This document shows, piece by piece, positions 1 to 64,000 of a stretch of 64,000 nt of DNA (positions within the stretch are counted from its first letter, which is position 1; each line of letters starts with the position of its first letter). The DNA is from Psychroflexus sp. ALD_RP9 (GTDB lineage: Bacteria; Bacteroidota; Bacteroidia; Flavobacteriales; Flavobacteriaceae), in the NCBI RefSeq assembly GCF_017311165.1, contig NZ_CP062973.1, forward strand, positions 2,340,001 to 2,404,000, in the 5' to 3' direction. Below the pieces are notes generated by a model that saw only the letters and a list, made by a program, of their open reading frames with translations, did not search any database and had not been told where the DNA came from. Both the position numbers and the translations under genes were made by a program.

Positions 1-2148
<2,148 letters not shown>

Positions 2149-2255
2149 ATAACAGCTCTTTTAATGAATTTTAATAATAAAAGTTAGTATCTAACTTATT
2201 TTATCACCGATTATGTCAACTCATACTGTTTAATTATTATGTAAACAGATCAACT

Positions 2256-2363
<108 letters not shown>

Positions 2364-2371
2364 TTTTAACT

Positions 2372-2416
2372 AAAACCCCCTTTAGAGTATTATTCTAAAG
2401 GGGGTTTTTATTTTTT
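2372..2416 (+). terminator. Rho-independent terminator of the rRNA operon
   Basis: A long perfect hairpin, with aaaaccccctttaga pairing with tctaaagggggtttt around a short loop, is followed by a T-rich run. It lies directly after the 5S gene. The palindromic shape with A and T flanks could also stop transcription arriving on the minus strand from the msrA side. Confidence 0.9.
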
Positions 2417-2420
2417 AGTA

Positions 2421-2603
2421 TTACATGCGTGTAGGTAATTTAATTCCTAATAGATTAAAAGACCTTTTTATGTGTTTTGAAGTCTCAATAGCTAAGCTTA
2501 ATCTTAACTTAGTAATACTAAGCTCTTCGAAATCAATGATTATATAATTCTGATAAAAATTATTAAAGTACTTTACTAATTCATAGACATAGTTGCACAT
2601 CCA
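2421..2603 (-). pseudogene. argS: argS 3'-terminal remnant (arginyl-tRNA synthetase C-terminus)
   Basis: On the minus strand, an open frame from about 2603 down to a stop at 2421-2423 encodes about 60 residues. It reads like the extreme C-terminus of class I arginyl-tRNA synthetase: an anticodon-binding helix with CNYVYELVKYFNNFYQN, then KLRLSLAIETSKHIK, ending in LLGIKLPTRM just before the stop (family ends resemble LLGIxxPERM). The reading frame closes at a stop at 2616-2618, so the other ~530 residues of ArgS are missing. The fragment abuts the 3' end of msrA (stop 2612-2614). I infer a relic left by recombination around an rRNA operon; a full argS presumably exists elsewhere. It is not expressed as a working synthetase. 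Confidence 0.75.
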
Positions 2604-2611
2604 TCTTGAAA

Positions 2612-3247
2612 TTATTTATCTTTTATCAAGTCAGGGAATTTATTTTTGAATCTATTAAATCTTGGATTAGAAATGGCCTTAATATAACTATTATTAGGGT
2701 TTTTTTTCTTGTAATCTTGATGGTACTCTTCAGCAAACCAAAACTTTTCAAACTGCATAACTTCTGCTGCTACTTTTATACCTTCACTTTTAATTTTCTC
2801 AATTTTGTTATTGATTATTCTTTTTTCTTCTAAATCTTTATAAAATATAATTGACCTATACTGAGAACCTATATCAGGCCCTTGACCATTTACTTGACTA
2901 ATATTTTGACTTCCAAAATAAATATCAACTAAAGTTTTAAAATTTATTTTTGAGGAATCATAAATTACCATAACGCTTTCGGCATGACCTGTTTTACCTG
3001 TATTACTAGAGGCATAAGTTGGATTTTTTGTAAAACCTCCTGAATAACCTGAATATACTTCTTTTACGCCTTTAACGGATTCATATATTGCTTCGACACA
3101 CCAAAAGCAGCCACTTGCGAAATATGCTTTAGAAAATTCTTTATATTTTTTTGATTCTATTTCACTGGGCGTTTCCGATTGTGCAGATATTGTACATGAT
3201 TGTAAAATTAGAACTAATCCAAAAATAAAATAGTTGTATTTATGCAT
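2612..3247 (-). CDS. msrA: Peptide-methionine (S)-S-oxide reductase, lipoprotein form
   Basis: MsrA reduces methionine-S-sulfoxide in proteins. The 211-residue product carries the catalytic GCFWC motif (about residues 46-50), GYSGG, GHAE and the GSQYRS substrate-pocket stretch. The N-terminus (MHKYNYFIFGLVLILQSC) is a lipoprotein signal with Cys at about residue 18, so the enzyme is likely anchored in the periplasm or outer envelope rather than cytosolic. No MsrB domain is fused. It reads toward the rRNA operon and its stop lies next to the argS remnant. A terminator of the upstream gene separates it from its neighbour, so it is probably transcribed alone. Confidence 0.95.
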   Translation of the reverse strand: MHKYNYFIFGLVLILQSCTISAQSETPSEIESKKYKEFSKAYFASGCFWCVEAIYESVKGVKEVYSGYSGGFTKNPTYASSNTGKTGHAESVMVIYDSSKINFKTLVDIYFGSQNISQVNGQGPDIGSQYRSIIFYKDLEEKRIINNKIEKIKSEGIKVAAEVMQFEKFWFAEEYHQDYKKKNPNNSYIKAISNPRFNRFKNKFPDLIKDK

Positions 3248-3267
3248 ATTTCAATATTTTAAAATAT

Positions 3268-3295
3268 AAAAGCCTAAACTATTGTTTAGGCTTTT
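3268..3295 (-). terminator. Terminator after the coiled-coil zinc-ribbon-family gene
   Basis: A 12-bp perfect stem (aaaagcctaaac / gtttaggctttt) with loop TATT lies 25 bases after the stop of the gene at 3320. On the minus strand it runs into a T-rich tract, as expected of an intrinsic terminator. It separates that gene from msrA. Confidence 0.8.
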
Positions 3296-3319
3296 GATTT
3301 TCTTATAAACAAACTAAAT

Positions 3320-4102
3320 TTAACTTAACTTTTTAAATAGTTTTTGCATTTTATCAGTTTCTTCTTCTGCGAGTACTTGATCAACTAATATTCTTCCAGA
3401 GTGTTCGTCAATTATTACTTTTCTACGAGCCGCAATTTCAACTTGAACTTGAGGTGGTATTGTAAAAAAAGAACCACCTGAAGCACCTCTTTCTATGGTT
3501 ACTACTGCTAAACCATTTTTAACATTGCTTCTTATACGTTCATACGCTTTTACAAGACGATCTTCAATATCTTTTTTGAAGCTTTCTGCTTTTTTTGCTA
3601 ATGCAGCTTCTTCTTTTTCAGTCTCTTGTAAAATATTGTCTAACTCAGATTTTTTGTGCTCTAAGTGTTCTTGACGTTGATTGATTTTTTCTTTTGTAGT
3701 TTCTAATACTTCTGATTTGTGCTCTATTTGTGCTTTAAATTCACGTATGTGTTTCTCTGCTAACTCAATTTCTAATTCTTGATACTCAATCTCTTTTGTT
3801 AATGCATCAAATTCTCTATTATTCCTAACATTATCTTGTTGCTTTTTATATTTTTTAATGAGCTCTTGAGCCTCTGTGATAAAATGTTGTTTAGATTTTA
3901 TTTTTTCATCTAATTCAACTAGATCAGATTCTAGCTTCTCAATTCGCTTAGTTAAGCCTGCTACTTCATCTTCTAAATCTTCAACTTCAAGAGGTAATTC
4001 ACCACGCATATTTCTTATTTCATCTATTCGTGAATCTATAAGTTGTAAATCATATAAAGCTCTTAGCTTTTCTTCTACTGTAACCTCTTTTTTCTTTGCC
4101 AT
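3320..4102 (-). CDS. Coiled-coil protein of the C4-type zinc-ribbon family, cysteines lost
   Basis: The 260-residue protein is mostly a long charged coiled coil (about residues 25-180), followed by the C-terminal domain usually called a C4 zinc ribbon (zf-RING_7). In that domain the positions expected to be CxxC pairs read GASGGSF and DEHSGRI, so no zinc-binding cysteine remains although the fold context (IPPQ, GRILVD) is kept. The start is placed at the ATG at 4102, two bases after the stop of the NIF3-like gene. A TTG two codons upstream would overlap that gene. The tight spacing suggests co-transcription with the NIF3-like gene, a pairing common in Bacteroidota. The molecular role is not established here. 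Confidence 0.85.
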   Translation of the reverse strand: MAKKKEVTVEEKLRALYDLQLIDSRIDEIRNMRGELPLEVEDLEDEVAGLTKRIEKLESDLVELDEKIKSKQHFITEAQELIKKYKKQQDNVRNNREFDALTKEIEYQELEIELAEKHIREFKAQIEHKSEVLETTKEKINQRQEHLEHKKSELDNILQETEKEEAALAKKAESFKKDIEDRLVKAYERIRSNVKNGLAVVTIERGASGGSFFTIPPQVQVEIAARRKVIIDEHSGRILVDQVLAEEETDKMQKLFKKLS

Positions 4103-4104
4103 AA

Positions 4105-5199
4105 TCAAAAATATTGAATTGGGTTGGTATTAATATTTGATAAAACGATTGCAAAATTATGAAATTTTTTCTGAAGTAGAGCATGTATTAATTCTTTTGT
4201 GTATTGTTCACTTTCATAATGTCCCACATCAACTAAAGTTATTTCATTTTCAGCTTTATAAAAATCATGATATTTCAAGTCTGCTGTCATATAAATATCA
4301 GCCTTTTTAGCCTTAGCGACTTCAATTGCAAAAGATCCGCTGCCGCCTAATACAGCTATTTTTTTTATTGATTTTTTATGAGGTTTAGAATGTCTTATAG
4401 ACTTAGGATTAAATGTTGTTTTAATTTGTTTGAAAGCTTCAATTGTAGGTATTTCATTTTCTAATTCTCCTACCATTCCAATTCCAATGTCTTGGTTTTT
4501 ATTTTCTAAAGTTTCTATTTCATATGCTACTTCCTCATAGGGATGATTGTTAAAAAGAGCTTTTAAAACTTTTGATTCTAAGTGTTTTTGATATGTAATG
4601 TTAAGTTGTGTTTCTTCTTCATGATGTATTTCACCCTGATTTCCTATATAAGGGTCAGTTCCTTCTTCCGGTTTAAAACTTCCTTGACCTTTTAATTTAA
4701 AACTACAATTACTATAATTACCAATATGACCAGCACCAGCACTGAATAAGGCTTTCTGAACTTTGCTGAAACTTTCATTTGGAATATAAGTTGTCAATTT
4801 TTTTATAGTCGATGCTTGAGGAATTAAGATTTCACGATTGATAATTCCTAATTTATCACAAATCATATTATTAACGCCAAATTTATAATTGTCTAAAGCG
4901 GTATGTATAGCATAAATTGAGATATCGTGTTTAATTGCCTTCAAGACAACTCGCTCTACATAAGAGCTTCCTGTAATTTTTTTTAAGCCTTTAAAAATAA
5001 TTGGATGAAAACTAATAATTAGATTACACGAATTTTCAATAGCTTCATCAACAACACTTTCGAGCGTATCTAAGGTAATTAAAATGCCTTTTAATTGAAG
5101 CTCTTGATTACCAACCAGTAAACCCACGTTATCGAAATCTTCTGCATAATTTGTAGGAATTTTCTCTTCTAAGTAGTTTATAACATCCTTTATCTTCAT
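4105..5199 (-). CDS. NIF3-like dinuclear metal-centre protein (YqfO type)
   Basis: A member of the NIF3/YbgI family, which forms toroidal hexamers with a two-metal site. Candidate metal ligands are visible: SFHPI, HTALD, and DVGHYESE near the C-terminus. At 364 residues it is the long form, with the middle third corresponding to the inserted CutA/PII-like domain of YqfO proteins. The family is sometimes annotated as GTP cyclohydrolase I type 2, but the physiological reaction is uncertain. ATG start at 5199. It is divergent from lpxK, with 42 bases between the starts, and is followed after two bases by the coiled-coil gene. Confidence 0.9.
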   Translation of the reverse strand: MKIKDVINYLEEKIPTNYAEDFDNVGLLVGNQELQLKGILITLDTLESVVDEAIENSCNLIISFHPIIFKGLKKITGSSYVERVVLKAIKHDISIYAIHTALDNYKFGVNNMICDKLGIINREILIPQASTIKKLTTYIPNESFSKVQKALFSAGAGHIGNYSNCSFKLKGQGSFKPEEGTDPYIGNQGEIHHEEETQLNITYQKHLESKVLKALFNNHPYEEVAYEIETLENKNQDIGIGMVGELENEIPTIEAFKQIKTTFNPKSIRHSKPHKKSIKKIAVLGGSGSFAIEVAKAKKADIYMTADLKYHDFYKAENEITLVDVGHYESEQYTKELIHALLQKKFHNFAIVLSNINTNPIQYF

Positions 5200-5241
5200 G
5201 ATTTTCTATTTAAAACAAATTAAATTTTAATTTAGCAAAAT

Positions 5242-6252
5242 ATGAAACATCTCAGACTTTTATTGTTTCCTTTTTCTCTAATTTATGGTTTGATAGTTTT
5301 TATCAGGCATAAATTATATGATTATGGTATAAAAACTTCAACTCAGTTTGATTTGCCTGTGATTTGTATAGGAAATTTAAGTTTTGGTGGTACTGGAAAA
5401 TCGCCTCTAATAGCTGATATTGTTAGTCAATTTTCTACGGAATACAATATGGCTAGTTTAAGCCGTGGGTATAAGCGCTCAACACGAGGTTTTCGTTTAG
5501 TTGAAGTTAACGATGTGGCTAGTTCTGTAGGTGATGAACCTTTACAGTTTAAATCTACATTTGATGATCAATTAACAGTCGCTGTTTGTGAAAATCGTGT
5601 GATAGGTGTTTTAAATATACTAAAATTAAAGCCTAAGACAGACCTTATTTTGCTTGATGATGCTTTTCAACATCGGAAAATTAATCCTGGTTTGTCTATT
5701 TTGTTAACGACTTATAAAGATTTATATATAGACGATTATTTGCTACCTGTTGGCAACTTAAGGGATGCAAAATATGCTGCAAATAGAGCTGATATGATTA
5801 TTGTTACAAAGTGCCCTGAGAGTCTATCGAGTAATGAGCAAAAAATCATATCTAATAAGTTAAAATTAAATCCTAATCAATCGCTTTATTTTTCAGCGAT
5901 TAATTACAGTAAAGCAATCTACTCAATAACATCTGTAATAGATTTAAGTGATTTTGATGATTTTATTTTAGTAACAGGTATTGCAAACCCAAAACCATTG
6001 GTAGAATTTTTAAAATCCCAAGGAAAAAAGTTCAAGCACCATGAATTTGCAGATCATCATAACTTCAATTTAGCCGAAATAAATCAATTAAAATCTTACA
6101 AAAAGCCCATTCTTACAACGACTAAAGATTTTATGCGATTAAAATTAAATTTTGATGATAAAGGTTTATATCATCTACCGATTCAATCTCAAATTATTCA
6201 GAAAGAAAAACAGTTTTATAATGAATTGAGACAGTTTATCGATTCATTTTAA
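5242..6252 (+). CDS. lpxK: Tetraacyldisaccharide 4'-kinase LpxK
   Basis: LpxK phosphorylates the 4' position of the lipid A disaccharide precursor at the cytoplasmic face of the inner membrane. The 336-residue protein begins with a hydrophobic membrane-associating helix (FPFSLIYGLIVFI), then has the Walker A motif GNLSFGGTGKSP (about residues 43-54), SRGYKR, and LDDAFQHR with the catalytic Asp region. Length is normal. The 3' end overlaps the converging gap gene by 17 bases, so the two messages are antisense at their ends. Confidence 0.96.
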   Translation: MKHLRLLLFPFSLIYGLIVFIRHKLYDYGIKTSTQFDLPVICIGNLSFGGTGKSPLIADIVSQFSTEYNMASLSRGYKRSTRGFRLVEVNDVASSVGDEPLQFKSTFDDQLTVAVCENRVIGVLNILKLKPKTDLILLDDAFQHRKINPGLSILLTTYKDLYIDDYLLPVGNLRDAKYAANRADMIIVTKCPESLSSNEQKIISNKLKLNPNQSLYFSAINYSKAIYSITSVIDLSDFDDFILVTGIANPKPLVEFLKSQGKKFKHHEFADHHNFNLAEINQLKSYKKPILTTTKDFMRLKLNFDDKGLYHLPIQSQIIQKEKQFYNELRQFIDSF

Positions 6253-7240
6253 GCATTAAATCAATTAAACGATTGCTGTAACCGCGCTCATTGTCGTACC
6301 AACCAATTAATTTTACTAAATCTCCACCAATAACTGATGTCATGCCAGCATCAAAGGTACATGAATATGGACTTCCTAAAATGTCAACCGAAACAATAGG
6401 GTCTTCAGTATAAGTCAAAATTCCTTTGAGTTTATTTTTAGAGGCTTCTTTAAATAAACTATTAATTTCTTCAATACTTGTTTTGCGATTCACATTGAGT
6501 GTCATATCAGTTAATGACCCATTTGGTACAGGTACTCGAATACCGCAGCCACCTATAACCTCACTTAAATCAGGAAAAATCTTTGTAAGTGCTTTTGCAG
6601 CACCTGTTGTTGTTGGGATAATTGATTGTGTTGCTGCTCTAGCTCTTCGTAAATCGCGATGTGGTTGGTCATGTAAACTTTGGTCTGATGTAAATGAATG
6701 TACTGTAGATATGTAAGCGTGCTTTACGCCTATATTTTCATGAATTACTTTTAGCAAAGGTGCGGCATTATTAGTGGTACATGAGGCGTTTGAAATTATA
6801 GTATCGTGATCACTTAAATACTCATCATTAACACCTAAAACTATCATTTTAACAGAATCGTCTGATGAAGGTACACTTAATATTACTTTTTTAGCACCAG
6901 CCTTTAAGTGTGCTTGTAATTCTGTTTTGGTTTTAAATTTTCCGGTACATTCAACAACAAAATCAACTTCATCTTTTTTCCAGTTTAATTTCTCTAAAGT
7001 TTCGATTTGATAGGTGTTAATAACATCTTGACCGATGATAATTTTATCACCATCAGTTTTAATTTCAGCATTAAATTGCCCATGTATGCTATCGTATTTC
7101 AAAAGATGAGCAAGTGTTTTAGTGTTAGCTAAATCATTAATGGCAACAATATCGAATTGAAGGTGTTGATATGCTAATCTAAAAAGGCTTCGGCCAATGC
7201 GACCAAAGCCATTAATAGCGATTCTTATAGGTTTTTGCAT
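6236..7240 (-). CDS. gap: Type I glyceraldehyde-3-phosphate dehydrogenase
   Basis: Glycolytic or gluconeogenic GAPDH, 334 residues, cytosolic. It shows the NAD-binding INGFGRIGR, the catalytic Cys154 in SNASCTTN, His181 in STVHSFTSDQ, and the conserved GGCGIRVPVPNGSLTD and WYDNERGYSNR segments. Asp36 in AINDLA is consistent with NAD preference, by family knowledge. The gene starts two bases after the lipA stop and so is probably transcribed from the rlmH/lipA side. Flavobacteria often carry two gap paralogues; which role this one has cannot be told here. Confidence 0.96.
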   Translation of the reverse strand: MQKPIRIAINGFGRIGRSLFRLAYQHLQFDIVAINDLANTKTLAHLLKYDSIHGQFNAEIKTDGDKIIIGQDVINTYQIETLEKLNWKKDEVDFVVECTGKFKTKTELQAHLKAGAKKVILSVPSSDDSVKMIVLGVNDEYLSDHDTIISNASCTTNNAAPLLKVIHENIGVKHAYISTVHSFTSDQSLHDQPHRDLRRARAATQSIIPTTTGAAKALTKIFPDLSEVIGGCGIRVPVPNGSLTDMTLNVNRKTSIEEINSLFKEASKNKLKGILTYTEDPIVSVDILGSPYSCTFDAGMTSVIGGDLVKLIGWYDNERGYSNRLIDLMLKMNR

Positions 7241-7242
7241 AC

Positions 7243-8124
7243 TTAGTTAATGTGCTTTTGAGCTTTGTATGAAGATCTCACTAATGCAGAGCTTTCTACA
7301 TGTCTAAAGCCTAAATCTTTTCCTATTTCTTCATATTTTTTAAATTGATCTGGCGTAACAAAACTTTGTACAGGCAAATGCTGTTTACTAGGTTGTAAAT
7401 ATTGACCTATTGTAACTACATCTACATCTACGGAACGCAAATCTTTAAGAACTTGAATAACTTCGTCTTCTTGTTCTCCTAAACCAAGCATTATTCCTGA
7501 TTTTGTTCTTCTAATGCCATTGGCTTTTAGGTAGCGTAAAACTTCTAAACTTCGATCATATTTTGCTTGTATCCTAACTTCGCGAGTTAAACGTCTAACA
7601 GTTTCCATATTGTGTGATACAACTTCTGGTGAAACTTCAATTATACGGTCGATATTTCTGGTATTACCCTGAAAATCTGGTATTAATGTTTCAAGCGTTG
7701 TGTTTGGGTTCATTCTTCGAATAGCTTTTACTGTTTCAGCCCAAATAATAGAACCCATATCTTTTAAATCATCACGATCTACAGAAGTTATCACAGCGTG
7801 TTTTATACCCATTAATTTAATCGATCTAGCAACTTTTTCTGGCTCATCCCACTCAACGTCTTCTGGTCTCCCTGTTTTTACACCACAGAACCCACATGAA
7901 CGCGTACAAATATTACCTAAAATCATGAAAGTTGCCGTTCCTTCTCCCCAGCATTCTCCCATATTGGGACAACTTCCAGATGTACAAATGGTGTGTAAAT
8001 CGTACTTATCTACTAAATTTCTAAGATTTCTATATTTTTCGCCAGTTGGCAGCTTAACACGTAACCATTTTGGTTTACCTTTAGTGACTTTCTTTTTTTG
8101 AGGTGCTTCAACAACTGTACTCAT
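7243..8124 (-). CDS. lipA: Lipoyl synthase
   Basis: Radical-SAM enzyme inserting two sulfurs into protein-bound octanoyl groups. The 293-residue protein has both iron-sulfur motifs: the auxiliary-cluster cysteines in [12 protein letters not shown] and the SAM-cluster CTRSCGFC. The C-terminal Ser ligand region (SALVRSSY) is present as well. ATG start at 8124. It lies 98 bases after rlmH in the same direction and is followed directly by gap. A TAnnTTTG element is found 17 bases upstream of the start. Confidence 0.97.
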
Positions 8125-8141
8125 AAATACTTAATTTTACA

Positions 8142-8149
8142 CAAAAGTA
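8142..8149 (-). promoter_or_regulatory. TAnnTTTG (-7) element upstream of lipA
   Basis: Minus-strand TACTTTTG matches the Bacteroidota -7 consensus TAnnTTTG, 17 bases before the lipA ATG. No clear -33 TTG lies at the usual spacing, so this is tentative. Confidence 0.35.
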
Positions 8150-8222
8150 ATAAATATGTATAAGTTAACTTCAGTTTTGTTATGTGACTTCAGCTTTTTA
8201 TCATTTTGTTAAGCAAAGTAGG

Positions 8223-8696
8223 TTAATTGTGATGATAAGGTAGGTTGTTTAAAATAGCAAATCCACGATAAATTTGTTCAGTAACAAAAATTCTTATCAT
8301 TTGGTGTGAAAACGTCATTTTAGAGAATGCTATTTTAGGGTATTTGGCATCATAAAATCTTTCATCAAACCCGAAAGGACCACCAATAATAAAATTTAAA
8401 GTTTTAATTCCAGTATTCATTTTTTTTTGCAGAAGTTGTGCAAATTGTTTTGAGGTGTATTCTTTTCCTTTTTCATCTAAAAGAATAGTGATATGCGACT
8501 TATCTATGTATTTTTCTAATTGTTCAGCTTCTAGTCGTTTTTGTTCTTTAACGGATGTTTTTTTACTGACTTTTACGTCTGGAATTTCAATGATTGAAAA
8601 CTTAGCAAAATGTTTAATTCGATTCTCATAATCAGCAATTAAAGTTCTAATGGCTAACTGGTCAGTTTTACCAATTACAATTAAATTTATGTTCAT
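8223..8696 (-). CDS. rlmH: 23S rRNA pseudouridine1915 N3-methyltransferase
   Basis: RlmH (SPOUT family, YbeA) methylates pseudouridine 1915 of 23S rRNA on the assembled ribosome. The 157-residue protein shows the conserved LDEKGKEYTS block, the knot-forming FIIGGPFGF and the C-terminal SKMTFSHQMIR...EQIYRG with terminal PYHHN. Length is typical. ATG start at 8696, divergent from nadC with 45 bases between, in which -7-like elements for both directions are found. Confidence 0.97.
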   Translation of the reverse strand: MNINLIVIGKTDQLAIRTLIADYENRIKHFAKFSIIEIPDVKVSKKTSVKEQKRLEAEQLEKYIDKSHITILLDEKGKEYTSKQFAQLLQKKMNTGIKTLNFIIGGPFGFDERFYDAKYPKIAFSKMTFSHQMIRIFVTEQIYRGFAILNNLPYHHN

Positions 8697-8711
8697 ACGC
8701 TATAAAAAGCT

Positions 8712-8719
8712 TAGATTTG
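8712..8719 (+). promoter_or_regulatory. TAnnTTTG (-7) element upstream of nadC
   Basis: TAGATTTG lies 22 bases before the nadC ATG at 8742. It fits the Bacteroidota -7 consensus; no convincing -33 TTG is seen upstream. Confidence 0.4.
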
Positions 8720-8724
8720 TGTGA

Positions 8725-8732
8725 CAAAAATA
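8725..8732 (-). promoter_or_regulatory. TAnnTTTG (-7) element upstream of rlmH
   Basis: Minus-strand TATTTTTG lies 28 bases before the rlmH ATG at 8696. A TTG (minus strand, 8757-8759) lies 24 bases further upstream, slightly wide for a -33 box. It sits back to back with the nadC element, suggesting one compact divergent promoter. Confidence 0.4.
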
Positions 8733-8741
8733 CAATGATAA

Positions 8742-9602
8742 ATGATTAGTCAGCATCAACTTGACCAACAAATACAACAAATAATTATCAATGCCTTAAA
8801 GGAAGATGTTGGTGATGGAGACCATTCTTCGTTAGCCTGCATTCCAGCTGAAGCAGAAGGTAAAGCACAACTTTTAGTTAAAGATGAAGGGATTATAGCA
8901 GGTATTGATATTGCTCAAAAAGTATTTCAGCAAATCGATTCTTCACTTGATTTTAACAGCTTAATTAGTGATGGTAACGCAATAAAACATGGAGACATAG
9001 CCTTTACAATTTACGGAAAACACCAAAATATTTTAAAAGGCGAAAGAATTGCCTTAAATATAATGCAAAGAATGAGTGCTATTGCTACAAAAACCAAGCA
9101 GTTTGTCGATCTTTTAAAGCCCTACAAAACTCAAATTTTAGATACTCGTAAAACTACGCCAGGCATTCGTGCCATAGAGAAACTAGCTGTAAAAATTGGT
9201 GGCGGAACTAACCACAGATATGCACTTTATGATATGATCATGTTAAAAGATAACCATATCGATTTTGCAGGCGGAATTACGAAAGCAATCAATAAAACTG
9301 TTAACTATTTAAAAAACAATCAACTTGACTTAAAAATTATAGTTGAAGCACGTGATCTGGCTGAAGTTGAAGAAATTTTAAAATCTTCTCAACATGTTGA
9401 ACGTATTTTATTAGATAACTTTTCTTATATCGATACTCAAAAAGCTGTCAATCTAATTGGTAGTGCTTGCAAAACAGAGTCTAGTGGTGGCATTACTCCA
9501 GAAACAGCAGTTGAATTTGCTAAATGTGGCGTTGATTATATATCTTCAGGAGCATTAACTCATTCAATTTATAACTTAGATTTAAGTTTAAAAGCTGTTT
9601 AA
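8742..9602 (+). CDS. nadC: Nicotinate-nucleotide diphosphorylase (carboxylating)
   Basis: NadC converts quinolinate and PRPP to nicotinate mononucleotide in NAD synthesis. The 286-residue protein has the family core DTRKTTPGIR, KLAVKIGGGTNHR and MLKDNH, with basic residues binding quinolinate and PRPP, and a C-terminal ESSGGI segment. ATG start at 8742. The yihY-like gene begins 3 bases after its stop, so the two are likely co-transcribed. Confidence 0.97.
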   Translation: MISQHQLDQQIQQIIINALKEDVGDGDHSSLACIPAEAEGKAQLLVKDEGIIAGIDIAQKVFQQIDSSLDFNSLISDGNAIKHGDIAFTIYGKHQNILKGERIALNIMQRMSAIATKTKQFVDLLKPYKTQILDTRKTTPGIRAIEKLAVKIGGGTNHRYALYDMIMLKDNHIDFAGGITKAINKTVNYLKNNQLDLKIIVEARDLAEVEEILKSSQHVERILLDNFSYIDTQKAVNLIGSACKTESSGGITPETAVEFAKCGVDYISSGALTHSIYNLDLSLKAV

Positions 9603-9605
9603 TCT

Positions 9606-10526
9606 ATGCCTAAACAACCAAAAGGATTAGAGCCAACAAATATTATAACCAAGATTGCGCTTGGTTTGCATCGTATTAAATTACCCAAACTTGACGGTTT
9701 GTCTTTATACGATGTTTTAAAACTATATTCAGCGGGTATCATTAAAGGTACTTTTTCTACACGTGCAAGTTCTATTGCTTTTAGTTTTTTCATGGCTATA
9801 TTTCCATTTTTGTTGTTTTTACTCAACTTAATTCCCTTTATTTGGTTTATAGAAGATTTTCAAACAGAGTTACTAAGTTTTATAGAAAATATTTTGCCGC
9901 CTCAAACTAGTGGCTTATTTCAGGAAATTTTTCATGATATAGCTAGTAATCCTCGAGCTGGATTGTTATCTTTTGTATTTATACTGTCAATTTTTTTGAT
10001 GTCTAATGGTGTTAATGCTATTTTCACCAGTTTTGAATTTTCTTACCACACCAAAATAAATCGTACCATAATTCGGCAATATATAGTTGCTGTTGGTGTT
10101 GCTATTATTATAGCCTTTTTACTTTTATTAACAGTTATTGCTACCATTTATCTAACTTACATTATTAACGAATTTAAGTCATTAGGTGTGTTTGGTGATT
10201 CTCTTCTATATGCTCAAATTGGCCGGTATTTAGTGTTTGTAACTATGCTTTTTATAGGGATTTCAATCTTGTATTATTTTGGAACCAAAGAAGGAAGACG
10301 TTCAAGTTTTTTTTCAATAGGTTCTGTTTTTACTACACTTTTAATCATATTAACAACATTTTTATTTTCGATTTATGTAGAAAATTTCGGTTCATATAAT
10401 AAGCTCTATGGTTCAATAGGTGCTTTATTAATTTTAATGTTATACATTTGGCTAAATGCAAATATTTTACTTTTAGGTTTCGAGCTAAATGGAACACTTT
10501 ACAGATTACGACACAATTCTAAATAA
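9606..10526 (+). CDS. YihY/UPF0761-family inner-membrane protein
   Basis: A 306-residue integral membrane protein with about six predicted hydrophobic helices from residue ~55 onward. Family signatures include FSTRASSIAFSFFMAIFP near the first helix and YGSIGALLILMLYIWLNA near the end. It was once misnamed ribonuclease BN; the family's activity is not established. It follows nadC after 3 bases and precedes the chalcone-isomerase-like gene by 10 bases, suggesting a nadC-led transcript. Confidence 0.9.
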   Translation: MPKQPKGLEPTNIITKIALGLHRIKLPKLDGLSLYDVLKLYSAGIIKGTFSTRASSIAFSFFMAIFPFLLFLLNLIPFIWFIEDFQTELLSFIENILPPQTSGLFQEIFHDIASNPRAGLLSFVFILSIFLMSNGVNAIFTSFEFSYHTKINRTIIRQYIVAVGVAIIIAFLLLLTVIATIYLTYIINEFKSLGVFGDSLLYAQIGRYLVFVTMLFIGISILYYFGTKEGRRSSFFSIGSVFTTLLIILTTFLFSIYVENFGSYNKLYGSIGALLILMLYIWLNANILLLGFELNGTLYRLRHNSK

Positions 10527-10536
10527 ATTTATCAAT

Positions 10537-11097
10537 ATGAAAAAGATATTAATTATAGCGCTAGTTTTTAGTTTTACAACTATAAATTTTGCCCAAACTG
10601 AAGTTTCTGGAATTAACTTTCCGAGCACAACCACTTTTGGCCAGTATGAAGTTAAATTAAATGGCGCTGGTGTTCGCGAAAAATTTTGGATGGATATGTA
10701 TGTAGGTGGACTTTATCTAACAAATAAATCTCATGATGCTGATGCCATTATTAACGCAGATGAAGCTATGGAAATAAAACTTCATATTGTATCGGGCTTA
10801 ATAAGCAGCAATAAAATGACTGATGCTGTTGAAGATGGTTTCGAAAATTCAACGGATGGAAATACAAGGCCAATTCGACAAAAAATTGATCAATTTAAAT
10901 CTTTTTTTAACGATGAAATTAATAAAAAAGATGTTTTTGATATTACCTATCAACCAGGAATTGGGATAGTAGTTTATAAAAATGGCAAGGAATCTGGACG
11001 CATTAAAGGTTTAGAGTTTAAAAAAGCCCTATTTGGTATTTGGCTTTGCGATAAACCAGCTGATAAGGACTTAAAAGAATCAATGTTATATTTATAA
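10537..11097 (+). CDS. Secreted chalcone-isomerase-fold protein
   Basis: A 186-residue protein with a signal peptide (MKKILIIALVFSFTTINFAQ), then a chalcone-isomerase-like domain: GINFPST, LNGAGVREKFWMDMYVGGLYL and GIWLCDKPAD. Bacterial members are periplasmic and mostly not flavonoid enzymes, so the ligand (perhaps a fatty acid) is unknown. The start was chosen at the ATG at 10537 because an in-frame ATG at 10489 lies inside the preceding membrane-protein gene and would bury the signal peptide. It is not linked to the type III PKS genes at 56 kb. Confidence 0.85.
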   Translation: MKKILIIALVFSFTTINFAQTEVSGINFPSTTTFGQYEVKLNGAGVREKFWMDMYVGGLYLTNKSHDADAIINADEAMEIKLHIVSGLISSNKMTDAVEDGFENSTDGNTRPIRQKIDQFKSFFNDEINKKDVFDITYQPGIGIVVYKNGKESGRIKGLEFKKALFGIWLCDKPADKDLKESMLYL

Positions 11098-11102
11098 TAT
11101 TT

Positions 11103-11540
11103 ATGAAAAAATACTTAAAAACTATATTTTTTCTCTTAATCTTAAACACTTTGACAACCTATAGTCAGAGTGTTTTTGGTAAATGGTACACCGTAGACGA
11201 TCAATCTGGTATTAAAAAATCTATCGTTGAGATTTATAAGGACAATAATCAAGTTGAAGGTAAAATAACTAAGATTTTAAAAAAATCTAAACAAAACATG
11301 CGTTGTAAGAAATGTAAAGGCAACATGAAAAATAAAAAAATTGAAGGCCTTGTCATTTTAAGAAATCTTGAAAAAGATGGAGACGAATATACTAATGGTC
11401 GAATTACAGATCCTGAAAATGGTAAAACCTATGATGCTAAAATTTGGATTAATCCTGATCATCCAAATGAATTAAAAGTACGTGGATATGTAGCATTTTT
11501 TTATCGAACACAAACCTGGAAACGTGTTACTAAAAAATAA
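11103..11540 (+). CDS. DUF2147 secreted protein
   Basis: A 145-residue protein with an N-terminal signal peptide (MKKYLKTIFFLLILNTLTTYSQS). It then has a beta-rich DUF2147 domain: GKWYTVDDQSG, a GKI segment, a CKKCKGN pair of cysteines, GRITDPENGKTYDAKI and the end YVAFFYRTQTWKRV. The family is common in Bacteroidota and proteobacteria and has no known reaction. It begins 5 bases after the chalcone-isomerase-like gene, and both products are exported. Its stop codon lies in the same frame as priA, two codons before the priA start. Confidence 0.85.
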   Translation: MKKYLKTIFFLLILNTLTTYSQSVFGKWYTVDDQSGIKKSIVEIYKDNNQVEGKITKILKKSKQNMRCKKCKGNMKNKKIEGLVILRNLEKDGDEYTNGRITDPENGKTYDAKIWINPDHPNELKVRGYVAFFYRTQTWKRVTKK

Positions 11541-11546
11541 ATTAAT

Positions 11547-13997
11547 TTGCAGTTTGTAGATGTTATACTTCCGTTAGCACTTCCTAAACGCTTTACCTAC
11601 GTTTTTGAAGCTCACAATTACGATTTCAAAATTGAAATAGGTAAACGTGTGGCTGTTCAATTTGGAAAACGCAAAATATATACGGCAATTGTTGTTAACA
11701 TTCACCATAATCCGCCACAATCTTATGAAGCAAAACCTATCGAAGATGTTCTAGACCAAACACCTATTTTAACCCAATTACAATTAAAGTTTTTTAAATG
11801 GATTTCTGACTATTACCTCTGCAATGAAGGCGAAGTCTTAAGAGCTGCCTTGCCTAGCGCGTTTTTACTTGAGAGTGAAACCATCATTGAAAAGCATCCC
11901 GAAATTAATCAAAATGAAATAGAATCTATTAGCGATCATCATATATTAATTTTAGATGCACTTGATATGCAATCTAGTTTGAAGTTATCAGATGTCATGT
12001 CAATTTTAGGAAAAAAAACAGTTTTTCCGGTTTTAAACGAAATGTTAGGTAAAAATTTAATTGTTTTTAATCAAGAATTAAATCGCCAATACAAACCAAA
12101 ATTAATTAAATATCTTAGGCTGAACTCTGTTTATTATCAGCAACAAAAATTTGAAGATCTTCTTGAATCTCTAAATCGTGCCAAAAAGCAAAAAGAAGTC
12201 TTCATGAAAATGATTGCTCTAGAAACAACAAAGAAGCCTATAACTAAAACCAAACTGAAACAAGAAACTGGAGTTTCAGACGCTGTAATTAAGGCATTGA
12301 TCGATAAAGCCATAATAATTGAAGAAGAAAAACAACAAGATCGTGTACAGTTTACAACCGAAGTAACCTCACATCATATTCAGCTAAGTTATTTACAAGA
12401 AAAAGCTTTAAATGATATAAAATTTGGCTTAGAGGCGAAAGATGTATGTTTATTTCAAGGTGTTACATCTTCAGGTAAAACAGAAGTTTATATTAAGCTT
12501 ATTGAAGCTCAAATTGCAACAGGCAAACAAGTATTATACCTCTTACCAGAAATTGCACTCACGACTCAATTAATTACGAGATTACAAAATTATTTTGGTG
12601 ATCAAGTGGTTGTTTTTCACAGTAAGTTTTCTGTTAATGAACGTGTTGAAGCCTATAATCATGTTCTTAATCAGTCTAAAGGCCGAATTATAATAGGGGC
12701 AAGATCGTCTATATTTTTACCCTTTCAAAATCTAGGTTTAATTATTGTTGACGAGTCTCACGAAACAAGTTTTAAACAATATGATCCGGCACCACGATAT
12801 CAAGCTAGAGATGCTGCTATTGTTTTGGCTCAATTTTCTAAAGCAAAAGTTATATTAGGCACAGCAACCCCAAGCATAGAAAGTATTTACAATGTAAAAC
12901 AAAAAAAATATGCATATGTAACTCTAACCAAACGCTTTGGAAATGTTTTGTTTCCTAAAATAAATATTATTGACCTTCAAGAGCGTTACAAGAAGAAAAA
13001 AATGAAAGGTCATTTTTCTGAAGACTTAATTCTTAAAATTCAAGAAACTTTAAAATTAGGAGAACAAGTCATTTTATTTCAAAACAGACGTGGATATTCG
13101 CCAATCTTAGAATGTAATTCTTGTGGAAATTCTCCTCAATGCCCAAATTGTGACGTAAGTTTAACCTATCACAAACATAATAACACTTTGCGTTGTCATT
13201 ATTGTGGTTATCATATCGCTATGCAAATAAAATGTATGGCTTGTGGAAGTAAAGATTTATCGACCAAAGGTTTTGGTACTGAGCAAATTGAAGTAGAGGC
13301 TAAAGCATTGTTTCCAGAAGTTAATATTAAGCGGATGGATTTAGATACTACAAGGTCTAAAAATGCTTATGGCAATCTTATTACTGAATTTGAACAAGGT
13401 GAAATAGATATTCTTGTAGGAACACAAATGCTAAGTAAAGGTTTAGATTTTAGAGATGTAAGTTTGGTTGGAGTTTTAAACGCTGATTCTTTGTTGAATT
13501 TTCCAGATTTTAGGGCGCATGAAAGATGCTTTCAGTTATTAACACAAGTAGCAGGCAGAGCAGGCAGAACACAAAAGCAAGGTGAAGTTTTAATACAAAG
13601 TTTTAATCCTCATCACCAAGTGCTTCAGCAGGTAACCACTTATAATTATAAACAATTATATAAAGAACAACTTTATGACCGAAAGCACTTTAAATATCCA
13701 CCTTATTTTAGATTAGTGAGATTTACATTGAAGTCGAAAGATTTTAATCGCGTTAATGAAGCATCTACTTGGTTAGCAACTTATTATCGGCAAGTGTTTA
13801 AAGAACAGGTTTTAGGTCCCGAATTTCCGCCGATTCTCCGTATACGTAATATGTATCATAAAAATATTTTACTTAAAATTCCGCCTCATCACAGTTTGTC
13901 TAAAACTAAAGTTTACATCAATAAAGGCCGCGATAAATTTGAAGCTATTGGCGCTTTTAAATCAATTCGATTAATTATAGACGTAGATCCTTACTAA
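11547..13997 (+). CDS. priA: Primosomal protein N' (replication restart helicase)
   Basis: PriA reloads the replisome at collapsed forks. The 816-residue protein has an N-terminal DNA-binding domain (VDVILPLALPKRFTY), Walker A GVTSSGKTE (about residue 307), a DESHE box, helicase motifs (GTATPS, QVAGRAGR) and eight cysteines of the zinc-binding region (CNSCG, CPNCD, CHYCG, CMACG). The start is TTG at 11547. An in-frame stop sits two codons upstream and no early ATG exists, so a non-ATG start is required. It follows DUF2147 closely and converges on the ABC exporter. Confidence 0.96.
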   Translation: MQFVDVILPLALPKRFTYVFEAHNYDFKIEIGKRVAVQFGKRKIYTAIVVNIHHNPPQSYEAKPIEDVLDQTPILTQLQLKFFKWISDYYLCNEGEVLRAALPSAFLLESETIIEKHPEINQNEIESISDHHILILDALDMQSSLKLSDVMSILGKKTVFPVLNEMLGKNLIVFNQELNRQYKPKLIKYLRLNSVYYQQQKFEDLLESLNRAKKQKEVFMKMIALETTKKPITKTKLKQETGVSDAVIKALIDKAIIIEEEKQQDRVQFTTEVTSHHIQLSYLQEKALNDIKFGLEAKDVCLFQGVTSSGKTEVYIKLIEAQIATGKQVLYLLPEIALTTQLITRLQNYFGDQVVVFHSKFSVNERVEAYNHVLNQSKGRIIIGARSSIFLPFQNLGLIIVDESHETSFKQYDPAPRYQARDAAIVLAQFSKAKVILGTATPSIESIYNVKQKKYAYVTLTKRFGNVLFPKINIIDLQERYKKKKMKGHFSEDLILKIQETLKLGEQVILFQNRRGYSPILECNSCGNSPQCPNCDVSLTYHKHNNTLRCHYCGYHIAMQIKCMACGSKDLSTKGFGTEQIEVEAKALFPEVNIKRMDLDTTRSKNAYGNLITEFEQGEIDILVGTQMLSKGLDFRDVSLVGVLNADSLLNFPDFRAHERCFQLLTQVAGRAGRTQKQGEVLIQSFNPHHQVLQQVTTYNYKQLYKEQLYDRKHFKYPPYFRLVRFTLKSKDFNRVNEASTWLATYYRQVFKEQVLGPEFPPILRIRNMYHKNILLKIPPHHSLSKTKVYINKGRDKFEAIGAFKSIRLIIDVDPY

Positions 13998-14036
13998 AAC
14001 TGAAACATGAAATTCAACTTATCGCAAAAACTTCAA

Positions 14037-15821
14037 TTAAGCACTCATGTTAACCTCTTTTTCAAACTGAGCTTCGTATAAGCGTTTGTAAAACCCGTTG
14101 GTTTTAAGAAGATCATCGTGTTTTCCTACTTCTTTTATTTCGCCTTGATCCATCACAATAATTTTATCAGCAGTTTTAATGGTTGCTAATCGATGCGCTA
14201 TAATGATAGATGTTCTTCCTTTTGTGATTTTTTCTGTCGCTTCCTGAATTAATTGCTCGCTATAGGAGTCTATAGAAGATGTTGCTTCATCAAGAACTAA
14301 AATCCCAGGATTACTGACATAAGCGCGCAGAAAGGCAATAAGTTGGCGTTGCCCTGAAGACAGCATCGCACCGCGTTCTTTAACATTGTATTGGTAAGCA
14401 TTAGGTAAACTACTAATAAATTCGTGAACGCCAATATCTTTAGCTGCTTGAATAATTTCGGCTTCTTTTATGTCCGGTTTATTTAAGCTTATGTTTTTTA
14501 AGATACTATCTGCAAATAAAAATACATCTTGTAAGACTACTGCAATTTCTTCTCTTAGACTATTAAGCTCATAAGATTTTAAATTTTTGCCATCAACTAT
14601 AATTTCACCAGAATCAATATCATAAAAACGGCTGAGTAAATTAATGATGGTACTTTTTCCTGCGCCTGTAGCGCCAACAATAGCAACAGTTTCACCAGAA
14701 TTAACTTCTAAATTAATGCCTTTTAAGACTTCTTCGTCTTTAACATAGCTAAATCTAACTTCCTGAAATTTAATGTCGCCTTTTAGATTTTTAGCTTCAA
14801 TTTGGCCTTGATTTTCAATTTTTGAATTGGTATCTATAATATTAAACACACGATTGGCTGCAACCATTCCCATTTGAAGAGAATTAAATTTATCAGCGAT
14901 TTGCCTCAAAGGTCTAAATAGCATTTGCGCTAATTCTATAAACATGATAATAATTCCAAGTGATAAGGCATCACTTTCAACAACCCTTAAACCACCAAAC
15001 CAAACAATTAAACCGATGGTTATTGATGTTGACATTTCTGCGATAGGAAAGAAGATGGCATTATACCAAACCGTTTTAATCCATGCCTTTTTGTGCTTTT
15101 CGTTAATATTTTTGAAATTTTTATATTCTTCTCGTTCTCGATTAAAAATTTGAACAATTTTCATTCCGGAGATGCGCTCTTGAACAAATGAATTTAGGTT
15201 AGAAACTTGAGCTCTAACATCTTCAAATGCAACTTTCATTTTCTTTTGAAAAACACGTGTTGCATATAAAATATAAGGCAAAACTGTAAGCACCAGTAAG
15301 GTGAGTTGCCAACTTTGGTAAAACATGACAAATAAAACAGCAATCATTTTTAATAAATCACTAATAATCATGAATAAGCCTTGACTAAATATACTTGCAA
15401 TTGTTTCTATATCACTTACAGCCCTAGTTACTAGCCGACCAACTGAAGAATTATCAAAATATTGCTTTTTAAAGTCCATCATGTGGTTAAAAAGCTTTAC
15501 CCTTAAATCTCGAATAACTTTTTGACCAAGCCAATTGGCAAAAAAGATGAAGCTAAACTGAAAAATAACCTCGCCAATTAAAACAAGCAACATCATGAGG
15601 ATGTAAAATTGAGTTGTTTTAGCGTCTTTTTCTACAATCCCTTCATCGATTGCAAATCTTAATAAATAAGGCCGCATTACACCTAAAGCAGATAATACTA
15701 TAGCTGCAATGGCCACAAAATAAAAGGTTTTCTTGTAAGGTTTCGTGAATGCTAATAATCGCTTAAATAAGCCTAAATCAAAAGCTTTGCCAGTAGTTGA
15801 GTTATTTTTTTTTGTCTTCAT
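14037..15821 (-). CDS. ABC exporter, fused membrane and ATPase domains (MsbA-like)
   Basis: A 594-residue half-transporter expected to work as a homodimer in the inner membrane. Residues ~20-330 hold six transmembrane helices. The ATPase domain has Walker A GATGAGKST (about residue 385), signature LSSGQRQL (one residue off the LSGGQ consensus), Walker B ILVLDEATSS and the IIAHRLAT switch. Similar proteins export lipids or drugs; the substrate here is not known. ATG start at 15821, one base before the truA stop region, so it is probably transcribed with truA. Confidence 0.93.
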   Translation of the reverse strand: MKTKKNNSTTGKAFDLGLFKRLLAFTKPYKKTFYFVAIAAIVLSALGVMRPYLLRFAIDEGIVEKDAKTTQFYILMMLLVLIGEVIFQFSFIFFANWLGQKVIRDLRVKLFNHMMDFKKQYFDNSSVGRLVTRAVSDIETIASIFSQGLFMIISDLLKMIAVLFVMFYQSWQLTLLVLTVLPYILYATRVFQKKMKVAFEDVRAQVSNLNSFVQERISGMKIVQIFNREREEYKNFKNINEKHKKAWIKTVWYNAIFFPIAEMSTSITIGLIVWFGGLRVVESDALSLGIIIMFIELAQMLFRPLRQIADKFNSLQMGMVAANRVFNIIDTNSKIENQGQIEAKNLKGDIKFQEVRFSYVKDEEVLKGINLEVNSGETVAIVGATGAGKSTIINLLSRFYDIDSGEIIVDGKNLKSYELNSLREEIAVVLQDVFLFADSILKNISLNKPDIKEAEIIQAAKDIGVHEFISSLPNAYQYNVKERGAMLSSGQRQLIAFLRAYVSNPGILVLDEATSSIDSYSEQLIQEATEKITKGRTSIIIAHRLATIKTADKIIVMDQGEIKEVGKHDDLLKTNGFYKRLYEAQFEKEVNMSA

Positions 15822-16550
15822 TTAATAGCCAATATCAGTTAAAAATAGGGCATGAGCAGGAACAGATTTTCCAGCTTTTCTACGATCTTGATCAATAATG
15901 ATTTGATTAAATTCTTTTAAAGTTAACGTGTGTAAACCAACTTCAATCATAGTACCAACAATGGCACGAACCATATTTCTTAAAAATCGATTGGCCTTGA
16001 TCTCAAAACAAACCAAATTATTTTCTAATTTCCATTCGGCTTCAATTATGTTACAATTATACGTGTAGACACTAGTTTTAACCTTCGAAAAAGCTTTAAA
16101 GTTTTGATGTTTTTTTAAAATATCACAAGATTCATTCATCATTTTTAAATCTAGTTGACGCTTAATATAGTAAGCTGAATTGATGACAAATGGGTTTTTA
16201 TTTTGCGTAATTTGGTATCGATAAGAACGGTATTTAGCATCAAAACGTGCATGAAAATCATCTTTAACTCGTTCAATTTTTTGAAAAGCAATATCTTTAG
16301 GCAGCAAAGTGTTGCATTTAAATACAAGTTGACTCAACTCTTCAATCATAATTTTAGAATCAAAATGAGCAATATAAAACGAAGCGTGAACGCCAGTGTC
16401 AGTCCTGCCAGCACCAACTACTTTAATTTCTTGTTGAAGCGCTGTACTTAATGCACTTTCAACAAGTTCTTGGACACTTAAGTGATTGGGTTGAATTTGC
16501 CATCCATTATAAGCTAAACCCCTATAAGATAATGTAACTTTGTACCTCAA
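15822..16550 (-). CDS. truA: tRNA pseudouridine(38-40) synthase
   Basis: TruA isomerises uridines 38-40 of the tRNA anticodon arm. The 242-residue protein has the catalytic Asp in GAGRTDTGVHA, YRYQI, and FLRNMVRAIVGT near the C-terminus. The start is TTG at 16550. It gives the expected MRYKVTLSYRG-type N-terminus, and no ATG is found upstream before an in-frame stop. It lies immediately upstream of the ABC exporter and is divergent from the phosphodiesterase gene. Confidence 0.95.
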   Translation of the reverse strand: MRYKVTLSYRGLAYNGWQIQPNHLSVQELVESALSTALQQEIKVVGAGRTDTGVHASFYIAHFDSKIMIEELSQLVFKCNTLLPKDIAFQKIERVKDDFHARFDAKYRSYRYQITQNKNPFVINSAYYIKRQLDLKMMNESCDILKKHQNFKAFSKVKTSVYTYNCNIIEAEWKLENNLVCFEIKANRFLRNMVRAIVGTMIEVGLHTLTLKEFNQIIIDQDRRKAGKSVPAHALFLTDIGY

Positions 16551-16564
16551 AAAATTATTTTTTA

Positions 16565-16572
16565 CAAAGATA
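16565..16572 (-). promoter_or_regulatory. TAnnTTTG (-7) element upstream of truA
   Basis: Minus-strand TATCTTTG lies 14 bases before the truA TTG start. It fits the Bacteroidota -7 consensus, with no clear -33 box. Confidence 0.4.
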
Positions 16573-16618
16573 AAATTTATAGGCTTTGTAAATCTTAAGA
16601 GTTTGCTATAATACTATT

Positions 16619-17128
16619 ATGATGAAAATTTTATTACTTAGTGATACACATTCTTATATAGACGATCGCATATTGAGTCATGCTGAAAAAGCCGATGAAG
16701 TTTGGCATGCTGGAGATATCGGTAAGGTTGAAGTTACCGATCAAATTAAACAAGTTTCTCAACTTCGGGCTGTTTACGGTAATATTGATGGCGAAGAGAT
16801 TCGTAGGGAGTTTCCCTTGCATCAAAAATTTAATTGTGATGGTATTAAGGTTTGGATGACTCATATAGGTGGCTACCCGAAACGTTATGTGCCTTCTATT
16901 CATGAAGCACTTCAACAACAACCACCAGATTTATTTATTTCAGGACATTCTCATATTTTAAAGGTAATGCGAGACCAAAATTTAAAATTAATGCACATGA
17001 ATCCTGGTGCTGCTGGCGTTCACGGATTTCATAAAGAACGTACCATGTTGAGTTTTGAAATATGCGAAGCTAAATTAAAAAACCTTCAATTAATTAAATT
17101 AGGCTTAAGAGGAAAAACATCACTTTAA
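16619..17128 (+). CDS. YfcE/MJ0936-type metallophosphoesterase
   Basis: A 169-residue calcineurin-like phosphodiesterase. Its metal-binding motifs are in order: SDTHS, GDIG, GNID and SGHSH, with NPGAAG near the end. Family members hydrolyse phosphodiesters in vitro; the natural substrate is unknown. Two adjacent ATG codons occur at 16619 and 16622 and either could start translation. It is followed by a strong hairpin that also serves the converging DUF4293 gene. Confidence 0.9.
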   Translation: MMKILLLSDTHSYIDDRILSHAEKADEVWHAGDIGKVEVTDQIKQVSQLRAVYGNIDGEEIRREFPLHQKFNCDGIKVWMTHIGGYPKRYVPSIHEALQQQPPDLFISGHSHILKVMRDQNLKLMHMNPGAAGVHGFHKERTMLSFEICEAKLKNLQLIKLGLRGKTSL

Positions 17129-17133
17129 AAACC

Positions 17134-17164
17134 AAGAAACCCCGATTGATTTCGGGGTTTCTTT
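17134..17164. terminator. Bidirectional terminator between phosphodiesterase and DUF4293 genes
   Basis: A 12-bp perfect stem, aagaaaccccga / tcggggtttctt, has A-rich sequence on the left and T-rich on the right. It lies between converging genes and can act in both directions. Confidence 0.85.
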
Positions 17165-17189
17165 CACTAAATACACTAAGATTTGTGGT

Positions 17190-17600
17190 TTAACGAAATC
17201 GGTCAACAGATTTTACGAGATCTTCATCCTTTTTGATGGCTTTATTAGCCATCACTAAAAAAACGATAGAAATAATAGGTAGAAGCATCTCAATACCTTT
17301 CTCTGAAAATTGTTTTTCTCCAGGTAAATTTAGCAGACCGTAAACGAAAACACCTACTAAAACAAAGTTTAATATGATATTTACACGTCCTAAAACGAAT
17401 TGTAACTTTCTGTTTTTAAACAAAAATATAGTAATTAAAGCAAGTAATGCGCTTATAGAGAACAATGACCTTATAATTAAGATTGATTGGTCACCTAAAA
17501 CATGCGACATATTGAATTGATTAATGTCTATTGTATTAAATACAACCGCGTTGAGTAAAACAACTACCAATAAATATAAAGACTGTCTACGCTGTATCAT
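17190..17600 (-). CDS. DUF4293 four-helix membrane protein
   Basis: A 136-residue protein with four hydrophobic helices; it begins MIQRRQSLYLL, typical of the DUF4293 family of Bacteroidota. I chose the ATG at 17600. An upstream in-frame ATG at 17687 would add 29 residues that do not look like the family and would run through the promoter region of rho. Function is unknown. It stands head to head with rho, a neighbourhood often conserved in Flavobacteria as far as I recall. Confidence 0.8.
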   Translation of the reverse strand: MIQRRQSLYLLVVVLLNAVVFNTIDINQFNMSHVLGDQSILIIRSLFSISALLALITIFLFKNRKLQFVLGRVNIILNFVLVGVFVYGLLNLPGEKQFSEKGIEMLLPIISIVFLVMANKAIKKDEDLVKSVDRFR

Positions 17601-17618
17601 TATGCTAAAATTCCAGCA

Positions 17619-17626
17619 CAAAAATA
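17619..17626 (-). promoter_or_regulatory. TAnnTTTG (-7) element upstream of DUF4293 gene
   Basis: Minus-strand TATTTTTG lies 18 bases before the chosen ATG at 17600. This also supports the shorter start, since the longer form would place the element inside the coding region. Confidence 0.4.
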
Positions 17627-17776
17627 GTAGTTTATCTGAGAAAATAAGGGCATAATTAAAATTTTGTTGTATAATTGCACTGTCCATAAACTTGGGCTTT
17701 TTGTAATCTATTCAATTACATTATTTTAAACCCCAATTTTACTTCAAAATATTTAAAATAATTTCAATAAATATCA

Positions 17777-19522
17777 ATGTTAGAGATTAATGAATTAAAG
17801 GCAAAAAAACTGCCTGAATTGCAAGATATTGCTAAAGAGCTAGAAGTACCAAAGTTTAAGAGTTTAAAAAAATTAGATTTAATTTACCAAATTCTTGATT
17901 ATCAGGCTAGCAATCCTGAAAAGGTTAAATCTGTTGTTTTATCTGAATCGAGTCCTGCAAAAGCTTCATCTTCAAAAAGCAAAAGTAAAGCACAGTCAGA
18001 TTCAAAAAACGAATCTCCTAAAAAAAATACAAAGACGAATGAAAATAAAACGGCTGCTAAGGTTTCAGATGAATCTAAATCTACTGAGGATAAAAACACT
18101 AAGCGACAAAGACAGAAGACAGCTTCAAACCAATCTAAGTCTGAAAATTCTAATCAAACAAAATCTAATAAAAATTCTCAGCAACAAACTTCAGCCAAAG
18201 AAAAGGAAGACGCTAATCAAAAAAATAATCAGTCTTCTAAACAATCACAGAAGCAAAATTCAAAATCAGAGCAAAATCAAAAAAAGTCTTCAGACTCTAA
18301 AAATGATGCTTCTCAGAAGCGTTCGTCTCACCAATCTAACCAGAAATCTAATCAGAAAAACGGTAACAAAGACACCAGAAATAAATATAAACAACCAAAT
18401 TATGAATTTGATGCGATTATAGAATCTGAAGGTGTACTAGATATGATGCCTGATGGCTACGGTTTTTTACGTTCATCAGATTATAATTATTTATCATCTC
18501 CTGATGATATTTATCTTTCTCAATCTCAAATAAAATTATTTGGATTAAAAACAGGTGATACTGTTTTAGGTCAAGTTAGACCACCTAAAGAAGGTGAAAA
18601 ATATTTTCCTTTAATAAAAATCAATAAAATTAACGGTCTTGACCCACAAGTTGTGCGTGATCGTGTTTCTTTTGAACATTTAACGCCATTATTTCCTAAA
18701 GAGCGTTTTAGAATAGCAGACCGAAGCTCTTCAATTAGCACGCGAGTTATGGACATGTTTGCACCAATTGGTAAAGGGCAACGTGGTATGATTGTATCAC
18801 AGCCAAAAACAGGTAAAACAATGTTGCTTAAAGACATTGCCAATGCTATTGCAGCAAACCATCCTGAAGTTTATCAAATTGTATTGTTAATTGATGAACG
18901 TCCAGAAGAAGTGACGGATATGCAGCGAAGCGTTCGAGGTGAAGTAGTCGCTTCAACTTTTGATAAAGAAGCACATGAACATGTTAAAGTAGCTAATATA
19001 GTTCTTGATAAGGCTAAGCGATTAGTTGAATGTGGTCATGATGTGGTTATTTTATTAGACTCAATTACGCGTTTAGCTAGAGCTTATAATACAGTTCAGC
19101 CAGCAAGTGGTAAAGTGTTAAGTGGCGGAGTAGATGCTAATGCTTTACATAAACCAAAGCGCTTTTTCGGTGCGGCTCGAAATATTGAAAATGGAGGCTC
19201 ACTTTCAATAATTGCTACAGCTTTAACAGATACCGGCTCAAAAATGGATGAAGTTATTTTTGAAGAGTTTAAAGGAACTGGAAATATGGAGCTACAGTTA
19301 GACCGTAAGATTGCTAACCGACGTATTTTCCCTGCAATAGACTTAACGGCATCGAGTACAAGACGAGATGATTTATTACTCGATCAAGATATGGTTCAAA
19401 AAATGTGGGTAATGCGAAAGTATTTAGCTGATATGAATCCTGTAGAAGCTATGGAGTTTATAAGTGAACGCATTAAGCAAACTAAAAATAATGAAGAATT
19501 TATCATTTCTATGAATGGTTAA
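17777..19522 (+). CDS. rho: Transcription termination factor Rho with long disordered insert
   Basis: Hexameric RNA helicase that ends transcription. The 581-residue protein has an N-terminal Rho_N helix bundle (residues ~1-45), then about 145 residues (~60-205) very rich in Lys, Ser, Asn and Gln. After that come the RNA-binding cold-shock-like domain (DGYGFLRS), the ATPase with P-loop PKTGKTM (about residue 341), LIDERPEE and the R-loop/secondary RNA site. The insert is typical of Bacteroidota Rho and makes the protein about 160 residues longer than E. coli Rho. ATG start at 17777. A terminator follows the stop. Confidence 0.97.
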
Positions 19523-19547
19523 ATTCACTTCAATTATTTAATATTTC

Positions 19548-19583
19548 AAAACCGCTTTAATTTAATTAGAGCGGCTTTTTTAT
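19548..19583 (+). terminator. Terminator after rho
   Basis: A hairpin with ccgct(t)taatt pairing with aatta(g)agcgg is followed by a run of T, 26 bases after the rho stop. It fits an intrinsic terminator; the stem has one G-U pair. The following stretch 19584-19701 holds no recognisable gene. Confidence 0.7.
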
Positions 19584-19701
19584 AAACGGTATTTAATTCA
19601 GAAAATAAAGTTATGATGATGCTTAGATTTAAGTTGTTCATCAACTTCAACCAAAATACTTAGAAGTGCAAAAAGCAATGGAGTTTAAAGTAATACTTCG
19701 A

Positions 19702-21708
19702 CTAATCTTGGTGTTCAATTTTTTCTTGTAACATTTTCAATTCGTCACGAAATTTGGCCGCTTCCATAAAGTCAAGTTCTTTAGCAGCGTTTTCCATTGC
19801 TTTACGTACTTTCTTTATTCTTGTTTTAATTTCAGTAGTTGAATAATTTTCGGCTGCTTCTTCTGCTGCTGCTAGAGTAGGCGTTTCAACTGGATCGTAT
19901 TCTTTTGATTTTGCGCGTTTGTCAAAAACACTGTCAATAGATTTAATGAGTGCCTTCGGTGTGATATTATTTTTTTGATTATAATTAATTTGTTTACTGC
20001 GGCGGTATTCTGTTTCGTCGATGGTTTTTTGCATGCTTTCTGTAACTTTATCTGCATATAAAATGGCGCGACCTTCGAGATGCCTAGCTGCTCTACCAAT
20101 CGTTTGGGTTAAAGTTCTATTACTGCGTAAAAAGCCTTCTTTATCGGCGTCTAAAATCGCCACAAGTGAGACTTCAGGTAAATCAAGACCTTCACGTAAA
20201 AGGTTTACGCCTACCAAGACATCAAAAACACCTTTTCTTAAATCAGACATAATTTCAACACGTTCTAAAGTGTCGATATCACTATGAATATAGCGTGTTT
20301 TAATGTCAACCCGCATCAGATATTTAGTTAATTCTTCTGCCATCCGTTTGGTTAAGGTAGTAACTAAAACACGTTGATTTTTTTTAACGCGTTGATCAAT
20401 TTCATCTATTAAATCATCTATTTGGTTTTCACTTGGTCTTACTTCAATCTCAGGATCGAGTAGACCTGTTGGGCGTATGACTTGTTCTACATAAACACCA
20501 CCACTTTTTTGGAGTTCGTAATCGGCTGGTGTTGCACTTACATAAATTACTTGATTTTGGAGTGCCTCAAATTCTTCTAATTTAAGTGGACGATTATCTA
20601 GAGCAGCAGGAAGTCTAAAGCCATATTCAACTAAATTTTCTTTACGCGAACGGTCGCCTCCGTACATAGCACCAACTTGTGGAATGGTGACATGACTTTC
20701 ATCAACTAACATTAGATAATCATCTGGGAAATAATCTAACAAACAGAATGGTCTTGTCCCTGGATTTCGGCCATCTAGGTAACGTGAATAATTTTCAATT
20801 CCTGAACAATAACCTAATTCTTTAATCATTTCAAGGTCAAAATTGGTGCGCTCTTCAATCCGTTTGGCTTCAAGTGGTTTGCCAATCTCTTGAAAATAAT
20901 TAATTTGCTTTCCTAAATCAATTGCAATTTGATCTATAGCTTGATTTAATACATCAGGTGAAGTTACAAAAATGTTAGCTGGGTATATATTAAGCTTATC
21001 ATATTTTGCGAAAATTTCGTTAGTCTGTGGATCAAAAGCTTCAATGTCTTCAATCTCATCACCAAAAAAATGGACGCGATAGGCATGATCGGCATAACCA
21101 GGATAAATGTCTAATGTATCACCTTTAATTCTGAAATTACCACGATTAAATTGAACTTCTGTTCTAGAATATAAACTTTGAACTAAGCGTTGTAAAAATT
21201 GGGTTCTTGAAATTACTTGATCTATTTCAATAGAAATGACATTTTTTTGGAATTCAGCTGGATTTCCGATTCCATATAAACAACTTACCGAAGCGACAAC
21301 TAGAACATCTCTGCGGCCTGATAGGAGTGAAGATGTTGTACTCAACCTTAATTTCTCAATATCTTCATTAATAGATAAGTCTTTTTCTATATAAGTGCCT
21401 GTAGTTGGAATAAAAGCTTCAGGTTGATAATAGTCATAATACGAAACAAAGTATTCTACAGCGTTATTAGGAAAAAAAGCCTTAAATTCAGCATATAATT
21501 GAGCAGCAAGCGTTTTGTTATGGGCTAAAACCAATGTTGGTTTTTGAACCTTTTCAACTACATTGGCCATACTAAAAGTTTTACCTGAACCTGTGACGCC
21601 TAAAAGTGTTTGATACTGCTCATTAGCATTGATCCCTTTTACTAGCTGCTTAATAGCATTGGGTTGATCTCCCGTTGGCTTATAATCTGATTGTAAGTTA
21701 AATTTCAA
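19702..21708 (-). CDS. uvrB: UvrABC system protein B
   Basis: DNA-damage-verifying helicase subunit of nucleotide excision repair, partner of UvrA (encoded at 48282-51071, not adjacent). The 668-residue protein has the start region KPTGDQPNAIKQL, Walker A GVTGSGKTFSMA, the beta-hairpin region YYDYYQPEAF, VDESHVT, DLPEVSLVAILDADKEGFLRS and GRAARH. A C-terminal UvrC-binding UVR helix (MEAAKFRDELKMLQ) is also present. The start was set at TTG 21708, matching the usual MKFxLxS start. An open frame extends 15 codons further upstream to another TTG, but that part does not resemble UvrB. Confidence 0.95.
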   Translation of the reverse strand: MKFNLQSDYKPTGDQPNAIKQLVKGINANEQYQTLLGVTGSGKTFSMANVVEKVQKPTLVLAHNKTLAAQLYAEFKAFFPNNAVEYFVSYYDYYQPEAFIPTTGTYIEKDLSINEDIEKLRLSTTSSLLSGRRDVLVVASVSCLYGIGNPAEFQKNVISIEIDQVISRTQFLQRLVQSLYSRTEVQFNRGNFRIKGDTLDIYPGYADHAYRVHFFGDEIEDIEAFDPQTNEIFAKYDKLNIYPANIFVTSPDVLNQAIDQIAIDLGKQINYFQEIGKPLEAKRIEERTNFDLEMIKELGYCSGIENYSRYLDGRNPGTRPFCLLDYFPDDYLMLVDESHVTIPQVGAMYGGDRSRKENLVEYGFRLPAALDNRPLKLEEFEALQNQVIYVSATPADYELQKSGGVYVEQVIRPTGLLDPEIEVRPSENQIDDLIDEIDQRVKKNQRVLVTTLTKRMAEELTKYLMRVDIKTRYIHSDIDTLERVEIMSDLRKGVFDVLVGVNLLREGLDLPEVSLVAILDADKEGFLRSNRTLTQTIGRAARHLEGRAILYADKVTESMQKTIDETEYRRSKQINYNQKNNITPKALIKSIDSVFDKRAKSKEYDPVETPTLAAAEEAAENYSTTEIKTRIKKVRKAMENAAKELDFMEAAKFRDELKMLQEKIEHQD

Positions 21709-21794
21709 ATTAAATCTTTTTACGAAAATAGTTTGAGGATATGTCTTCACCAAACAATTAATTCGCTTTTAACCCTAAATTAATCCTTTTAGAT

Positions 21795-24122
21795 TTAGCG
21801 TTTTAATGTGAAGTGATGAGTATAAGTTTGGCCATCTTCAAACTCTACAACATACCAATAATCACCACTAGGAAGTAAATTGCCATTGAATGTACCATTC
21901 CAAGATAGATTAGAAGAATCTAGCCTTGCTATATGTTTCCCATAACGGTCAAAAATTTGAATAAATTTAATTTGATTTCGTTGTTCTTGCGGTCCTTTAA
22001 CTGCCCAGACATCATTATATCCATCATTATTAGGTGTAAAAAATTGGGGGAAATCAATGACTTGAAACTCGACTGAAGTTAAACCACATCCATTTTTATC
22101 TCGAACAAAAATGGTATTTTGAGCTGCAGAAACTTCAAAAAAGTTAGAATCTTTAAAAGCAGATGTGTTAAGTGCATATTCATACTCACCAGCACCTTCG
22201 GCAATAATCTCAACTTGAAAATTTTCAGGTGTTCCCGTTAGATTATAAGAAATTGATGCAGATTCAGAAACAAGTACGTTGAAGTTTTGTGTGACAAAAC
22301 ATTCTGAAAGGCTTTGAGGGTTTGAAATTTCTACCGTATAACTACCTGATTCATCAACAAGAATAGTTGAAGTTGTTGCCCCTGTAGACCAGTTATAATT
22401 GAAGTTTCCTGTTGTATTTTGTAAAGAAGGAACTAACTCAACTTGTGATGCTTCATTTAAGCAAAGAAAGCTTTCCGACTGTGTTTCAGATAATTCTGGA
22501 ACTTGAGCAGAACTTAAAATGACTTCAAGCGTAGCAGAACAATTATAAGAATTTTGAAAACGAGCAAAGATTGAGTTTGAAGAGTTCTCAGGAAATGATA
22601 ATTCTGTTTCTAAGATTTCATTTAAATTGTTAGCGGCATCAGTTTGTGTGTTAAATAAGCTAATACTTGTGTTATTTGGAATATTGCTATTATTTTCTAT
22701 TCTTGAAATAAGATCATTAATACTAAATACAATTTCATTATTTTCATTTCTACAAGTTTGGACTTCTAAGCTAGGTAAAGTTGTTGGATTGATATTTAAG
22801 TTTAGGTTTAAAACTGTCTGACATCCAGCTTCATTTTGAACAGCAACATATAGCTGGGTGTTAGTGGCAACTTCGAAATTTTGCGTATTTAGAATAGGGT
22901 TTTGCAGTAAAATAGCTTCATTTAAAGAGGTGTAAAATCCATTACTGATAAGGTTTAATTCGTTTATCTCAGCTAATACAAGATCTAAATTGAATTGTGT
23001 TAGACCAATTTCAGCTTGACATTGTGTAATGTTTAAATCGTCGTAATTATTAGGATTAATAAACTCAACCTCGATGCTATCTGTAGCACTGCAACCATTT
23101 GCTAATTCTACATTTACGCGATAAGTTCCAGCGCCAAACCCAGCTTGTGAAATTTCTAAATCTAAGCTGTTTTCATTTTGTGAAATTTCAGTGCCTTCAT
23201 AGAACCAAGTAATATTATTTCCAGCTTGTTCTTCAGGTAAGCTTAATGTAAAAACATCACCTTCACAAAGCGCATTATTTCCTGTCAAGTCTTGACCTAA
23301 ATCAGCTCCTATGTTAAAACTATTGGCTTCAATAAAAACGGCAGAATCGTACCTGTAATTTGTTTCATCAGCAATAACAAGCTTAATGTCGTAAGTTTGG
23401 TTAGCAATAACATTTGCGTTAGCAGTTAAAACTGCTGTTCTTCCGTTAAAATTTATAGGTGCATTAGTATTATTAAATTGACCGAAATATTCTTCATTTT
23501 CAGCTGGGCAACCGTTATTACCAGGAATTTCAGGATGAACAGAAGTCACTAAAACTGGCTCGTTTGTGCCAGGAATTACAGCAATGTTTTCAAATTGTGC
23601 TTGCGTATTTGCAGGTTTAATTAAAAATGCAAAAGCATCAGAATAAATACAAGTGTTTGGATCGCCTTCTTGATATTCTTCAGAGGCAAAAATGTAGCGG
23701 AAGCTTAGGTTTGTTGCTTTGGGTGTAAATTGAAATTCAAAAACAGTTGCATTTGTTGTTTCACCAGGACTTAATCCCACAGCATTTTCTAAATCACTGT
23801 CGCCAACCCAATTATCATCATTACCATCATCGCTTAAATTATCGTTAGGACCATCGACATTATTTAATCTACCAGTAGACAAAACGAGTCCACTTTCAAA
23901 AGGAAAACCTGAGTTATTTGATTCGAAAAAGCCAAATGATTTTGTATTTGAGAAGCTTCCACCGCTAGTATTGGTAATTAAAATATTCTCAACACATTCT
24001 GTATCGCCAAACAAAACTGTTTCCACAAGCTCTTGTTCTGTATAGAAGTTTGGTGCAGTAGTAACATATTGGGCATTCATGCTCAAAGCGCTCATTAAAA
24101 GCAAACAAAAAAGATATTTCAA
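21795..24122 (-). CDS. Type B T9SS secreted protein with choice-of-anchor-L domain
   Basis: A 775-residue exported protein. It has a signal peptide (MKYLFCLLLMSALSMNAQ), then a choice-of-anchor-L-like domain (FGFFESNNSG, IFASEEYQEGDPN, NGCPAE), Ig/PKD-like beta domains, and a gliding-motility-type C-terminal signal (FFTPNNDGYNDVW, IFDRYGKHIA, GDYWYVVEF) ending HHFTLKR. Such C-termini direct secretion through the type IX system. The start is TTG at 24122; the nearest internal ATG would destroy the signal peptide. Ligand unknown; adhesion is plausible. It is separate from the next T9SS operon by 67 bases. Confidence 0.88.
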   Translation of the reverse strand: MKYLFCLLLMSALSMNAQYVTTAPNFYTEQELVETVLFGDTECVENILITNTSGGSFSNTKSFGFFESNNSGFPFESGLVLSTGRLNNVDGPNDNLSDDGNDDNWVGDSDLENAVGLSPGETTNATVFEFQFTPKATNLSFRYIFASEEYQEGDPNTCIYSDAFAFLIKPANTQAQFENIAVIPGTNEPVLVTSVHPEIPGNNGCPAENEEYFGQFNNTNAPINFNGRTAVLTANANVIANQTYDIKLVIADETNYRYDSAVFIEANSFNIGADLGQDLTGNNALCEGDVFTLSLPEEQAGNNITWFYEGTEISQNENSLDLEISQAGFGAGTYRVNVELANGCSATDSIEVEFINPNNYDDLNITQCQAEIGLTQFNLDLVLAEINELNLISNGFYTSLNEAILLQNPILNTQNFEVATNTQLYVAVQNEAGCQTVLNLNLNINPTTLPSLEVQTCRNENNEIVFSINDLISRIENNSNIPNNTSISLFNTQTDAANNLNEILETELSFPENSSNSIFARFQNSYNCSATLEVILSSAQVPELSETQSESFLCLNEASQVELVPSLQNTTGNFNYNWSTGATTSTILVDESGSYTVEISNPQSLSECFVTQNFNVLVSESASISYNLTGTPENFQVEIIAEGAGEYEYALNTSAFKDSNFFEVSAAQNTIFVRDKNGCGLTSVEFQVIDFPQFFTPNNDGYNDVWAVKGPQEQRNQIKFIQIFDRYGKHIARLDSSNLSWNGTFNGNLLPSGDYWYVVEFEDGQTYTHHFTLKR

Positions 24123-24142
24123 TACTTAATTTTTAGGGATTG

Positions 24143-24150
24143 CAAATCTA
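24143..24150 (-). promoter_or_regulatory. TAnnTTTG (-7) element upstream of T9SS gene at 21795-24122
   Basis: Minus-strand TAGATTTG lies 20 bases before the TTG start. It fits the -7 consensus, but no -33 TTG is visible at the standard distance. Confidence 0.4.
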
Positions 24151-24189
24151 GTTAATGTTTAAGACTTATAAACATAGCCTAGGTTTGAT

Positions 24190-25947
24190 TTAACGTTTTA
24201 AGGTGAAATTTCCTTTTAAAATTTGGCCTGATTGAAGTTGTATTACATACCAATAGTCATTTGCAGGCATAGGTTTTCCCTTGTAAGTACCATCCCAACC
24301 TTTGCTATTTTGTGAGAAGCTAGTGATATGTTTACCATAACGGTTAAATACTTGAATATAATCTATCCTGATATCTGCTTTTACAATACCTTCAAGCTGC
24401 CAAAAGTCGTTAATACCATCATTATTTGGTGTAAAAAAATCCTTAACACCTAAGATGGCAACACTATCTTTTTGAGTTCCACAGCCATTTTTATCTCGAA
24501 CAAACACATCATAAATGCCAGGTGCTAGATTTTCAAAAAGAGGCTCATCTTGAAAATCAAACGCATAATCAAGTGCGTATTCATAATTACCTAAGCTTTC
24601 AGCTGCTAGAATTATGGAAATTGAATTATTTTCCTGTGTAGTGTCTTCAATTTCAAAACTGAAAGAAGCGATATTTGATTCAATAACTTCTTGAGATTTT
24701 GAAGAAGAGCATCCAGATAAATTGTTTGTAACTGTTACAGTGTAAATTCCTGCTTGATTGATAGCTATAACTGGTGTGATTTCACCATTACTCCAACTAA
24801 AAGAATAATCTTCTTGCTCATCTAAAGGTATTCCTGCATCTAATTGAATCGTTTCAGGAAAATCTTCTTGACAATAAATAAGTGTATCATCTTCAGATTG
24901 AATATTTGGGGTTGATGTAACCTTCAAATCTAGGGCTATAACACTTGCACAAGTTGAAGATGTTTTTACCCTTACATAAATAGTTTGATTATAAGCTTGA
25001 GTATTGGTAAAAGTTGAACTTATTAATTCTTCTGCATTTTCATTGATAGCAGCTTCCTCAGTTAAATAATATGAAAAACTCGCTTCATCATTAATTGAAA
25101 AAATCGATTGATTTGCTTCTTGTAAGTTAAATTCTGCTAGACCTAATTCTGGTTCAGTTTCACATTCAACCAAAGCTGATGGTTCATTGATTTGAATGTA
25201 AGGTGTATAAACTAAATTAAACTCTTGTGTGGTTAAGTCGTTTCCAAGGTTGTCTTGTGGTGTTACAGTGTAAACGCCTTCTTGATTAACCTCTAAAACA
25301 GGTGTATTTGAATTTTCTAATTCAATAGTGCTGTTACCATTGTTAAACTCCCAAACGTAATTAACAGCCTCATTAGTTGTTGCGTCTAAGTTTACAACTT
25401 CATTTTCGCAAGCTTCAATTACATTTAAAATGCTGCAGTCAGTCGCACCTGAGCCCGAGTTTTGGTTTAATAATATACTGCCAGGAACACCTTCAAAATT
25501 AGTGATGAGCATGATATAATATTCGCCGGTTTGAGCGTTAGAAATACTCGCAAATTCGGTGGCAGATGGTGAGTAGCTACAAGCTATGATATCATTGGTT
25601 GGTGGTGTATTCACTTCACAAACATCTAAATTTTCGTATGGTCCCCAAAGCGCAAAATCAACATCTAAAAGAGCGCCAATCGGATTGCCGTTATCATCAA
25701 ATCCACCTGAAGACTGAATTATTTCGAAATTGAGATTACCAGGTTCATCAATCTGTATATAAAACCAAGCTGGATTTGGTGTAGAACTCAAGCAATCAAC
25801 TGCTCCAAATCCATTATTTCCAGTTGTGTTTGAAAAAACTAAAGAAGAATCGCCAGCACAAAATGGTTCTGGGCTACTACAATTAGGACTTTGGGCATAA
25901 GTAAAACAACTAATGATAAGGCATACATAAATAACAACTCTTTTCAT
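24190..25947 (-). CDS. Type B T9SS secreted protein, 585 residues
   Basis: An exported protein with a signal peptide (MKRVVIYVCLIISCFTYAQ) and an N-terminal beta domain rich in cysteines (SPEPFCAGDS, NPAWFYIQI) of the kind common in gliding-motility-associated proteins. Ig-like repeats follow, then the type B C-terminal signal (FFTPNNDGINDFWQLEG, GKHITSF, NDYWYVIQL, ending GNFTLKR). The last ~60 codons are nearly identical in DNA to those of the gene at 26359-28935. It is the third gene of a tight operon, 3 bases after the small secreted protein. Function unknown; cell-surface or matrix role likely. Confidence 0.88.
   Translation of the reverse strand: MKRVVIYVCLIISCFTYAQSPNCSSPEPFCAGDSSLVFSNTTGNNGFGAVDCLSSTPNPAWFYIQIDEPGNLNFEIIQSSGGFDDNGNPIGALLDVDFALWGPYENLDVCEVNTPPTNDIIACSYSPSATEFASISNAQTGEYYIMLITNFEGVPGSILLNQNSGSGATDCSILNVIEACENEVVNLDATTNEAVNYVWEFNNGNSTIELENSNTPVLEVNQEGVYTVTPQDNLGNDLTTQEFNLVYTPYIQINEPSALVECETEPELGLAEFNLQEANQSIFSINDEASFSYYLTEEAAINENAEELISSTFTNTQAYNQTIYVRVKTSSTCASVIALDLKVTSTPNIQSEDDTLIYCQEDFPETIQLDAGIPLDEQEDYSFSWSNGEITPVIAINQAGIYTVTVTNNLSGCSSSKSQEVIESNIASFSFEIEDTTQENNSISIILAAESLGNYEYALDYAFDFQDEPLFENLAPGIYDVFVRDKNGCGTQKDSVAILGVKDFFTPNNDGINDFWQLEGIVKADIRIDYIQVFNRYGKHITSFSQNSKGWDGTYKGKPMPANDYWYVIQLQSGQILKGNFTLKR
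24266..24441. repeat. 176-bp duplicated segment, copy 1
   Basis: This tract matches 26435-26610 base for base except for three substitutions, while the flanking parts of the two genes are clearly more diverged. It encodes the central part of the type B C-terminal secretion signal. Confidence 0.85.
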
Positions 25948-25950
25948 AGC

Positions 25951-26355
25951 TTATTGTTTTGAGGGATAAATCTTAATAAGCTGCTTTGATTTTGAATAAT
26001 AATAAAAGACTGTTTGGTCATTGTAAATATCCATTTTGTAAAGAAAAGGGTTAAATTGAGATCGGACTAAAGAATCAGGTAAACTAGTGTTTAATTCTTT
26101 GTTGTATGTGGTTATTTTTTGTAAAGTTCCAAAATCATTATATGGTTTAGGTGGTTTTTTAACATTATTGATAATAAAAACTCTTTTTAATAATGCTTTT
26201 TTGTTTTTTAGGTGAACTGGATTCGAAAAAACGATTGTTTCTGCTTGATCTAAATAGACTTGTTTAATGTACTTATTAAAGTTGGAACTGTTAAGAGGAA
26301 TTTCTTGAGAATTTACTATAAAAGAGGCGAATAAAAAAGCAATTAAAAGCTTCAT
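25951..26355 (-). CDS. Small secreted protein of unknown function between T9SS genes
   Basis: A 134-residue product with a signal peptide (MKLLIAFLFASFIVNSQ). It then has a basic, aromatic-rich region without a recognised domain; no cysteines are found in the mature part. It sits 3 bases after the T9SS gene at 26359 and 3 bases before the one at 24190, so all three are almost certainly one transcript. Related small proteins next to type B T9SS genes may be partners or chaperones, but that is only inference. I do not recognise the family. Confidence 0.7.
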   Translation of the reverse strand: MKLLIAFLFASFIVNSQEIPLNSSNFNKYIKQVYLDQAETIVFSNPVHLKNKKALLKRVFIINNVKKPPKPYNDFGTLQKITTYNKELNTSLPDSLVRSQFNPFLYKMDIYNDQTVFYYYSKSKQLIKIYPSKQ

Positions 26356-26358
26356 GAG

Positions 26359-28935
26359 TTATCGTTTTAAGGTGAAATTTCCTTTTAATACTAATCCATC
26401 TTGCAGTTTTATAACATACCAATAATCGTTGGAAGGCATAGGTTTTCCCTTGTAGGTACCATCCCAACCTTTGCTATTTTGTGAGAAGCTAGTGATATGT
26501 TTGCCATAACGGTCAAATACTTGAATATAATCTATCCTGATATCTGCTTTTACAATACCTTCAAGCTGCCAAAAGTCGTTAATACCATCATTATTTGGTG
26601 TAAAAAAATCTCGCACACCTAAAAGTCCTACACGTTCTTTTCGGGTGCCACATCCGTTTTTGTCACGAACAAAAACGTCATAAATTCCTGGAGCTAAACC
26701 TTCAAAAAATGGCTCATCTTGAAAATCGAATGGATACTCTAAAGCATATTCATAATCACCTAAACTTCCTGTAGTTACAATAATTGATATTGTATTATTT
26801 TCTTGTGTGGTATCTTCAACTTCAAAGTCAAATGAAGCGATATTTGAAGCTATAACTTCGTGAGAGCGAGAAGTGGAGCATCCTGTTGAGTTATTGGTAA
26901 CAGTTACAGTATAAATTCCTGCTTGATTAACGCCAATGCTTGATGAAGTTTGACCACTATTCCAACTGTAGGAATAATTAGCTTGTTCATTAACTGGTAT
27001 ACCTGAATCTAGTTGAAGTAATTCTGGAAAATCTTCTTGACAGTAGAATTGTGATGTATCATTACCTAAATCCGGTAATAATCCACTAATTAAAGTAATT
27101 TGTTGATAATCGATGCAATTGCCATTATTAATTTTTGCAACTATTGATTGGTTATTTGAAGTACTTTGAAAATTCGAAATGTTAGTTATTAAATTATCGT
27201 CGTTTACCGCATCGTCAAAATTAAGAAAGTAAGATACATCAATCTGATTTTCAGTAAGATTAGTGCCTTGAATAAATTGAGAAACAGTTTCATTTAGATT
27301 GAAGTTAGAAACGGTTTCACCTTCATTTACACATTCGGTTAAAATTGCATTTTGATACTCTGGAATCTCTGAAAATGTAACTCTAGCTGTTCCGATTAAA
27401 GGACAAGAGCCATCATTTAAATCTACTTCTAAGGTGTAAAACTCAGTGTAAGGTAAGTTTACATTTTCAGGTAATGTAACTTCAAAAGAAGCACTATTTT
27501 GGTTTTCTACAATTTCATCATTTATTTTCCAGGTATAAGTAGCATTTGGGATATCATCATAACCAAGTGTATAAGTTTCATTTTCGCATAAATCTAGATT
27601 AGTAGTTAAAACTTCACCTAAGTTTACGATATCAATTTTATTTAGAAACAGAGATTGAATAAAAGGTGGTAAGCCAAAAGTTGACGTTCTACCCAACAAA
27701 CTAATTCCATTTTGGTTATAAATTAAATTTTCTGGTTCTGCTTCCGGATTTTCTAAAACACCAAGTTGAGGTTGGTTTAAATTAGAAACATAAATTTTAC
27801 CATCAGGTGCCAGCTGCATAGCGCCTTTTTGGCTGAAATCGTCTACAACTATTTCACCAGAATTTGGAACATCATTAGCCGTTAAATCCCATTGCCAGAT
27901 TAATCGGTTATTAATTGTTGCGTAAGCTTTAGCGCTATTTGAAGAAAATGCTACACCATAAACATTAAAATCTTCAATTAACATTTGAGCATTTGAAACA
28001 ATTCCGGTGTTATTATCAAAATCAAATAAATAAATATTACCATCTCCTGCATCTTGATTTCCATCTGCTGGGTTATAATTAGTTGTATTATTTGCAGAAA
28101 CTATTTTTGATCCATCAGGTGAAGCTTTCATGTATCCTAAAGCCGCTCGTCTATAATTGTCTGTTGTTATGCTAGGACCAGCAGTTGAAATAACAGGTGT
28201 TTCATTAATACCGTTTTCATCAATCTTAAAAGCGTAAAATGAATCAACAAAATGCACAATAATCCAAATCGAAGTACAATCGCCACCACGTACTGCGGTT
28301 ATTTTTTCTGAAGCTTTAAACTTAAGATGCTCAGGATTATTAGGATCATAAGTAACAAGTTCAATGTTTTTTTGATTCGGGATAACATCACCTAAGCCAT
28401 TATTCAAGGTCATGTCGACAACCGAATAATTTAAGCCATTATTAAAACCATCATCATCAGTTGGCACTTCATGAAATGTTACATCTGTATAATTTGGTAT
28501 TGGATTACCTTGCTGGTCTGCTGGTCCCTGATTAGGATAAGCAAATGCATTATCATGATGTGGCTCGTCTAGTGTAAATACAAAGTATAAATTTGTGTTT
28601 GTAGGGTGTGGAACGATTAAACCACTTGATGTACTTGAGGGATCACCATTTAAACCATCAAAATTGGTACTTGGACTATAATTAGCATTATTCATTGGAA
28701 GATGATTTCTGTTCCAAATTGTTCTGCCATCGGTATAAAACAATAAATCTCCATTAGGTGCAGAGATAGATGAACAACCTTCATTTGTGCTTAACGCACC
28801 ATCTAATAATGCTGTAGGCGGACTTGTGTTAAATGTTATTCCTGCATTGTTTCCAAAATACCAATTATTAGCTTCACCTTGACTATAGTGATAGAATGGA
28901 ATCAGCAAAAACAGTGAGAGAATATAAAATCGCAA
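26359..28935 (-). CDS. Type B T9SS secreted protein with propeller-like N-terminal region
   Basis: An 858-residue exported protein. It has a signal peptide (MRFYILSLFLLIPFYHYSQG), then about 420 residues resembling a beta-propeller (NNWYFGNNAGITF, PNGDLLFYTDGRTIW, SPDGSKIVSANN, APDGKIYVSN). Ig-like domains follow, then the type B C-terminal signal ending GNFTLKR. The start is TTG at 28935, since no ATG exists that preserves a signal peptide. It is the first gene of the three-gene operon. By family it is secreted by T9SS and attached to the cell surface or released; the ligand is unknown. Confidence 0.87.
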   Translation of the reverse strand: MRFYILSLFLLIPFYHYSQGEANNWYFGNNAGITFNTSPPTALLDGALSTNEGCSSISAPNGDLLFYTDGRTIWNRNHLPMNNANYSPSTNFDGLNGDPSSTSSGLIVPHPTNTNLYFVFTLDEPHHDNAFAYPNQGPADQQGNPIPNYTDVTFHEVPTDDDGFNNGLNYSVVDMTLNNGLGDVIPNQKNIELVTYDPNNPEHLKFKASEKITAVRGGDCTSIWIIVHFVDSFYAFKIDENGINETPVISTAGPSITTDNYRRAALGYMKASPDGSKIVSANNTTNYNPADGNQDAGDGNIYLFDFDNNTGIVSNAQMLIEDFNVYGVAFSSNSAKAYATINNRLIWQWDLTANDVPNSGEIVVDDFSQKGAMQLAPDGKIYVSNLNQPQLGVLENPEAEPENLIYNQNGISLLGRTSTFGLPPFIQSLFLNKIDIVNLGEVLTTNLDLCENETYTLGYDDIPNATYTWKINDEIVENQNSASFEVTLPENVNLPYTEFYTLEVDLNDGSCPLIGTARVTFSEIPEYQNAILTECVNEGETVSNFNLNETVSQFIQGTNLTENQIDVSYFLNFDDAVNDDNLITNISNFQSTSNNQSIVAKINNGNCIDYQQITLISGLLPDLGNDTSQFYCQEDFPELLQLDSGIPVNEQANYSYSWNSGQTSSSIGVNQAGIYTVTVTNNSTGCSTSRSHEVIASNIASFDFEVEDTTQENNTISIIVTTGSLGDYEYALEYPFDFQDEPFFEGLAPGIYDVFVRDKNGCGTRKERVGLLGVRDFFTPNNDGINDFWQLEGIVKADIRIDYIQVFDRYGKHITSFSQNSKGWDGTYKGKPMPSNDYWYVIKLQDGLVLKGNFTLKR
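26435..26610. repeat. 176-bp duplicated segment, copy 2
   Basis: Partner of 24266-24441: equal length, three differences, no gaps. Both copies lie at the same position in their genes, about 75 bases before the stop codons. Confidence 0.85.
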
Positions 28936-28945
28936 GTTTTTTCAC

Positions 28946-28953
28946 CAAATATA
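28946..28953 (-). promoter_or_regulatory. TAnnTTTG (-7) element upstream of T9SS operon
   Basis: Minus-strand TATATTTG ends 10 bases before the TTG start of the first operon gene. If used, the message would have almost no leader. No -33 box is seen at normal spacing. Confidence 0.35.
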
Positions 28954-28963
28954 AAAAAATTGC

Positions 28964-29788
28964 TTACAAATCGCGTTTTTTCAATACAAGTAATGAACCG
29001 TAAACAAAAATAAAAGTCCATACCAAAACAATTATAATGCTTAGTAAACTGACATCATAATTTTTAACAAATTCTGGATTAACTGATTGTGCAGTTGACT
29101 TTACAATATTTAAGCGAGTAACAGGTTCTTTAATAAGGTTACTCATAGACTCTAATGGCATGAATTGAATTAAAGGTTTTAAAACCTTAAGCTGAAATGT
29201 AATCACTAAATAGATAATACCTTCAATTACCCAAATTAAAAATAAGAACCCTAAGGCAAAAGCCGAACGTTTCACAAAAATTCCTAAAAACATACAAAGC
29301 GAAAAGAAGCCAAGCAATTTTACAAAATAGGCAAAAACGTATTCTAAATCTGAAAATATGATGCTTGCTTCATCAAAATCAGAAAAAATTAAGCCTAAAA
29401 CTAAGGAAACAACAAAAACTAAAACCGTTGAAGCAGCAGCATAAAGCAATACATTTAAAAATTTTGATAAAATAAATTCCTTTTTACTGAGGCCATCAAT
29501 TAAATTTTGTTTGAGCGTTCTGTTTGTATATTCACTAGACATCATTGATACGATAACAATAGCTAAAAATATTTTTAGAAAAGCAACCACGTAGGTGTTA
29601 AAGTGCCAAATGTATGGAAAGTTAAAAATGCCTTGATCGGCAAACCTAAAGTCAATAGCTCCAAAATTAAAACGTATAGAGGCAAATAAGGCAATAGCTG
29701 AAAATAAAACAAAGTATAAAATGCTTAGTATTTTTGCAGATTTGTTATGTTTCAGTTTGTGAAATTCTATTAAAAATAAGCGTTTCAT
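28964..29788 (-). CDS. ABC-2 type transporter permease
   Basis: A 274-residue inner-membrane protein with about six hydrophobic helices. The N-terminal MKRLFLIEFHKLKHNKSAKIL is typical of ABC-2/NatB-like permeases (cytosolic amphipathic start before the first helix). It begins 4 bases after the ATPase gene and must pair with it. The substrate cannot be told from sequence; relatives export ions, lipids or peptides. Confidence 0.85.
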   Translation of the reverse strand: MKRLFLIEFHKLKHNKSAKILSILYFVLFSAIALFASIRFNFGAIDFRFADQGIFNFPYIWHFNTYVVAFLKIFLAIVIVSMMSSEYTNRTLKQNLIDGLSKKEFILSKFLNVLLYAAASTVLVFVVSLVLGLIFSDFDEASIIFSDLEYVFAYFVKLLGFFSLCMFLGIFVKRSAFALGFLFLIWVIEGIIYLVITFQLKVLKPLIQFMPLESMSNLIKEPVTRLNIVKSTAQSVNPEFVKNYDVSLLSIIIVLVWTFIFVYGSLLVLKKRDL

Positions 29789-29792
29789 GGCG

Positions 29793-30692
29793 TTAGGCTT
29801 TTGTAAGTTCTAAAAATTGTTCTTCTAAAGTTTCTTTTCTTTTAATGAGTAAGTTAACGTAAATACCTTTATTAGCTAAGGTTTTATTAAGTTCACTAGC
29901 TTCAATAGGTTGGCTTAAAAATGCCTTTAATCGATGATCTTCATCATGCTTAACTACTTTCTCAATAAATTCAAGTTGATTAAGTGCAGTTTGCAATTCA
30001 TCGAGATTTTTTGAAGCGATTTCAACAAAGCCATGAGTTGCATTCATTTGGTCTACGCTTCCCGCATAAAGCTTTACACCGTTTCTGATTATTACAACAT
30101 GAGAACATACTTTTTCTACCTCATCAAGTAGGTGAGAGGCAAGCAGAATCGTCATGCCATCTGCTGCAATCGTTTTTATAATTTCACGAATTTGGTGAAT
30201 TCCTTGAGGGTCTAACCCATTGGTAGGTTCGTCTAAAATAAGTATTTCAGGGTCGTTAAGTAATGCGGAGGCAATAGCTAGGCGTTGTTTCATACCTAAA
30301 GAATAACTTTTAAAAGTATTCTTTTTTCGATCTAGTAAATCGACAATCTCTAATTTTTCATCAATTTTAGAATAATCAACCCCTTTAATTTTACAAACCA
30401 ACTTCAAATTATCTTCAGCAGACATGTTAGGATAAAAATTTGGGTTTTCAATGATAGCGCCAACTTTTTTTAGCGCTTCGTGGGTTTCAATTTGTCCGCC
30501 GAACCACTCAAATTCACCAGAAGTTTTATTCACTACGTTCAAAATTATCCCAAGTGTAGTTGATTTTCCACTTCCATTAGGACCTAAAATACCGTATACA
30601 TTGCCTTTTTCAATTTCAAAACTCAGTTGATTAACAGCCGTGAGTTTTCCAAATTTTTTGGTGAGTTGATTTAACTTTAGAATTGTTTTCAC
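29793..30692 (-). CDS. ABC transporter ATP-binding protein (NatA-like)
   Basis: A 299-residue ATPase with Walker A GPNGSGKST (about residues 38-46), a signature in the SLGMKQRLAIA form, Walker B ILILDEPTNGLDP and the switch His in ASHLLDE. A C-terminal extension (~220-299) is typical for ATPases of ABC-2 exporters. The start is GTG at 30692 (VKTILKLNQLTKKFG). It forms a two-gene operon with the permease. The 190 bases between this gene and 30886 show no other gene. Confidence 0.92.
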   Translation of the reverse strand: MKTILKLNQLTKKFGKLTAVNQLSFEIEKGNVYGILGPNGSGKSTTLGIILNVVNKTSGEFEWFGGQIETHEALKKVGAIIENPNFYPNMSAEDNLKLVCKIKGVDYSKIDEKLEIVDLLDRKKNTFKSYSLGMKQRLAIASALLNDPEILILDEPTNGLDPQGIHQIREIIKTIAADGMTILLASHLLDEVEKVCSHVVIIRNGVKLYAGSVDQMNATHGFVEIASKNLDELQTALNQLEFIEKVVKHDEDHRLKAFLSQPIEASELNKTLANKGIYVNLLIKRKETLEEQFLELTKA

Positions 30693-30885
30693 AGAATTGA
30701 ATTTATTTATAAGTCCTAAAACTAATTAATTGTTACAACTTAGTTAAAAAAATCTTATAAGATTATCTTTAAATATTTCTAATTTTCAGTTGAAGTTTAA
30801 GGTAATTACTCATAATATAAGTTAATAATCCTTACATTGCTTAATGATTATATGACTGACTTAATTATTAAATTCAGATTTGAGT

Positions 30886-31935
30886 ATGCAACAAAAACTA
30901 ATGTCTAAAAAGAAGCCAACCTTTCCTATTAATGATGGTTTAAATTCATATTTGGAGCTTTACAATAGGAAAACTAAAATTCCAGTATCTTATGATGATT
31001 TACTACGTTTCTCAGGTTCTATTGTTGTTTATGATCAAAACGATGAAGATACACTTTGGGTACGCTGTTATTATCCTGATTACGAGCGTGAAGATATAGA
31101 CCATAGTTTAAAAAAAGTTTACCTTATATTACATTCTGACGGAAGAAGTGCAGAGCTTGATTTTTTAAATGTAGATGCTATTGATTTTTGCACATTTGGG
31201 AACTCAAAACCATTTCGTATTAAAATCAGAAATGTCTTAAATGATAACTTTACCTATTTTTATATAAAAAAAGCTGATGCTTCGAGGATTTATGGTTTAG
31301 ATTTTGAGCATATTTTATCACCTCACCGAATTAATTTTCTAGTCTATAAAGATACTTTAATCGAAGAGCATATTGCAGGAATTCCAGGCGATGTTTTTAT
31401 TAAAGAGCACTTGCCAGATTGTGATTCAAGAGCCAAAACTCAAATTGCCAAACAGTTTGTAAAATTTAATGAACGCTGTACCTTACGTTTGTTAGGAGAT
31501 ATGCGCTCATATAATTACGTGGTTATACCCACACACGATTTTGACCATGTAGATTATAAAATCAGGGCGATAGACTTTGACCAACAAAATTTTGAAGGTA
31601 ACTTAAAAGTTTACCGACCACAATTTTTTAAAGAAAATTACACTATGGTTAAATTAGTTGAAAGTCATCTTGAAGAATCTTCGATAGAGCAATACCGTAA
31701 AGAAGAAAGATCACAAGTTGCAAAAAGATTAATCACTTCTCAAAAACGCTTTAGAATGCTTATAAGATGTATGATTAAAGATCATATTTCTACCCGAGAA
31801 AATGTATTACAATTGCGTAAAGAATTAGTTAATTATACACGTGATGTAAAATTTAAACGTGCTAAAACTATGGGGCATATTCTTAAAACGGCACTTGATT
31901 TTGTTAAGCGTAATTATTTAGAATACGATGAATAA
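30886..31935 (+). CDS. Uncharacterised 349-residue protein with kinase-like D-N-D pattern
   Basis: I do not recognise a named family. The protein is soluble and has no signal peptide. Around residues 202-233 it contains LLGDMRSYNYVV followed by IRAIDFDQ, which resembles the HGDxxxxN ... IDFD catalytic and metal-binding pattern of aminoglycoside-phosphotransferase-type kinases; that reading is inference. The C-terminal third is strongly basic and helical (KRLITSQKRFRMLIR). The start was set at the ATG at 30886; a TTG two codons earlier is also in frame. It stands alone on the plus strand between the ABC-2 operon and the M1 peptidase. Confidence 0.7.
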   Translation: MQQKLMSKKKPTFPINDGLNSYLELYNRKTKIPVSYDDLLRFSGSIVVYDQNDEDTLWVRCYYPDYEREDIDHSLKKVYLILHSDGRSAELDFLNVDAIDFCTFGNSKPFRIKIRNVLNDNFTYFYIKKADASRIYGLDFEHILSPHRINFLVYKDTLIEEHIAGIPGDVFIKEHLPDCDSRAKTQIAKQFVKFNERCTLRLLGDMRSYNYVVIPTHDFDHVDYKIRAIDFDQQNFEGNLKVYRPQFFKENYTMVKLVESHLEESSIEQYRKEERSQVAKRLITSQKRFRMLIRCMIKDHISTRENVLQLRKELVNYTRDVKFKRAKTMGHILKTALDFVKRNYLEYDE

Positions 31936-32001
31936 AACATTTTAATCTTAATATTTTAAAATAACTCTCAAATTTATATTTTTATCGAAAATCTTATATC
32001 T

Positions 32002-33939
32002 ATGAAATATTACAGACTGCCCATTTATTTTTTAATGCTATTATTTAGCTTTACATCTTTTTCTCAAATTGATTCTAATCAAGATGAGTTTGATGATTTT
32101 TTGTATAGACGAGGAAATACTTTTAGAACGGCTTCAGGTTTGCCAGGACAAAATTATTTTCAAAATACACCTAATTATCAAATTAAAGTTCAGTTAGACG
32201 ATAAAGCTCATAAAATAACAGGCCAAGTTGAAATTGAATACACCAATAATAGTCCTCACGACCTCGACTTTATTTGGCTATATCTTGAGCAAAATAGATT
32301 TACTCAAAACTCTCGTGGTACATTAACAACTCCGATTGGAGGTAACCGTTATGTTGGAGACACCGATAAAGGCATGACGATAAGCAATTTTTCTGCAAAA
32401 GCTCATGGAGAGACTTCAAAAAACTACAAAATTACAGATACACGAATGCAGGTTTTTTTAGAGAAGCCTCTAAAGTCTAATGGTGGCAAAGCAAAAATCA
32501 ATATGGATTTTGAATATGAAATTCCAATTGATGGTATGGATCGTATGGGACGCCTTAAAACAGAAAACGGCTGGATTTATGCATTAGCTCAATGGTTTCC
32601 TCAGGTAGCTGTTTATGATGATGTTGTGGGTTGGAATGTTGAACCTTACCTTGGTGCAGGTGAATTTTATTATGATTATGGTAATTTTAATCTTGAAATT
32701 ACAGCACCATTCGACCATATTGTTGTCAGTTCTGGAACACTTCAAAATCCTAAAGATGTTTTATCATCAACAGTTTATGAACGTTATAAAAAAGCACAAG
32801 AAAGCAACCAAACAGTTTATTTAATTAAACCAGATGAAATTAAAGATGTAAGTTTGAGAGCTCAACAATCTGGGACATTAACTTGGCATTATAAAATTGA
32901 AAATTCACGAGATGTTGCTTTTGGAAGCTCAAAAGCTTTTATTTGGGATGCAGCTAAAATTAACTTACCAAGTGGTAGAACTGCTTTAGCTCAATCTGCC
33001 TACCCAATAGAAAGTGATGGCCAAGACGCATGGTCACGGTCAACCGAATATTCAAAAGCGTCTGTCGAACATTACTCTAATATGTGGTATGAATATCCTT
33101 ACAATTCTGCTGTTAATGTTGCTGCAGATATTGGCGGGATGGAGTATCCAGGATTAAACTTTTGTCGTTATACCAGCAAAGGAGCAAGTCTTTGGGGCGT
33201 AACAGACCATGAATTTGGTCATAATTGGTTTCCTATGATTGTAGGTTCAAACGAACGCCGTTATGCATGGATGGATGAAGGTTTTAATACCTTTATTAAT
33301 TACTATTCAACCTTAAATTTTAATAATGGTGAATATCCTGCAAGACTCAATAAACCAAGAAATTTAGTAAGTTGGTTTAAAAGCGACCGCCGTGAAGGAA
33401 TCGATACTTATCCAGATGTCGCTAATTTAAGAAACTTAGGAATGATTGCTTATTATAAACCAGCACTAGGATTACTGATGTTACGTGAATATATTTTAGG
33501 TCCTGATCGTTTTGATTATGCGTTTAAATCTTACATTAAAACATGGGCATTTAAACATCCACAACCTACCGACTTTTTTAACCATATGGAAAATTATGCA
33601 GGTGAAAACCTAAATTGGTTTTGGAAAAATTGGTTTTATGGAACAGATAATATTGACTTAGGAATAGAATCAGTTAGACAAGTTGAAGCTAATACTTACG
33701 ATTTAACCTTCGTAAATGAAGGTGGCATTCCAATGCCTGTAAAATACGAAATAACTTATGCCGATAATTCTACTGAAACTCTTGAGTTACCAGTTGAAAT
33801 TTGGCAACGTGGTAATTCTTGGAGACACCGATTAAAAACTGAGCATAAAATTATAAAAGTTGAAGTTGACCCAGCTAAAATCTTACCCGATGTTAACTTT
33901 GGTAATGACACTTGGCCAGTTAATTTATATAAAGATTAA
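32002..33939 (+). CDS. M1-family zinc metallopeptidase, exported
   Basis: A 645-residue aminopeptidase-like protein with a signal peptide (MKYYRLPIYFLMLLFSFTSFSQ). The gluzincin motif is complete: H403-E-F-G-H407 and the third zinc ligand Glu426 in MDEGFN, 18 residues after. A GGMEY stretch at 378-382 takes the place of the family's GxMEN exopeptidase motif. The N-terminal beta saddle is present, with a short C-terminal domain. It presumably trims peptides in the periplasm. The next gene, a CocE-type hydrolase also exported, starts 42 bases downstream. Confidence 0.92.
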   Translation: MKYYRLPIYFLMLLFSFTSFSQIDSNQDEFDDFLYRRGNTFRTASGLPGQNYFQNTPNYQIKVQLDDKAHKITGQVEIEYTNNSPHDLDFIWLYLEQNRFTQNSRGTLTTPIGGNRYVGDTDKGMTISNFSAKAHGETSKNYKITDTRMQVFLEKPLKSNGGKAKINMDFEYEIPIDGMDRMGRLKTENGWIYALAQWFPQVAVYDDVVGWNVEPYLGAGEFYYDYGNFNLEITAPFDHIVVSSGTLQNPKDVLSSTVYERYKKAQESNQTVYLIKPDEIKDVSLRAQQSGTLTWHYKIENSRDVAFGSSKAFIWDAAKINLPSGRTALAQSAYPIESDGQDAWSRSTEYSKASVEHYSNMWYEYPYNSAVNVAADIGGMEYPGLNFCRYTSKGASLWGVTDHEFGHNWFPMIVGSNERRYAWMDEGFNTFINYYSTLNFNNGEYPARLNKPRNLVSWFKSDRREGIDTYPDVANLRNLGMIAYYKPALGLLMLREYILGPDRFDYAFKSYIKTWAFKHPQPTDFFNHMENYAGENLNWFWKNWFYGTDNIDLGIESVRQVEANTYDLTFVNEGGIPMPVKYEITYADNSTETLELPVEIWQRGNSWRHRLKTEHKIIKVEVDPAKILPDVNFGNDTWPVNLYKD

Positions 33940-33981
33940 ACACTTCAACTGAAATATAGTCTTATAAACAAATAATATCTT

Positions 33982-35835
33982 ATGAAACAGTTTCAATTAG
34001 TGTTTAAATTTTTAATCATTTCATTTTTTGCTTTCAATTCCGCAATAGCTCAAAGTGATTATAAAGTCAATGAACATTACAACAAACAAGAAGTTTATAT
34101 TAGCATGCGCGATGGTGTTAAATTACATACTACAATTTACTCACCAAAAGATAAGTCGCAAGAATATCCTATTATAATGCAACGAACACCTTATAGTTCA
34201 AGACCTTATGGCAAGGATAAATTTAGACGATCTATAGGGCCAAACACTCAGTTAATGAAAGAAGGTAATATTATTGTTTATCAAGATGTTCGTGGTAGAT
34301 GGATGAGCGAAGGTGTTTATGATAATATGAGGCCTTATATACCAAACAAAAAAGGTAACGAGATTGATGAAGCTAGTGATACCTATGATACGATTGAATG
34401 GTTAGTCAATAATGTTGATAACAATAATGGAAACGTAGGCACATGGGGAATTTCATATCCAGGTTTTTATGCCACATATTCTTTGCTATCTGAACATCCA
34501 GCTTTAAAGGCAGCTTCACCGCAAGCACCAATAGGTGATTTTTATTTTGATGACTTTCATCACAATGGCGCCTACTTATTATCTTATTGGCGAGCAACAG
34601 CTTTATTTGGTTATATGAAAGGTCAACCAACTAATAAGTCATGGTATAAATTTCCTAAAATGGGAACTGAAGATCAATACCAATTTTTTATGGATTATAT
34701 GCCTTTGTCTAAGTTAGATCAATTTTATGGAGAAGACAATATATTTTGGCAACAGTTAAAACAGCATCCTAACTATGATGAGTTTTGGCAAAAGCGAGGT
34801 ATTATTCAACATTTAGCTAATGTGGATATTAAGCCAGCAGTAATGACGGTTGGTGGATTGTTCGATGCTGAAGACTTATATGGACCTTTTAATACCTATA
34901 AAACTATAGAAAAAAATAACAACAATTATAACAGTGTTGTTTTTGGGCCATGGAGTCATGGTGATTGGGCTAGAAACTATAAACGACAAGTAGTAGGTAA
35001 TATTTACTTTGGAGATAATTTATCTGAAGAGTTTCAAACCAATTATGCAACTAAGTTTTTTAATCATTTCTTAAAAAATAAAGGCGATGTAAAATCATTA
35101 GCAGAAGCACATGTTTTTGATACAGGTGCAAAACAATGGGATAATTACGCAACTTGGCCACCAAAAAATACCACACCAACTGATTTTTATTTAGTTGACA
35201 ACCAAAAGTTAAGTTCACAAGCAGCTAATACTAAAGAAACTTTTATCAGCGACCCTAATAAACCTGTACCTTACACTGAGGATATAAAAGTTGTATTTAC
35301 TCCTAGAAAATTCATGACAGATGATCAACGCTTTTCAGCACGTCGTCCTGATGTATTGGTTTATGAAACTGATGTTTTAACGGAAGACATGAAATTATCT
35401 GGAGAAGTTTTAGCCGATTTAAATGTGGCCACCACTGGAACAGCTTCAGACTGGATAGTAAAAATTATTGATGTGTATCCATCAGACACCAAAAACACTG
35501 ATGATATTCAAGATCATTTAAAGTTATCTAATTATCACATGATGGTTAGAAGTGAAGTTTTTAGAGGTCGTTTTCGTGATGGTTTTAATAACCCAAAACC
35601 ATTTAAACCTAATAAAAAAACAAACGTAAAAATTACACTTCAAGATATTAATCACACTTTTAAAAAAGGACATAAGTTGCAAATACAAGTGCAAAGTACT
35701 TTCTTTCCTTACATAGATGTTAACCCACAAACTTATGTTGATAATATTTTTGAAGCTACAAAAGAAGATTTTAAAGCCCAAACTCACACAGTTTTTGGTG
35801 ATTCAAAACTGGTTTTACCTGTGGTTAACAAATAA
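33982..35835 (+). CDS. CocE/NonD-family hydrolase (X-Pro dipeptidyl-peptidase-like)
   Basis: A 617-residue exported alpha/beta hydrolase with a signal peptide (MKQFQLVFKFLIISFFAFNSAIAQ). The nucleophile Ser158 is in GISYPG; Asp and His candidates are in GGLFDAED and GPWSHGDW. The C-terminal third is the jelly-roll domain of X-Pro dipeptidyl peptidases (DVLVYETDVL). Family members act on acyl esters, amides or X-Pro peptides. Placement after an M1 aminopeptidase favours a role in peptide breakdown, which is inference. A terminator follows. Confidence 0.9.
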   Translation: MKQFQLVFKFLIISFFAFNSAIAQSDYKVNEHYNKQEVYISMRDGVKLHTTIYSPKDKSQEYPIIMQRTPYSSRPYGKDKFRRSIGPNTQLMKEGNIIVYQDVRGRWMSEGVYDNMRPYIPNKKGNEIDEASDTYDTIEWLVNNVDNNNGNVGTWGISYPGFYATYSLLSEHPALKAASPQAPIGDFYFDDFHHNGAYLLSYWRATALFGYMKGQPTNKSWYKFPKMGTEDQYQFFMDYMPLSKLDQFYGEDNIFWQQLKQHPNYDEFWQKRGIIQHLANVDIKPAVMTVGGLFDAEDLYGPFNTYKTIEKNNNNYNSVVFGPWSHGDWARNYKRQVVGNIYFGDNLSEEFQTNYATKFFNHFLKNKGDVKSLAEAHVFDTGAKQWDNYATWPPKNTTPTDFYLVDNQKLSSQAANTKETFISDPNKPVPYTEDIKVVFTPRKFMTDDQRFSARRPDVLVYETDVLTEDMKLSGEVLADLNVATTGTASDWIVKIIDVYPSDTKNTDDIQDHLKLSNYHMMVRSEVFRGRFRDGFNNPKPFKPNKKTNVKITLQDINHTFKKGHKLQIQVQSTFFPYIDVNPQTYVDNIFEATKEDFKAQTHTVFGDSKLVLPVVNK

Positions 35836-35859
35836 TTAATTTTTATAATTAACTCTATC

Positions 35860-35897
35860 AAAACAGCTTTGTATTTCGTGCAAAGCTGTTTTTTTAT
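35860..35897 (+). terminator. Terminator after CocE-family hydrolase gene
   Basis: The stem aaaacagctttg / caaagctgtttt with a 9-base loop and a following T run lies 24 bases after the stop. It is a typical intrinsic terminator. Confidence 0.85.
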
Positions 35898-35969
35898 GAG
35901 CAGTATTAATTAATTGTTAATTGAATTAAATGCGGTATTTCAGACATAATTTTATCTGAACTTTGCAAA

Positions 35970-37196
35970 ATGCAACACACCGATCCAAGTCGAAATACAC
36001 GTCAGCAGAATATTATATTATTAGTTTTAGGTACCATGATTGCCATAGGACCATTATCTATTGATATGTATCTGCCAAGTTTTGAAAATATCGCATCAGA
36101 TTTTCAAACTTCTAAAGCTCAAGTAGGTGTTTCTTTAACAAGTTATTTTATTGGTATTGCATTTGGTCAATTAGCTTATGGACCTATTATGGATAAATTT
36201 GGTCGTAAAGTTCCGCTTTTAGTAGGCTTAATTATTTATATATTGTCTTCATTGAGTTGCTTTTATTCACCTGATATAATGTGGTTAATTATTTCTAGGT
36301 TTTTTTTAGCCATTGGAGCTTCAGCTGGAATGGTTGCAGCAAAAGCAGTTGTGAGAGATATTTTTCCACCAGAAGAAGTTGCTCGAGCCATTTCTTTTTT
36401 GATGCTCATCATGGGTTCAGCACCTATTATTGCTCCAACATTAGGAGGTTTTGTCATTGCACATTTTAGTTGGCAGATGATATTTATGTTTTTGGCAATT
36501 TTTGCGAGTTTAATGTTTTTAAGTGTATTATTTTTTCTCCCAGAAAGTATTACACCCGACAAAGCAGTAAAATTAAAAATTAAACAAGTGGCTTCTAAAT
36601 ATAAAGGTATTATGCAGGATAAAATATTCCTAAGCTTTTCACTAGCAGGAAGCTTGACTATAGGTGCAATGTTTGCTTATATTTCTAATGCACCCATATT
36701 ATTCATGGATCGATTTCATTTTACCGAAACACAATTTGGTTGGATGTTTGGTTTAAATGCTTCAGGATTAATTATTGGTAGTCAACTTAACCGCTTAGTT
36801 CTAAAACGAATCAGTACTTTTAACCTAACTCTTAAAATTTCATACTTACTACTCGTTTTAGGTGTAATACTATTTTTAAACGCTTTGTTTTTTAGTAGTT
36901 TTTACATTACCGTAATAAGTTTATTTTTAATTTTATTTTTACTTGGGTTTCAAAATCCTAACACAACAGCCTTATCCTTATATCCATTCACCAAACGTGC
37001 AGGTCGAGCATCTGCTTTGGTGGGTTGTCTTAAAATGTGTTTAGGTGCAGTAACATCATTCATAATTAGTTTGTATACAGGAATTAGTTTGGTGCCGATG
37101 GCACTAACAATTTTAGTATGTTTAGTTTTAAGTAATATGTTGCTCATTCGTTTTAAGCGTAAAGAAAAAGCAGCTTTAGCATTAGTAAATCCTTAA
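35970..37196 (+). CDS. Bcr/CflA-type multidrug efflux MFS transporter
   Basis: A 408-residue major facilitator protein with 12 hydrophobic helices. The early signature GPLSIDMYLPSF and the loop 2-3 motif GPIMDKFGRKVPLL identify the Bcr/CflA drug:proton antiporter group, as does RFFLAIGASAGMVAAKAVVRD. Substrates are not predictable. ATG start at 35970. The next small gene follows after 31 bases, so co-transcription is possible. Confidence 0.93.
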   Translation: MQHTDPSRNTRQQNIILLVLGTMIAIGPLSIDMYLPSFENIASDFQTSKAQVGVSLTSYFIGIAFGQLAYGPIMDKFGRKVPLLVGLIIYILSSLSCFYSPDIMWLIISRFFLAIGASAGMVAAKAVVRDIFPPEEVARAISFLMLIMGSAPIIAPTLGGFVIAHFSWQMIFMFLAIFASLMFLSVLFFLPESITPDKAVKLKIKQVASKYKGIMQDKIFLSFSLAGSLTIGAMFAYISNAPILFMDRFHFTETQFGWMFGLNASGLIIGSQLNRLVLKRISTFNLTLKISYLLLVLGVILFLNALFFSSFYITVISLFLILFLLGFQNPNTTALSLYPFTKRAGRASALVGCLKMCLGAVTSFIISLYTGISLVPMALTILVCLVLSNMLLIRFKRKEKAALALVNP

Positions 37197-37227
37197 TTTT
37201 TAGTAATTTTAATCAAAACTTCAATTA

Positions 37228-37638
37228 ATGCGGTTACATTATAAAAACACCCAACGTTTATTAAGTTTCTCTATAACACCAATAGTAATAGGTATTTTGA
37301 CATATCTATATTTTGAATATGAAATGAGGAGTACTTGGTTTTATATTAATGGATTGTTATATATAATATGGGGAATTTATTTTTTACTGAAATCGATTTA
37401 TGGTTTTGCTCAGATGACGAATAGTGGAATTAAATTCACGCACAAATTTTGGAAAGAATATCAATGGAAAGACTTAAATTCAGTTCATTATAAATTTGGT
37501 TATTACTACTTAGAGTGGCCAAAATCTACAATAGAAGTTAATTTGAAGCAATTAGACCCTAATTCAGTTGAAGTTTTAGAAAAGAAGTTACAATCTTTGG
37601 ATCTAGTTTTGAATAATAAACGCGTCGAAACTATTTAA
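37228..37638 (+). CDS. Small two-helix membrane protein, PH-like C-terminus
   Basis: A 136-residue protein with two hydrophobic helices (residues ~12-30 and ~38-58). A C-terminal stretch looks like a bacterial PH-type beta domain (GIKFTHKFWKEYQWKDLNSVHY). No named family recognised. It starts 31 bases after the efflux gene and ends 12 bases before the THI5/NMT1-like gene, so it may share a transcript with either. Confidence 0.65.
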   Translation: MRLHYKNTQRLLSFSITPIVIGILTYLYFEYEMRSTWFYINGLLYIIWGIYFLLKSIYGFAQMTNSGIKFTHKFWKEYQWKDLNSVHYKFGYYYLEWPKSTIEVNLKQLDPNSVEVLEKKLQSLDLVLNNKRVETI

Positions 37639-37650
37639 ATTGAGGTATTC

Positions 37651-38553
37651 ATGAAACATCTTAGATTAGCTTTAGATTGGACGCCAAACGTTAATCATAT
37701 TGGTTTTTATGTCGCAAAGGCTAAATTATTTTACCAAGCAAAAAATATTAAACTTGACCTAGTAACACCAGATCAGGATAATTACTCTGAAACTCCAGCT
37801 AAAAAAGTAGAATTAGGAAAGGTAGATTTTGCCTTATGCCCAACTGAAAGTTTAATTAGTTATCAGTCAAAATCAAAGCCATTTCCGCTCGTTGGCTTAG
37901 CGTCTATATTTCAAAGTGATTTAAGCGCAATTTGCGTCTTGAAATCGTCAAAAATTACAAGACCACAACAACTCGACGGGAAACATTATGCATCCTACCA
38001 AGCGCGTTATGAAGACGGTATAGTTAAGGAATTAATTAAAAATGATGGTGGTCATGGCAGTCTAAAACTCAGTTATCCTGAAAAACTAGGCATCTGGGAA
38101 ACACTTATTCAAAATAAATGCGATGCCACATGGATTTTTTATAATTGGGAAGCTTTGCAAGCCGAAGCTAAAGGGATTGAGCTAGAGCTTTTTAAATTAA
38201 AAGATTTTGGAATACCATATTCATATTCTCCCGTCATCGCCGGAAACAAAATATTGGTTGAATCTCAACGTGAAACTTATAAAAATTTTATTGAGGCTTT
38301 ACGTGAAGGTTTTTTATACGCTCAACAGCATCCCGAAGAGTGTGCAAAAATATTAGCAAAATACATTCCTGAGGAAGATAAGAGTATCGATCTTGTAAAA
38401 GCAATCAATATTAGTGCTCAAGCTTTTGGGAATTCAACTGATTGGGGACGCATTAATACTAAAGAAGTTGATCAATTTTTAAATTGGTTAAAAACTAAAG
38501 ACTTAGAACATTCAGGTTTAGCTGCTGAAGATATTTTCATACCACTTACATAA
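37651..38553 (+). CDS. NMT1/THI5-like protein without signal peptide
   Basis: A 300-residue type 2 periplasmic-binding-fold protein of the THI5/NMT1 group. It opens directly with the domain (LALDWTPNVNHIGFYVAKA) and has the KVDFALCPTES pyrimidine-pocket-like stretch. Bacterial relatives such as ThiY bind a pyrimidine precursor of thiamine for an ABC transporter, but those carry an export signal. Here there is none, and no ABC partner lies next to it. Fungal THI5 is a cytosolic HMP-phosphate synthase that uses its own His and PLP; a His is present at residue 17, but the CCCFC motif of THI5 is not seen. A cytosolic binder or a divergent enzyme are both possible. Confidence 0.75.
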   Translation: MKHLRLALDWTPNVNHIGFYVAKAKLFYQAKNIKLDLVTPDQDNYSETPAKKVELGKVDFALCPTESLISYQSKSKPFPLVGLASIFQSDLSAICVLKSSKITRPQQLDGKHYASYQARYEDGIVKELIKNDGGHGSLKLSYPEKLGIWETLIQNKCDATWIFYNWEALQAEAKGIELELFKLKDFGIPYSYSPVIAGNKILVESQRETYKNFIEALREGFLYAQQHPEECAKILAKYIPEEDKSIDLVKAINISAQAFGNSTDWGRINTKEVDQFLNWLKTKDLEHSGLAAEDIFIPLT

Positions 38554-38596
38554 AAATTTAATGTTTCTTATGAATTCAAACAGAGACTTCAATTGG

Positions 38597-38881
38597 CTAA
38601 ACTATTTCAGCTGAAATACCAGCTTCAAGAATTTTTAGGCATCTTGGTTTCAAATCATTATAAGAACCAGATTTTACAGAGCATTTTCCTTTATAATGTA
38701 TTAAAATTGTACACTGTTCTGCTTGAGTAGGAGAGTGATCGCAAGTATCAATCAGTGTTTCAATTACATGATCAAAGGTATTTATGTCGTCATTAAAAAC
38801 CACAATTTCATGTTCAGGTTTAGAATCGGTTTTAGTAACCGACTGCTCTTTAACCTTCTCTTTAGTTTGATTGATAATCAT
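38597..38881 (-). CDS. clpS: ATP-dependent Clp protease adaptor ClpS
   Basis: ClpS delivers N-degron substrates to the Clp protease. The 94-residue protein has a flexible N-terminus followed by the family core VVFNDDINTFDHVIETL and a C-terminal SGSYNDLKP region. Acidic and hydrophobic positions lining the N-degron pocket are kept. It is the last gene of the minus-strand string prmA-clpS, 9 bases after prmA. A -7-like element overlaps the prmA stop, so it may also have its own promoter. Confidence 0.93.
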   Translation of the reverse strand: MIINQTKEKVKEQSVTKTDSKPEHEIVVFNDDINTFDHVIETLIDTCDHSPTQAEQCTILIHYKGKCSVKSGSYNDLKPRCLKILEAGISAEIV

Positions 38882-38885
38882 ACTA

Positions 38886-38893
38886 CAAAATTA
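38886..38893 (-). promoter_or_regulatory. TAnnTTTG (-7) element at prmA-clpS junction
   Basis: Minus-strand TAATTTTG overlaps the end of prmA, 4 bases before the clpS ATG. If it is used, clpS would be made from a nearly leaderless message. It could be chance in AT-rich DNA. Confidence 0.25.
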
Positions 38894-39718
38894 AGATCTT
38901 AATTCAAATTTGGCAGCACACCAGTCATCTTTTAAAAGGTGTTTAACGTAAGTCAAACCAAGATTTTCTGCACAATTTATAATTTTATGTAAATCTTCTT
39001 GATAAAAACCACTAAAATAAATACTTCCATTTTGGTTTAAGTGCTTCACATAAGTTGGCATATCTTCTAGTAAAATATTCCGATTAATATTAGCAAAAAT
39101 AAAATCGTAGTTAAACTTAATTGCTTGGGCGTTGCCTTGAATACAACTACCAGTTAGATTATTTCTTTTAAGGTTTTCTTCGGTGTTATCTATGCACCAA
39201 TCATCTATATCGATAAAGTCAACTTGGTTGGCATCTTTCATTAAAGCTAAAATACCTAAAACACCTGTGCCGCAACCCATATCAAGACCATTTAGTTGCT
39301 TAAATTCATCTTCAAGAATAAGTTTTAAAATCATATAAGTGGTGGCGTGATGGCCTGTACCAAAGGCCATTTTAGGCGTAATTACAATGTCATAATCAAC
39401 AGATTTTTCGGGGTGAAATTCTGCTCTTACAGCACATTTTTCTCCAATATAAATAGGCTCACAACTAGATTCCCAAATGGCGTTCCAGTTTTGAGTTTCA
39501 AGATCGGTGACTTCAACTGAAATACTAACTTCAGGGCTTTTAAGTATTTGAACTTTTTCAATTAAATTAGCAGGTTTGACTTCAGTTTGGATATAAGCTT
39601 TTAACCCATTTTCAGTATCCTCAAAACTTTCAAATTCTAATAAACCAAGTTCCGCCACTAAAATTTCACGTAATGGTTCAAGTGGCGAAATTGTAAAATG
39701 ATATTTTGTATAATTCAT
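38891..39718 (-). CDS. prmA: Ribosomal protein L11 methyltransferase
   Basis: PrmA trimethylates L11. The 275-residue protein has an N-terminal substrate domain (residues ~1-90), a PKMAFGTGHHATT motif, the SAM-binding LDMGCGTGVLGI (about residues 147-158) and FANINRNIL corresponding to the family's NI/NxN catalytic-loop stretch. ATG start at 39718, 3 bases after the tpiA stop, so it is translated from the same message as tpiA. Confidence 0.95.
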   Translation of the reverse strand: MNYTKYHFTISPLEPLREILVAELGLLEFESFEDTENGLKAYIQTEVKPANLIEKVQILKSPEVSISVEVTDLETQNWNAIWESSCEPIYIGEKCAVRAEFHPEKSVDYDIVITPKMAFGTGHHATTYMILKLILEDEFKQLNGLDMGCGTGVLGILALMKDANQVDFIDIDDWCIDNTEENLKRNNLTGSCIQGNAQAIKFNYDFIFANINRNILLEDMPTYVKHLNQNGSIYFSGFYQEDLHKIINCAENLGLTYVKHLLKDDWCAAKFELRS

Positions 39719-39721
39719 GAA

Positions 39722-40471
39722 TTAAAAACTGTTTATGATCGCTGTAAAATCATCTGCTTTAAGTGATGCGCCACCAATTAATCCTCCATCAACATCAGGA
39801 TTAGCAAAAATTTCTTTAGCATTAGTCGGTTTAACGCTACCGCCATATAAAATTGAAATTGAATTTGCTGTTGTTTCATCATATTGTTTAGCGATGACTT
39901 TTCTGATGTGTGCATGCATTTCTTGAGCTTGATTTGGAGATGCTGTCTCTCCAGTACCAATTGCCCACACAGGCTCGTAAGCGATGGTAAGTTTACTGAA
40001 GCCTTCTTTTGAAAGATGAAATAAACTATCTGCAATTTGCTCTTCAACTAGACTGAAATGCCCGTTATTTTGCCTTACATTTAATTCTTCACCAACGCAA
40101 AAAATAGGCAATAAGTTATGCTTTAAAGCTTGGTCTGTTTTGTCTTTTAATACTTGCGCATCTTCATGAAAAATAGCACGCCTTTCACTATGACCTAAAA
40201 TAACATAAGTTACACCAACAGATTTAAGCATGCTTGCAGAGATTTCACCTGTATATGCTCCTGAATCGTTTGCATTCATGTTTTGAGCACTTAAGGCAAT
40301 CTTACTATCTTCAAGTAAACAGTTGGCTAAGCTTAGATTTGTAAAGCTAGGCGCTATGATTACTTTTGTGGAGTTGTTTTTAGATGTTTTTTTAAGGCTT
40401 TCAATAAGTGATTTAGTATCATCTAAATCGCAATTCATTTTCCAATTTCCGGCTACAATTTGGGTTCTCAT
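39722..40471 (-). CDS. tpiA: Triosephosphate isomerase
   Basis: Glycolytic isomerase, 249 residues. Catalytic residues are visible: Lys in GNWKMN, His in ILGHSERR and Glu in AYEPVWAIGTG. The phosphate-binding YGGSVKP and GGLIGGASL follow. ATG start at 40471, 11 bases after the DppB-like permease stop, followed at once by prmA. Confidence 0.97.
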   Translation of the reverse strand: MRTQIVAGNWKMNCDLDDTKSLIESLKKTSKNNSTKVIIAPSFTNLSLANCLLEDSKIALSAQNMNANDSGAYTGEISASMLKSVGVTYVILGHSERRAIFHEDAQVLKDKTDQALKHNLLPIFCVGEELNVRQNNGHFSLVEEQIADSLFHLSKEGFSKLTIAYEPVWAIGTGETASPNQAQEMHAHIRKVIAKQYDETTANSISILYGGSVKPTNAKEIFANPDVDGGLIGGASLKADDFTAIINSF

Positions 40472-40482
40472 GATATCAAGGT

Positions 40483-41550
40483 TTAATTTACTTTGGGGTC
40501 TAAAATACTATAAATCAAGTCAACTAAAATATTGATTACAATAAAAATTGTTGCTATAATTAAGACTGAACCCATAATTACAGGTAAATCTAGGGTATTT
40601 AAAGCATTTACAATCTCTTTACCAAGGCCATTCCAACCGAAGATATATTCTACAAAAACAGCACCAGCAAGCATTGATGCAAACCAGCCTGAAATAGCTG
40701 TAATTACAGGGTTTAGAGCATTTTTAAAGACATGTTTTATGATAATTTGTTTAAGCTTTAAGCCTTTTGCTTTGGCAGTAACAACATAATCTTTAGATAA
40801 TTCTTCTAAAATTGAATTGCGCATGAGTTGAATAACCACCGCTAATGGTCTTATTCCTAAAACAACTGCTGGAAGTAGTAAATTTTTAAGCACTAAATTT
40901 TTCTGCTCACCAAAATCATCTAACTCATATAAATTCCCTGTCATATTTAGGTTTGTATATTCATTTAAGAGAAAACCAAAAAACCAGGCAAATAAAATAG
41001 CACTAAAAAAAGAAGGAATACTCATGCCTAATGTACTGACGACTTGAATTAACTTATCAAGCCAAGAATCTTGATAGATTGCTGAAATAACGCCTAAAAT
41101 TAAACCCATAAACAAGGCAATGCTTATTGCTGAAATGGCAAGCACAGCTGTATTTGGTAAGGTTTCTGCCATAATTTCTGAAACAGCTTTGTTTTGCTTT
41201 TGAAACGATTGTCGCAAATACGGAAATTTGATGACTAATTGAAAGTCTTTAGTTGTAAGAATTGAAGTATATGATAATGGCTTGTCTTTAATTGATGTAA
41301 AATTTGTTTTATTATTTGAATGTACAGAAATAGGTGAGAGGTCGTTTAAGTAATAAAGGTATTGTTTATATATAGGTTGATCAAAACCATATTTTTCTTT
41401 TAAAATATTTACTTGAGTTTGGGTTTGATTTTCACCAAGCATCATTTTGGTAGGATCTCCTGGTAAAACATTAAATAATACGAAAACCACACTTACAACA
41501 CCAAATAATGTGATAAATGCATAGCCTATTTTAGACAGTAATTTTTGCAT
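40483..41550 (-). CDS. DppB-like ABC transporter permease, without partner genes
   Basis: A 355-residue inner-membrane permease of the peptide/nickel (DppB/OppB) group. It has six helices, the conserved N-terminal VLFNVLPGDPT, and the EAA-like loop LSKDYVVTAKAKGLKLKQIIIKHVFKNALNPV, given here as two adjoining parts. The usual DppC, DppD/F and binding protein are not adjacent, so its partners must be encoded elsewhere. The ATG overlaps the stop of the DoxX-like gene by one base (TAATG), and tpiA follows after 11 bases. Confidence 0.88.
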   Translation of the reverse strand: MQKLLSKIGYAFITLFGVVSVVFVLFNVLPGDPTKMMLGENQTQTQVNILKEKYGFDQPIYKQYLYYLNDLSPISVHSNNKTNFTSIKDKPLSYTSILTTKDFQLVIKFPYLRQSFQKQNKAVSEIMAETLPNTAVLAISAISIALFMGLILGVISAIYQDSWLDKLIQVVSTLGMSIPSFFSAILFAWFFGFLLNEYTNLNMTGNLYELDDFGEQKNLVLKNLLLPAVVLGIRPLAVVIQLMRNSILEELSKDYVVTAKAKGLKLKQIIIKHVFKNALNPVITAISGWFASMLAGAVFVEYIFGWNGLGKEIVNALNTLDLPVIMGSVLIIATIFIVINILVDLIYSILDPKVN

Positions 41551-42647
41551 TAATCTATCTTAAATTCATCAGCATCATTCCAGTGTAACTTTTGAGTAAT
41601 AACTCCATTCTCAAGTTCAATTAAACCTGGATTAGAACGCACTATTGTTTTTATAGCAGTTTCATCACAAGTGTAAAATGGAATATCGATGCTATTAGAT
41701 TGTAGTAGATTTTTAACAGATTTTGATCCTGACGCAGATAAGCCTATGACTAAGTAATTGGCCTTTTTTGCTTCATTTATTAGAGGTTTAATTGTCTTCC
41801 AGCCTTGAATTTCAGTTTTATTTAAATTGTAAGCGCTAATTATTAAAACTTTAGGTTGGTTTAAGATATATTGCGTTTGGTCATCACCATCTTTAATTAG
41901 ATTAAAGTCGTGAATTGGTGGCGTATAGGCTTCACGAATAACTTCAGTTTTAACATCAATAAATTCACCTTCAACGTTAGGGAAATTCCCTCTAGTCGTA
42001 ATTATTTTTTCTTCACCATTCACTTTAAATCTCCAATGATAATCTGTGATAGCTTCTGGTGCATTTTCAGGAACTTTTCTAGCTTCATTTATATCAGTGC
42101 CTATTTTGTAAGCTCTAAAATCAATAATTGGTAAATGCATTAATACATGATAAGCTATAAAAAAACACAATATACTGCTTACAAAAATAACCCATTTTAA
42201 AGTTGGTTTAGGGAAAATAGGCTTTATGAATTCTTGTTTTAAAAATAAAAATAAAATTAAAACACTTAATATCACATCTTTAATGAAAGATTGCCAAGGT
42301 GTAAGTGGTATAGCGTCACCAAAACATCCGCAATCAGTAACTTTATTAAAATAGGCTGAGTAGAAAGTTAAGAATGTGAAGAATATTATCATTAATAATA
42401 AACTCCAAATTGTTATTTTCTTAGCATAGCCAATAATCAAAGCTATACCAAGTAAAACTTCTATAATTACTAGAAAGATAGAAATCATAAGCGCATAAGG
42501 CACTAAAAAAGAAATATCTAAAACACCAGGGCTAAAATACTCTTCTAATTTATAGGCAAAACCGAGCGGATCATTCAACTTAACTAATCCACTAAAAATA
42601 AAGAGTAGTCCCACAAAATAGCGAGCAATTTTAACTATGAATGTCAT
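41550..42647 (-). CDS. DoxX/MauE-like membrane protein with thioredoxin-like C-terminus (BT_3928 type)
   Basis: A 365-residue protein. The first ~150 residues form four to five helices of the DoxX/MauE kind (GLLFIFSGLVKLNDPLGFAYKLEEYF), with a CGCFGD motif between helices. After another helix near residue 165 comes a soluble part resembling a thioredoxin fold but lacking a CxxC pair. This arrangement matches Bacteroidota proteins annotated as the BT_3928 family. A role in envelope redox is plausible and unproven. It sits between the DUF1599 gene (1-base gap) and the permease (1-base overlap). Confidence 0.82.
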   Translation of the reverse strand: MTFIVKIARYFVGLLFIFSGLVKLNDPLGFAYKLEEYFSPGVLDISFLVPYALMISIFLVIIEVLLGIALIIGYAKKITIWSLLLMIIFFTFLTFYSAYFNKVTDCGCFGDAIPLTPWQSFIKDVILSVLILFLFLKQEFIKPIFPKPTLKWVIFVSSILCFFIAYHVLMHLPIIDFRAYKIGTDINEARKVPENAPEAITDYHWRFKVNGEEKIITTRGNFPNVEGEFIDVKTEVIREAYTPPIHDFNLIKDGDDQTQYILNQPKVLIISAYNLNKTEIQGWKTIKPLINEAKKANYLVIGLSASGSKSVKNLLQSNSIDIPFYTCDETAIKTIVRSNPGLIELENGVITQKLHWNDADEFKID

Positions 42648-42648
42648 T

Positions 42649-43221
42649 TTAATGAGAATTTAAGTTTAAATGAATTAAGGCAAAAATGGCATAATTAATC
42701 ATATCTTGATAATTAGCATCAATACCTTCACTTACAATTGTTTTTCCTGAATTATTTTCAATTTGTTTTACACGCAATAATTTTTGTAAGATTAAATCGG
42801 TTAATGAACTCACACGCATGTCTCGCCAAGCTTCGCCATAATCATGATTTTTATTCATCATTAAGGCTTTTGTTTCAGCTAAATAGCTATCGTATAACTC
42901 TAAAGCTTCTTTAATTTTTAAGTCAGGCTGATTAGCAACCCCTTTATGATATTGAATAAGCGCCATAATGGCATAATTTATAATACCAATAAACTCAGCA
43001 TCTATGGCTTCATCAATTTTAGATGTACCATTAATCTGTAAACTTCTAATGCGTTGGGCTTTTATAAAAATTTGATCAGTTAAAGATGGTAAGCGTAAAA
43101 TGCGCCATGCACAACCGTAATCTTTAAGTTTATTTTCATACAAATCGCGACAAACCGAAGTAATCTTGTCGTATTGATCAGTTGTTGAAAGGTTTTTGAA
43201 ATTTTGATCAAAATTGTTCAT
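42649..43221 (-). CDS. DUF1599 protein with internal duplication
   Basis: A 190-residue soluble protein made of two similar halves: DYGCAWRILRLPSLTDQI in the first and DYGEAWRDMRVSSLTDLI in the second, each followed by a NYAI-ALI helix. This two-copy layout is that of DUF1599, a family of unknown reaction in Bacteroidota. The ATG at 43221 was preferred over an adjacent TTG at 43224. It follows the outer-membrane protein gene by 7 bases and precedes the DoxX-like gene by one base. Confidence 0.85.
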   Translation of the reverse strand: MNNFDQNFKNLSTTDQYDKITSVCRDLYENKLKDYGCAWRILRLPSLTDQIFIKAQRIRSLQINGTSKIDEAIDAEFIGIINYAIMALIQYHKGVANQPDLKIKEALELYDSYLAETKALMMNKNHDYGEAWRDMRVSSLTDLILQKLLRVKQIENNSGKTIVSEGIDANYQDMINYAIFALIHLNLNSH

Positions 43222-43228
43222 CAATACA

Positions 43229-44167
43229 TTATTTTTTATCTCCTAACTTAAAATTATCATCAGATTTTAATTGCTCTTTTTCTGATTCATCATAAATACG
43301 TTCTTCTTTTCGAAATTTATCGTAACGATAAGATATCCCTAGACTGAAACCAAGTCTTTGTGGTGTATTTTTAAAATTGACTAAGCTTAAGAGATCAAGT
43401 TGAAGGTTTTTTGTTAATAAATAAGCTAAGCCACCACGCACAATTTCATCGCTATATAAATCTCCTATAATAGTTTGAAATTCACCAAAAACAGCAAATC
43501 GATTTCCGACAGAATGTGTAAGTGTGAAAATACCCGTGTAAGAAGGAAAATCTGTCCCCAATTTGTCTCCGTAAAAATTGGTTACAAAAACCCATCGACC
43601 ATAATTATGTTGCGTTATCAAGCCTAATCTTGGTGAGAAATTAGGCTCGCCTTCAAATAAAAAAGGATTATCACCAAAAGCAAAATTTACACCAGCATAT
43701 GCTGAGATAGCCGGAATTAAATCACGCCATTGAAATGTGTTATTTGCTTTCCAACTTATATAACTTTTTTCTTCTTGTTCTCTTTTAAAATAAGGATCAT
43801 AAAGTAAATATTTACCAGCTAATGTATTAGATTGAAAGTTGGAGTAACTAACTGTCTCAGTATTTGCTCCTTGAACAAAGTCAGTATTCACAGAGCGAAA
43901 ACTCCCTTCAAGCGTCAATTCTAATTTCTCCATAAAAAAACCATATCTTGCTTGATAGTCTAAGCCATAAATAGTAGTTTCAGTTCGTTGTAAGTCATGT
44001 TTTTCGTTATCAAATCTAAATCCAGTCTCTAATTGCATAACACCATTTCCAACAGCAAAAGCGCCTTGAGATGCACCAGGTCTGTTTGAGTTGATTGTCT
44101 CAGTGTATTGTGCAAAACAGCTGATACTTAAGAGTAAACTACTCATAAAAACAAAGGCTCTATACAT
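43229..44167 (-). CDS. Outer-membrane beta-barrel protein (MetA-pathway/transporter-like)
   Basis: A 312-residue protein with a signal peptide (MYRAFVFMSSLLLSISCFAQ) and alternating hydrophobic beta strands throughout. The opening NSNRPGASQGAFAVGNGVMQLETGF resembles proteins annotated as phenol-degradation MetA-pathway or 'transporter'; I place it there with moderate confidence. It is the first gene of the minus-strand string down to clpS. The substrate is unknown. Confidence 0.75.
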   Translation of the reverse strand: MYRAFVFMSSLLLSISCFAQYTETINSNRPGASQGAFAVGNGVMQLETGFRFDNEKHDLQRTETTIYGLDYQARYGFFMEKLELTLEGSFRSVNTDFVQGANTETVSYSNFQSNTLAGKYLLYDPYFKREQEEKSYISWKANNTFQWRDLIPAISAYAGVNFAFGDNPFLFEGEPNFSPRLGLITQHNYGRWVFVTNFYGDKLGTDFPSYTGIFTLTHSVGNRFAVFGEFQTIIGDLYSDEIVRGGLAYLLTKNLQLDLLSLVNFKNTPQRLGFSLGISYRYDKFRKEERIYDESEKEQLKSDDNFKLGDKK

Positions 44168-44180
44168 ATTATGTTTTTTT

Positions 44181-44188
44181 CAAATATA
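44181..44188 (-). promoter_or_regulatory. TAnnTTTG (-7) element heading the 44.2-38.6 kb gene string
   Basis: Minus-strand TATATTTG lies 13 bases before the ATG at 44167. It is the best candidate promoter for the string beginning with the outer-membrane protein; no -33 TTG at normal spacing. Confidence 0.4.
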
Positions 44189-44275
44189 GTTGAATTTATC
44201 AATAATTTATTAGTCAAGAACTATTTTTTACGCTGTCTAATCAATACATTTGTGAATTCATATTTAGATGATTTT

Positions 44276-44533
44276 ATGGAATTTTTAGAAACGCTTTTAA
44301 TAATAATCTTAATTATTTTCGGGTTTCGATTGCTTTTTAAATTTTTTGCACCTTTTTTAATGCGTTATTTTATAAAGAAGCTAAAACAAAAGTTTGAAAA
44401 TACCCAACAGCAAAGTCAGCAGCAATCAACTTATTCAAGACAAAAAGATAATTTAAATAAACAAAGCGGCACTAGAAAAACCAATCCAAATTCAAAGGTT
44501 GGAGAATACATTGATTACGAAGAACTCGATTAA
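44276..44533 (+). CDS. DUF4834 small membrane protein
   Basis: An 85-residue protein with one N-terminal membrane segment (FLETLLIIILIIFGFRLLFKFF), then a basic, Gln/Ser-rich tail ending in GEYIDYEELD. That organisation is typical of DUF4834 in Bacteroidota. The start was set at ATG 44276; a longer open frame from 44171 would add 35 residues that do not fit the family. The YfhO gene starts 2 bases after its stop. Function unknown. Confidence 0.8.
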   Translation: MEFLETLLIIILIIFGFRLLFKFFAPFLMRYFIKKLKQKFENTQQQSQQQSTYSRQKDNLNKQSGTRKTNPNSKVGEYIDYEELD

Positions 44534-44535
44534 TT

Positions 44536-46959
44536 ATGAAAAAGTTTATAAAACAAAATGCTAAGCATTTTTTTGTCATTCTTGGTTTTATTGCAATATC
44601 ACTTGCTTTTTTTCATCCAGTTCTCCAAAACAAAATTATCTACCAAAGTGATATTGTCCAGTATATTGGTATGGCCGAAAAGCACAAAGATTTTAAGGCT
44701 GATACAGGTGAAGAAAGTTACTGGACTGATGCTGCATTTGTAGGCATGCCAACTTACCAACTTGGAGCAAATTATCCGTATAATTATATTAAAGAACTTG
44801 ACCGGCTTATTAGGTTTTTACCAAGACCAGCTGATTATTTGTTTCTGTATTTTATAGGTATTTACATCTTGTTTTTAACCTTAAAAGTTAACTATAAATA
44901 TGCAATCGTAGGCGCTTTAGCTTTTGGTTTTTCAACCTACTTAATTATTATTTTAGGGGTTGGTCACAATGCAAAAGCACATGCCATAGCATACTTTCCA
45001 GTCGTAATTAGTGGGATTTTACTTTGTTTAAAAAACAAACGCTTACTAGGTTTTATCACTTTGTTTTTTGGTTTAGCATTAGAGCTAAATGCTAATCATT
45101 TTCAAATGACCTACTATTTAATGCTACTTACGCTTGTCTTAGGAATCGTTTACCTTATTGATGCTCTTAAAAATAATCAACTACCTCAATTTTTGAAGTC
45201 AGTTGGTATAATGCTAGCCGCAGCATTATTAGCAGTTGGTGTTAATTCAACACAAGTATTAGCGACTAAAGAGTATACAGATTACAGTACAAGAGGAGAT
45301 ACAGGTTTAACCATTAATCCTGATGGATCGAAAAAAGCAGAAACAGCTTTGAGTTATGATTATATTACAGAATATAGTTATGGTTGGTTAGAAAGTTTAA
45401 ATTTATTTATTCCACGATTTATGGGTGGTTCAAGTGCTGAAGCTTTAGATACTGAATCAGAAACTTTTAAGTACTTAATGTCACTTGAAGGTATTTCAAC
45501 TCAGCAAGCTTTAGGGTTTGTAGAAAGTGCGCCTACTTATTGGGGAGAACAAACTTACATTGGTGCTCCAGCTTATATCGGTGCTAGTGTTTTATTTTTG
45601 TTTGTATTAGCCTTGTTTTTAGTTAATGGAAAACTTAAAAAATGGATAGTTAGTGGTATCTTGCTATCGCTATTACTTTCTTTGGGTGATAATTTTGCTT
45701 TACTCACAAAGTTTTTTATCAACTATATTCCATTATACGATAAATTTAGAGCAGTATCATCGATACAAGCGATTATAGAGTTTGCAGTCCCTGTTTTAGC
45801 TATTGTTGGTTTAGCTAAATTTTTTAAACCATCCGTTAGTTATGAGTTAAAGTTAAAAGCATTAAAATACACCAGCATCATTTTAGGATCTATTTTGGTT
45901 TTATTATATCTGTTTAGTGGTAGTTTTGACTACAGTACGACTAACGATGCTAGATTAATTAAGCAATTAGGGCCTAATTTTATTCGAGCTTTACGCCTTG
46001 ATAGAGAAGCTATGTTAACTGCTGACGTGCTTAGAACTCTGGCTATATGTATTGCCGTCGCTGCGATATTATTGGCAGTTTTAAAGCAGAAACTTCAACA
46101 TAATATGGCCTTAATTGGTATTTCGCTCGTTATTTTAATCGATTTGGTAAGCTTCAATAAAAACTATGTTAACGAAGAAGATTTTGTTCCTGAAATCGCA
46201 ATGCAACAACCATTTGAAGCGACTTCAGTTGATAAGTTAATTAATAAAGATACAACTCATTTTAGGGTGTATGATTTAAGCTCAAGCCCTTTAAATTCTT
46301 CTCGTGCTTCATATTTTCATAATTCAATTGGTGGCTATCACGCGGCAAAGCCAGGAAGAATTCAAGATTTGTTCGATTTTCATATTTATAAGGGCAATCA
46401 GCAGGTACTAAATATGTTAAATGTTAAGTATTTTATTTTTTCAGAACAAGGAAAAGTTAGTTATCAACAAAATGAAACCGCTTTTGGAAATGCTTGGTTT
46501 GTTGAAGATGTTCAGCTGGTAAATAGTCCTAATGAAGCAATTAAAGCTTTAGACTCTACTAATCTTAAATCTACTGCTGTAGTTGAAAACGCTTATAAAT
46601 CTGAAGTTCCTAAAACTTCTTTTAAGTTGAAATCTAAAGACCAAATTAGACTGAGCGATTACCAACTCAACCAATTAACTTATACCTATAATCTAAGCGA
46701 TGATGCTATAGCAGTATTTTCTGAATTATATTATCCAAAAGGTTGGAAAGCTTATGTTGATGGCGAAAAAATTAATCACTTTAACGCCAATTATGTGCTA
46801 CGTGCCGCATATTTACCTAAAGGCAATCACAAATTGGTATTTAAATTTGAACCTGATGTTATAACAACAGGAAACGTGATAACTTTAGCAAGTTATGGAT
46901 TGTTTTTTCTACTACTAATTGGCGGTTTTATTTATAAGTCGAAGCAAGAAACTACATGA
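44536..46959 (+). CDS. YfhO-family polytopic membrane protein
   Basis: An 807-residue membrane protein with about 12-13 hydrophobic helices. The large extracytoplasmic loops include YQSDIVQYIGMAEKH near the N-terminus and a C-terminal soluble region (VFSELYYPKGWKAYVDG, FKFEPDVI) before the last helix. The fold is that of YfhO, a GT-C-like family linked to glycosylation of surface polymers in Firmicutes; the Bacteroidota substrate is unknown. It overlaps the glycosyltransferase gene by 4 bases (ATGA), so the two are translationally coupled and probably act together. Confidence 0.88.
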   Translation: MKKFIKQNAKHFFVILGFIAISLAFFHPVLQNKIIYQSDIVQYIGMAEKHKDFKADTGEESYWTDAAFVGMPTYQLGANYPYNYIKELDRLIRFLPRPADYLFLYFIGIYILFLTLKVNYKYAIVGALAFGFSTYLIIILGVGHNAKAHAIAYFPVVISGILLCLKNKRLLGFITLFFGLALELNANHFQMTYYLMLLTLVLGIVYLIDALKNNQLPQFLKSVGIMLAAALLAVGVNSTQVLATKEYTDYSTRGDTGLTINPDGSKKAETALSYDYITEYSYGWLESLNLFIPRFMGGSSAEALDTESETFKYLMSLEGISTQQALGFVESAPTYWGEQTYIGAPAYIGASVLFLFVLALFLVNGKLKKWIVSGILLSLLLSLGDNFALLTKFFINYIPLYDKFRAVSSIQAIIEFAVPVLAIVGLAKFFKPSVSYELKLKALKYTSIILGSILVLLYLFSGSFDYSTTNDARLIKQLGPNFIRALRLDREAMLTADVLRTLAICIAVAAILLAVLKQKLQHNMALIGISLVILIDLVSFNKNYVNEEDFVPEIAMQQPFEATSVDKLINKDTTHFRVYDLSSSPLNSSRASYFHNSIGGYHAAKPGRIQDLFDFHIYKGNQQVLNMLNVKYFIFSEQGKVSYQQNETAFGNAWFVEDVQLVNSPNEAIKALDSTNLKSTAVVENAYKSEVPKTSFKLKSKDQIRLSDYQLNQLTYTYNLSDDAIAVFSELYYPKGWKAYVDGEKINHFNANYVLRAAYLPKGNHKLVFKFEPDVITTGNVITLASYGLFFLLLIGGFIYKSKQETT

Positions 46960-48236
46960 AAAACGTTTTAATTATAACTTATTATTGGCCGCCAGCTGGT
47001 GGTCCTGGTGTGCAGCGCTGGTTGAAGTTTTCTAAATATTTGCCTGATTTTGGTATACAGCCAATTGTATATAAACCTAAAAACCCACATTACCCAACTA
47101 AAGACGAAAGCCTAAATCTAGAGGTTTCTTCTAAAGTAAAGGTTATCGAAAAATCAATTTTTGAGCCTTATAGTTTTGCAAAAATTTTATCTAAATCTGA
47201 TACAGAAAGTTTAAGTAAAGGTTTAATTAAGTCACCTAAAAAACAAACAAAAATACAAGAAAGCTTACTTTATGTTCGTGGAAATTATTTTATTCCAGAT
47301 GCTCGAAAATTTTGGATAACGCCATCAGTTAAGTTTTTATCAAAATATGTTACTAAACATCAAATCGACTGTATTATAACTACAGGACCACCACACAGTT
47401 TACATTTGATCGGGCAACAACTAAAAACTAAGTTTAGCGATTTAAAGTGGATAGCAGATTTTCGAGATCCTTGGACAAATATTGGTTATCATAACGAATT
47501 AAAGCTTACAGAAGCTTCTGCAGAAAAACATAAGCAGCTAGAACAAGAAGTGCTAGACCAAGCCGATGAGCTTTTAGTTACCAGTTTTGAAACACAACAT
47601 GAATTTAAGTTAAAAACACAAACACCTGTTCATCTAATTACAAATGGTTTTGATGATGAGTCGGTTCGCGTTGAAGACCTTGATGAACAATTTTCTTTAG
47701 CACATATTGGGTCGTTACTAAGCCAGCGTAATCCTGAACTTTTATGGGAAGTTTTAGCTGAATTAATTAATGAACTCGAAAATTTTAAACAATTCTTTGA
47801 ACTCAGGTTGGTTGGTAATGTAAGCGAGCAAGTTGTTGAATCTATTAATAGTTATGGCTTAAAAGATTATGTAAGCTTAATAGGTTATGTTAATCACCAA
47901 AAAGCTATTGAAATTCAACAAAGCGCACAGCTTTTGTTGCTAATTGAGATAAATAGCGAAGAAACTAAAGGTATTATTCCAGGTAAATTATTTGAGTATA
48001 TGAATGCTAAACGCCCAATTCTGGCTATTGGTCCTGAAAATTGGGATGTTAAGCGTCTTGTTGATGAAACATCATCAGGAACAGTTTTTACTTATAATGA
48101 TAAACAAAAGCTTAAAGCACAAATTACAACCCATTTTAAAGCCTATTTGAATGGTAAACTGAATGTAAATTCTACTAAAATTAACCAATTTAGTAGAAAG
48201 AATTTAACTGAGAAATTATCTAAAGTAATCAAGTAA
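46956..48236 (+). CDS. GT4-like glycosyltransferase
   Basis: A 426-residue GT-B protein. The N-terminal domain opens VLIITYYWPPAGGPGVQRWLK, with the glycine-rich acceptor loop; the C-terminal part has GKLFEYMNAKRPILAIGP, the sugar-nucleotide region. Cytosolic and membrane-associated. The coupling to the YfhO gene suggests a surface-glycan pathway. Donor and acceptor are unknown. Confidence 0.87.
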   Translation: MKNVLIITYYWPPAGGPGVQRWLKFSKYLPDFGIQPIVYKPKNPHYPTKDESLNLEVSSKVKVIEKSIFEPYSFAKILSKSDTESLSKGLIKSPKKQTKIQESLLYVRGNYFIPDARKFWITPSVKFLSKYVTKHQIDCIITTGPPHSLHLIGQQLKTKFSDLKWIADFRDPWTNIGYHNELKLTEASAEKHKQLEQEVLDQADELLVTSFETQHEFKLKTQTPVHLITNGFDDESVRVEDLDEQFSLAHIGSLLSQRNPELLWEVLAELINELENFKQFFELRLVGNVSEQVVESINSYGLKDYVSLIGYVNHQKAIEIQQSAQLLLLIEINSEETKGIIPGKLFEYMNAKRPILAIGPENWDVKRLVDETSSGTVFTYNDKQKLKAQITTHFKAYLNGKLNVNSTKINQFSRKNLTEKLSKVIK

Positions 48237-48243
48237 ATAATTT

Positions 48244-48283
48244 CTAATTATAAGGTTTTCAGATAATTTAACCTTTATAATTT
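48244..48283. terminator. Weak hairpin between glycosyltransferase and uvrA
   Basis: aattataaggtt and aacctttataatt can pair with one bulged base between the converging genes. It is AT-rich and lacks a long T run, so a terminator role is only possible. Confidence 0.35.
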
Positions 48284-51071
48284 ATAGTTTTTCTTTTAAA
48301 AATTGTCCTGTTAATGAATGTTTAGATTTAGCAACTTCTTCTGGCGTTCCATAGCAAACTAGCTCACCGCCGTGAACACCACCTTTAGGTCCTAAATCAA
48401 TTATGTGGTCAGCGCATTTAATTAAATCTAAGTTATGTTCAATCACAATCACCGAATGTCCTTTTTCAATCAGAGCATAAAGCGATTTTAATAATTTATT
48501 GATATCGTGAAAATGTAAGCCTGTAGTTGGTTCATCAAAAATAAATAAGCATTTGTCTTTAGTTTGGCCTTTACTTAAAAATGCAGCAAGTTTAATTCGT
48601 TGAGCTTCACCACCTGAAAGTGTAGACGAACTTTGCCCAAGCTTAACATAATCTAATCCTACATCTTTTAAAGGCTGTAATTTTTTGACGATTTTATGCT
48701 CTTCTTTGTCATCAAAAAAAGTAATAGCTTCTGACACACTTAAGTTCAGAACATCATGAATACTTTTATCATAGAAAGTAACTTCTAAAACTTCATCTTT
48801 AAAGCGCTTTCCATGACAGGTTTCGCATTCAAGATGAACATCTGCCATAAATTGCATTTCAATAGTCACTTCACCTTCTCCTTGGCAAGTTTCGCATCTT
48901 CCTGCATCAACATTAAAACTGAAATGTTTCGGTTTAAAATTACGTAATTTGGCAAGTTTTTGATTCGCAAATAAGTTACGAATATCATCGTAAGCTTTGA
49001 TATAAGTTACTGGATTTGAGCGAGATGAACGACCAATCGGGTTTTGATCTACATACTCAACCTGTTTAATATGTTTAAAATTTCCTTCTAATTGATCAAA
49101 TTGGCCAACCTTTGTCCCATAACCGCCATTGGCTTTAATTAAAGCTGGGTATAGTATATTTTTAACCAAAGTGCTTTTACCACTTCCGGACATTCCAGTG
49201 ACAAGTGTTAGGCAATCTAAAGGAAATTTAACATCAATATTTTTTAAATTATTAGCTCGAGCACCAATTACTTTTACAAATGATTTAGATTTTTTTCTCT
49301 TTTTGGGTACTTCAATCTGTAAAGATTGATTTAAATATTGAGCGGTTAAAGATTTGCTTTTCAAAATCTGCTTGTAAGTTCCTTCAGCAACTACTTGACC
49401 ACCATTAATTCCAGCTTCTGGACCAATATCTATAATATAATCAGCTGCTTTCATGATATCTTCATCATGTTCAACAACAATTACTGTATTTCCTAAATCG
49501 CGTAAGTTTTTAAGTACTTTAATTAATCGGTCGTTATCTTCAGAATGTAGGCCTATCGAAGGCTCATCTAAAATATACATCGAGCCAACTAAACTACTTC
49601 CTAAAGAAGTAGCGAGGTTAATACGCTGAGATTCGCCGCCAGAAAGTGTGTTAGATTTACGGTTTAAGGTTAAGTAATCTAAACCAACATCATGTAAAAA
49701 AGCTAGACGAGAATTAATTTCTTTTAGTAAACGTTTTCCAACATTTTCTTGATATGAATTAAGCTTTAAATTATTGAAGAATAAACGGACTTCATCTATT
49801 GGTAAATCAACTAATTCAGAAATGCTTTTGTCATTAATTTTAACATAATTGGCTTCCGCTTTTAAACGTTTTCCTTCACAGAGTTTACATTTTGTTTTTC
49901 CTCGATAGCGTGATAAAAGTACACGATTTTGAATTTTATAGGCTTTAGATTCTACTTTATTGAAAAATTCGTTGATTCCTGTTATATATTGATTTCCATT
50001 CCACAAAATATTTTTTTGCTCATCCGTCAACTTAAAATAGGGGCGATGAATAGGAAAGTCGAAATGATTAGCATATTGAACTAACTGATCTTTATACCAA
50101 CCTAAGGTATCGCCACGCCAAGGTGCAATGGCATTTTCGTAAATACTTAAGCCTGTGTTAGGAATCACCAAATCTTCATCAATATCTATCACATCACCAT
50201 AACCGTCACACTTTGGGCAAGCTCCAAGAGGATTGTTAAAACTGAACAAATGTTCGTTAGGCTCGGTAAATTGCATGCCATCTAGTTCAAATTTATTATT
50301 GAAGGTTTGTTGTTTTCCGGTTTTATAATCTTCTAAAACAACTTCACCTTGACCTTCATAAAATGCATTTTGAACAGCATCGGCTAATCGATTGTAAAAA
50401 TCGTCTTCATGTTTAACAACAATTCGATCAACCACTAATTCAAATTTCTCATTTTCTTTTAATTGGTCAAAATCAATTTCATCAATGCGTTCAACTTTTT
50501 GATGACGTTTTATACGGCTAAAACCTTGCTGTTGTAATATTTTAATTTGTTCAGCTGCGGTTCGATTTTCTTTTAGATGAATTGGCGCTAGGAGCAATAG
50601 TCTTTTACCTTCATCAAACGCTTTAACTGCATCGACAACGTCACTTACACGATGTTTTTTTACAATTTGCCCCGAAATTGGTGATACTGTTTGGCCTATT
50701 CGAGCATAAAGTAATTTGAGATAGTCATATATTTCTGTAGATGTACCAACAGTTGAGCGTGGATTTGTAGAGTTAACTTTTTGCTCGATAGCAATAGCTG
50801 GTGCAATTCCTTTAATATAATCGACTTTAGGCTTATTTAAGCGTCCTAAAAATTGTCTTGCGTAGGCAGATAAGCTTTCTACATAACGTCTTTGGCCTTC
50901 AGCATATAGTGTATCAAACGCAAGAGAAGATTTTCCTGAACCTGATAAACCTGTGATAACAACGAGTTTATTTCTAGGAATAGCGACATCAATTCCTTTT
51001 AAATTATGAAGTTCAGCACCTTTAATGATTATAAAATCTTTTGGGTCAAGGTCGTCTATGGATTGTTTCAT
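48282..51071 (-). CDS. uvrA: UvrABC system protein A
   Basis: Damage-sensing ATPase of nucleotide excision repair. The 929-residue protein has two ABC domains: Walker A GLSGSGKSS (about residue 40) and GMSGSGKST (about residue 635), each with an LSGGE signature. The zinc modules contain CPKC, CKLCEGKR, CETCQGEGE and CETCHGKR. Length is normal. ATG start at 51071. It is single and far from uvrB, as usual. It has the clearest promoter in the window. Confidence 0.97.
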   Translation of the reverse strand: MKQSIDDLDPKDFIIIKGAELHNLKGIDVAIPRNKLVVITGLSGSGKSSLAFDTLYAEGQRRYVESLSAYARQFLGRLNKPKVDYIKGIAPAIAIEQKVNSTNPRSTVGTSTEIYDYLKLLYARIGQTVSPISGQIVKKHRVSDVVDAVKAFDEGKRLLLLAPIHLKENRTAAEQIKILQQQGFSRIKRHQKVERIDEIDFDQLKENEKFELVVDRIVVKHEDDFYNRLADAVQNAFYEGQGEVVLEDYKTGKQQTFNNKFELDGMQFTEPNEHLFSFNNPLGACPKCDGYGDVIDIDEDLVIPNTGLSIYENAIAPWRGDTLGWYKDQLVQYANHFDFPIHRPYFKLTDEQKNILWNGNQYITGINEFFNKVESKAYKIQNRVLLSRYRGKTKCKLCEGKRLKAEANYVKINDKSISELVDLPIDEVRLFFNNLKLNSYQENVGKRLLKEINSRLAFLHDVGLDYLTLNRKSNTLSGGESQRINLATSLGSSLVGSMYILDEPSIGLHSEDNDRLIKVLKNLRDLGNTVIVVEHDEDIMKAADYIIDIGPEAGINGGQVVAEGTYKQILKSKSLTAQYLNQSLQIEVPKKRKKSKSFVKVIGARANNLKNIDVKFPLDCLTLVTGMSGSGKSTLVKNILYPALIKANGGYGTKVGQFDQLEGNFKHIKQVEYVDQNPIGRSSRSNPVTYIKAYDDIRNLFANQKLAKLRNFKPKHFSFNVDAGRCETCQGEGEVTIEMQFMADVHLECETCHGKRFKDEVLEVTFYDKSIHDVLNLSVSEAITFFDDKEEHKIVKKLQPLKDVGLDYVKLGQSSSTLSGGEAQRIKLAAFLSKGQTKDKCLFIFDEPTTGLHFHDINKLLKSLYALIEKGHSVIVIEHNLDLIKCADHIIDLGPKGGVHGGELVCYGTPEEVAKSKHSLTGQFLKEKL

Positions 51072-51088
51072 GATCTAAATTAGACTTA

Positions 51089-51120
51089 CAAAGATACATA
51101 TTCTAAAAGTGCAATTTCAA
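51089..51120 (-). promoter_or_regulatory. Bacteroidota-type promoter of uvrA (-33 TTG and -7 TATCTTTG)
   Basis: Minus-strand TTG (51118-51120) and TATCTTTG (51089-51096) are separated by 21 bases, in line with the TTG-N19-23-TAnnTTTG arrangement of primary-sigma promoters in this phylum. The uvrA ATG lies 17 bases downstream. Confidence 0.55.
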
Positions 51121-51270
51121 CTGAAAAACATGGTGAATTATGTTAAATAATTTAAGATTCATTGAAGTCTTTTGATTTAATTTATATATTAGCAAACAAT
51201 TCAAAATCAATTGCCTATAAAATAACACTACTCTAATTTAACTTTATCTAATTTTAGAAACTTGAGTGTT

Positions 51271-51858
51271 ATGGGTAATTTAGAAACAATACCAGAATCA
51301 ACCTTAGTAAACCAGTATATTGCAGGTGATGAGAAATCTTTAGCCATGTTAATTAATAGACATGAGCAAAAAATTTTTGGTTTCATATACTCAAAGGTAA
51401 AAAACAAGGCAATTGCTGAAGATGTATTTCAAGAAACATTTATTAAGGTAATCAAAACATTGAAACGTGGTAAATATAATGAAGAGGGCAAATTTTTGCC
51501 TTGGGTAATGCGTATTGCTCATAATTTAGTGATCGATCACTTTAGAAAATCAAATCGTTTACCAAAATTTGATTGTAACGGAGATTTTGAAATTTTTGAT
51601 GTCATTTCAAATGATGAACTTGATGCTGAGCATCGTTTGGTTAAATCTCAAATTGAAGGTGATTTGCACGAGCTGATAAAAATTTTACCTCAAGATCAAT
51701 TTGAAGTCCTGCAAATGCGAATTTTTAAAGAAATGAGTTTTAAAGAAATAGCTATGCGTACAGATGTAAGCATAAATACAGCTTTAGGACGCATGCGCTA
51801 TGCTTTAATTAATCTTCGCAAAGCTGTAGAAGCTAATCAAATTATATTAACAAATTAA
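51271..51858 (+). CDS. RNA polymerase sigma factor, ECF type
   Basis: A 195-residue sigma-70-family protein with region 2 (HEQKIFGFIYSKVKN, DVFQETFIKV, PWVMRIAHNLVIDHFRK) and region 4 (FKEIAMRTDVSINTALGRMRYAL). It lacks regions 1 and 3. No anti-sigma gene follows; instead a 50-codon open frame lies 50 bases downstream. The start was set at ATG 51271; a TTG three codons upstream is in frame. Target promoters unknown. In Flavobacteria a factor of this kind is often constitutively expressed, so general roles are possible. Confidence 0.9.
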   Translation: MGNLETIPESTLVNQYIAGDEKSLAMLINRHEQKIFGFIYSKVKNKAIAEDVFQETFIKVIKTLKRGKYNEEGKFLPWVMRIAHNLVIDHFRKSNRLPKFDCNGDFEIFDVISNDELDAEHRLVKSQIEGDLHELIKILPQDQFEVLQMRIFKEMSFKEIAMRTDVSINTALGRMRYALINLRKAVEANQIILTN

Positions 51859-51908
51859 TACAATAATTTGAAATTAAGTTCGTTATAAGCTTGAATCAAA
51901 TTCAAATT

Positions 51909-52061
51909 ATGACGAAAAATTACTCTCAAGATTATTTTAACGACTCAGCCGTTGAGTATTTGCGCCCTAAGAGATCTACGGTAAAATTTCTCTTAGATTA
52001 TTCGAAATCATTAAAAGTGTTTTCAACAAAATTTGGTGATTTTGAATCGATTCAGAATTAG
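51909..52061 (+). CDS. 50-residue conserved-looking small protein downstream of ECF sigma factor
   Basis: ATG at 51909 to TAG at 52059-52061 encodes 50 residues: MTKNYSQDYF, then EYLRPKRSTVKFLLDYSKSLKVF, given here in part. I recall similar short proteins with an 'RPK.ST..FLL..S.SLK' core next to sigma factors in Flavobacteriaceae, but cannot verify this. Codon use resembles its neighbours. Its position suggests co-transcription with the sigma gene; a regulatory or anti-sigma role is only a guess. The terminator at 52091 follows. Confidence 0.6.
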   Translation: MTKNYSQDYFNDSAVEYLRPKRSTVKFLLDYSKSLKVFSTKFGDFESIQN

Positions 52062-52088
52062 CCTGAAATCTTAATAAACATTAGTGTT

Positions 52089-52757
52089 TTAAGTCCGCTT
52101 CTTGCGGACTTTTTTTTGGTAATCATTAATAACAGACTTTCTACCAATTGTTTTTGTAATGATATCTTGATCTAAATTCCAACCTCTTGCAGGCGAATAG
52201 TCACGACCATACCAAATAATTTGTAAGTGCAAATCATTCCAGAGTTCCCTAGGAAATAATCGTTTAGCATCTCGTTCGGTCTGTACTACATTTTTGCCTG
52301 TGCTCAATCCCCAACGATACATAAGTCTATGAATATGCGTATCTACAGGAAAAGTTGGTATACCAAAAGCCTGTGCTAAAACAACGCTAGCTGTTTTATG
52401 TCCGACAGCTGGGAGCTCTTCTAAATCTTCGAAATTTTGCGGTACTAAACCTTGATGCTTATCAATTAAAATTTGAGATAAACCATGAATTCCTTTAGAT
52501 TTCATTGGTGATAAACCAACTGGTTTTATAATTTCTCTTATTTCTTCAATAGAAAGCTTAACCATGTCATAAGGATTATCAGCTTTAGCAAAAAGTATTG
52601 GCGTGATTTGATTAACCTTAACATCTGTGCTTTGGGCCGATAATAAAACTGCAATTAATAGAGTATAAGGATCTTTATGATCCAAAGGAACAGGTATGCT
52701 TGGATATAATTTCTTTAACGTATTTATAACGAAATCTACTTTTTCTGTTTTTTTCAT
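52089..52757 (-). CDS. nth: Endonuclease III-like DNA glycosylase lacking the iron-sulfur cysteines
   Basis: Base-excision repair glycosylase/AP lyase for oxidised pyrimidines. The 222-residue protein has the helix-hairpin-helix LPAVGHKTA with catalytic Lys121, and catalytic Asp139 in FPVDTHIHR. The C-terminal part, where E. coli Nth holds four Cys for a [4Fe-4S] cluster, reads WYGRDYSPARGWNLDQDI with no cysteine, so the cluster must be absent. ATG start at 52757, divergent from the peroxiredoxin gene by 29 bases. The last codons also form the terminator of the opposite transcript. Confidence 0.9.
   Translation of the reverse strand: MKKTEKVDFVINTLKKLYPSIPVPLDHKDPYTLLIAVLLSAQSTDVKVNQITPILFAKADNPYDMVKLSIEEIREIIKPVGLSPMKSKGIHGLSQILIDKHQGLVPQNFEDLEELPAVGHKTASVVLAQAFGIPTFPVDTHIHRLMYRWGLSTGKNVVQTERDAKRLFPRELWNDLHLQIIWYGRDYSPARGWNLDQDIITKTIGRKSVINDYQKKVRKKRT
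52091..52118 (+). terminator. Terminator of the sigma-factor transcript, embedded in the nth 3' end
   Basis: aagtccgc / gcggactt form an 8-bp GC-rich stem with loop TTCTT, followed by eight T. On the opposite strand these bases encode the last codons of the endonuclease III gene (KKVRKKRT, stop). Confidence 0.8.
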
Positions 52758-52773
52758 TTATTGTAATTTTAAA

Positions 52774-52781
52774 CAAAAATA
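52774..52781 (-). promoter_or_regulatory. TAnnTTTG (-7) element upstream of nth
   Basis: Minus-strand TATTTTTG lies 16 bases before the nth ATG, in the 29-base divergent gap. No -33 box at normal spacing, which would fall inside the peroxiredoxin gene. Confidence 0.35.
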
Positions 52782-52786
52782 AGCAT

Positions 52787-53236
52787 ATGACAACATTAAA
52801 AGTAGGCGATCAAGCCCCAAATTTTTCAGCAGAAGACCAAGATGGGAATTTACATCAACTCAGTGATTATAAAGGTCATAAATTAGTGGTGTTTTTTTAC
52901 CCTAAAGCAAGTACACCAGGTTGTACTGCCGAAGCTTGTAATTTAAGAGATCATTGGCAAAGCTTTAAAAATGAGGGTTATAAAATTTTAGGAGTTAGTG
53001 CTGATTCTAAAAAACGACAACAAAATTTTAAAAACAAATACGAGCTACCATTTCCATTATTAGCCGATGAAGATAAATCAGTTATTGAAGCTTTTGGTGT
53101 TTGGGGACCGAAAAAGTTTATGGGAAAAGAGTATGATGGCATTCATAGAACAACCTTTGTAATTGATGAAGATGGTAAGCTTAAAGACGTTATTACCAAA
53201 GTAAAAACCAAAGCTCACGCTGAGCAAATTCTGTAG
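52787..53236 (+). CDS. bcp: Thioredoxin-dependent thiol peroxidase (BCP/PrxQ)
   Basis: A 149-residue peroxiredoxin that reduces hydroperoxides. The peroxidatic Cys46 is in PKASTPGCTAEAC, with the resolving Cys51 five residues on, the spacing of BCP/PrxQ enzymes. The TxxC context and Arg in IHRTTFVID are kept. ATG start at 52787. It stands back to back with nth, two genes that both answer oxidative damage, which may be chance. A long hairpin follows. Confidence 0.95.
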   Translation: MTTLKVGDQAPNFSAEDQDGNLHQLSDYKGHKLVVFFYPKASTPGCTAEACNLRDHWQSFKNEGYKILGVSADSKKRQQNFKNKYELPFPLLADEDKSVIEAFGVWGPKKFMGKEYDGIHRTTFVIDEDGKLKDVITKVKTKAHAEQIL

Positions 53237-53250
53237 GTATATAATATCTT

Positions 53251-53293
53251 AAAAAGCCTAAAGTTTAAAATTTGTTTAAACTTTAGGCTTTTA
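53251..53293. terminator. Strong hairpin between bcp and lipoprotein gene
   Basis: aaaagcctaaagtttaaa / tttaaactttaggctttt form an 18-bp near-perfect stem between converging genes. A- and T-rich flanks allow termination in both directions. Confidence 0.85.
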
Positions 53294-53308
53294 TACATCA
53301 TTATAAAT

Positions 53309-54286
53309 TTAATCGTCCTGTAATTCGGCATACAAAACAATAGCATTTTTTAGCTGATTAGCAAGTGATTGATTGCCATCGCTATCGACTGGATTAATTT
53401 CAATTGTTCCATTATTATTACCATCAACAGCACTGCTTAAATCAACTGAATTGAATACAGCATTTAAATCAAAATTAAAGACAATTGAAGCATTATTAGT
53501 ATTATCTATCACTAGATTTTGTCCAGCATCTTCATAATCAACTTCAAAATCTTCATCGAAAGTATGATAAAATTCAAAGTTTGAACCATCAATTGTGCCT
53601 GTTACTAAAATAGATTTTTGATAAAGCGGACTAGCACTATTTAAGCTTCGGTTCATTTCAAATTCTACTTCTTCGTAGGTTCCTAAAGGAATGTCTACAT
53701 CAACTACAGTAACGGCATCGCTACTTAAATCTAATTCAAATGGACCAACTAGATTAACTTCATCATCATCGCCCCAATCGTTATCGTCGTCGTCTTCATA
53801 ACTTGCCCCATTACAAGGATCATCATCTTGTTCGGTAGCATAGACAGAAAAATCTGCTCTAAAGTAAATCTCTAAACCAGAGTTTAACTCAACTTCATAT
53901 TTATAAGGGGCATCATTGTCGTCTTCCATTTCAGCTTTACAAAATGCATCATTTGGATAGTTAGTCGTTAAATAGTTTTGTATTTCAATTGGTAAATCTT
54001 CAAAACTTAAATTAATATCTTCGTCACTTTTTGCTACTTGCATTATCGGTTTACCGCTATTAGCATATTCAAATTCGATATTGCTAATATTGATTAAAAA
54101 GCTATTAACTTCAACAGTTGTGTTTGCTTTAGCTAAACGACCGCTAGTTGTATTTAAACTTGCTTTGGCTTTAATGCTTAAATTTGTAGTTGCAACAGGA
54201 GTAGAGCTTGAGTTGTCATCATCACTACAACTCGACATAACAAACATGATGCTAAGTACACTTAAGATTGATGTTTTAAATTTCAT
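53309..54286 (-). CDS. Lipoprotein with PepSY-like segment and acidic loops
   Basis: A 325-residue surface-type lipoprotein. The signal ends MFVMSSC with Cys at about residue 20, followed by SDDDN, the kind of acidic stretch that directs Bacteroidota lipoproteins to the surface. Residues ~96-146 (LPIEIQNYLTTNYP, then KYEVELNSGLEIYFR) resemble a PepSY-like repeat unit set inside a larger beta-rich domain. An acidic loop around 160-175 (YEDDDDNDWGDDDE) could bind calcium. No full-length family recognised. It is transcribed alone. Confidence 0.7.
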   Translation of the reverse strand: MKFKTSILSVLSIMFVMSSCSDDDNSSSTPVATTNLSIKAKASLNTTSGRLAKANTTVEVNSFLINISNIEFEYANSGKPIMQVAKSDEDINLSFEDLPIEIQNYLTTNYPNDAFCKAEMEDDNDAPYKYEVELNSGLEIYFRADFSVYATEQDDDPCNGASYEDDDDNDWGDDDEVNLVGPFELDLSSDAVTVVDVDIPLGTYEEVEFEMNRSLNSASPLYQKSILVTGTIDGSNFEFYHTFDEDFEVDYEDAGQNLVIDNTNNASIVFNFDLNAVFNSVDLSSAVDGNNNGTIEINPVDSDGNQSLANQLKNAIVLYAELQDD

Positions 54287-54389
54287 GATTCTATTATTTT
54301 ATTTGGTTTCTGTTAATAAAACACTATAATATTAGATTACCCTAACAAATATCAATAAAAAAAATCATTTTTATAAAAAATTTTTTAAT

Positions 54390-55514
54390 TTGAACTCAAA
54401 AGTTTGCATTATTGGTGGTGGTTTAGCAGGACTTACGGCAGCAATACACTTAAGTCTTGATGGCTTTGAAGTAGTTGTAGTTGAAAAAAATGAATATCCA
54501 CAACACAAAGTCTGTGGCGAATATGTTTCTAATGAAGTAAAAACATATTTATCAAGTTTAGGGCTAATAAAATTCTTAAAGCAAACACAGGATATCAATA
54601 CACTTAAGTTATCTAATGTTAATGGTCAACTTTTTTCAGCTCAATTACCGCTTGGTGGTTTTGGTGTGAGCCGTTTTGCAATGGATCATGCTTTATTTAA
54701 GCATGCTAAAGAAATTGGTGTTAAAGTCATTAAAGCTAAAGTAACACATTTCGAGTCTACTCATTCAGGCTTTAAAACCTACTTTATGGATTCTTGTTTA
54801 AACTCAAAATTTTTGTTGTTAGCTTATGGAAAACGGTCTAATCTCGATAAAAAATTACATCGAAGTTTTATCCAGAAAAAAAGCCAATGGATTGGTGTAA
54901 AAGCGCATTATAATTTAGATGAATTCCCAGCTAATGAAGTCCAACTTCATAATTTTGATGGTGGCTATTGTGGTTTATCAAAAACAGAATCGCATGCAAT
55001 TAATTGTTGTTATTTAGTTTCAGCTGAAGTGTTTAAACACTATAAATCCATAGATGATTTTAATAAAAAGGTGCTCAGAAATAATCAGCATCTTAATCAT
55101 TTTTTTGAGAAAGCTAATTCTATATTTGAATCTCCACTTGCTATTGCTCAAGTCTCCTTTGCAAAAAAGTCAAATTCAAATTCTAATGCTTTAATGTTAG
55201 GGGATGCAGCAGGCTTAATTCATCCTTTATGCGGCAACGGCATGGCAATGGCCATACATTCAGCTAAAATTGCCGCTGAAGCGATTAAATTGGTTGACCA
55301 AAATTCTCTTCAGATGAGTCAATTATCAACATATTACAAACAACAATGGCAATCATCGTTTAAAAAACGCTTATTTTATGGGCGTATTTTTCAGAAAATT
55401 TTATTAAATCAAAGGTTAACCAGCTTGGGATTAAATTTACTTCAGCCATTACCGTTTTTATTACCAAAACTTGTTCGTTTAACTCATGGTCAACCTATTC
55501 CAGCTTATGATTAG
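54390..55514 (+). CDS. FAD-dependent oxidoreductase of the geranylgeranyl-reductase/hydroxylase type
   Basis: A 374-residue flavoprotein, first gene of the polyketide cluster. It has the Rossmann motif IIGGGLAGLTAA at the N-terminus (residues ~7-18), the HKVCGEYVS substrate-loop motif and the second FAD motif LMLGDAAGLIHPLCGNGM. Such enzymes reduce isoprenoid chains or hydroxylate aromatics, so here it may oxidise the aromatic polyketide product. The start is TTG at 54390, as no ATG precedes the Rossmann fold. It overlaps the methyltransferase gene by exactly 8 bases (ATGATTAG). Confidence 0.88.
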   Translation: MNSKVCIIGGGLAGLTAAIHLSLDGFEVVVVEKNEYPQHKVCGEYVSNEVKTYLSSLGLIKFLKQTQDINTLKLSNVNGQLFSAQLPLGGFGVSRFAMDHALFKHAKEIGVKVIKAKVTHFESTHSGFKTYFMDSCLNSKFLLLAYGKRSNLDKKLHRSFIQKKSQWIGVKAHYNLDEFPANEVQLHNFDGGYCGLSKTESHAINCCYLVSAEVFKHYKSIDDFNKKVLRNNQHLNHFFEKANSIFESPLAIAQVSFAKKSNSNSNALMLGDAAGLIHPLCGNGMAMAIHSAKIAAEAIKLVDQNSLQMSQLSTYYKQQWQSSFKKRLFYGRIFQKILLNQRLTSLGLNLLQPLPFLLPKLVRLTHGQPIPAYD

Positions 55515-56214
55515 TACAAATAAACGTTCATCTCAAGCAGAAATTATGGATACATTCGACTTTAAAGGACAAGATTTAGTCAATGTACTTCAACATATTG
55601 ATCAAATTAATTCAAGTTTAGGCGGCCATCGTGTAACGATAAATGGTGTCAAGCAGTTACTAAAAAAATCAAAAAAAGAGGTAATCACAATTGCTGATAT
55701 TGGCTGTGGAAGTGGCGCAAGTTTAAGAGCCATTGCAAAATGGGCTGAAAAGCAAAAATTTCAAGTAAAATTGATTGGTATTGATGCCAATCCGTATATT
55801 ATTGAAGTAGCTAAATCATTAACTTCAACTAAGTTTAATATTTCTTATCTATGTTTAGACGTGTTTTCAGCAGAGTTCAAAGCTTTAGAGTTTGATATTG
55901 TTTGCTCAAGTCTCACTTTTCACCATTTTAAAGATCAGTCGATTATACAATTGCTTCAACAACTAGAAGCGCAAGTTAAATTAGGAATAATCATTAATGA
56001 TTTACACCGCCATAAATTAGCTTATCGCTTATTTCAATTATATAGTATTTTCTTTGTCAGATCTCAAATAGCAAAAAAAGATGGATTAATTTCGATCTTA
56101 AGAGGTTTTAAATCAAAGGATTTTAAGTATTTTTCAAAACAATTGAATAATGCAACTCAATTGAAATGGTTCTGGGCATTTCGTTATCAATTTTTAATAC
56201 AAATTCATGGTTAA
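55507..56214 (+). CDS. SAM-dependent methyltransferase of the polyketide cluster
   Basis: A 235-residue class I methyltransferase with the SAM-binding IADIGCGSGASL (about residues 62-73), IGIDANPY and LTFHHF. The start was set at ATG 55507, which gives a family-like N-terminus (MISTNKRSSQAEIMD); an ATG 21 bases earlier is in frame but lies deeper in the previous gene. Similar enzymes O-methylate phenolic lipids next to type III PKS genes (SrsB and BpsB are the known examples). It overlaps both neighbours by 8 bases. Confidence 0.88.
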   Translation: MISTNKRSSQAEIMDTFDFKGQDLVNVLQHIDQINSSLGGHRVTINGVKQLLKKSKKEVITIADIGCGSGASLRAIAKWAEKQKFQVKLIGIDANPYIIEVAKSLTSTKFNISYLCLDVFSAEFKALEFDIVCSSLTFHHFKDQSIIQLLQQLEAQVKLGIIINDLHRHKLAYRLFQLYSIFFVRSQIAKKDGLISILRGFKSKDFKYFSKQLNNATQLKWFWAFRYQFLIQIHG

Positions 56215-57256
56215 AATTACGCAAGTTTCTACTCAACTCCCAAAATATACTAGTTCTACTGCTGAAGTAATTCCGTATATTGAAGATTGGTTAGAGCATC
56301 AAGATGAACGATTTAAACGTAAAGTTATCAAGATCTTTGAAGGTGCTGCTGTAGATCGTCGTTATGCTATTATGCCACCAAATCAGGTATTTACACCAAC
56401 GAGCTTTGAAGAAAAAAATAAAATTTATCAAACTGAAGCTAAACAACTTGGTCATCAAGTTTTAGAAAAAGCACTCTTAAAATCGAATTGGGATCCTAAA
56501 AGTTTAGATTATATTATTACGGTAAGCTGTACAGGAATTATGATTCCTTCATTAGATGCTTTCCTTATAAATAGTCTTGGTTTAAGGCAAGATATTGTGC
56601 GCTTGCCTGTTACCGAAATGGGTTGTGTTGCGGGAGTTTCCGGTATTATTTACGCTAAACAGTTTTTAGAGAATCAACCCAATAAAAGGGCTGCTGTAAT
56701 TGCTGTTGAAGCACCAACAGCAACTTTGCAACATTCAGATTTTAGTATGGCAAATATGGTAAGTGCCGCCATTTTCGGCGATGGTGCAGCTTGTGTACTT
56801 ATGAGCTCAGAAGAGCAGGCAAGTGGTCCTCAAATTTGCGATGAGCAGATGTACCATTTTTACGATCAAACGCACATGATGGGTTTCGATTTAACAAACA
56901 ATGGCTTGAAAATGATTCTTGATATTGCCGTTCCTGATACTATTGCAACACATTTTCCGGAAATTATTCATCCTTTTTTAAAGCGTAATAATTTATCGAT
57001 TGAATTAATAGAACATCTCATATTTCATCCTGGCGGAAAGAAAATTATTCTAACTGTCGAAGATTTATTTAAAGATTTGGGCAAGAACATTAATGCAACA
57101 AAATCGGTGCTTAAAAATTACGGTAACATGAGTAGTGCTACTGTTTTATTTGTTTTAGCGCAAATCATGCAAGATTCGCCAAAAAAAGATGATTACGGCT
57201 TAATGTTAAGCTTTGGACCAGGATTTACAGCACAACGACTTTTATTAAAATTTTAA
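56207..57256 (+). CDS. Type III polyketide synthase
   Basis: A 349-residue homodimeric chalcone/stilbene-synthase-fold enzyme that extends an acyl starter with malonyl units and cyclises the chain. The full catalytic triad is present: Cys140 in VTEMGCVAGVSG, His274 in IFHPGGKK and Asn307 in NYGNMSSAT. The product class (resorcinol, pyrone, phloroglucinol) cannot be read from sequence. It follows the methyltransferase with an 8-base overlap, and the enoyl reductase starts after 1 base. It lies among dedicated fatty-acid-type genes, suggesting a carrier-bound fatty starter. Confidence 0.93.
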   Translation: MVKITQVSTQLPKYTSSTAEVIPYIEDWLEHQDERFKRKVIKIFEGAAVDRRYAIMPPNQVFTPTSFEEKNKIYQTEAKQLGHQVLEKALLKSNWDPKSLDYIITVSCTGIMIPSLDAFLINSLGLRQDIVRLPVTEMGCVAGVSGIIYAKQFLENQPNKRAAVIAVEAPTATLQHSDFSMANMVSAAIFGDGAACVLMSSEEQASGPQICDEQMYHFYDQTHMMGFDLTNNGLKMILDIAVPDTIATHFPEIIHPFLKRNNLSIELIEHLIFHPGGKKIILTVEDLFKDLGKNINATKSVLKNYGNMSSATVLFVLAQIMQDSPKKDDYGLMLSFGPGFTAQRLLLKF

Positions 57257-57257
57257 T

Positions 57258-58016
57258 ATGAAACCAACAGCGTTAATTATTGGCGGTAGCCAAGGTTTGG
57301 GGTATGCAAGTGCTAAAGAATTAGCTCTACGTGGATTTAATTTGATTATTATACATCGAGATTCTAGAGCTTTAAATGAAGAAATCACTGAAAAGTTTGA
57401 TGATTTACGCTCACTTTCAGTTGAAGTAACTAGCCATAATTTTGATGCTACACGCACCGATAAAATAGATACATTCATAAATCAAATTCAGCCAGATTTG
57501 CAATTCGATTTAGTCTTACATTCAATTGCAAAAGGTAATTTAAAAAATGTTGTTGGCGAAGATGCACTTACTACAAATGATTTCCAGACAACCTTGCAAT
57601 CTATGGCTATCAGTTTTTATAGCTGGGCAAATCGACTTGTACATCATCAAAAAATGAAAAATCCAAGTCAATTTATAGCCTTCACTAGTGAAGGAAACTC
57701 TAAAGTTATTCCACAATATGGCGCTGTTTCAGCAGCAAAAACGGCTTTAGAAAGCATCATGAAACAACTTGCCGTAGAACTTGCACCAAAAGGTATCAGA
57801 GCTAATTGTATTCAAGCAGGTTTGGTTGACACAAAAGCTTTGCAGCATTTCCCAGCATACAAGCAACTTAAGTCTTACACCATAAAACGTAATCCTTATA
57901 AACGCCTAACAACAACAGAAGATGTCGCAAATGTGGTTGGTTTGTTAAGTGATTCAGCTGCACGCTGGATAAACGGTAGCATTATAAAAGTTGATGGTGG
58001 TGAAAGTTTAGTTTAA
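57258..58016 (+). CDS. SDR of the FabI/FabL enoyl-ACP reductase type
   Basis: A 252-residue short-chain dehydrogenase. The cofactor motif is GGSQGLGYA. The catalytic pair is Tyr154-x6-Lys161 (YGAVSAAK), the spacing of enoyl reductases rather than the YxxxK of ketoreductases. The LVDTKALQHFP segment is close to that of FabL. It likely reduces enoyl-ACP intermediates made by the cluster's dehydratase. No typical ketoreductase occurs in the cluster, so either the housekeeping FabG is shared or this enzyme does both steps. Confidence 0.85.
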   Translation: MKPTALIIGGSQGLGYASAKELALRGFNLIIIHRDSRALNEEITEKFDDLRSLSVEVTSHNFDATRTDKIDTFINQIQPDLQFDLVLHSIAKGNLKNVVGEDALTTNDFQTTLQSMAISFYSWANRLVHHQKMKNPSQFIAFTSEGNSKVIPQYGAVSAAKTALESIMKQLAVELAPKGIRANCIQAGLVDTKALQHFPAYKQLKSYTIKRNPYKRLTTTEDVANVVGLLSDSAARWINGSIIKVDGGESLV

Positions 58017-58026
58017 ATTAAAATGT

Positions 58027-58479
58027 ATGCAGAAGTATCAATCTATTTTAGATCAATTACCCTACCAACATCCCTTTTTGTTTGTTGATGAAATTATTGA
58101 GGTTGATTTAAACTCAATAAAAGGTTCTTACTTTTTTCATCGTCAACACCAATTTTACAAAGGTCACTTTAAAGACTTTCCTATTACACCAGGTGTTATT
58201 TTAACTGAATGTGCAGCACAAATAGGCTTGGTCTGTTTTGGGATTTTTCTTTTAAAAACAGAAGGTAAATCAACTAAAAATTTGAACTGCGTAATGACTT
58301 CAACTGAAATTGAATTTTTAAAACCTGTTTTTCCTAATGAAACTGTTAGAGTAGAAGCTGAAAAAGAATACTTTAGATTTAACAAATTAAAATCTTCCGT
58401 AAAATTATATAATACGGTTGGTGAACTTGTTTTAAAGGGCGAAATTAGTGGAATGATTTCAACTGAAACACATGAATAA
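58027..58479 (+). CDS. FabZ/hotdog-fold 3-hydroxyacyl-ACP dehydratase
   Basis: A 150-residue hotdog protein with HPFLFVDEI near the N-terminus and the catalytic helix region GHFKDFPITPGVILTECAAQIG, named here in part: His in GHF and Glu in TECAAQ are the expected active residues. It should dehydrate 3-hydroxyacyl-ACP in the cluster's chain-building cycle. It begins 10 bases after the enoyl reductase and overlaps the ketosynthase by 8 bases (ATGAATAA). Confidence 0.87.
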   Translation: MQKYQSILDQLPYQHPFLFVDEIIEVDLNSIKGSYFFHRQHQFYKGHFKDFPITPGVILTECAAQIGLVCFGIFLLKTEGKSTKNLNCVMTSTEIEFLKPVFPNETVRVEAEKEYFRFNKLKSSVKLYNTVGELVLKGEISGMISTETHE

Positions 58480-59743
58480 TCGCGTTGTTATAACAGGTTT
58501 AGGTGTTGTAGCACCGAATGCAATTGGCAAAAAAAGTTTTTTACAAGCATTAAAAAATCAAATCAATGGTATTACTTTTCATCAAGACTTAGCCAATAAA
58601 TCTTTTAGTTGTCAAGTTGCTGGAACGCCACAAGTTAATAGCAATCTATTAAACCATTACTTCACGGCCTTAGAACAAAAAGGATTATTGGCAAGTGGAC
58701 TTATTTATGGTGGAATTGCCGGACAAGAAGCGTGGCTTGATGCTGGTTTAGAAATTAATAAATCTACAGATTATGATACAGGCGTTATTTTTGGCACAGG
58801 AATTTTAGGTGTTGAAAAGTTAAAAGAAGCTTTTAATCAAATTGAAAATCAAAAGGTTAGAAGGCTTGGCAGCACGAGTGTTTTACAAACCATGGCAAGT
58901 GGTGTTTCTGCATTTTTAGGCGGTAAATTAGGTTGTGGAAATTGGGTAACATCTAACTCATCGGCATGTACAACAGGTACTGAAGCCTTTTTGATGGGGT
59001 ACGAACATCTTAAGCTCAATAAAGCTAAACGAATGCTTGTTGGCAGTAGTAGTGACTCTGGCGCTTTAGTTTGGGGTGGATTTGAAGCTTTGAGAATTTT
59101 ACCTTATCAGTTTAATCAACATCCAGAAGAAGCCTCAAGACCAATGAGTAAAAACGCACAAGGTTTTGTGCCAAGTAGTGGCGCTGGTGCTTTAGTTTTA
59201 GAAACCTTAGACTCAGCTCTAGAAAGACAAGCGCCAATTTATGCAGAGGTTTGTGGAGGTGCTATTAATTCTGGCGGTCAGCGTCAAGGTGGTAGCATGA
59301 CAGCACCAAACTCTGAAGCTGTTCAAAAATGTATTTTGCAATCGTTAAGTAACGCTAAAGTTAATGCTGCTGAAATTGACACAATAAATGGTCATTTAAC
59401 AGGTACGGCAATGGATGCTGTTGAAATTAATAATTGGCATTCAGCTCTAAATTTAAATGACGAAAAATTTCCATTAATAAACTCATTAAAAAGTCATATT
59501 GGCCACGCATTAGCAGCTGCAGGAAGTTTAGAGTTGGTAGCTTCAGTTTTGCAAGTTAAGCATCAATTTGTGTTTGGAAACCGAAATTTACAACCTATTC
59601 ATCCAGACATACTAAACCAAATTTCAAAAAAATCGATTCCTAATCAATCTCAATCTACTTCAATTAAATACCTTATAAAAGCAAGTTTTGGTTTTGGAGA
59701 TGTTAATGCGTGTACTGTTTTAAAACAATTTAAAAATGAATAA
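58472..59743 (+). CDS. KAS II-like beta-ketoacyl-ACP synthase
   Basis: A 423-residue thiolase-fold condensing enzyme of the FabF type. Cys166 (SSACTTGTE), His308 (NGHLTGTAMDA) and Lys340/His345 (KSHIGHALAAAG) make a complete active site, so it is a true condensing subunit rather than a chain-length factor. It probably elongates the acyl starter on the cluster's carrier protein. It overlaps both neighbours by 8 bases. Confidence 0.9.
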   Translation: MNNRVVITGLGVVAPNAIGKKSFLQALKNQINGITFHQDLANKSFSCQVAGTPQVNSNLLNHYFTALEQKGLLASGLIYGGIAGQEAWLDAGLEINKSTDYDTGVIFGTGILGVEKLKEAFNQIENQKVRRLGSTSVLQTMASGVSAFLGGKLGCGNWVTSNSSACTTGTEAFLMGYEHLKLNKAKRMLVGSSSDSGALVWGGFEALRILPYQFNQHPEEASRPMSKNAQGFVPSSGAGALVLETLDSALERQAPIYAEVCGGAINSGGQRQGGSMTAPNSEAVQKCILQSLSNAKVNAAEIDTINGHLTGTAMDAVEINNWHSALNLNDEKFPLINSLKSHIGHALAAAGSLELVASVLQVKHQFVFGNRNLQPIHPDILNQISKKSIPNQSQSTSIKYLIKASFGFGDVNACTVLKQFKNE

Positions 59744-59963
59744 AATAAAACGAAAATATTGGACGTTTGGAGCCTTAGGCACATTATTACTAGGTTTTGG
59801 TCTTTGCGCTTTATTAGAAAGTGCCTTTTTAAAGCACAATCCTGAAATACCAACTTGGCAATGGATTGTTGCTGGGACTTTATCATTAATCATTATTATG
59901 GCTGGAATAAATTTTTTATTTGCTAGTTTCGAAAATAAATTAAAACTTAATAGGAATGACTAA
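59736..59963 (+). CDS. Small two-helix membrane protein of the polyketide cluster
   Basis: A 75-residue protein with two hydrophobic helices (residues ~11-29 and ~43-62) and charged ends. No family recognised. It overlaps the ketosynthase and the acyl carrier protein genes by exactly 8 bases each, so it is firmly part of the operon. It may anchor the soluble enzymes at the membrane where a lipid product would be released; that is inference. Confidence 0.75.
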   Translation: MNKIKRKYWTFGALGTLLLGFGLCALLESAFLKHNPEIPTWQWIVAGTLSLIIIMAGINFLFASFENKLKLNRND

Positions 59964-60204
59964 AGATAACATTATTCAAAAATTAAAGCATATTGTCGAG
60001 CCTTATGTAAATCATACTGAAAATTTTAAAAACTTATCTGAAACATCAGACTTTATAAAGGATTTAGAAATTAATTCGGCTAATTTAGTAGATGTTATTC
60101 TAGATATTGAAGATGAATTTAACATCAGAATCGAGAATGATGATATGGAACAAATGCTTAATGTTGAAAAAAGCGTTGAAGTTATTCAACAAAAGTTGAA
60201 GTAA
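59956..60204 (+). CDS. Acyl carrier protein of the polyketide cluster
   Basis: An 82-residue carrier protein. The 4'-phosphopantetheine attachment Ser41 lies in LEINSANLVDVILDIEDEF, where the usual DSL reads NSA; the following helix and acidic surface are kept, so it should be functional. It is distinct from housekeeping AcpP (no DSLD) and is followed after 2 bases by its likely activating transferase. It presumably carries the acyl starter between the mini-FAS enzymes and the type III PKS. Confidence 0.87.
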   Translation: MTKDNIIQKLKHIVEPYVNHTENFKNLSETSDFIKDLEINSANLVDVILDIEDEFNIRIENDDMEQMLNVEKSVEVIQQKLK

Positions 60205-60206
60205 TT

Positions 60207-60731
60207 ATGCTCGGCAACGATATTGTAGATTTAACAGAAGCCAAAAAACAATCGAATATTTTTAGATCGCGTTATTTTGATAAAACACTAACAGCTTCAG
60301 AACAATACATCGTTCAACAGTCCGTAAATCCAGAATTGTGTTTTTGGACAATTTGGACTTGTAAAGAAGCAGTTTATAAGTCTGCCCAACGTGAATTTTG
60401 TTTTAAAGCTTTTTATAATCCACTTCAATTTCAAACGCATTTTTTAACAGAAGATAAAGCTAAGATTTGTTTCAATAAAAAAGTATATGACATTGATATA
60501 AAGTTAAATAGTAATTTTATATATAGTTATACTTCAAATAATTTTAAAACTGATTATCATATTCAACCAACACAATCTTTAACCTTAAAAAAAATCTCAA
60601 ATAATTTTAATCAACCTGTTTCATTAAAAAAAAATGAGATTGGTTTACCTTATTTAGAATTCTATTCTCATCAAAAAATTTGTTCTGTAACACATCATGG
60701 CTCATTTTTTGCGCTTCAATATATGTGTTAA
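60207..60731 (+). CDS. 4'-phosphopantetheinyl transferase (AcpS-like)
   Basis: A 174-residue transferase that converts apo-carrier proteins to holo form using CoA. It shows MLGNDIVDL, with the Mg-binding Asp, at the very start, and WTCKEAVYK (Glu and Lys). The 120-160 part has the second half of the fold (KKNEIGLPYLE, CSVTHHGSF). The adjacency to the ACP gene implies that ACP as its substrate. It is the last gene of the cluster; about 50 bases separate it from the next gene. Confidence 0.9.
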   Translation: MLGNDIVDLTEAKKQSNIFRSRYFDKTLTASEQYIVQQSVNPELCFWTIWTCKEAVYKSAQREFCFKAFYNPLQFQTHFLTEDKAKICFNKKVYDIDIKLNSNFIYSYTSNNFKTDYHIQPTQSLTLKKISNNFNQPVSLKKNEIGLPYLEFYSHQKICSVTHHGSFFALQYMC

Positions 60732-60769
60732 AATTAAATTTATTAGGCTCATAAATAGCTGAAAACAAA

Positions 60770-60777
60770 TACATTTG
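60770..60777 (+). promoter_or_regulatory. TAnnTTTG (-7) element upstream of secreted protein gene
   Basis: TACATTTG ends 4 bases before the ATG at 60782; it would give a leaderless transcript. No -33 box at normal spacing, so chance is possible. Confidence 0.25.
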
Positions 60778-60781
60778 TATT

Positions 60782-61411
60782 ATGAATAATATAATTTACA
60801 TCTTATTATTGGTTAGTTTTCTGGGTTATGCACAAGATAAAGACTTGCCTCAATCAAGTACAAAATCTAAAGGTGCAGTTTTTACTAAAGCTAAGGTTTC
60901 TAGTGGTAATAATTTATTAGGTATACCAAACCGACCAAAAGTTAAAAATTTATTTGCAGAGCCTGAAAAAGGAATCAATTTTAAACCTAAAGAGAAATTT
61001 ACAAATCCGAGTGATTTATATACCAAAAAACTAAATGCCAAGCCTGAAGACGAAAATAACAAAATGAAAGAAGAGTTTGGCAATGACATGTATTTAGGTG
61101 ATTTTGTGACTACATCAGATAAAATTGTTTTTTTATGTCGAGACCACATGATGTTTGATGGCGATCGTGTACAAGTTCGCTTAAATGGTAAAATTTTAAT
61201 TCAAAATTTACTGCTTGAAAACGCTTATAAAGAAATTACAATTCCGCTAGAAGTTGGCTTTAATAAAATAGAGTTTGTAGCTTTAAATCAAGGAGAATCT
61301 GGACCTAATACAGCTGAGTTAAAGGCTATTGATAATGGTACCTTAATTACTAGAAATATATGGAATCTATTAACTGGTGTTAAGGCATCTACAGTTGTAG
61401 TAAGAAATTAA
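60782..61411 (+). CDS. Secreted protein of unknown function, 209 residues
   Basis: It has a signal peptide (MNNIIYILLLVSFLGYAQ), then a low-complexity basic region to about residue 100. A C-terminal beta-rich part follows (YLGDFVTTSDKIVFLCRDHMMFDGDRVQVRLNG, given in part), where GDRVQVRLNGKIL and VGFNKIEFVALNQGESGPNTAELK look like a repeating carbohydrate- or ligand-binding beta fold. No family recognised. It converges on recQ with no gap between stops and no visible terminator. Confidence 0.7.
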   Translation: MNNIIYILLLVSFLGYAQDKDLPQSSTKSKGAVFTKAKVSSGNNLLGIPNRPKVKNLFAEPEKGINFKPKEKFTNPSDLYTKKLNAKPEDENNKMKEEFGNDMYLGDFVTTSDKIVFLCRDHMMFDGDRVQVRLNGKILIQNLLLENAYKEITIPLEVGFNKIEFVALNQGESGPNTAELKAIDNGTLITRNIWNLLTGVKASTVVVRN

Positions 61412-63517
61412 TTATTTTTTCTTTTTATTGAAATAGGCGAGTGCTATTCTAATCTTACCATATTCAATTTTCTCATTTAAGGCTTCATATATTGGTTTTA
61501 GTTTACTGTCATCATCCAGTTTTTTTAAGACTAGATTAATTTCTTCTAATTCAGTTTTAGTTACATAATCTTCAATAAAAGTCAACTTTCCTTCACTAAA
61601 AAGTTTTGCGATATGAGAATTTATTGTTGTTGTTTTGAGCTTTCGCTCATCAGCAATTTCTTCAACAGTTTTACCTTGATTTATTAATTTTAAAGTGAGT
61701 CGATAAGTTTCGGATTTAGTTTTAGAAGGTTTTCGTTTTTTCTTCAAGAATTTAAGAATTACTTCTAAAAATTCATCTGCAAATCGCTCTGCTTTACGTT
61801 GAGTAACTCCGCTAATAGCCATGAAATCTGATAAAGTCGTTGGTCGTTGAATTTCCATTTCTTTTAAGCTGGCATCGTTAAAAACCAAATAAGGCGGAAT
61901 ATCTTCTTCAGAAGCAATTTCAAGACGAAGTTGTCTTAATTGTTCAAATAGGGTAGAAGCTTTAGGTTTAGATTTTACATTTACAGTTGAAGGAATTTTT
62001 TTAGATTTTACTTCGGGTTTTGTTAGTTTTACATAGTAATCTTCAAAAAGCACTTTTTTTGAAACCGCATTTAATTTTAAGCGATTATGATCATGAAATG
62101 CTAAATCTATTAGTCCTAAGTTTAGCATTTCTAAAATATAATGTTGCCAATCTCTCCATGAAATAGATTTACCAACACCGTAAGTTTTGAGTTTATGGTA
62201 ATTATTTTGTAAAATATTTTGATTTTGTGCGCCACGTAAAATATCTATAATTGTACCAATAGGTTCTTGTTCTTTAACACGAGCAATAGCTGAAATTGCT
62301 TTTTTAGCATGTACACGACCATCAAAAAAGCGAGGCGGATTTAAACAAACATCACACTGGCCGCAATCCTCACTTAAATGTTCACCAAAATAAGCTAACA
62401 ATATTTTTCTTCGACAAGATTTTGCTTCAGCAAATTGCTTTATACGTTCGAGCTTTGCTAATTGCACTTCTTGATTAGCTGCGCCATCAATAAAATTGCG
62501 ATATTGAATTACATCAGCATACGAATGAAACATTAAAGCATGTGCTGGTAAGCCATCGCGTCCAGAACGACCAATTTCTTGGTAATAACCTTCAACATTT
62601 TTAGGCATGTTATAATGAATTACCCAGCGCACATTTGATTTGTCGATTCCCATACCAAATGCAATAGTAGCGCATATAATTTGGGTTTTATCAAACACAA
62701 AATCTTCTTGAATTTTTATACGATCTTCATGTGATAGACCAGCATGATACGCTTTAGCATTAATATTTTTTAATTGAAATTTTTGTGCTAATTTTTCAGT
62801 ATTTTTTCGTCTTAGGCAATAAATAATACCACAACTTTCAGGTTGTTTTTCAATAAAATGAAGGATTTGCTCAAACCTTTTATTGGCTGATTTAACTTCT
62901 AAAAAAATATTTTCACGATTAAAAGAACTTACAAATTTTTGAGCGTGAGAAATATTGAGCTGATTTAAAATATCTTGCTGTGTGGCTTTATCGGCCGTGG
63001 CTGTTAAAGCTATAACAGGAACTTCAGGAAGCGAACGTTTTAAAAAGCCTAAATTTTTGTAGGATGGCCTAAAATCGTGACCCCAAGCAGAAATACAATG
63101 CGCTTCATCAACTGCAATACAGCTTATATAACTTGGTTGTAATATTTGCTGTAAATACGATAAACTTTCTGGCGCAGTATAAACTAAATCTAGCTCTTTG
63201 TTATAAATTTTATTAATAACTTCAGCTTGATACGTTGTGGTTTGAGAACTGTTGTATACTTCTGCTTTTATACCATTAGCCTTTAAGTCATCAACTTGAT
63301 CCTTCATCAAAGCAATTAAAGGAGATATAACAAGAGTTACACCTTCAAAACTCAAAGCAGGCAATTGAAAACAAAGCGATTTTCCGCCACCAGTTGGCAT
63401 AATAACTAAACAATCATTTCCTGATAAAACAGTATTAATGATCGCTTCTTGTTGCGATCTAAAACTGTCATATCCAAAATAATGTTTAAGATGATTTATA
63501 AGAGTATTGTCAGGCAT
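61412..63517 (-). CDS. recQ: ATP-dependent DNA helicase RecQ
   Basis: A 701-residue 3'-5' helicase for recombination and repair. Walker A is in [12 protein letters not shown] (residues ~40-50), the DEAH box in [15 protein letters not shown], and motif VI in [10 protein letters not shown]. The zinc-binding cysteines are in CRRK and CGQCDVC, then a winged helix and an HRDC domain (~515-590). The last ~110 residues form an extra helical part with [25 protein letters not shown], a helix-turn-helix that appears in longer RecQ proteins. ATG start at 63517. Confidence 0.96.
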
Positions 63518-63579
63518 AATAAAATGTTAGTGATTGCAAAATACGGTATCATAATTAAAAAAATCGCTATTAAAAGTGA

Positions 63580-63587
63580 TATATTTG
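63580..63587 (+). promoter_or_regulatory. TAnnTTTG (-7) element upstream of Rrf2-family gene
   Basis: TATATTTG lies 8 bases before the ATG at 63596 in the 78-base gap between divergent recQ and the regulator. No clear -33 TTG. Confidence 0.35.
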
Positions 63588-63595
63588 TGTCGCTT

Positions 63596-64000
63596 ATGAT
63601 TTCTAAGAAAACCAAATACGCCATAAACGCTCTAGTTTACCTTGCAAAGCAAGATGAGCGACAACCAACACGAATTAGTGATGTTTCAAAAGCTCAAAAC
63701 ATACCTCAAAAATTTTTAGAAGCCATTTTACTTGATTTAAAAAAGTCAGGTATATTAGCTAGTAAGAAAGGAAAAGGTGGTGGCTACTATTTACTTCAAT
63801 CCCCAGAAGAAGTTAATTTAGCTGATGTTATGCGATTATTTGATGGACCAATAGCTTTTTTGCCATGCGTGACATATAAATATTACGAGCGTTGTGAAGA
63901 ATGTAAAGATGAAGAAACTTGTGGTATTAGAGATGTTTTTTTACAAGTTAGAAACAAAACCGTTGAACTTTTAAAAGACGCTAACTTAGCTGAAATTATG
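63596..64000 (+). CDS. Rrf2-family transcriptional regulator, cut by window end
   Basis: At least 135 residues, open to the last base of the window. The winged helix opens MISKKTKYAINALVYLAKQ, and the recognition and wing region KKGKGGGYYLL is typical of Rrf2. Four cysteines in PCVTYKYYERCEECKDEETCGIRD occupy the place where IscR/NsrR ligate an iron-sulfur cluster. CymR-like members of Bacteroidota have a similar pattern, so redox or cysteine sensing is plausible. The remaining C-terminus and any target operon lie beyond the window. Confidence 0.9.
   Translation, partial: MISKKTKYAINALVYLAKQDERQPTRISDVSKAQNIPQKFLEAILLDLKKSGILASKKGKGGGYYLLQSPEEVNLADVMRLFDGPIAFLPCVTYKYYERCEECKDEETCGIRDVFLQVRNKTVELLKDANLAEIM

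Follow-up and report, generated by a model that had tools for sequence, protein, structure and literature searches.

A conserved type III polyketide synthase operon with a putative dedicated acyl-ACP cassette in Psychroflexus sp. ALD_RP9 and other Flavobacteriaceae

The analyzed window comprised 64,000 nucleotides of the Psychroflexus sp. ALD_RP9 genome (contig NZ_CP062973.1, positions 2,340,001 to 2,404,000). Nine open reading frames (ORFs), all intact and on the same strand, span positions 54390–60731 of the window (Table 1); the ORF list and the family assignments confirmed the nine contiguous genes of the original prediction. The gaps between neighboring genes were, in order, −29, −8, +1, +10, −8, −8, −8, and +2 bases; because of this spacing, the nine genes are predicted to form, very likely, one transcription unit. 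The next same-strand ORF begins at 60782, 50 bases past the end of the last gene, and no terminator-like site was listed between 60731 and 60782; therefore, the 3′ end of the operon was left open. The scans for promoter-like sites (50 found versus 55.6 expected) and terminator-like sites (12 versus 6.0 expected) were uninformative, and the TTTG/TAnnTTTG pair, which we take to be a promoter motif, was not found on the plus strand ahead of the first gene.

Table 1. Genes of the nine-gene run, with positions counted in the window
Product	Position	Strand	Length (aa)	Residues and remarks	Basis of assignment
FAD-dependent oxidoreductase	54390..55514	+	374	TTG start codon	Pfam FAD_binding_3
Class I SAM methyltransferase	55486..56214	+	242		Pfam Methyltransf_25, 2.7e-14
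Type III polyketide synthase (PKS)	56207..57256	+	349	Cys140-His274-Asn307	PF00195 and PF02797 above cut-off
FabL-type enoyl-ACP reductase	57258..58016	+	252	Y154-x6-K161	adh_short_C2; nearest NCBIfam model FabL
FabZ-like 3-hydroxyacyl-ACP dehydratase	58027..58479	+	150	H47/E61	PF07977, 8.9e-13; FabA-like, nearest FabZ
Elongating ketosynthase (KS)	58472..59743	+	423	C166/H308/H345	PF00109 and PF02801 (ketoacyl-synt)
Small protein, apparently with two membrane segments	59736..59963	+	75		Visual reading of the sequence
Private acyl carrier protein (ACP)	59956..60204	+	82	Ser41 in (I/V)NS motif	PF00550, 22.2 bits (cut-off 20.8)
4′-Phosphopantetheinyl transferase (PPTase, ACPS)	60207..60731	+	174	Accessory	PF01648, 1.1e-10

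The type III PKS, the methyltransferase, and the flavin oxidoreductase would constitute the first part of the pathway. The Chal_sti_synt N and C domains of the PKS, the sole PF00195 match in the genome, scored 69.1 and 69.7 bits against a curated cut-off of 27. Its Cys-His-Asn triad was invariant in all 39 aligned rows and lined up with those of PKS11 and THNS. The best profile match was PKS11 of Mycobacterium tuberculosis (4jao; 1e-61), the PDB title of which refers to alkylpyrone synthesis, and the nearest solved fold to the PKS model was again PKS11, at an identity of about 30%, followed by CylI of cylindrocyclophane synthesis. Both of these enzymes act on fatty starters. The nearest NCBIfam model was DpgA (163 bits, cut-off 425), which forms its ring without a fatty starter. 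The methyltransferase scored 127 bits with NCBIfam PRK06202, under the cut-off of 243, and was matched in 78 of 80 orthologous loci. The model of the flavoenzyme showed the fold of flavin monooxygenases and halogenases; its role would be ring oxidation.

The dehydratase, the ketosynthase, and the ACP, usually together with the enoyl reductase, would form the second part, a dedicated type II elongation cassette. The enoyl reductase had Y154 and K161 invariant in 32 of 32 aligned rows, and in a search with its family profile the enoyl-ACP reductase 3oic (1.6e-43) was the only PDB sequence under 1e-40. Both the nearest solved relative and the Tyr-x6-Lys spacing, a mark of the FabL type, point to this type, yet the NCBIfam FabL score was 155 bits, below the cut-off of 328. 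H47 and E61 of the dehydratase were present in 75 of 75 aligned rows, and the gene was matched in 76 of the 80 orthologous loci. The ketosynthase conserved its three residues in 37 of 37 rows; its best PDB profile matches, 3u0f and 3lrf, both named beta-ketoacyl synthase, were found at a threshold of 1e-72, and the search was empty at 1e-90. Ser41 of the ACP (23 of 23 rows) and D5/W50/K53/E54/K58 of the PPTase (28 of 28) were also conserved. The residues that we take to be catalytic in the PKS, ketosynthase, dehydratase, enoyl reductase, ACP, and PPTase were thus present and conserved in the aligned rows, in agreement with the intact catalytic residues claimed originally.

Two of the nine genes were considered and set aside as core parts. 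The PPTase was detected in 29 of the 80 loci and was missing from the remaining 51 even by profile search; on the PKS tree, its presence required 7 changes and was strongly clustered (0 of 500 shuffles as low). The 75-aa protein had no Pfam or NCBIfam match, and blast matched it in only 5 of 80 loci and in a split-off half (L162), although small divergent copies may escape blast.

Neither a ketoreductase, a malonyl-CoA:ACP transacylase, nor a priming KS III was found at the nine-gene locus in the ORF list, Pfam, or NCBIfam. Since these steps of a complete type II fatty acid synthase (FAS) are missing, the description of the locus as self-contained had to be rejected; nor are the PPTase and the enoyl reductase (66 of 80 loci) constant members. 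Without a ketoreductase, the cassette cannot cycle alone. FabG-like and FabI-like genes are present elsewhere in the same genome, as are one further PPTase and one further PF00550 match. Of the other ketosynthases in the genome, the main one (L166) shares 31% identity with that of the cassette and a third full-length one (L165) shares 25%; three more PF00109 matches were weak.

The locus is not unique, and the concern that such clusters are common in Flavobacteria proved right: in a sample of 199 Flavobacteriaceae genomes, nearly one per genus, an orthologous PKS was found in 63. The cassette ketosynthase had an orthologue in 62 genomes, each of which carried the orthologous PKS; a single genome (G138) had the PKS with no ketosynthase detected, and both were absent from the other 136. 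Among 395 genomes of the phylum, the best 33 ketosynthase matches fell in exactly the 33 genomes with a PKS orthologue, and in the 32 of these other than the window's own genome the two genes lay 1.5–2.7 kb apart. In the genomes covered by these searches, one half thus hardly ever occurs without the other, and their association is near-obligate. The gene order was largely kept across the 80 orthologous loci, and its recurrence in most of them indicates a grouping beyond chance. PKS and ketosynthase tree distances at 71 loci were correlated (r 0.78; 500 permutations gave at most 0.20), shared species history being included in this value. For the claim that dissociated FAS-type enzymes on a private ACP build the PKS starter, this co-occurrence provides an evolutionary tie beyond adjacency; the direction from acyl-ACP to PKS and the product we only infer.

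Variation among the loci showed that the halves are separable. In two genomes, the operon was cut between the enoyl reductase and the dehydratase, with both halves retained (L051/L162 and L099/L163), and one MAG contig (L038) carried the PKS and the cassette without adjoining FAD oxidoreductase and methyltransferase genes. The enoyl reductase was missing from 12 of the 71 rows of the PKS tree; its distribution needed 9 label changes, a number equaled or undercut in 14 of 500 shuffles (weak clustering), and a single gain or loss was therefore rejected. In addition, the PKS of G150 was split over two frames, and a stop lay inside the ketosynthase match in G059, G012, G191, and G076 of the family sample and in G259 of the phylum sample; because of these defects, some operon copies may be decaying.

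Each half was also found in other company. No cassette match occurred near the distant type III PKSs of the phylum (26–35% identity; 0 of 12 loci, L103, L132–L141, and L143), one of which (L143) lies in a PKS-methyltransferase-FAD trio. The type III PKSs found by the plasmid search were all under 60% identity, those among the 30 matches listed being at 31–33%, and no cassette match was found at four plasmid PKS neighborhoods (L120–L123, L122 being without annotation). Conversely, five more distant cassettes adjoin other enzymes that could potentially use an acyl chain, namely a KAS III-like/BtrH_N/ABC set or a GNAT protein with a glycosyltransferase. Such partners fit the expectation for an acyl-ACP supplier. 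All five genomes also carry a distant type III PKS at a separate site.

Taken together, we consider it fairly probable that a dedicated type II elongation cassette supplies an acyl-ACP starter to the type III PKS and that a ring-headed membrane lipid results. Malonyl groups, ketoreduction, and the primer would be borrowed from central fatty acid synthesis, and the cassette would build or lengthen an acyl chain, the length of which we infer, on the private ACP. The PKS would take this acyl-ACP as a starter, add two or three malonyl units, and close a pyrone or resorcinol ring; presumably in this order, the methyltransferase would cap a hydroxyl and the flavoenzyme would oxidize the ring, giving a putative membrane lipid. 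The product is likely a methylated, oxidized alkyl-pyrone, resorcinol, or quinone lipid. We count in favor of this pathway the proximity of the PKS model to PKS11 and CylI, the fold of the flavoenzyme, the PKS-ketosynthase co-occurrence and tree correlation, the distant PKSs without a cassette, the split operons that keep both halves, the other partners of related cassettes, and the further ketosynthase, ACP, PPTase, FabG-like, and FabI-like genes of the genome. Counted against it are the missing ketoreductase, the 14 of 80 loci that lack an enoyl reductase, the PKS of G138, the L038 contig, DpgA as the nearest NCBIfam model, and the frame and stop defects.

Comparison with known systems placed the operon between several of them. 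Like the Streptomyces srs operon (SrsA-SrsB-SrsC), the present operon joins a type III PKS gene to genes for a methyltransferase and a flavin oxidoreductase, and these three were matched together in 78 of the 80 orthologous loci. Unlike in srs, which to our knowledge has neither dedicated FAS genes nor an ACP, the order here is FAD oxidoreductase-methyltransferase-PKS followed by the cassette. The srs-type product is a methylated alkyl-resorcinol oxidized to a quinone. The Azotobacter ArsA-D phenolic lipid system also has a dedicated FAS beside its type III PKSs; there, large type I FAS proteins pass the acyl chain directly, a handover that we would presume here. In contrast to Ars, the FAS enzymes of the operon are separate and incomplete, with steps putatively borrowed from central FAS: no multidomain type I FAS adjoins the PKS, and all FAS functions lie on separate ORFs of 82–423 aa. 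CylI is likewise a type III PKS and converts an acyl chain assembled on a carrier into a resorcinol; an AMP ligase and modules of a type I PKS produce that chain, whereas the cassette here is of type II. We know of no comparable cassette beside M. tuberculosis PKS11. Dissociated ketosynthase, dehydratase, and ACP genes are shared with the aryl polyene and flexirubin type II systems, which also occur in Bacteroidota. Those systems additionally encode a ketoreductase, a chain length factor, and enzymes for an aromatic starter, none of which is present at this locus, and they are not known to include a type III PKS. Among the nine genes there is a single ketosynthase, the triad of which is intact, and neither a ketoreductase nor an ammonia lyase occurs.

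The flow could also be reversed, as in aryl polyenes, with the PKS making a small aromatic or pyrone starter; once loaded onto the private ACP, this starter would be elongated through the action of the ketosynthase and the dehydratase. Co-occurrence is compatible with either direction, DpgA is the nearest NCBIfam model, and the cassette could yield a polyene in the 14 loci without the enoyl reductase; however, the gene is present in the other 66, which speaks against a polyene, the operon has no ligase or acyltransferase that would transfer a CoA-bound product onto the ACP, the PKS model is nearest to fatty-starter enzymes, and the other partners of related cassettes could accept an acyl chain. 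We therefore regard this flow as unlikely. It is rather improbable that the two halves work in parallel, with the cassette chain either joined to the PKS product after its completion or destined for membrane lipids and the PKS using central acyl-CoA. The trio without a cassette (L143), the GNAT and BtrH_N partners, and the distant PKSs elsewhere in all five genomes would agree with such a supply, but no acyltransferase family occurs in the operon and the ketosynthase co-occurs near-obligately with the PKS orthologue. Mere historical adjacency in a conserved chromosomal block, of genes without a shared product, is highly improbable: neighborhood conservation alone is common here, since the flanking genes (E1 dehydrogenase, lipocalin-like, and OmpA-like) are conserved in 41–47 of 72 loci, but the module order is retained where the flanks differ (e.g., behind rpmF and fabH), neither half is present in 136 of the 199 genomes, and where the operon is split both have been retained.

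The supply of acyl-ACP to the PKS by the cassette thus remains the preferred reading, and a broader one can be proposed tentatively. The portable unit would consist of the dehydratase, ketosynthase, and ACP, in many cases accompanied by a FabL-type enoyl reductase and in some by a PPTase of its own. Possibly, this incomplete type II cassette, with ketoreduction and priming borrowed from central metabolism, serves different terminal enzymes in different Bacteroidota, and in Flavobacteriaceae hands acyl-ACP straight to a type III PKS, giving a widespread uncharacterized class of ring-headed lipids, the saturation of which depends on whether an enoyl reductase is present. The natural splits and the repeated presence and absence of this gene make the genes that would set chain saturation directly testable. 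If the proposed pathway is true, a type III PKS would receive its starter from a discrete acyl-ACP, with neither acyl-CoA nor a type I FAS as the source, and about three in ten of the sampled genera of the family (63 of 199 genomes) would carry a conserved pathway to a still unnamed lipid.

The nine contiguous same-strand genes of the original prediction were borne out at positions 54390-60731 of the window by the ORF listing and family scans, with overlaps of at most 29 bases and gaps of at most 10 bases between genes. The catalytic residues, which had been read as intact, were confirmed and proved invariant across all aligned rows. The 2.56-Mb single-contig genome contained one PF00195 match. 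The description of the locus as self-contained was an overstatement, since the ORF listing and family scans revealed neither a ketoreductase nor a malonyl transacylase nor a priming ketosynthase in it, and the genome carries another ketosynthase and ACP, adjacent to each other at about 960 kb, FabG-like and FabI-like genes (named by sequence reading), and a second PPTase.

Genes of the operon (window, 54390-60731), related unlinked cassettes, and YceI-family neighbours
Feature	Identity	Location	Strand	Basis
Operon gene 1	FAD oxidoreductase		+	family scan
Operon gene 2	class I methyltransferase (MT)		+	family scan
Operon gene 3	type III PKS		+	family scan
Operon gene 4	FabL-like reductase		+	family scan
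Operon gene 5	FabZ-like dehydratase		+	family scan
Operon gene 6	ketosynthase		+	family scan
Operon gene 7	75-aa protein, no family match		+	family scan
Operon gene 8	ACP		+	family scan
Operon gene 9	PPTase		+	family scan
Related cassette and neighbours		L168:8479-18263
Related cassette and neighbours		L169:8458-18114
Related cassette and neighbours		L170:9100-14246
Related cassette and neighbours		L171:7625-11986
Related cassette and neighbours		L172:8009-12256
Gene near operon	YceI family	L089:12306-12806
Gene near operon	YceI family	L043:17054-17584

The PKS found a match at 1e-10 in 78 of the 199 Flavobacteriaceae genomes. Orthologues, defined by at least 56% identity, accounted for 63 of these, including the window's own genome and G150, whose match lies in two pieces; the remaining 15 had matches only at 30% or below. 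The order and phylum searches added members from other families of Flavobacteriales and from three Bacteroidia genomes (G456, G506, and G603). The resulting set of 80 orthologous loci, window excluded, combined nine from the named-genome scan, 62 from the family search, eight that the order and phylum searches yielded (L124-L131), and L142; near-duplicates shared by the named and unnamed sets were retained, and L103 (28%), ten distant phylum loci (L132-L141), and one distant order locus (L143) were left out. Counting fragments, and with some losses due to contig ends (L036, L039, L090), matches were obtained for FAD oxidoreductase in 78 loci, MT in 78, PKS in 80, enoyl reductase in 66, dehydratase in 76, ketosynthase in 76, and ACP in 75. 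The PPTase was matched in 27 loci by blast and in 29 with the profile, and the 75-aa protein in five. The MAG contig L038 retained the PKS and the cassette, with other genes at the expected FAD and MT places. In 16 genomes of genus g128, the PKS-ketosynthase spacing is 1.5-2.1 kb, too short to accommodate an enoyl reductase gene (about 760 bases); direct reading of one of the 16, L046, showed the gene to be missing.

The distributions of the PKS and the cassette were closely coupled. At 1e-100, the cassette ketosynthase occurred in 62/199 family genomes, each of which belongs to the 63 that have a PKS orthologue; in the remaining one, G138, it was not detected. In the phylum sample, it was detected at 1e-80 in 38 of 395 genomes, and the best 33 were exactly the 33 with a PKS orthologue; leaving aside the window's own genome, the two genes lay on one contig in all 32 others, 1,484-2,662 bases apart (difference between lower coordinates). 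Among the distant type III PKSs (26-35% identity) found in the phylum, 12 loci (L103, L132-L141, L143) were covered, and none had a dehydratase, ketosynthase, or ACP match nearby; L143 carried a plain PKS-MT-FAD trio without the cassette. The operon was cut between enoyl reductase and dehydratase in G190 and G144, and the dehydratase-ketosynthase-ACP half was kept elsewhere, in one case 356 kb off (L162) and in the other on a different contig (L163). Tree distances of PKS and ketosynthase correlated with r 0.78 over 71 loci, a value that includes shared species history.

Five phylum-sample genomes possessed a ketosynthase of 45-49% identity unlinked to this PKS. The order (enoyl reductase)-dehydratase-ketosynthase-ACP was kept in all five cassettes (L168-L172), with the enoyl reductase present in three (L168-L170). 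In L168, a KAS III-like protein, a BtrH_N/DUF4872 protein, and components of an ABC transporter are encoded back to back with the cassette, and 3' of the ACP comes a PPTase match slightly below the cut-off. L169 shares this layout, judging from how its ORFs are ordered, and its PPTase match exceeds the cut-off. In the other three, the flanking genes encode a GNAT-family protein and, from family 2, a glycosyltransferase. Judged by context, these cassettes look as would be expected of a portable acyl-ACP supplier. All five genomes encode a distant type III PKS at a separate place, as do 134 of the 362 phylum-sample genomes without a PKS orthologue, and the unlinked cassettes may supply it in trans.

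The closest named record found was Psychroflexus salarius DSM 25661, whose PKS is 98-99% identical. Seven other operon genes were 89-94% identical between the window and P. salarius (L032) and the PPTase 73%, a sign of unequal rates inside this one operon. A 209-aa ORF (60782-61411) lies 50 bases 3' of the PPTase on the same strand; it had no match in Pfam or NCBIfam scans, and its blast matches were confined to L032, L048, and L142 among the loci tested. A lipoprotein-like ORF of 325 aa (53309-54286, minus strand), oriented divergently from the operon, likewise has a match in P. salarius.

Several neighbours hint at a lipid product, without amounting to proof. In L061, L089, L093, and L094, the PPTase is directly followed by a same-strand gene of one family; the L089 member (L089:3812-6058), the one scanned, is an MMPL protein. 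A YceI-family gene, scanned in two members, directly precedes the first operon gene in five loci. Upstream on the same strand, 41-47 of 72 loci carry fused E1 dehydrogenase, lipocalin-like, and OmpA-like genes (assigned by scanning the L043 members, L043:4154-7460), possibly a source of branched primers or merely a conserved chromosomal block. In six loci, rpmF, fabH, and a gene for a biotin carrier form part of an upstream block (L091 members scanned); a gene that follows was assigned as accC by sequence reading.

A catalogued or characterised relative may exist in print. We infer the mechanism and product of the arrangement; the pairing itself, in which a type III PKS is joined by a dedicated, partial type II elongation cassette, is well supported as real and conserved.
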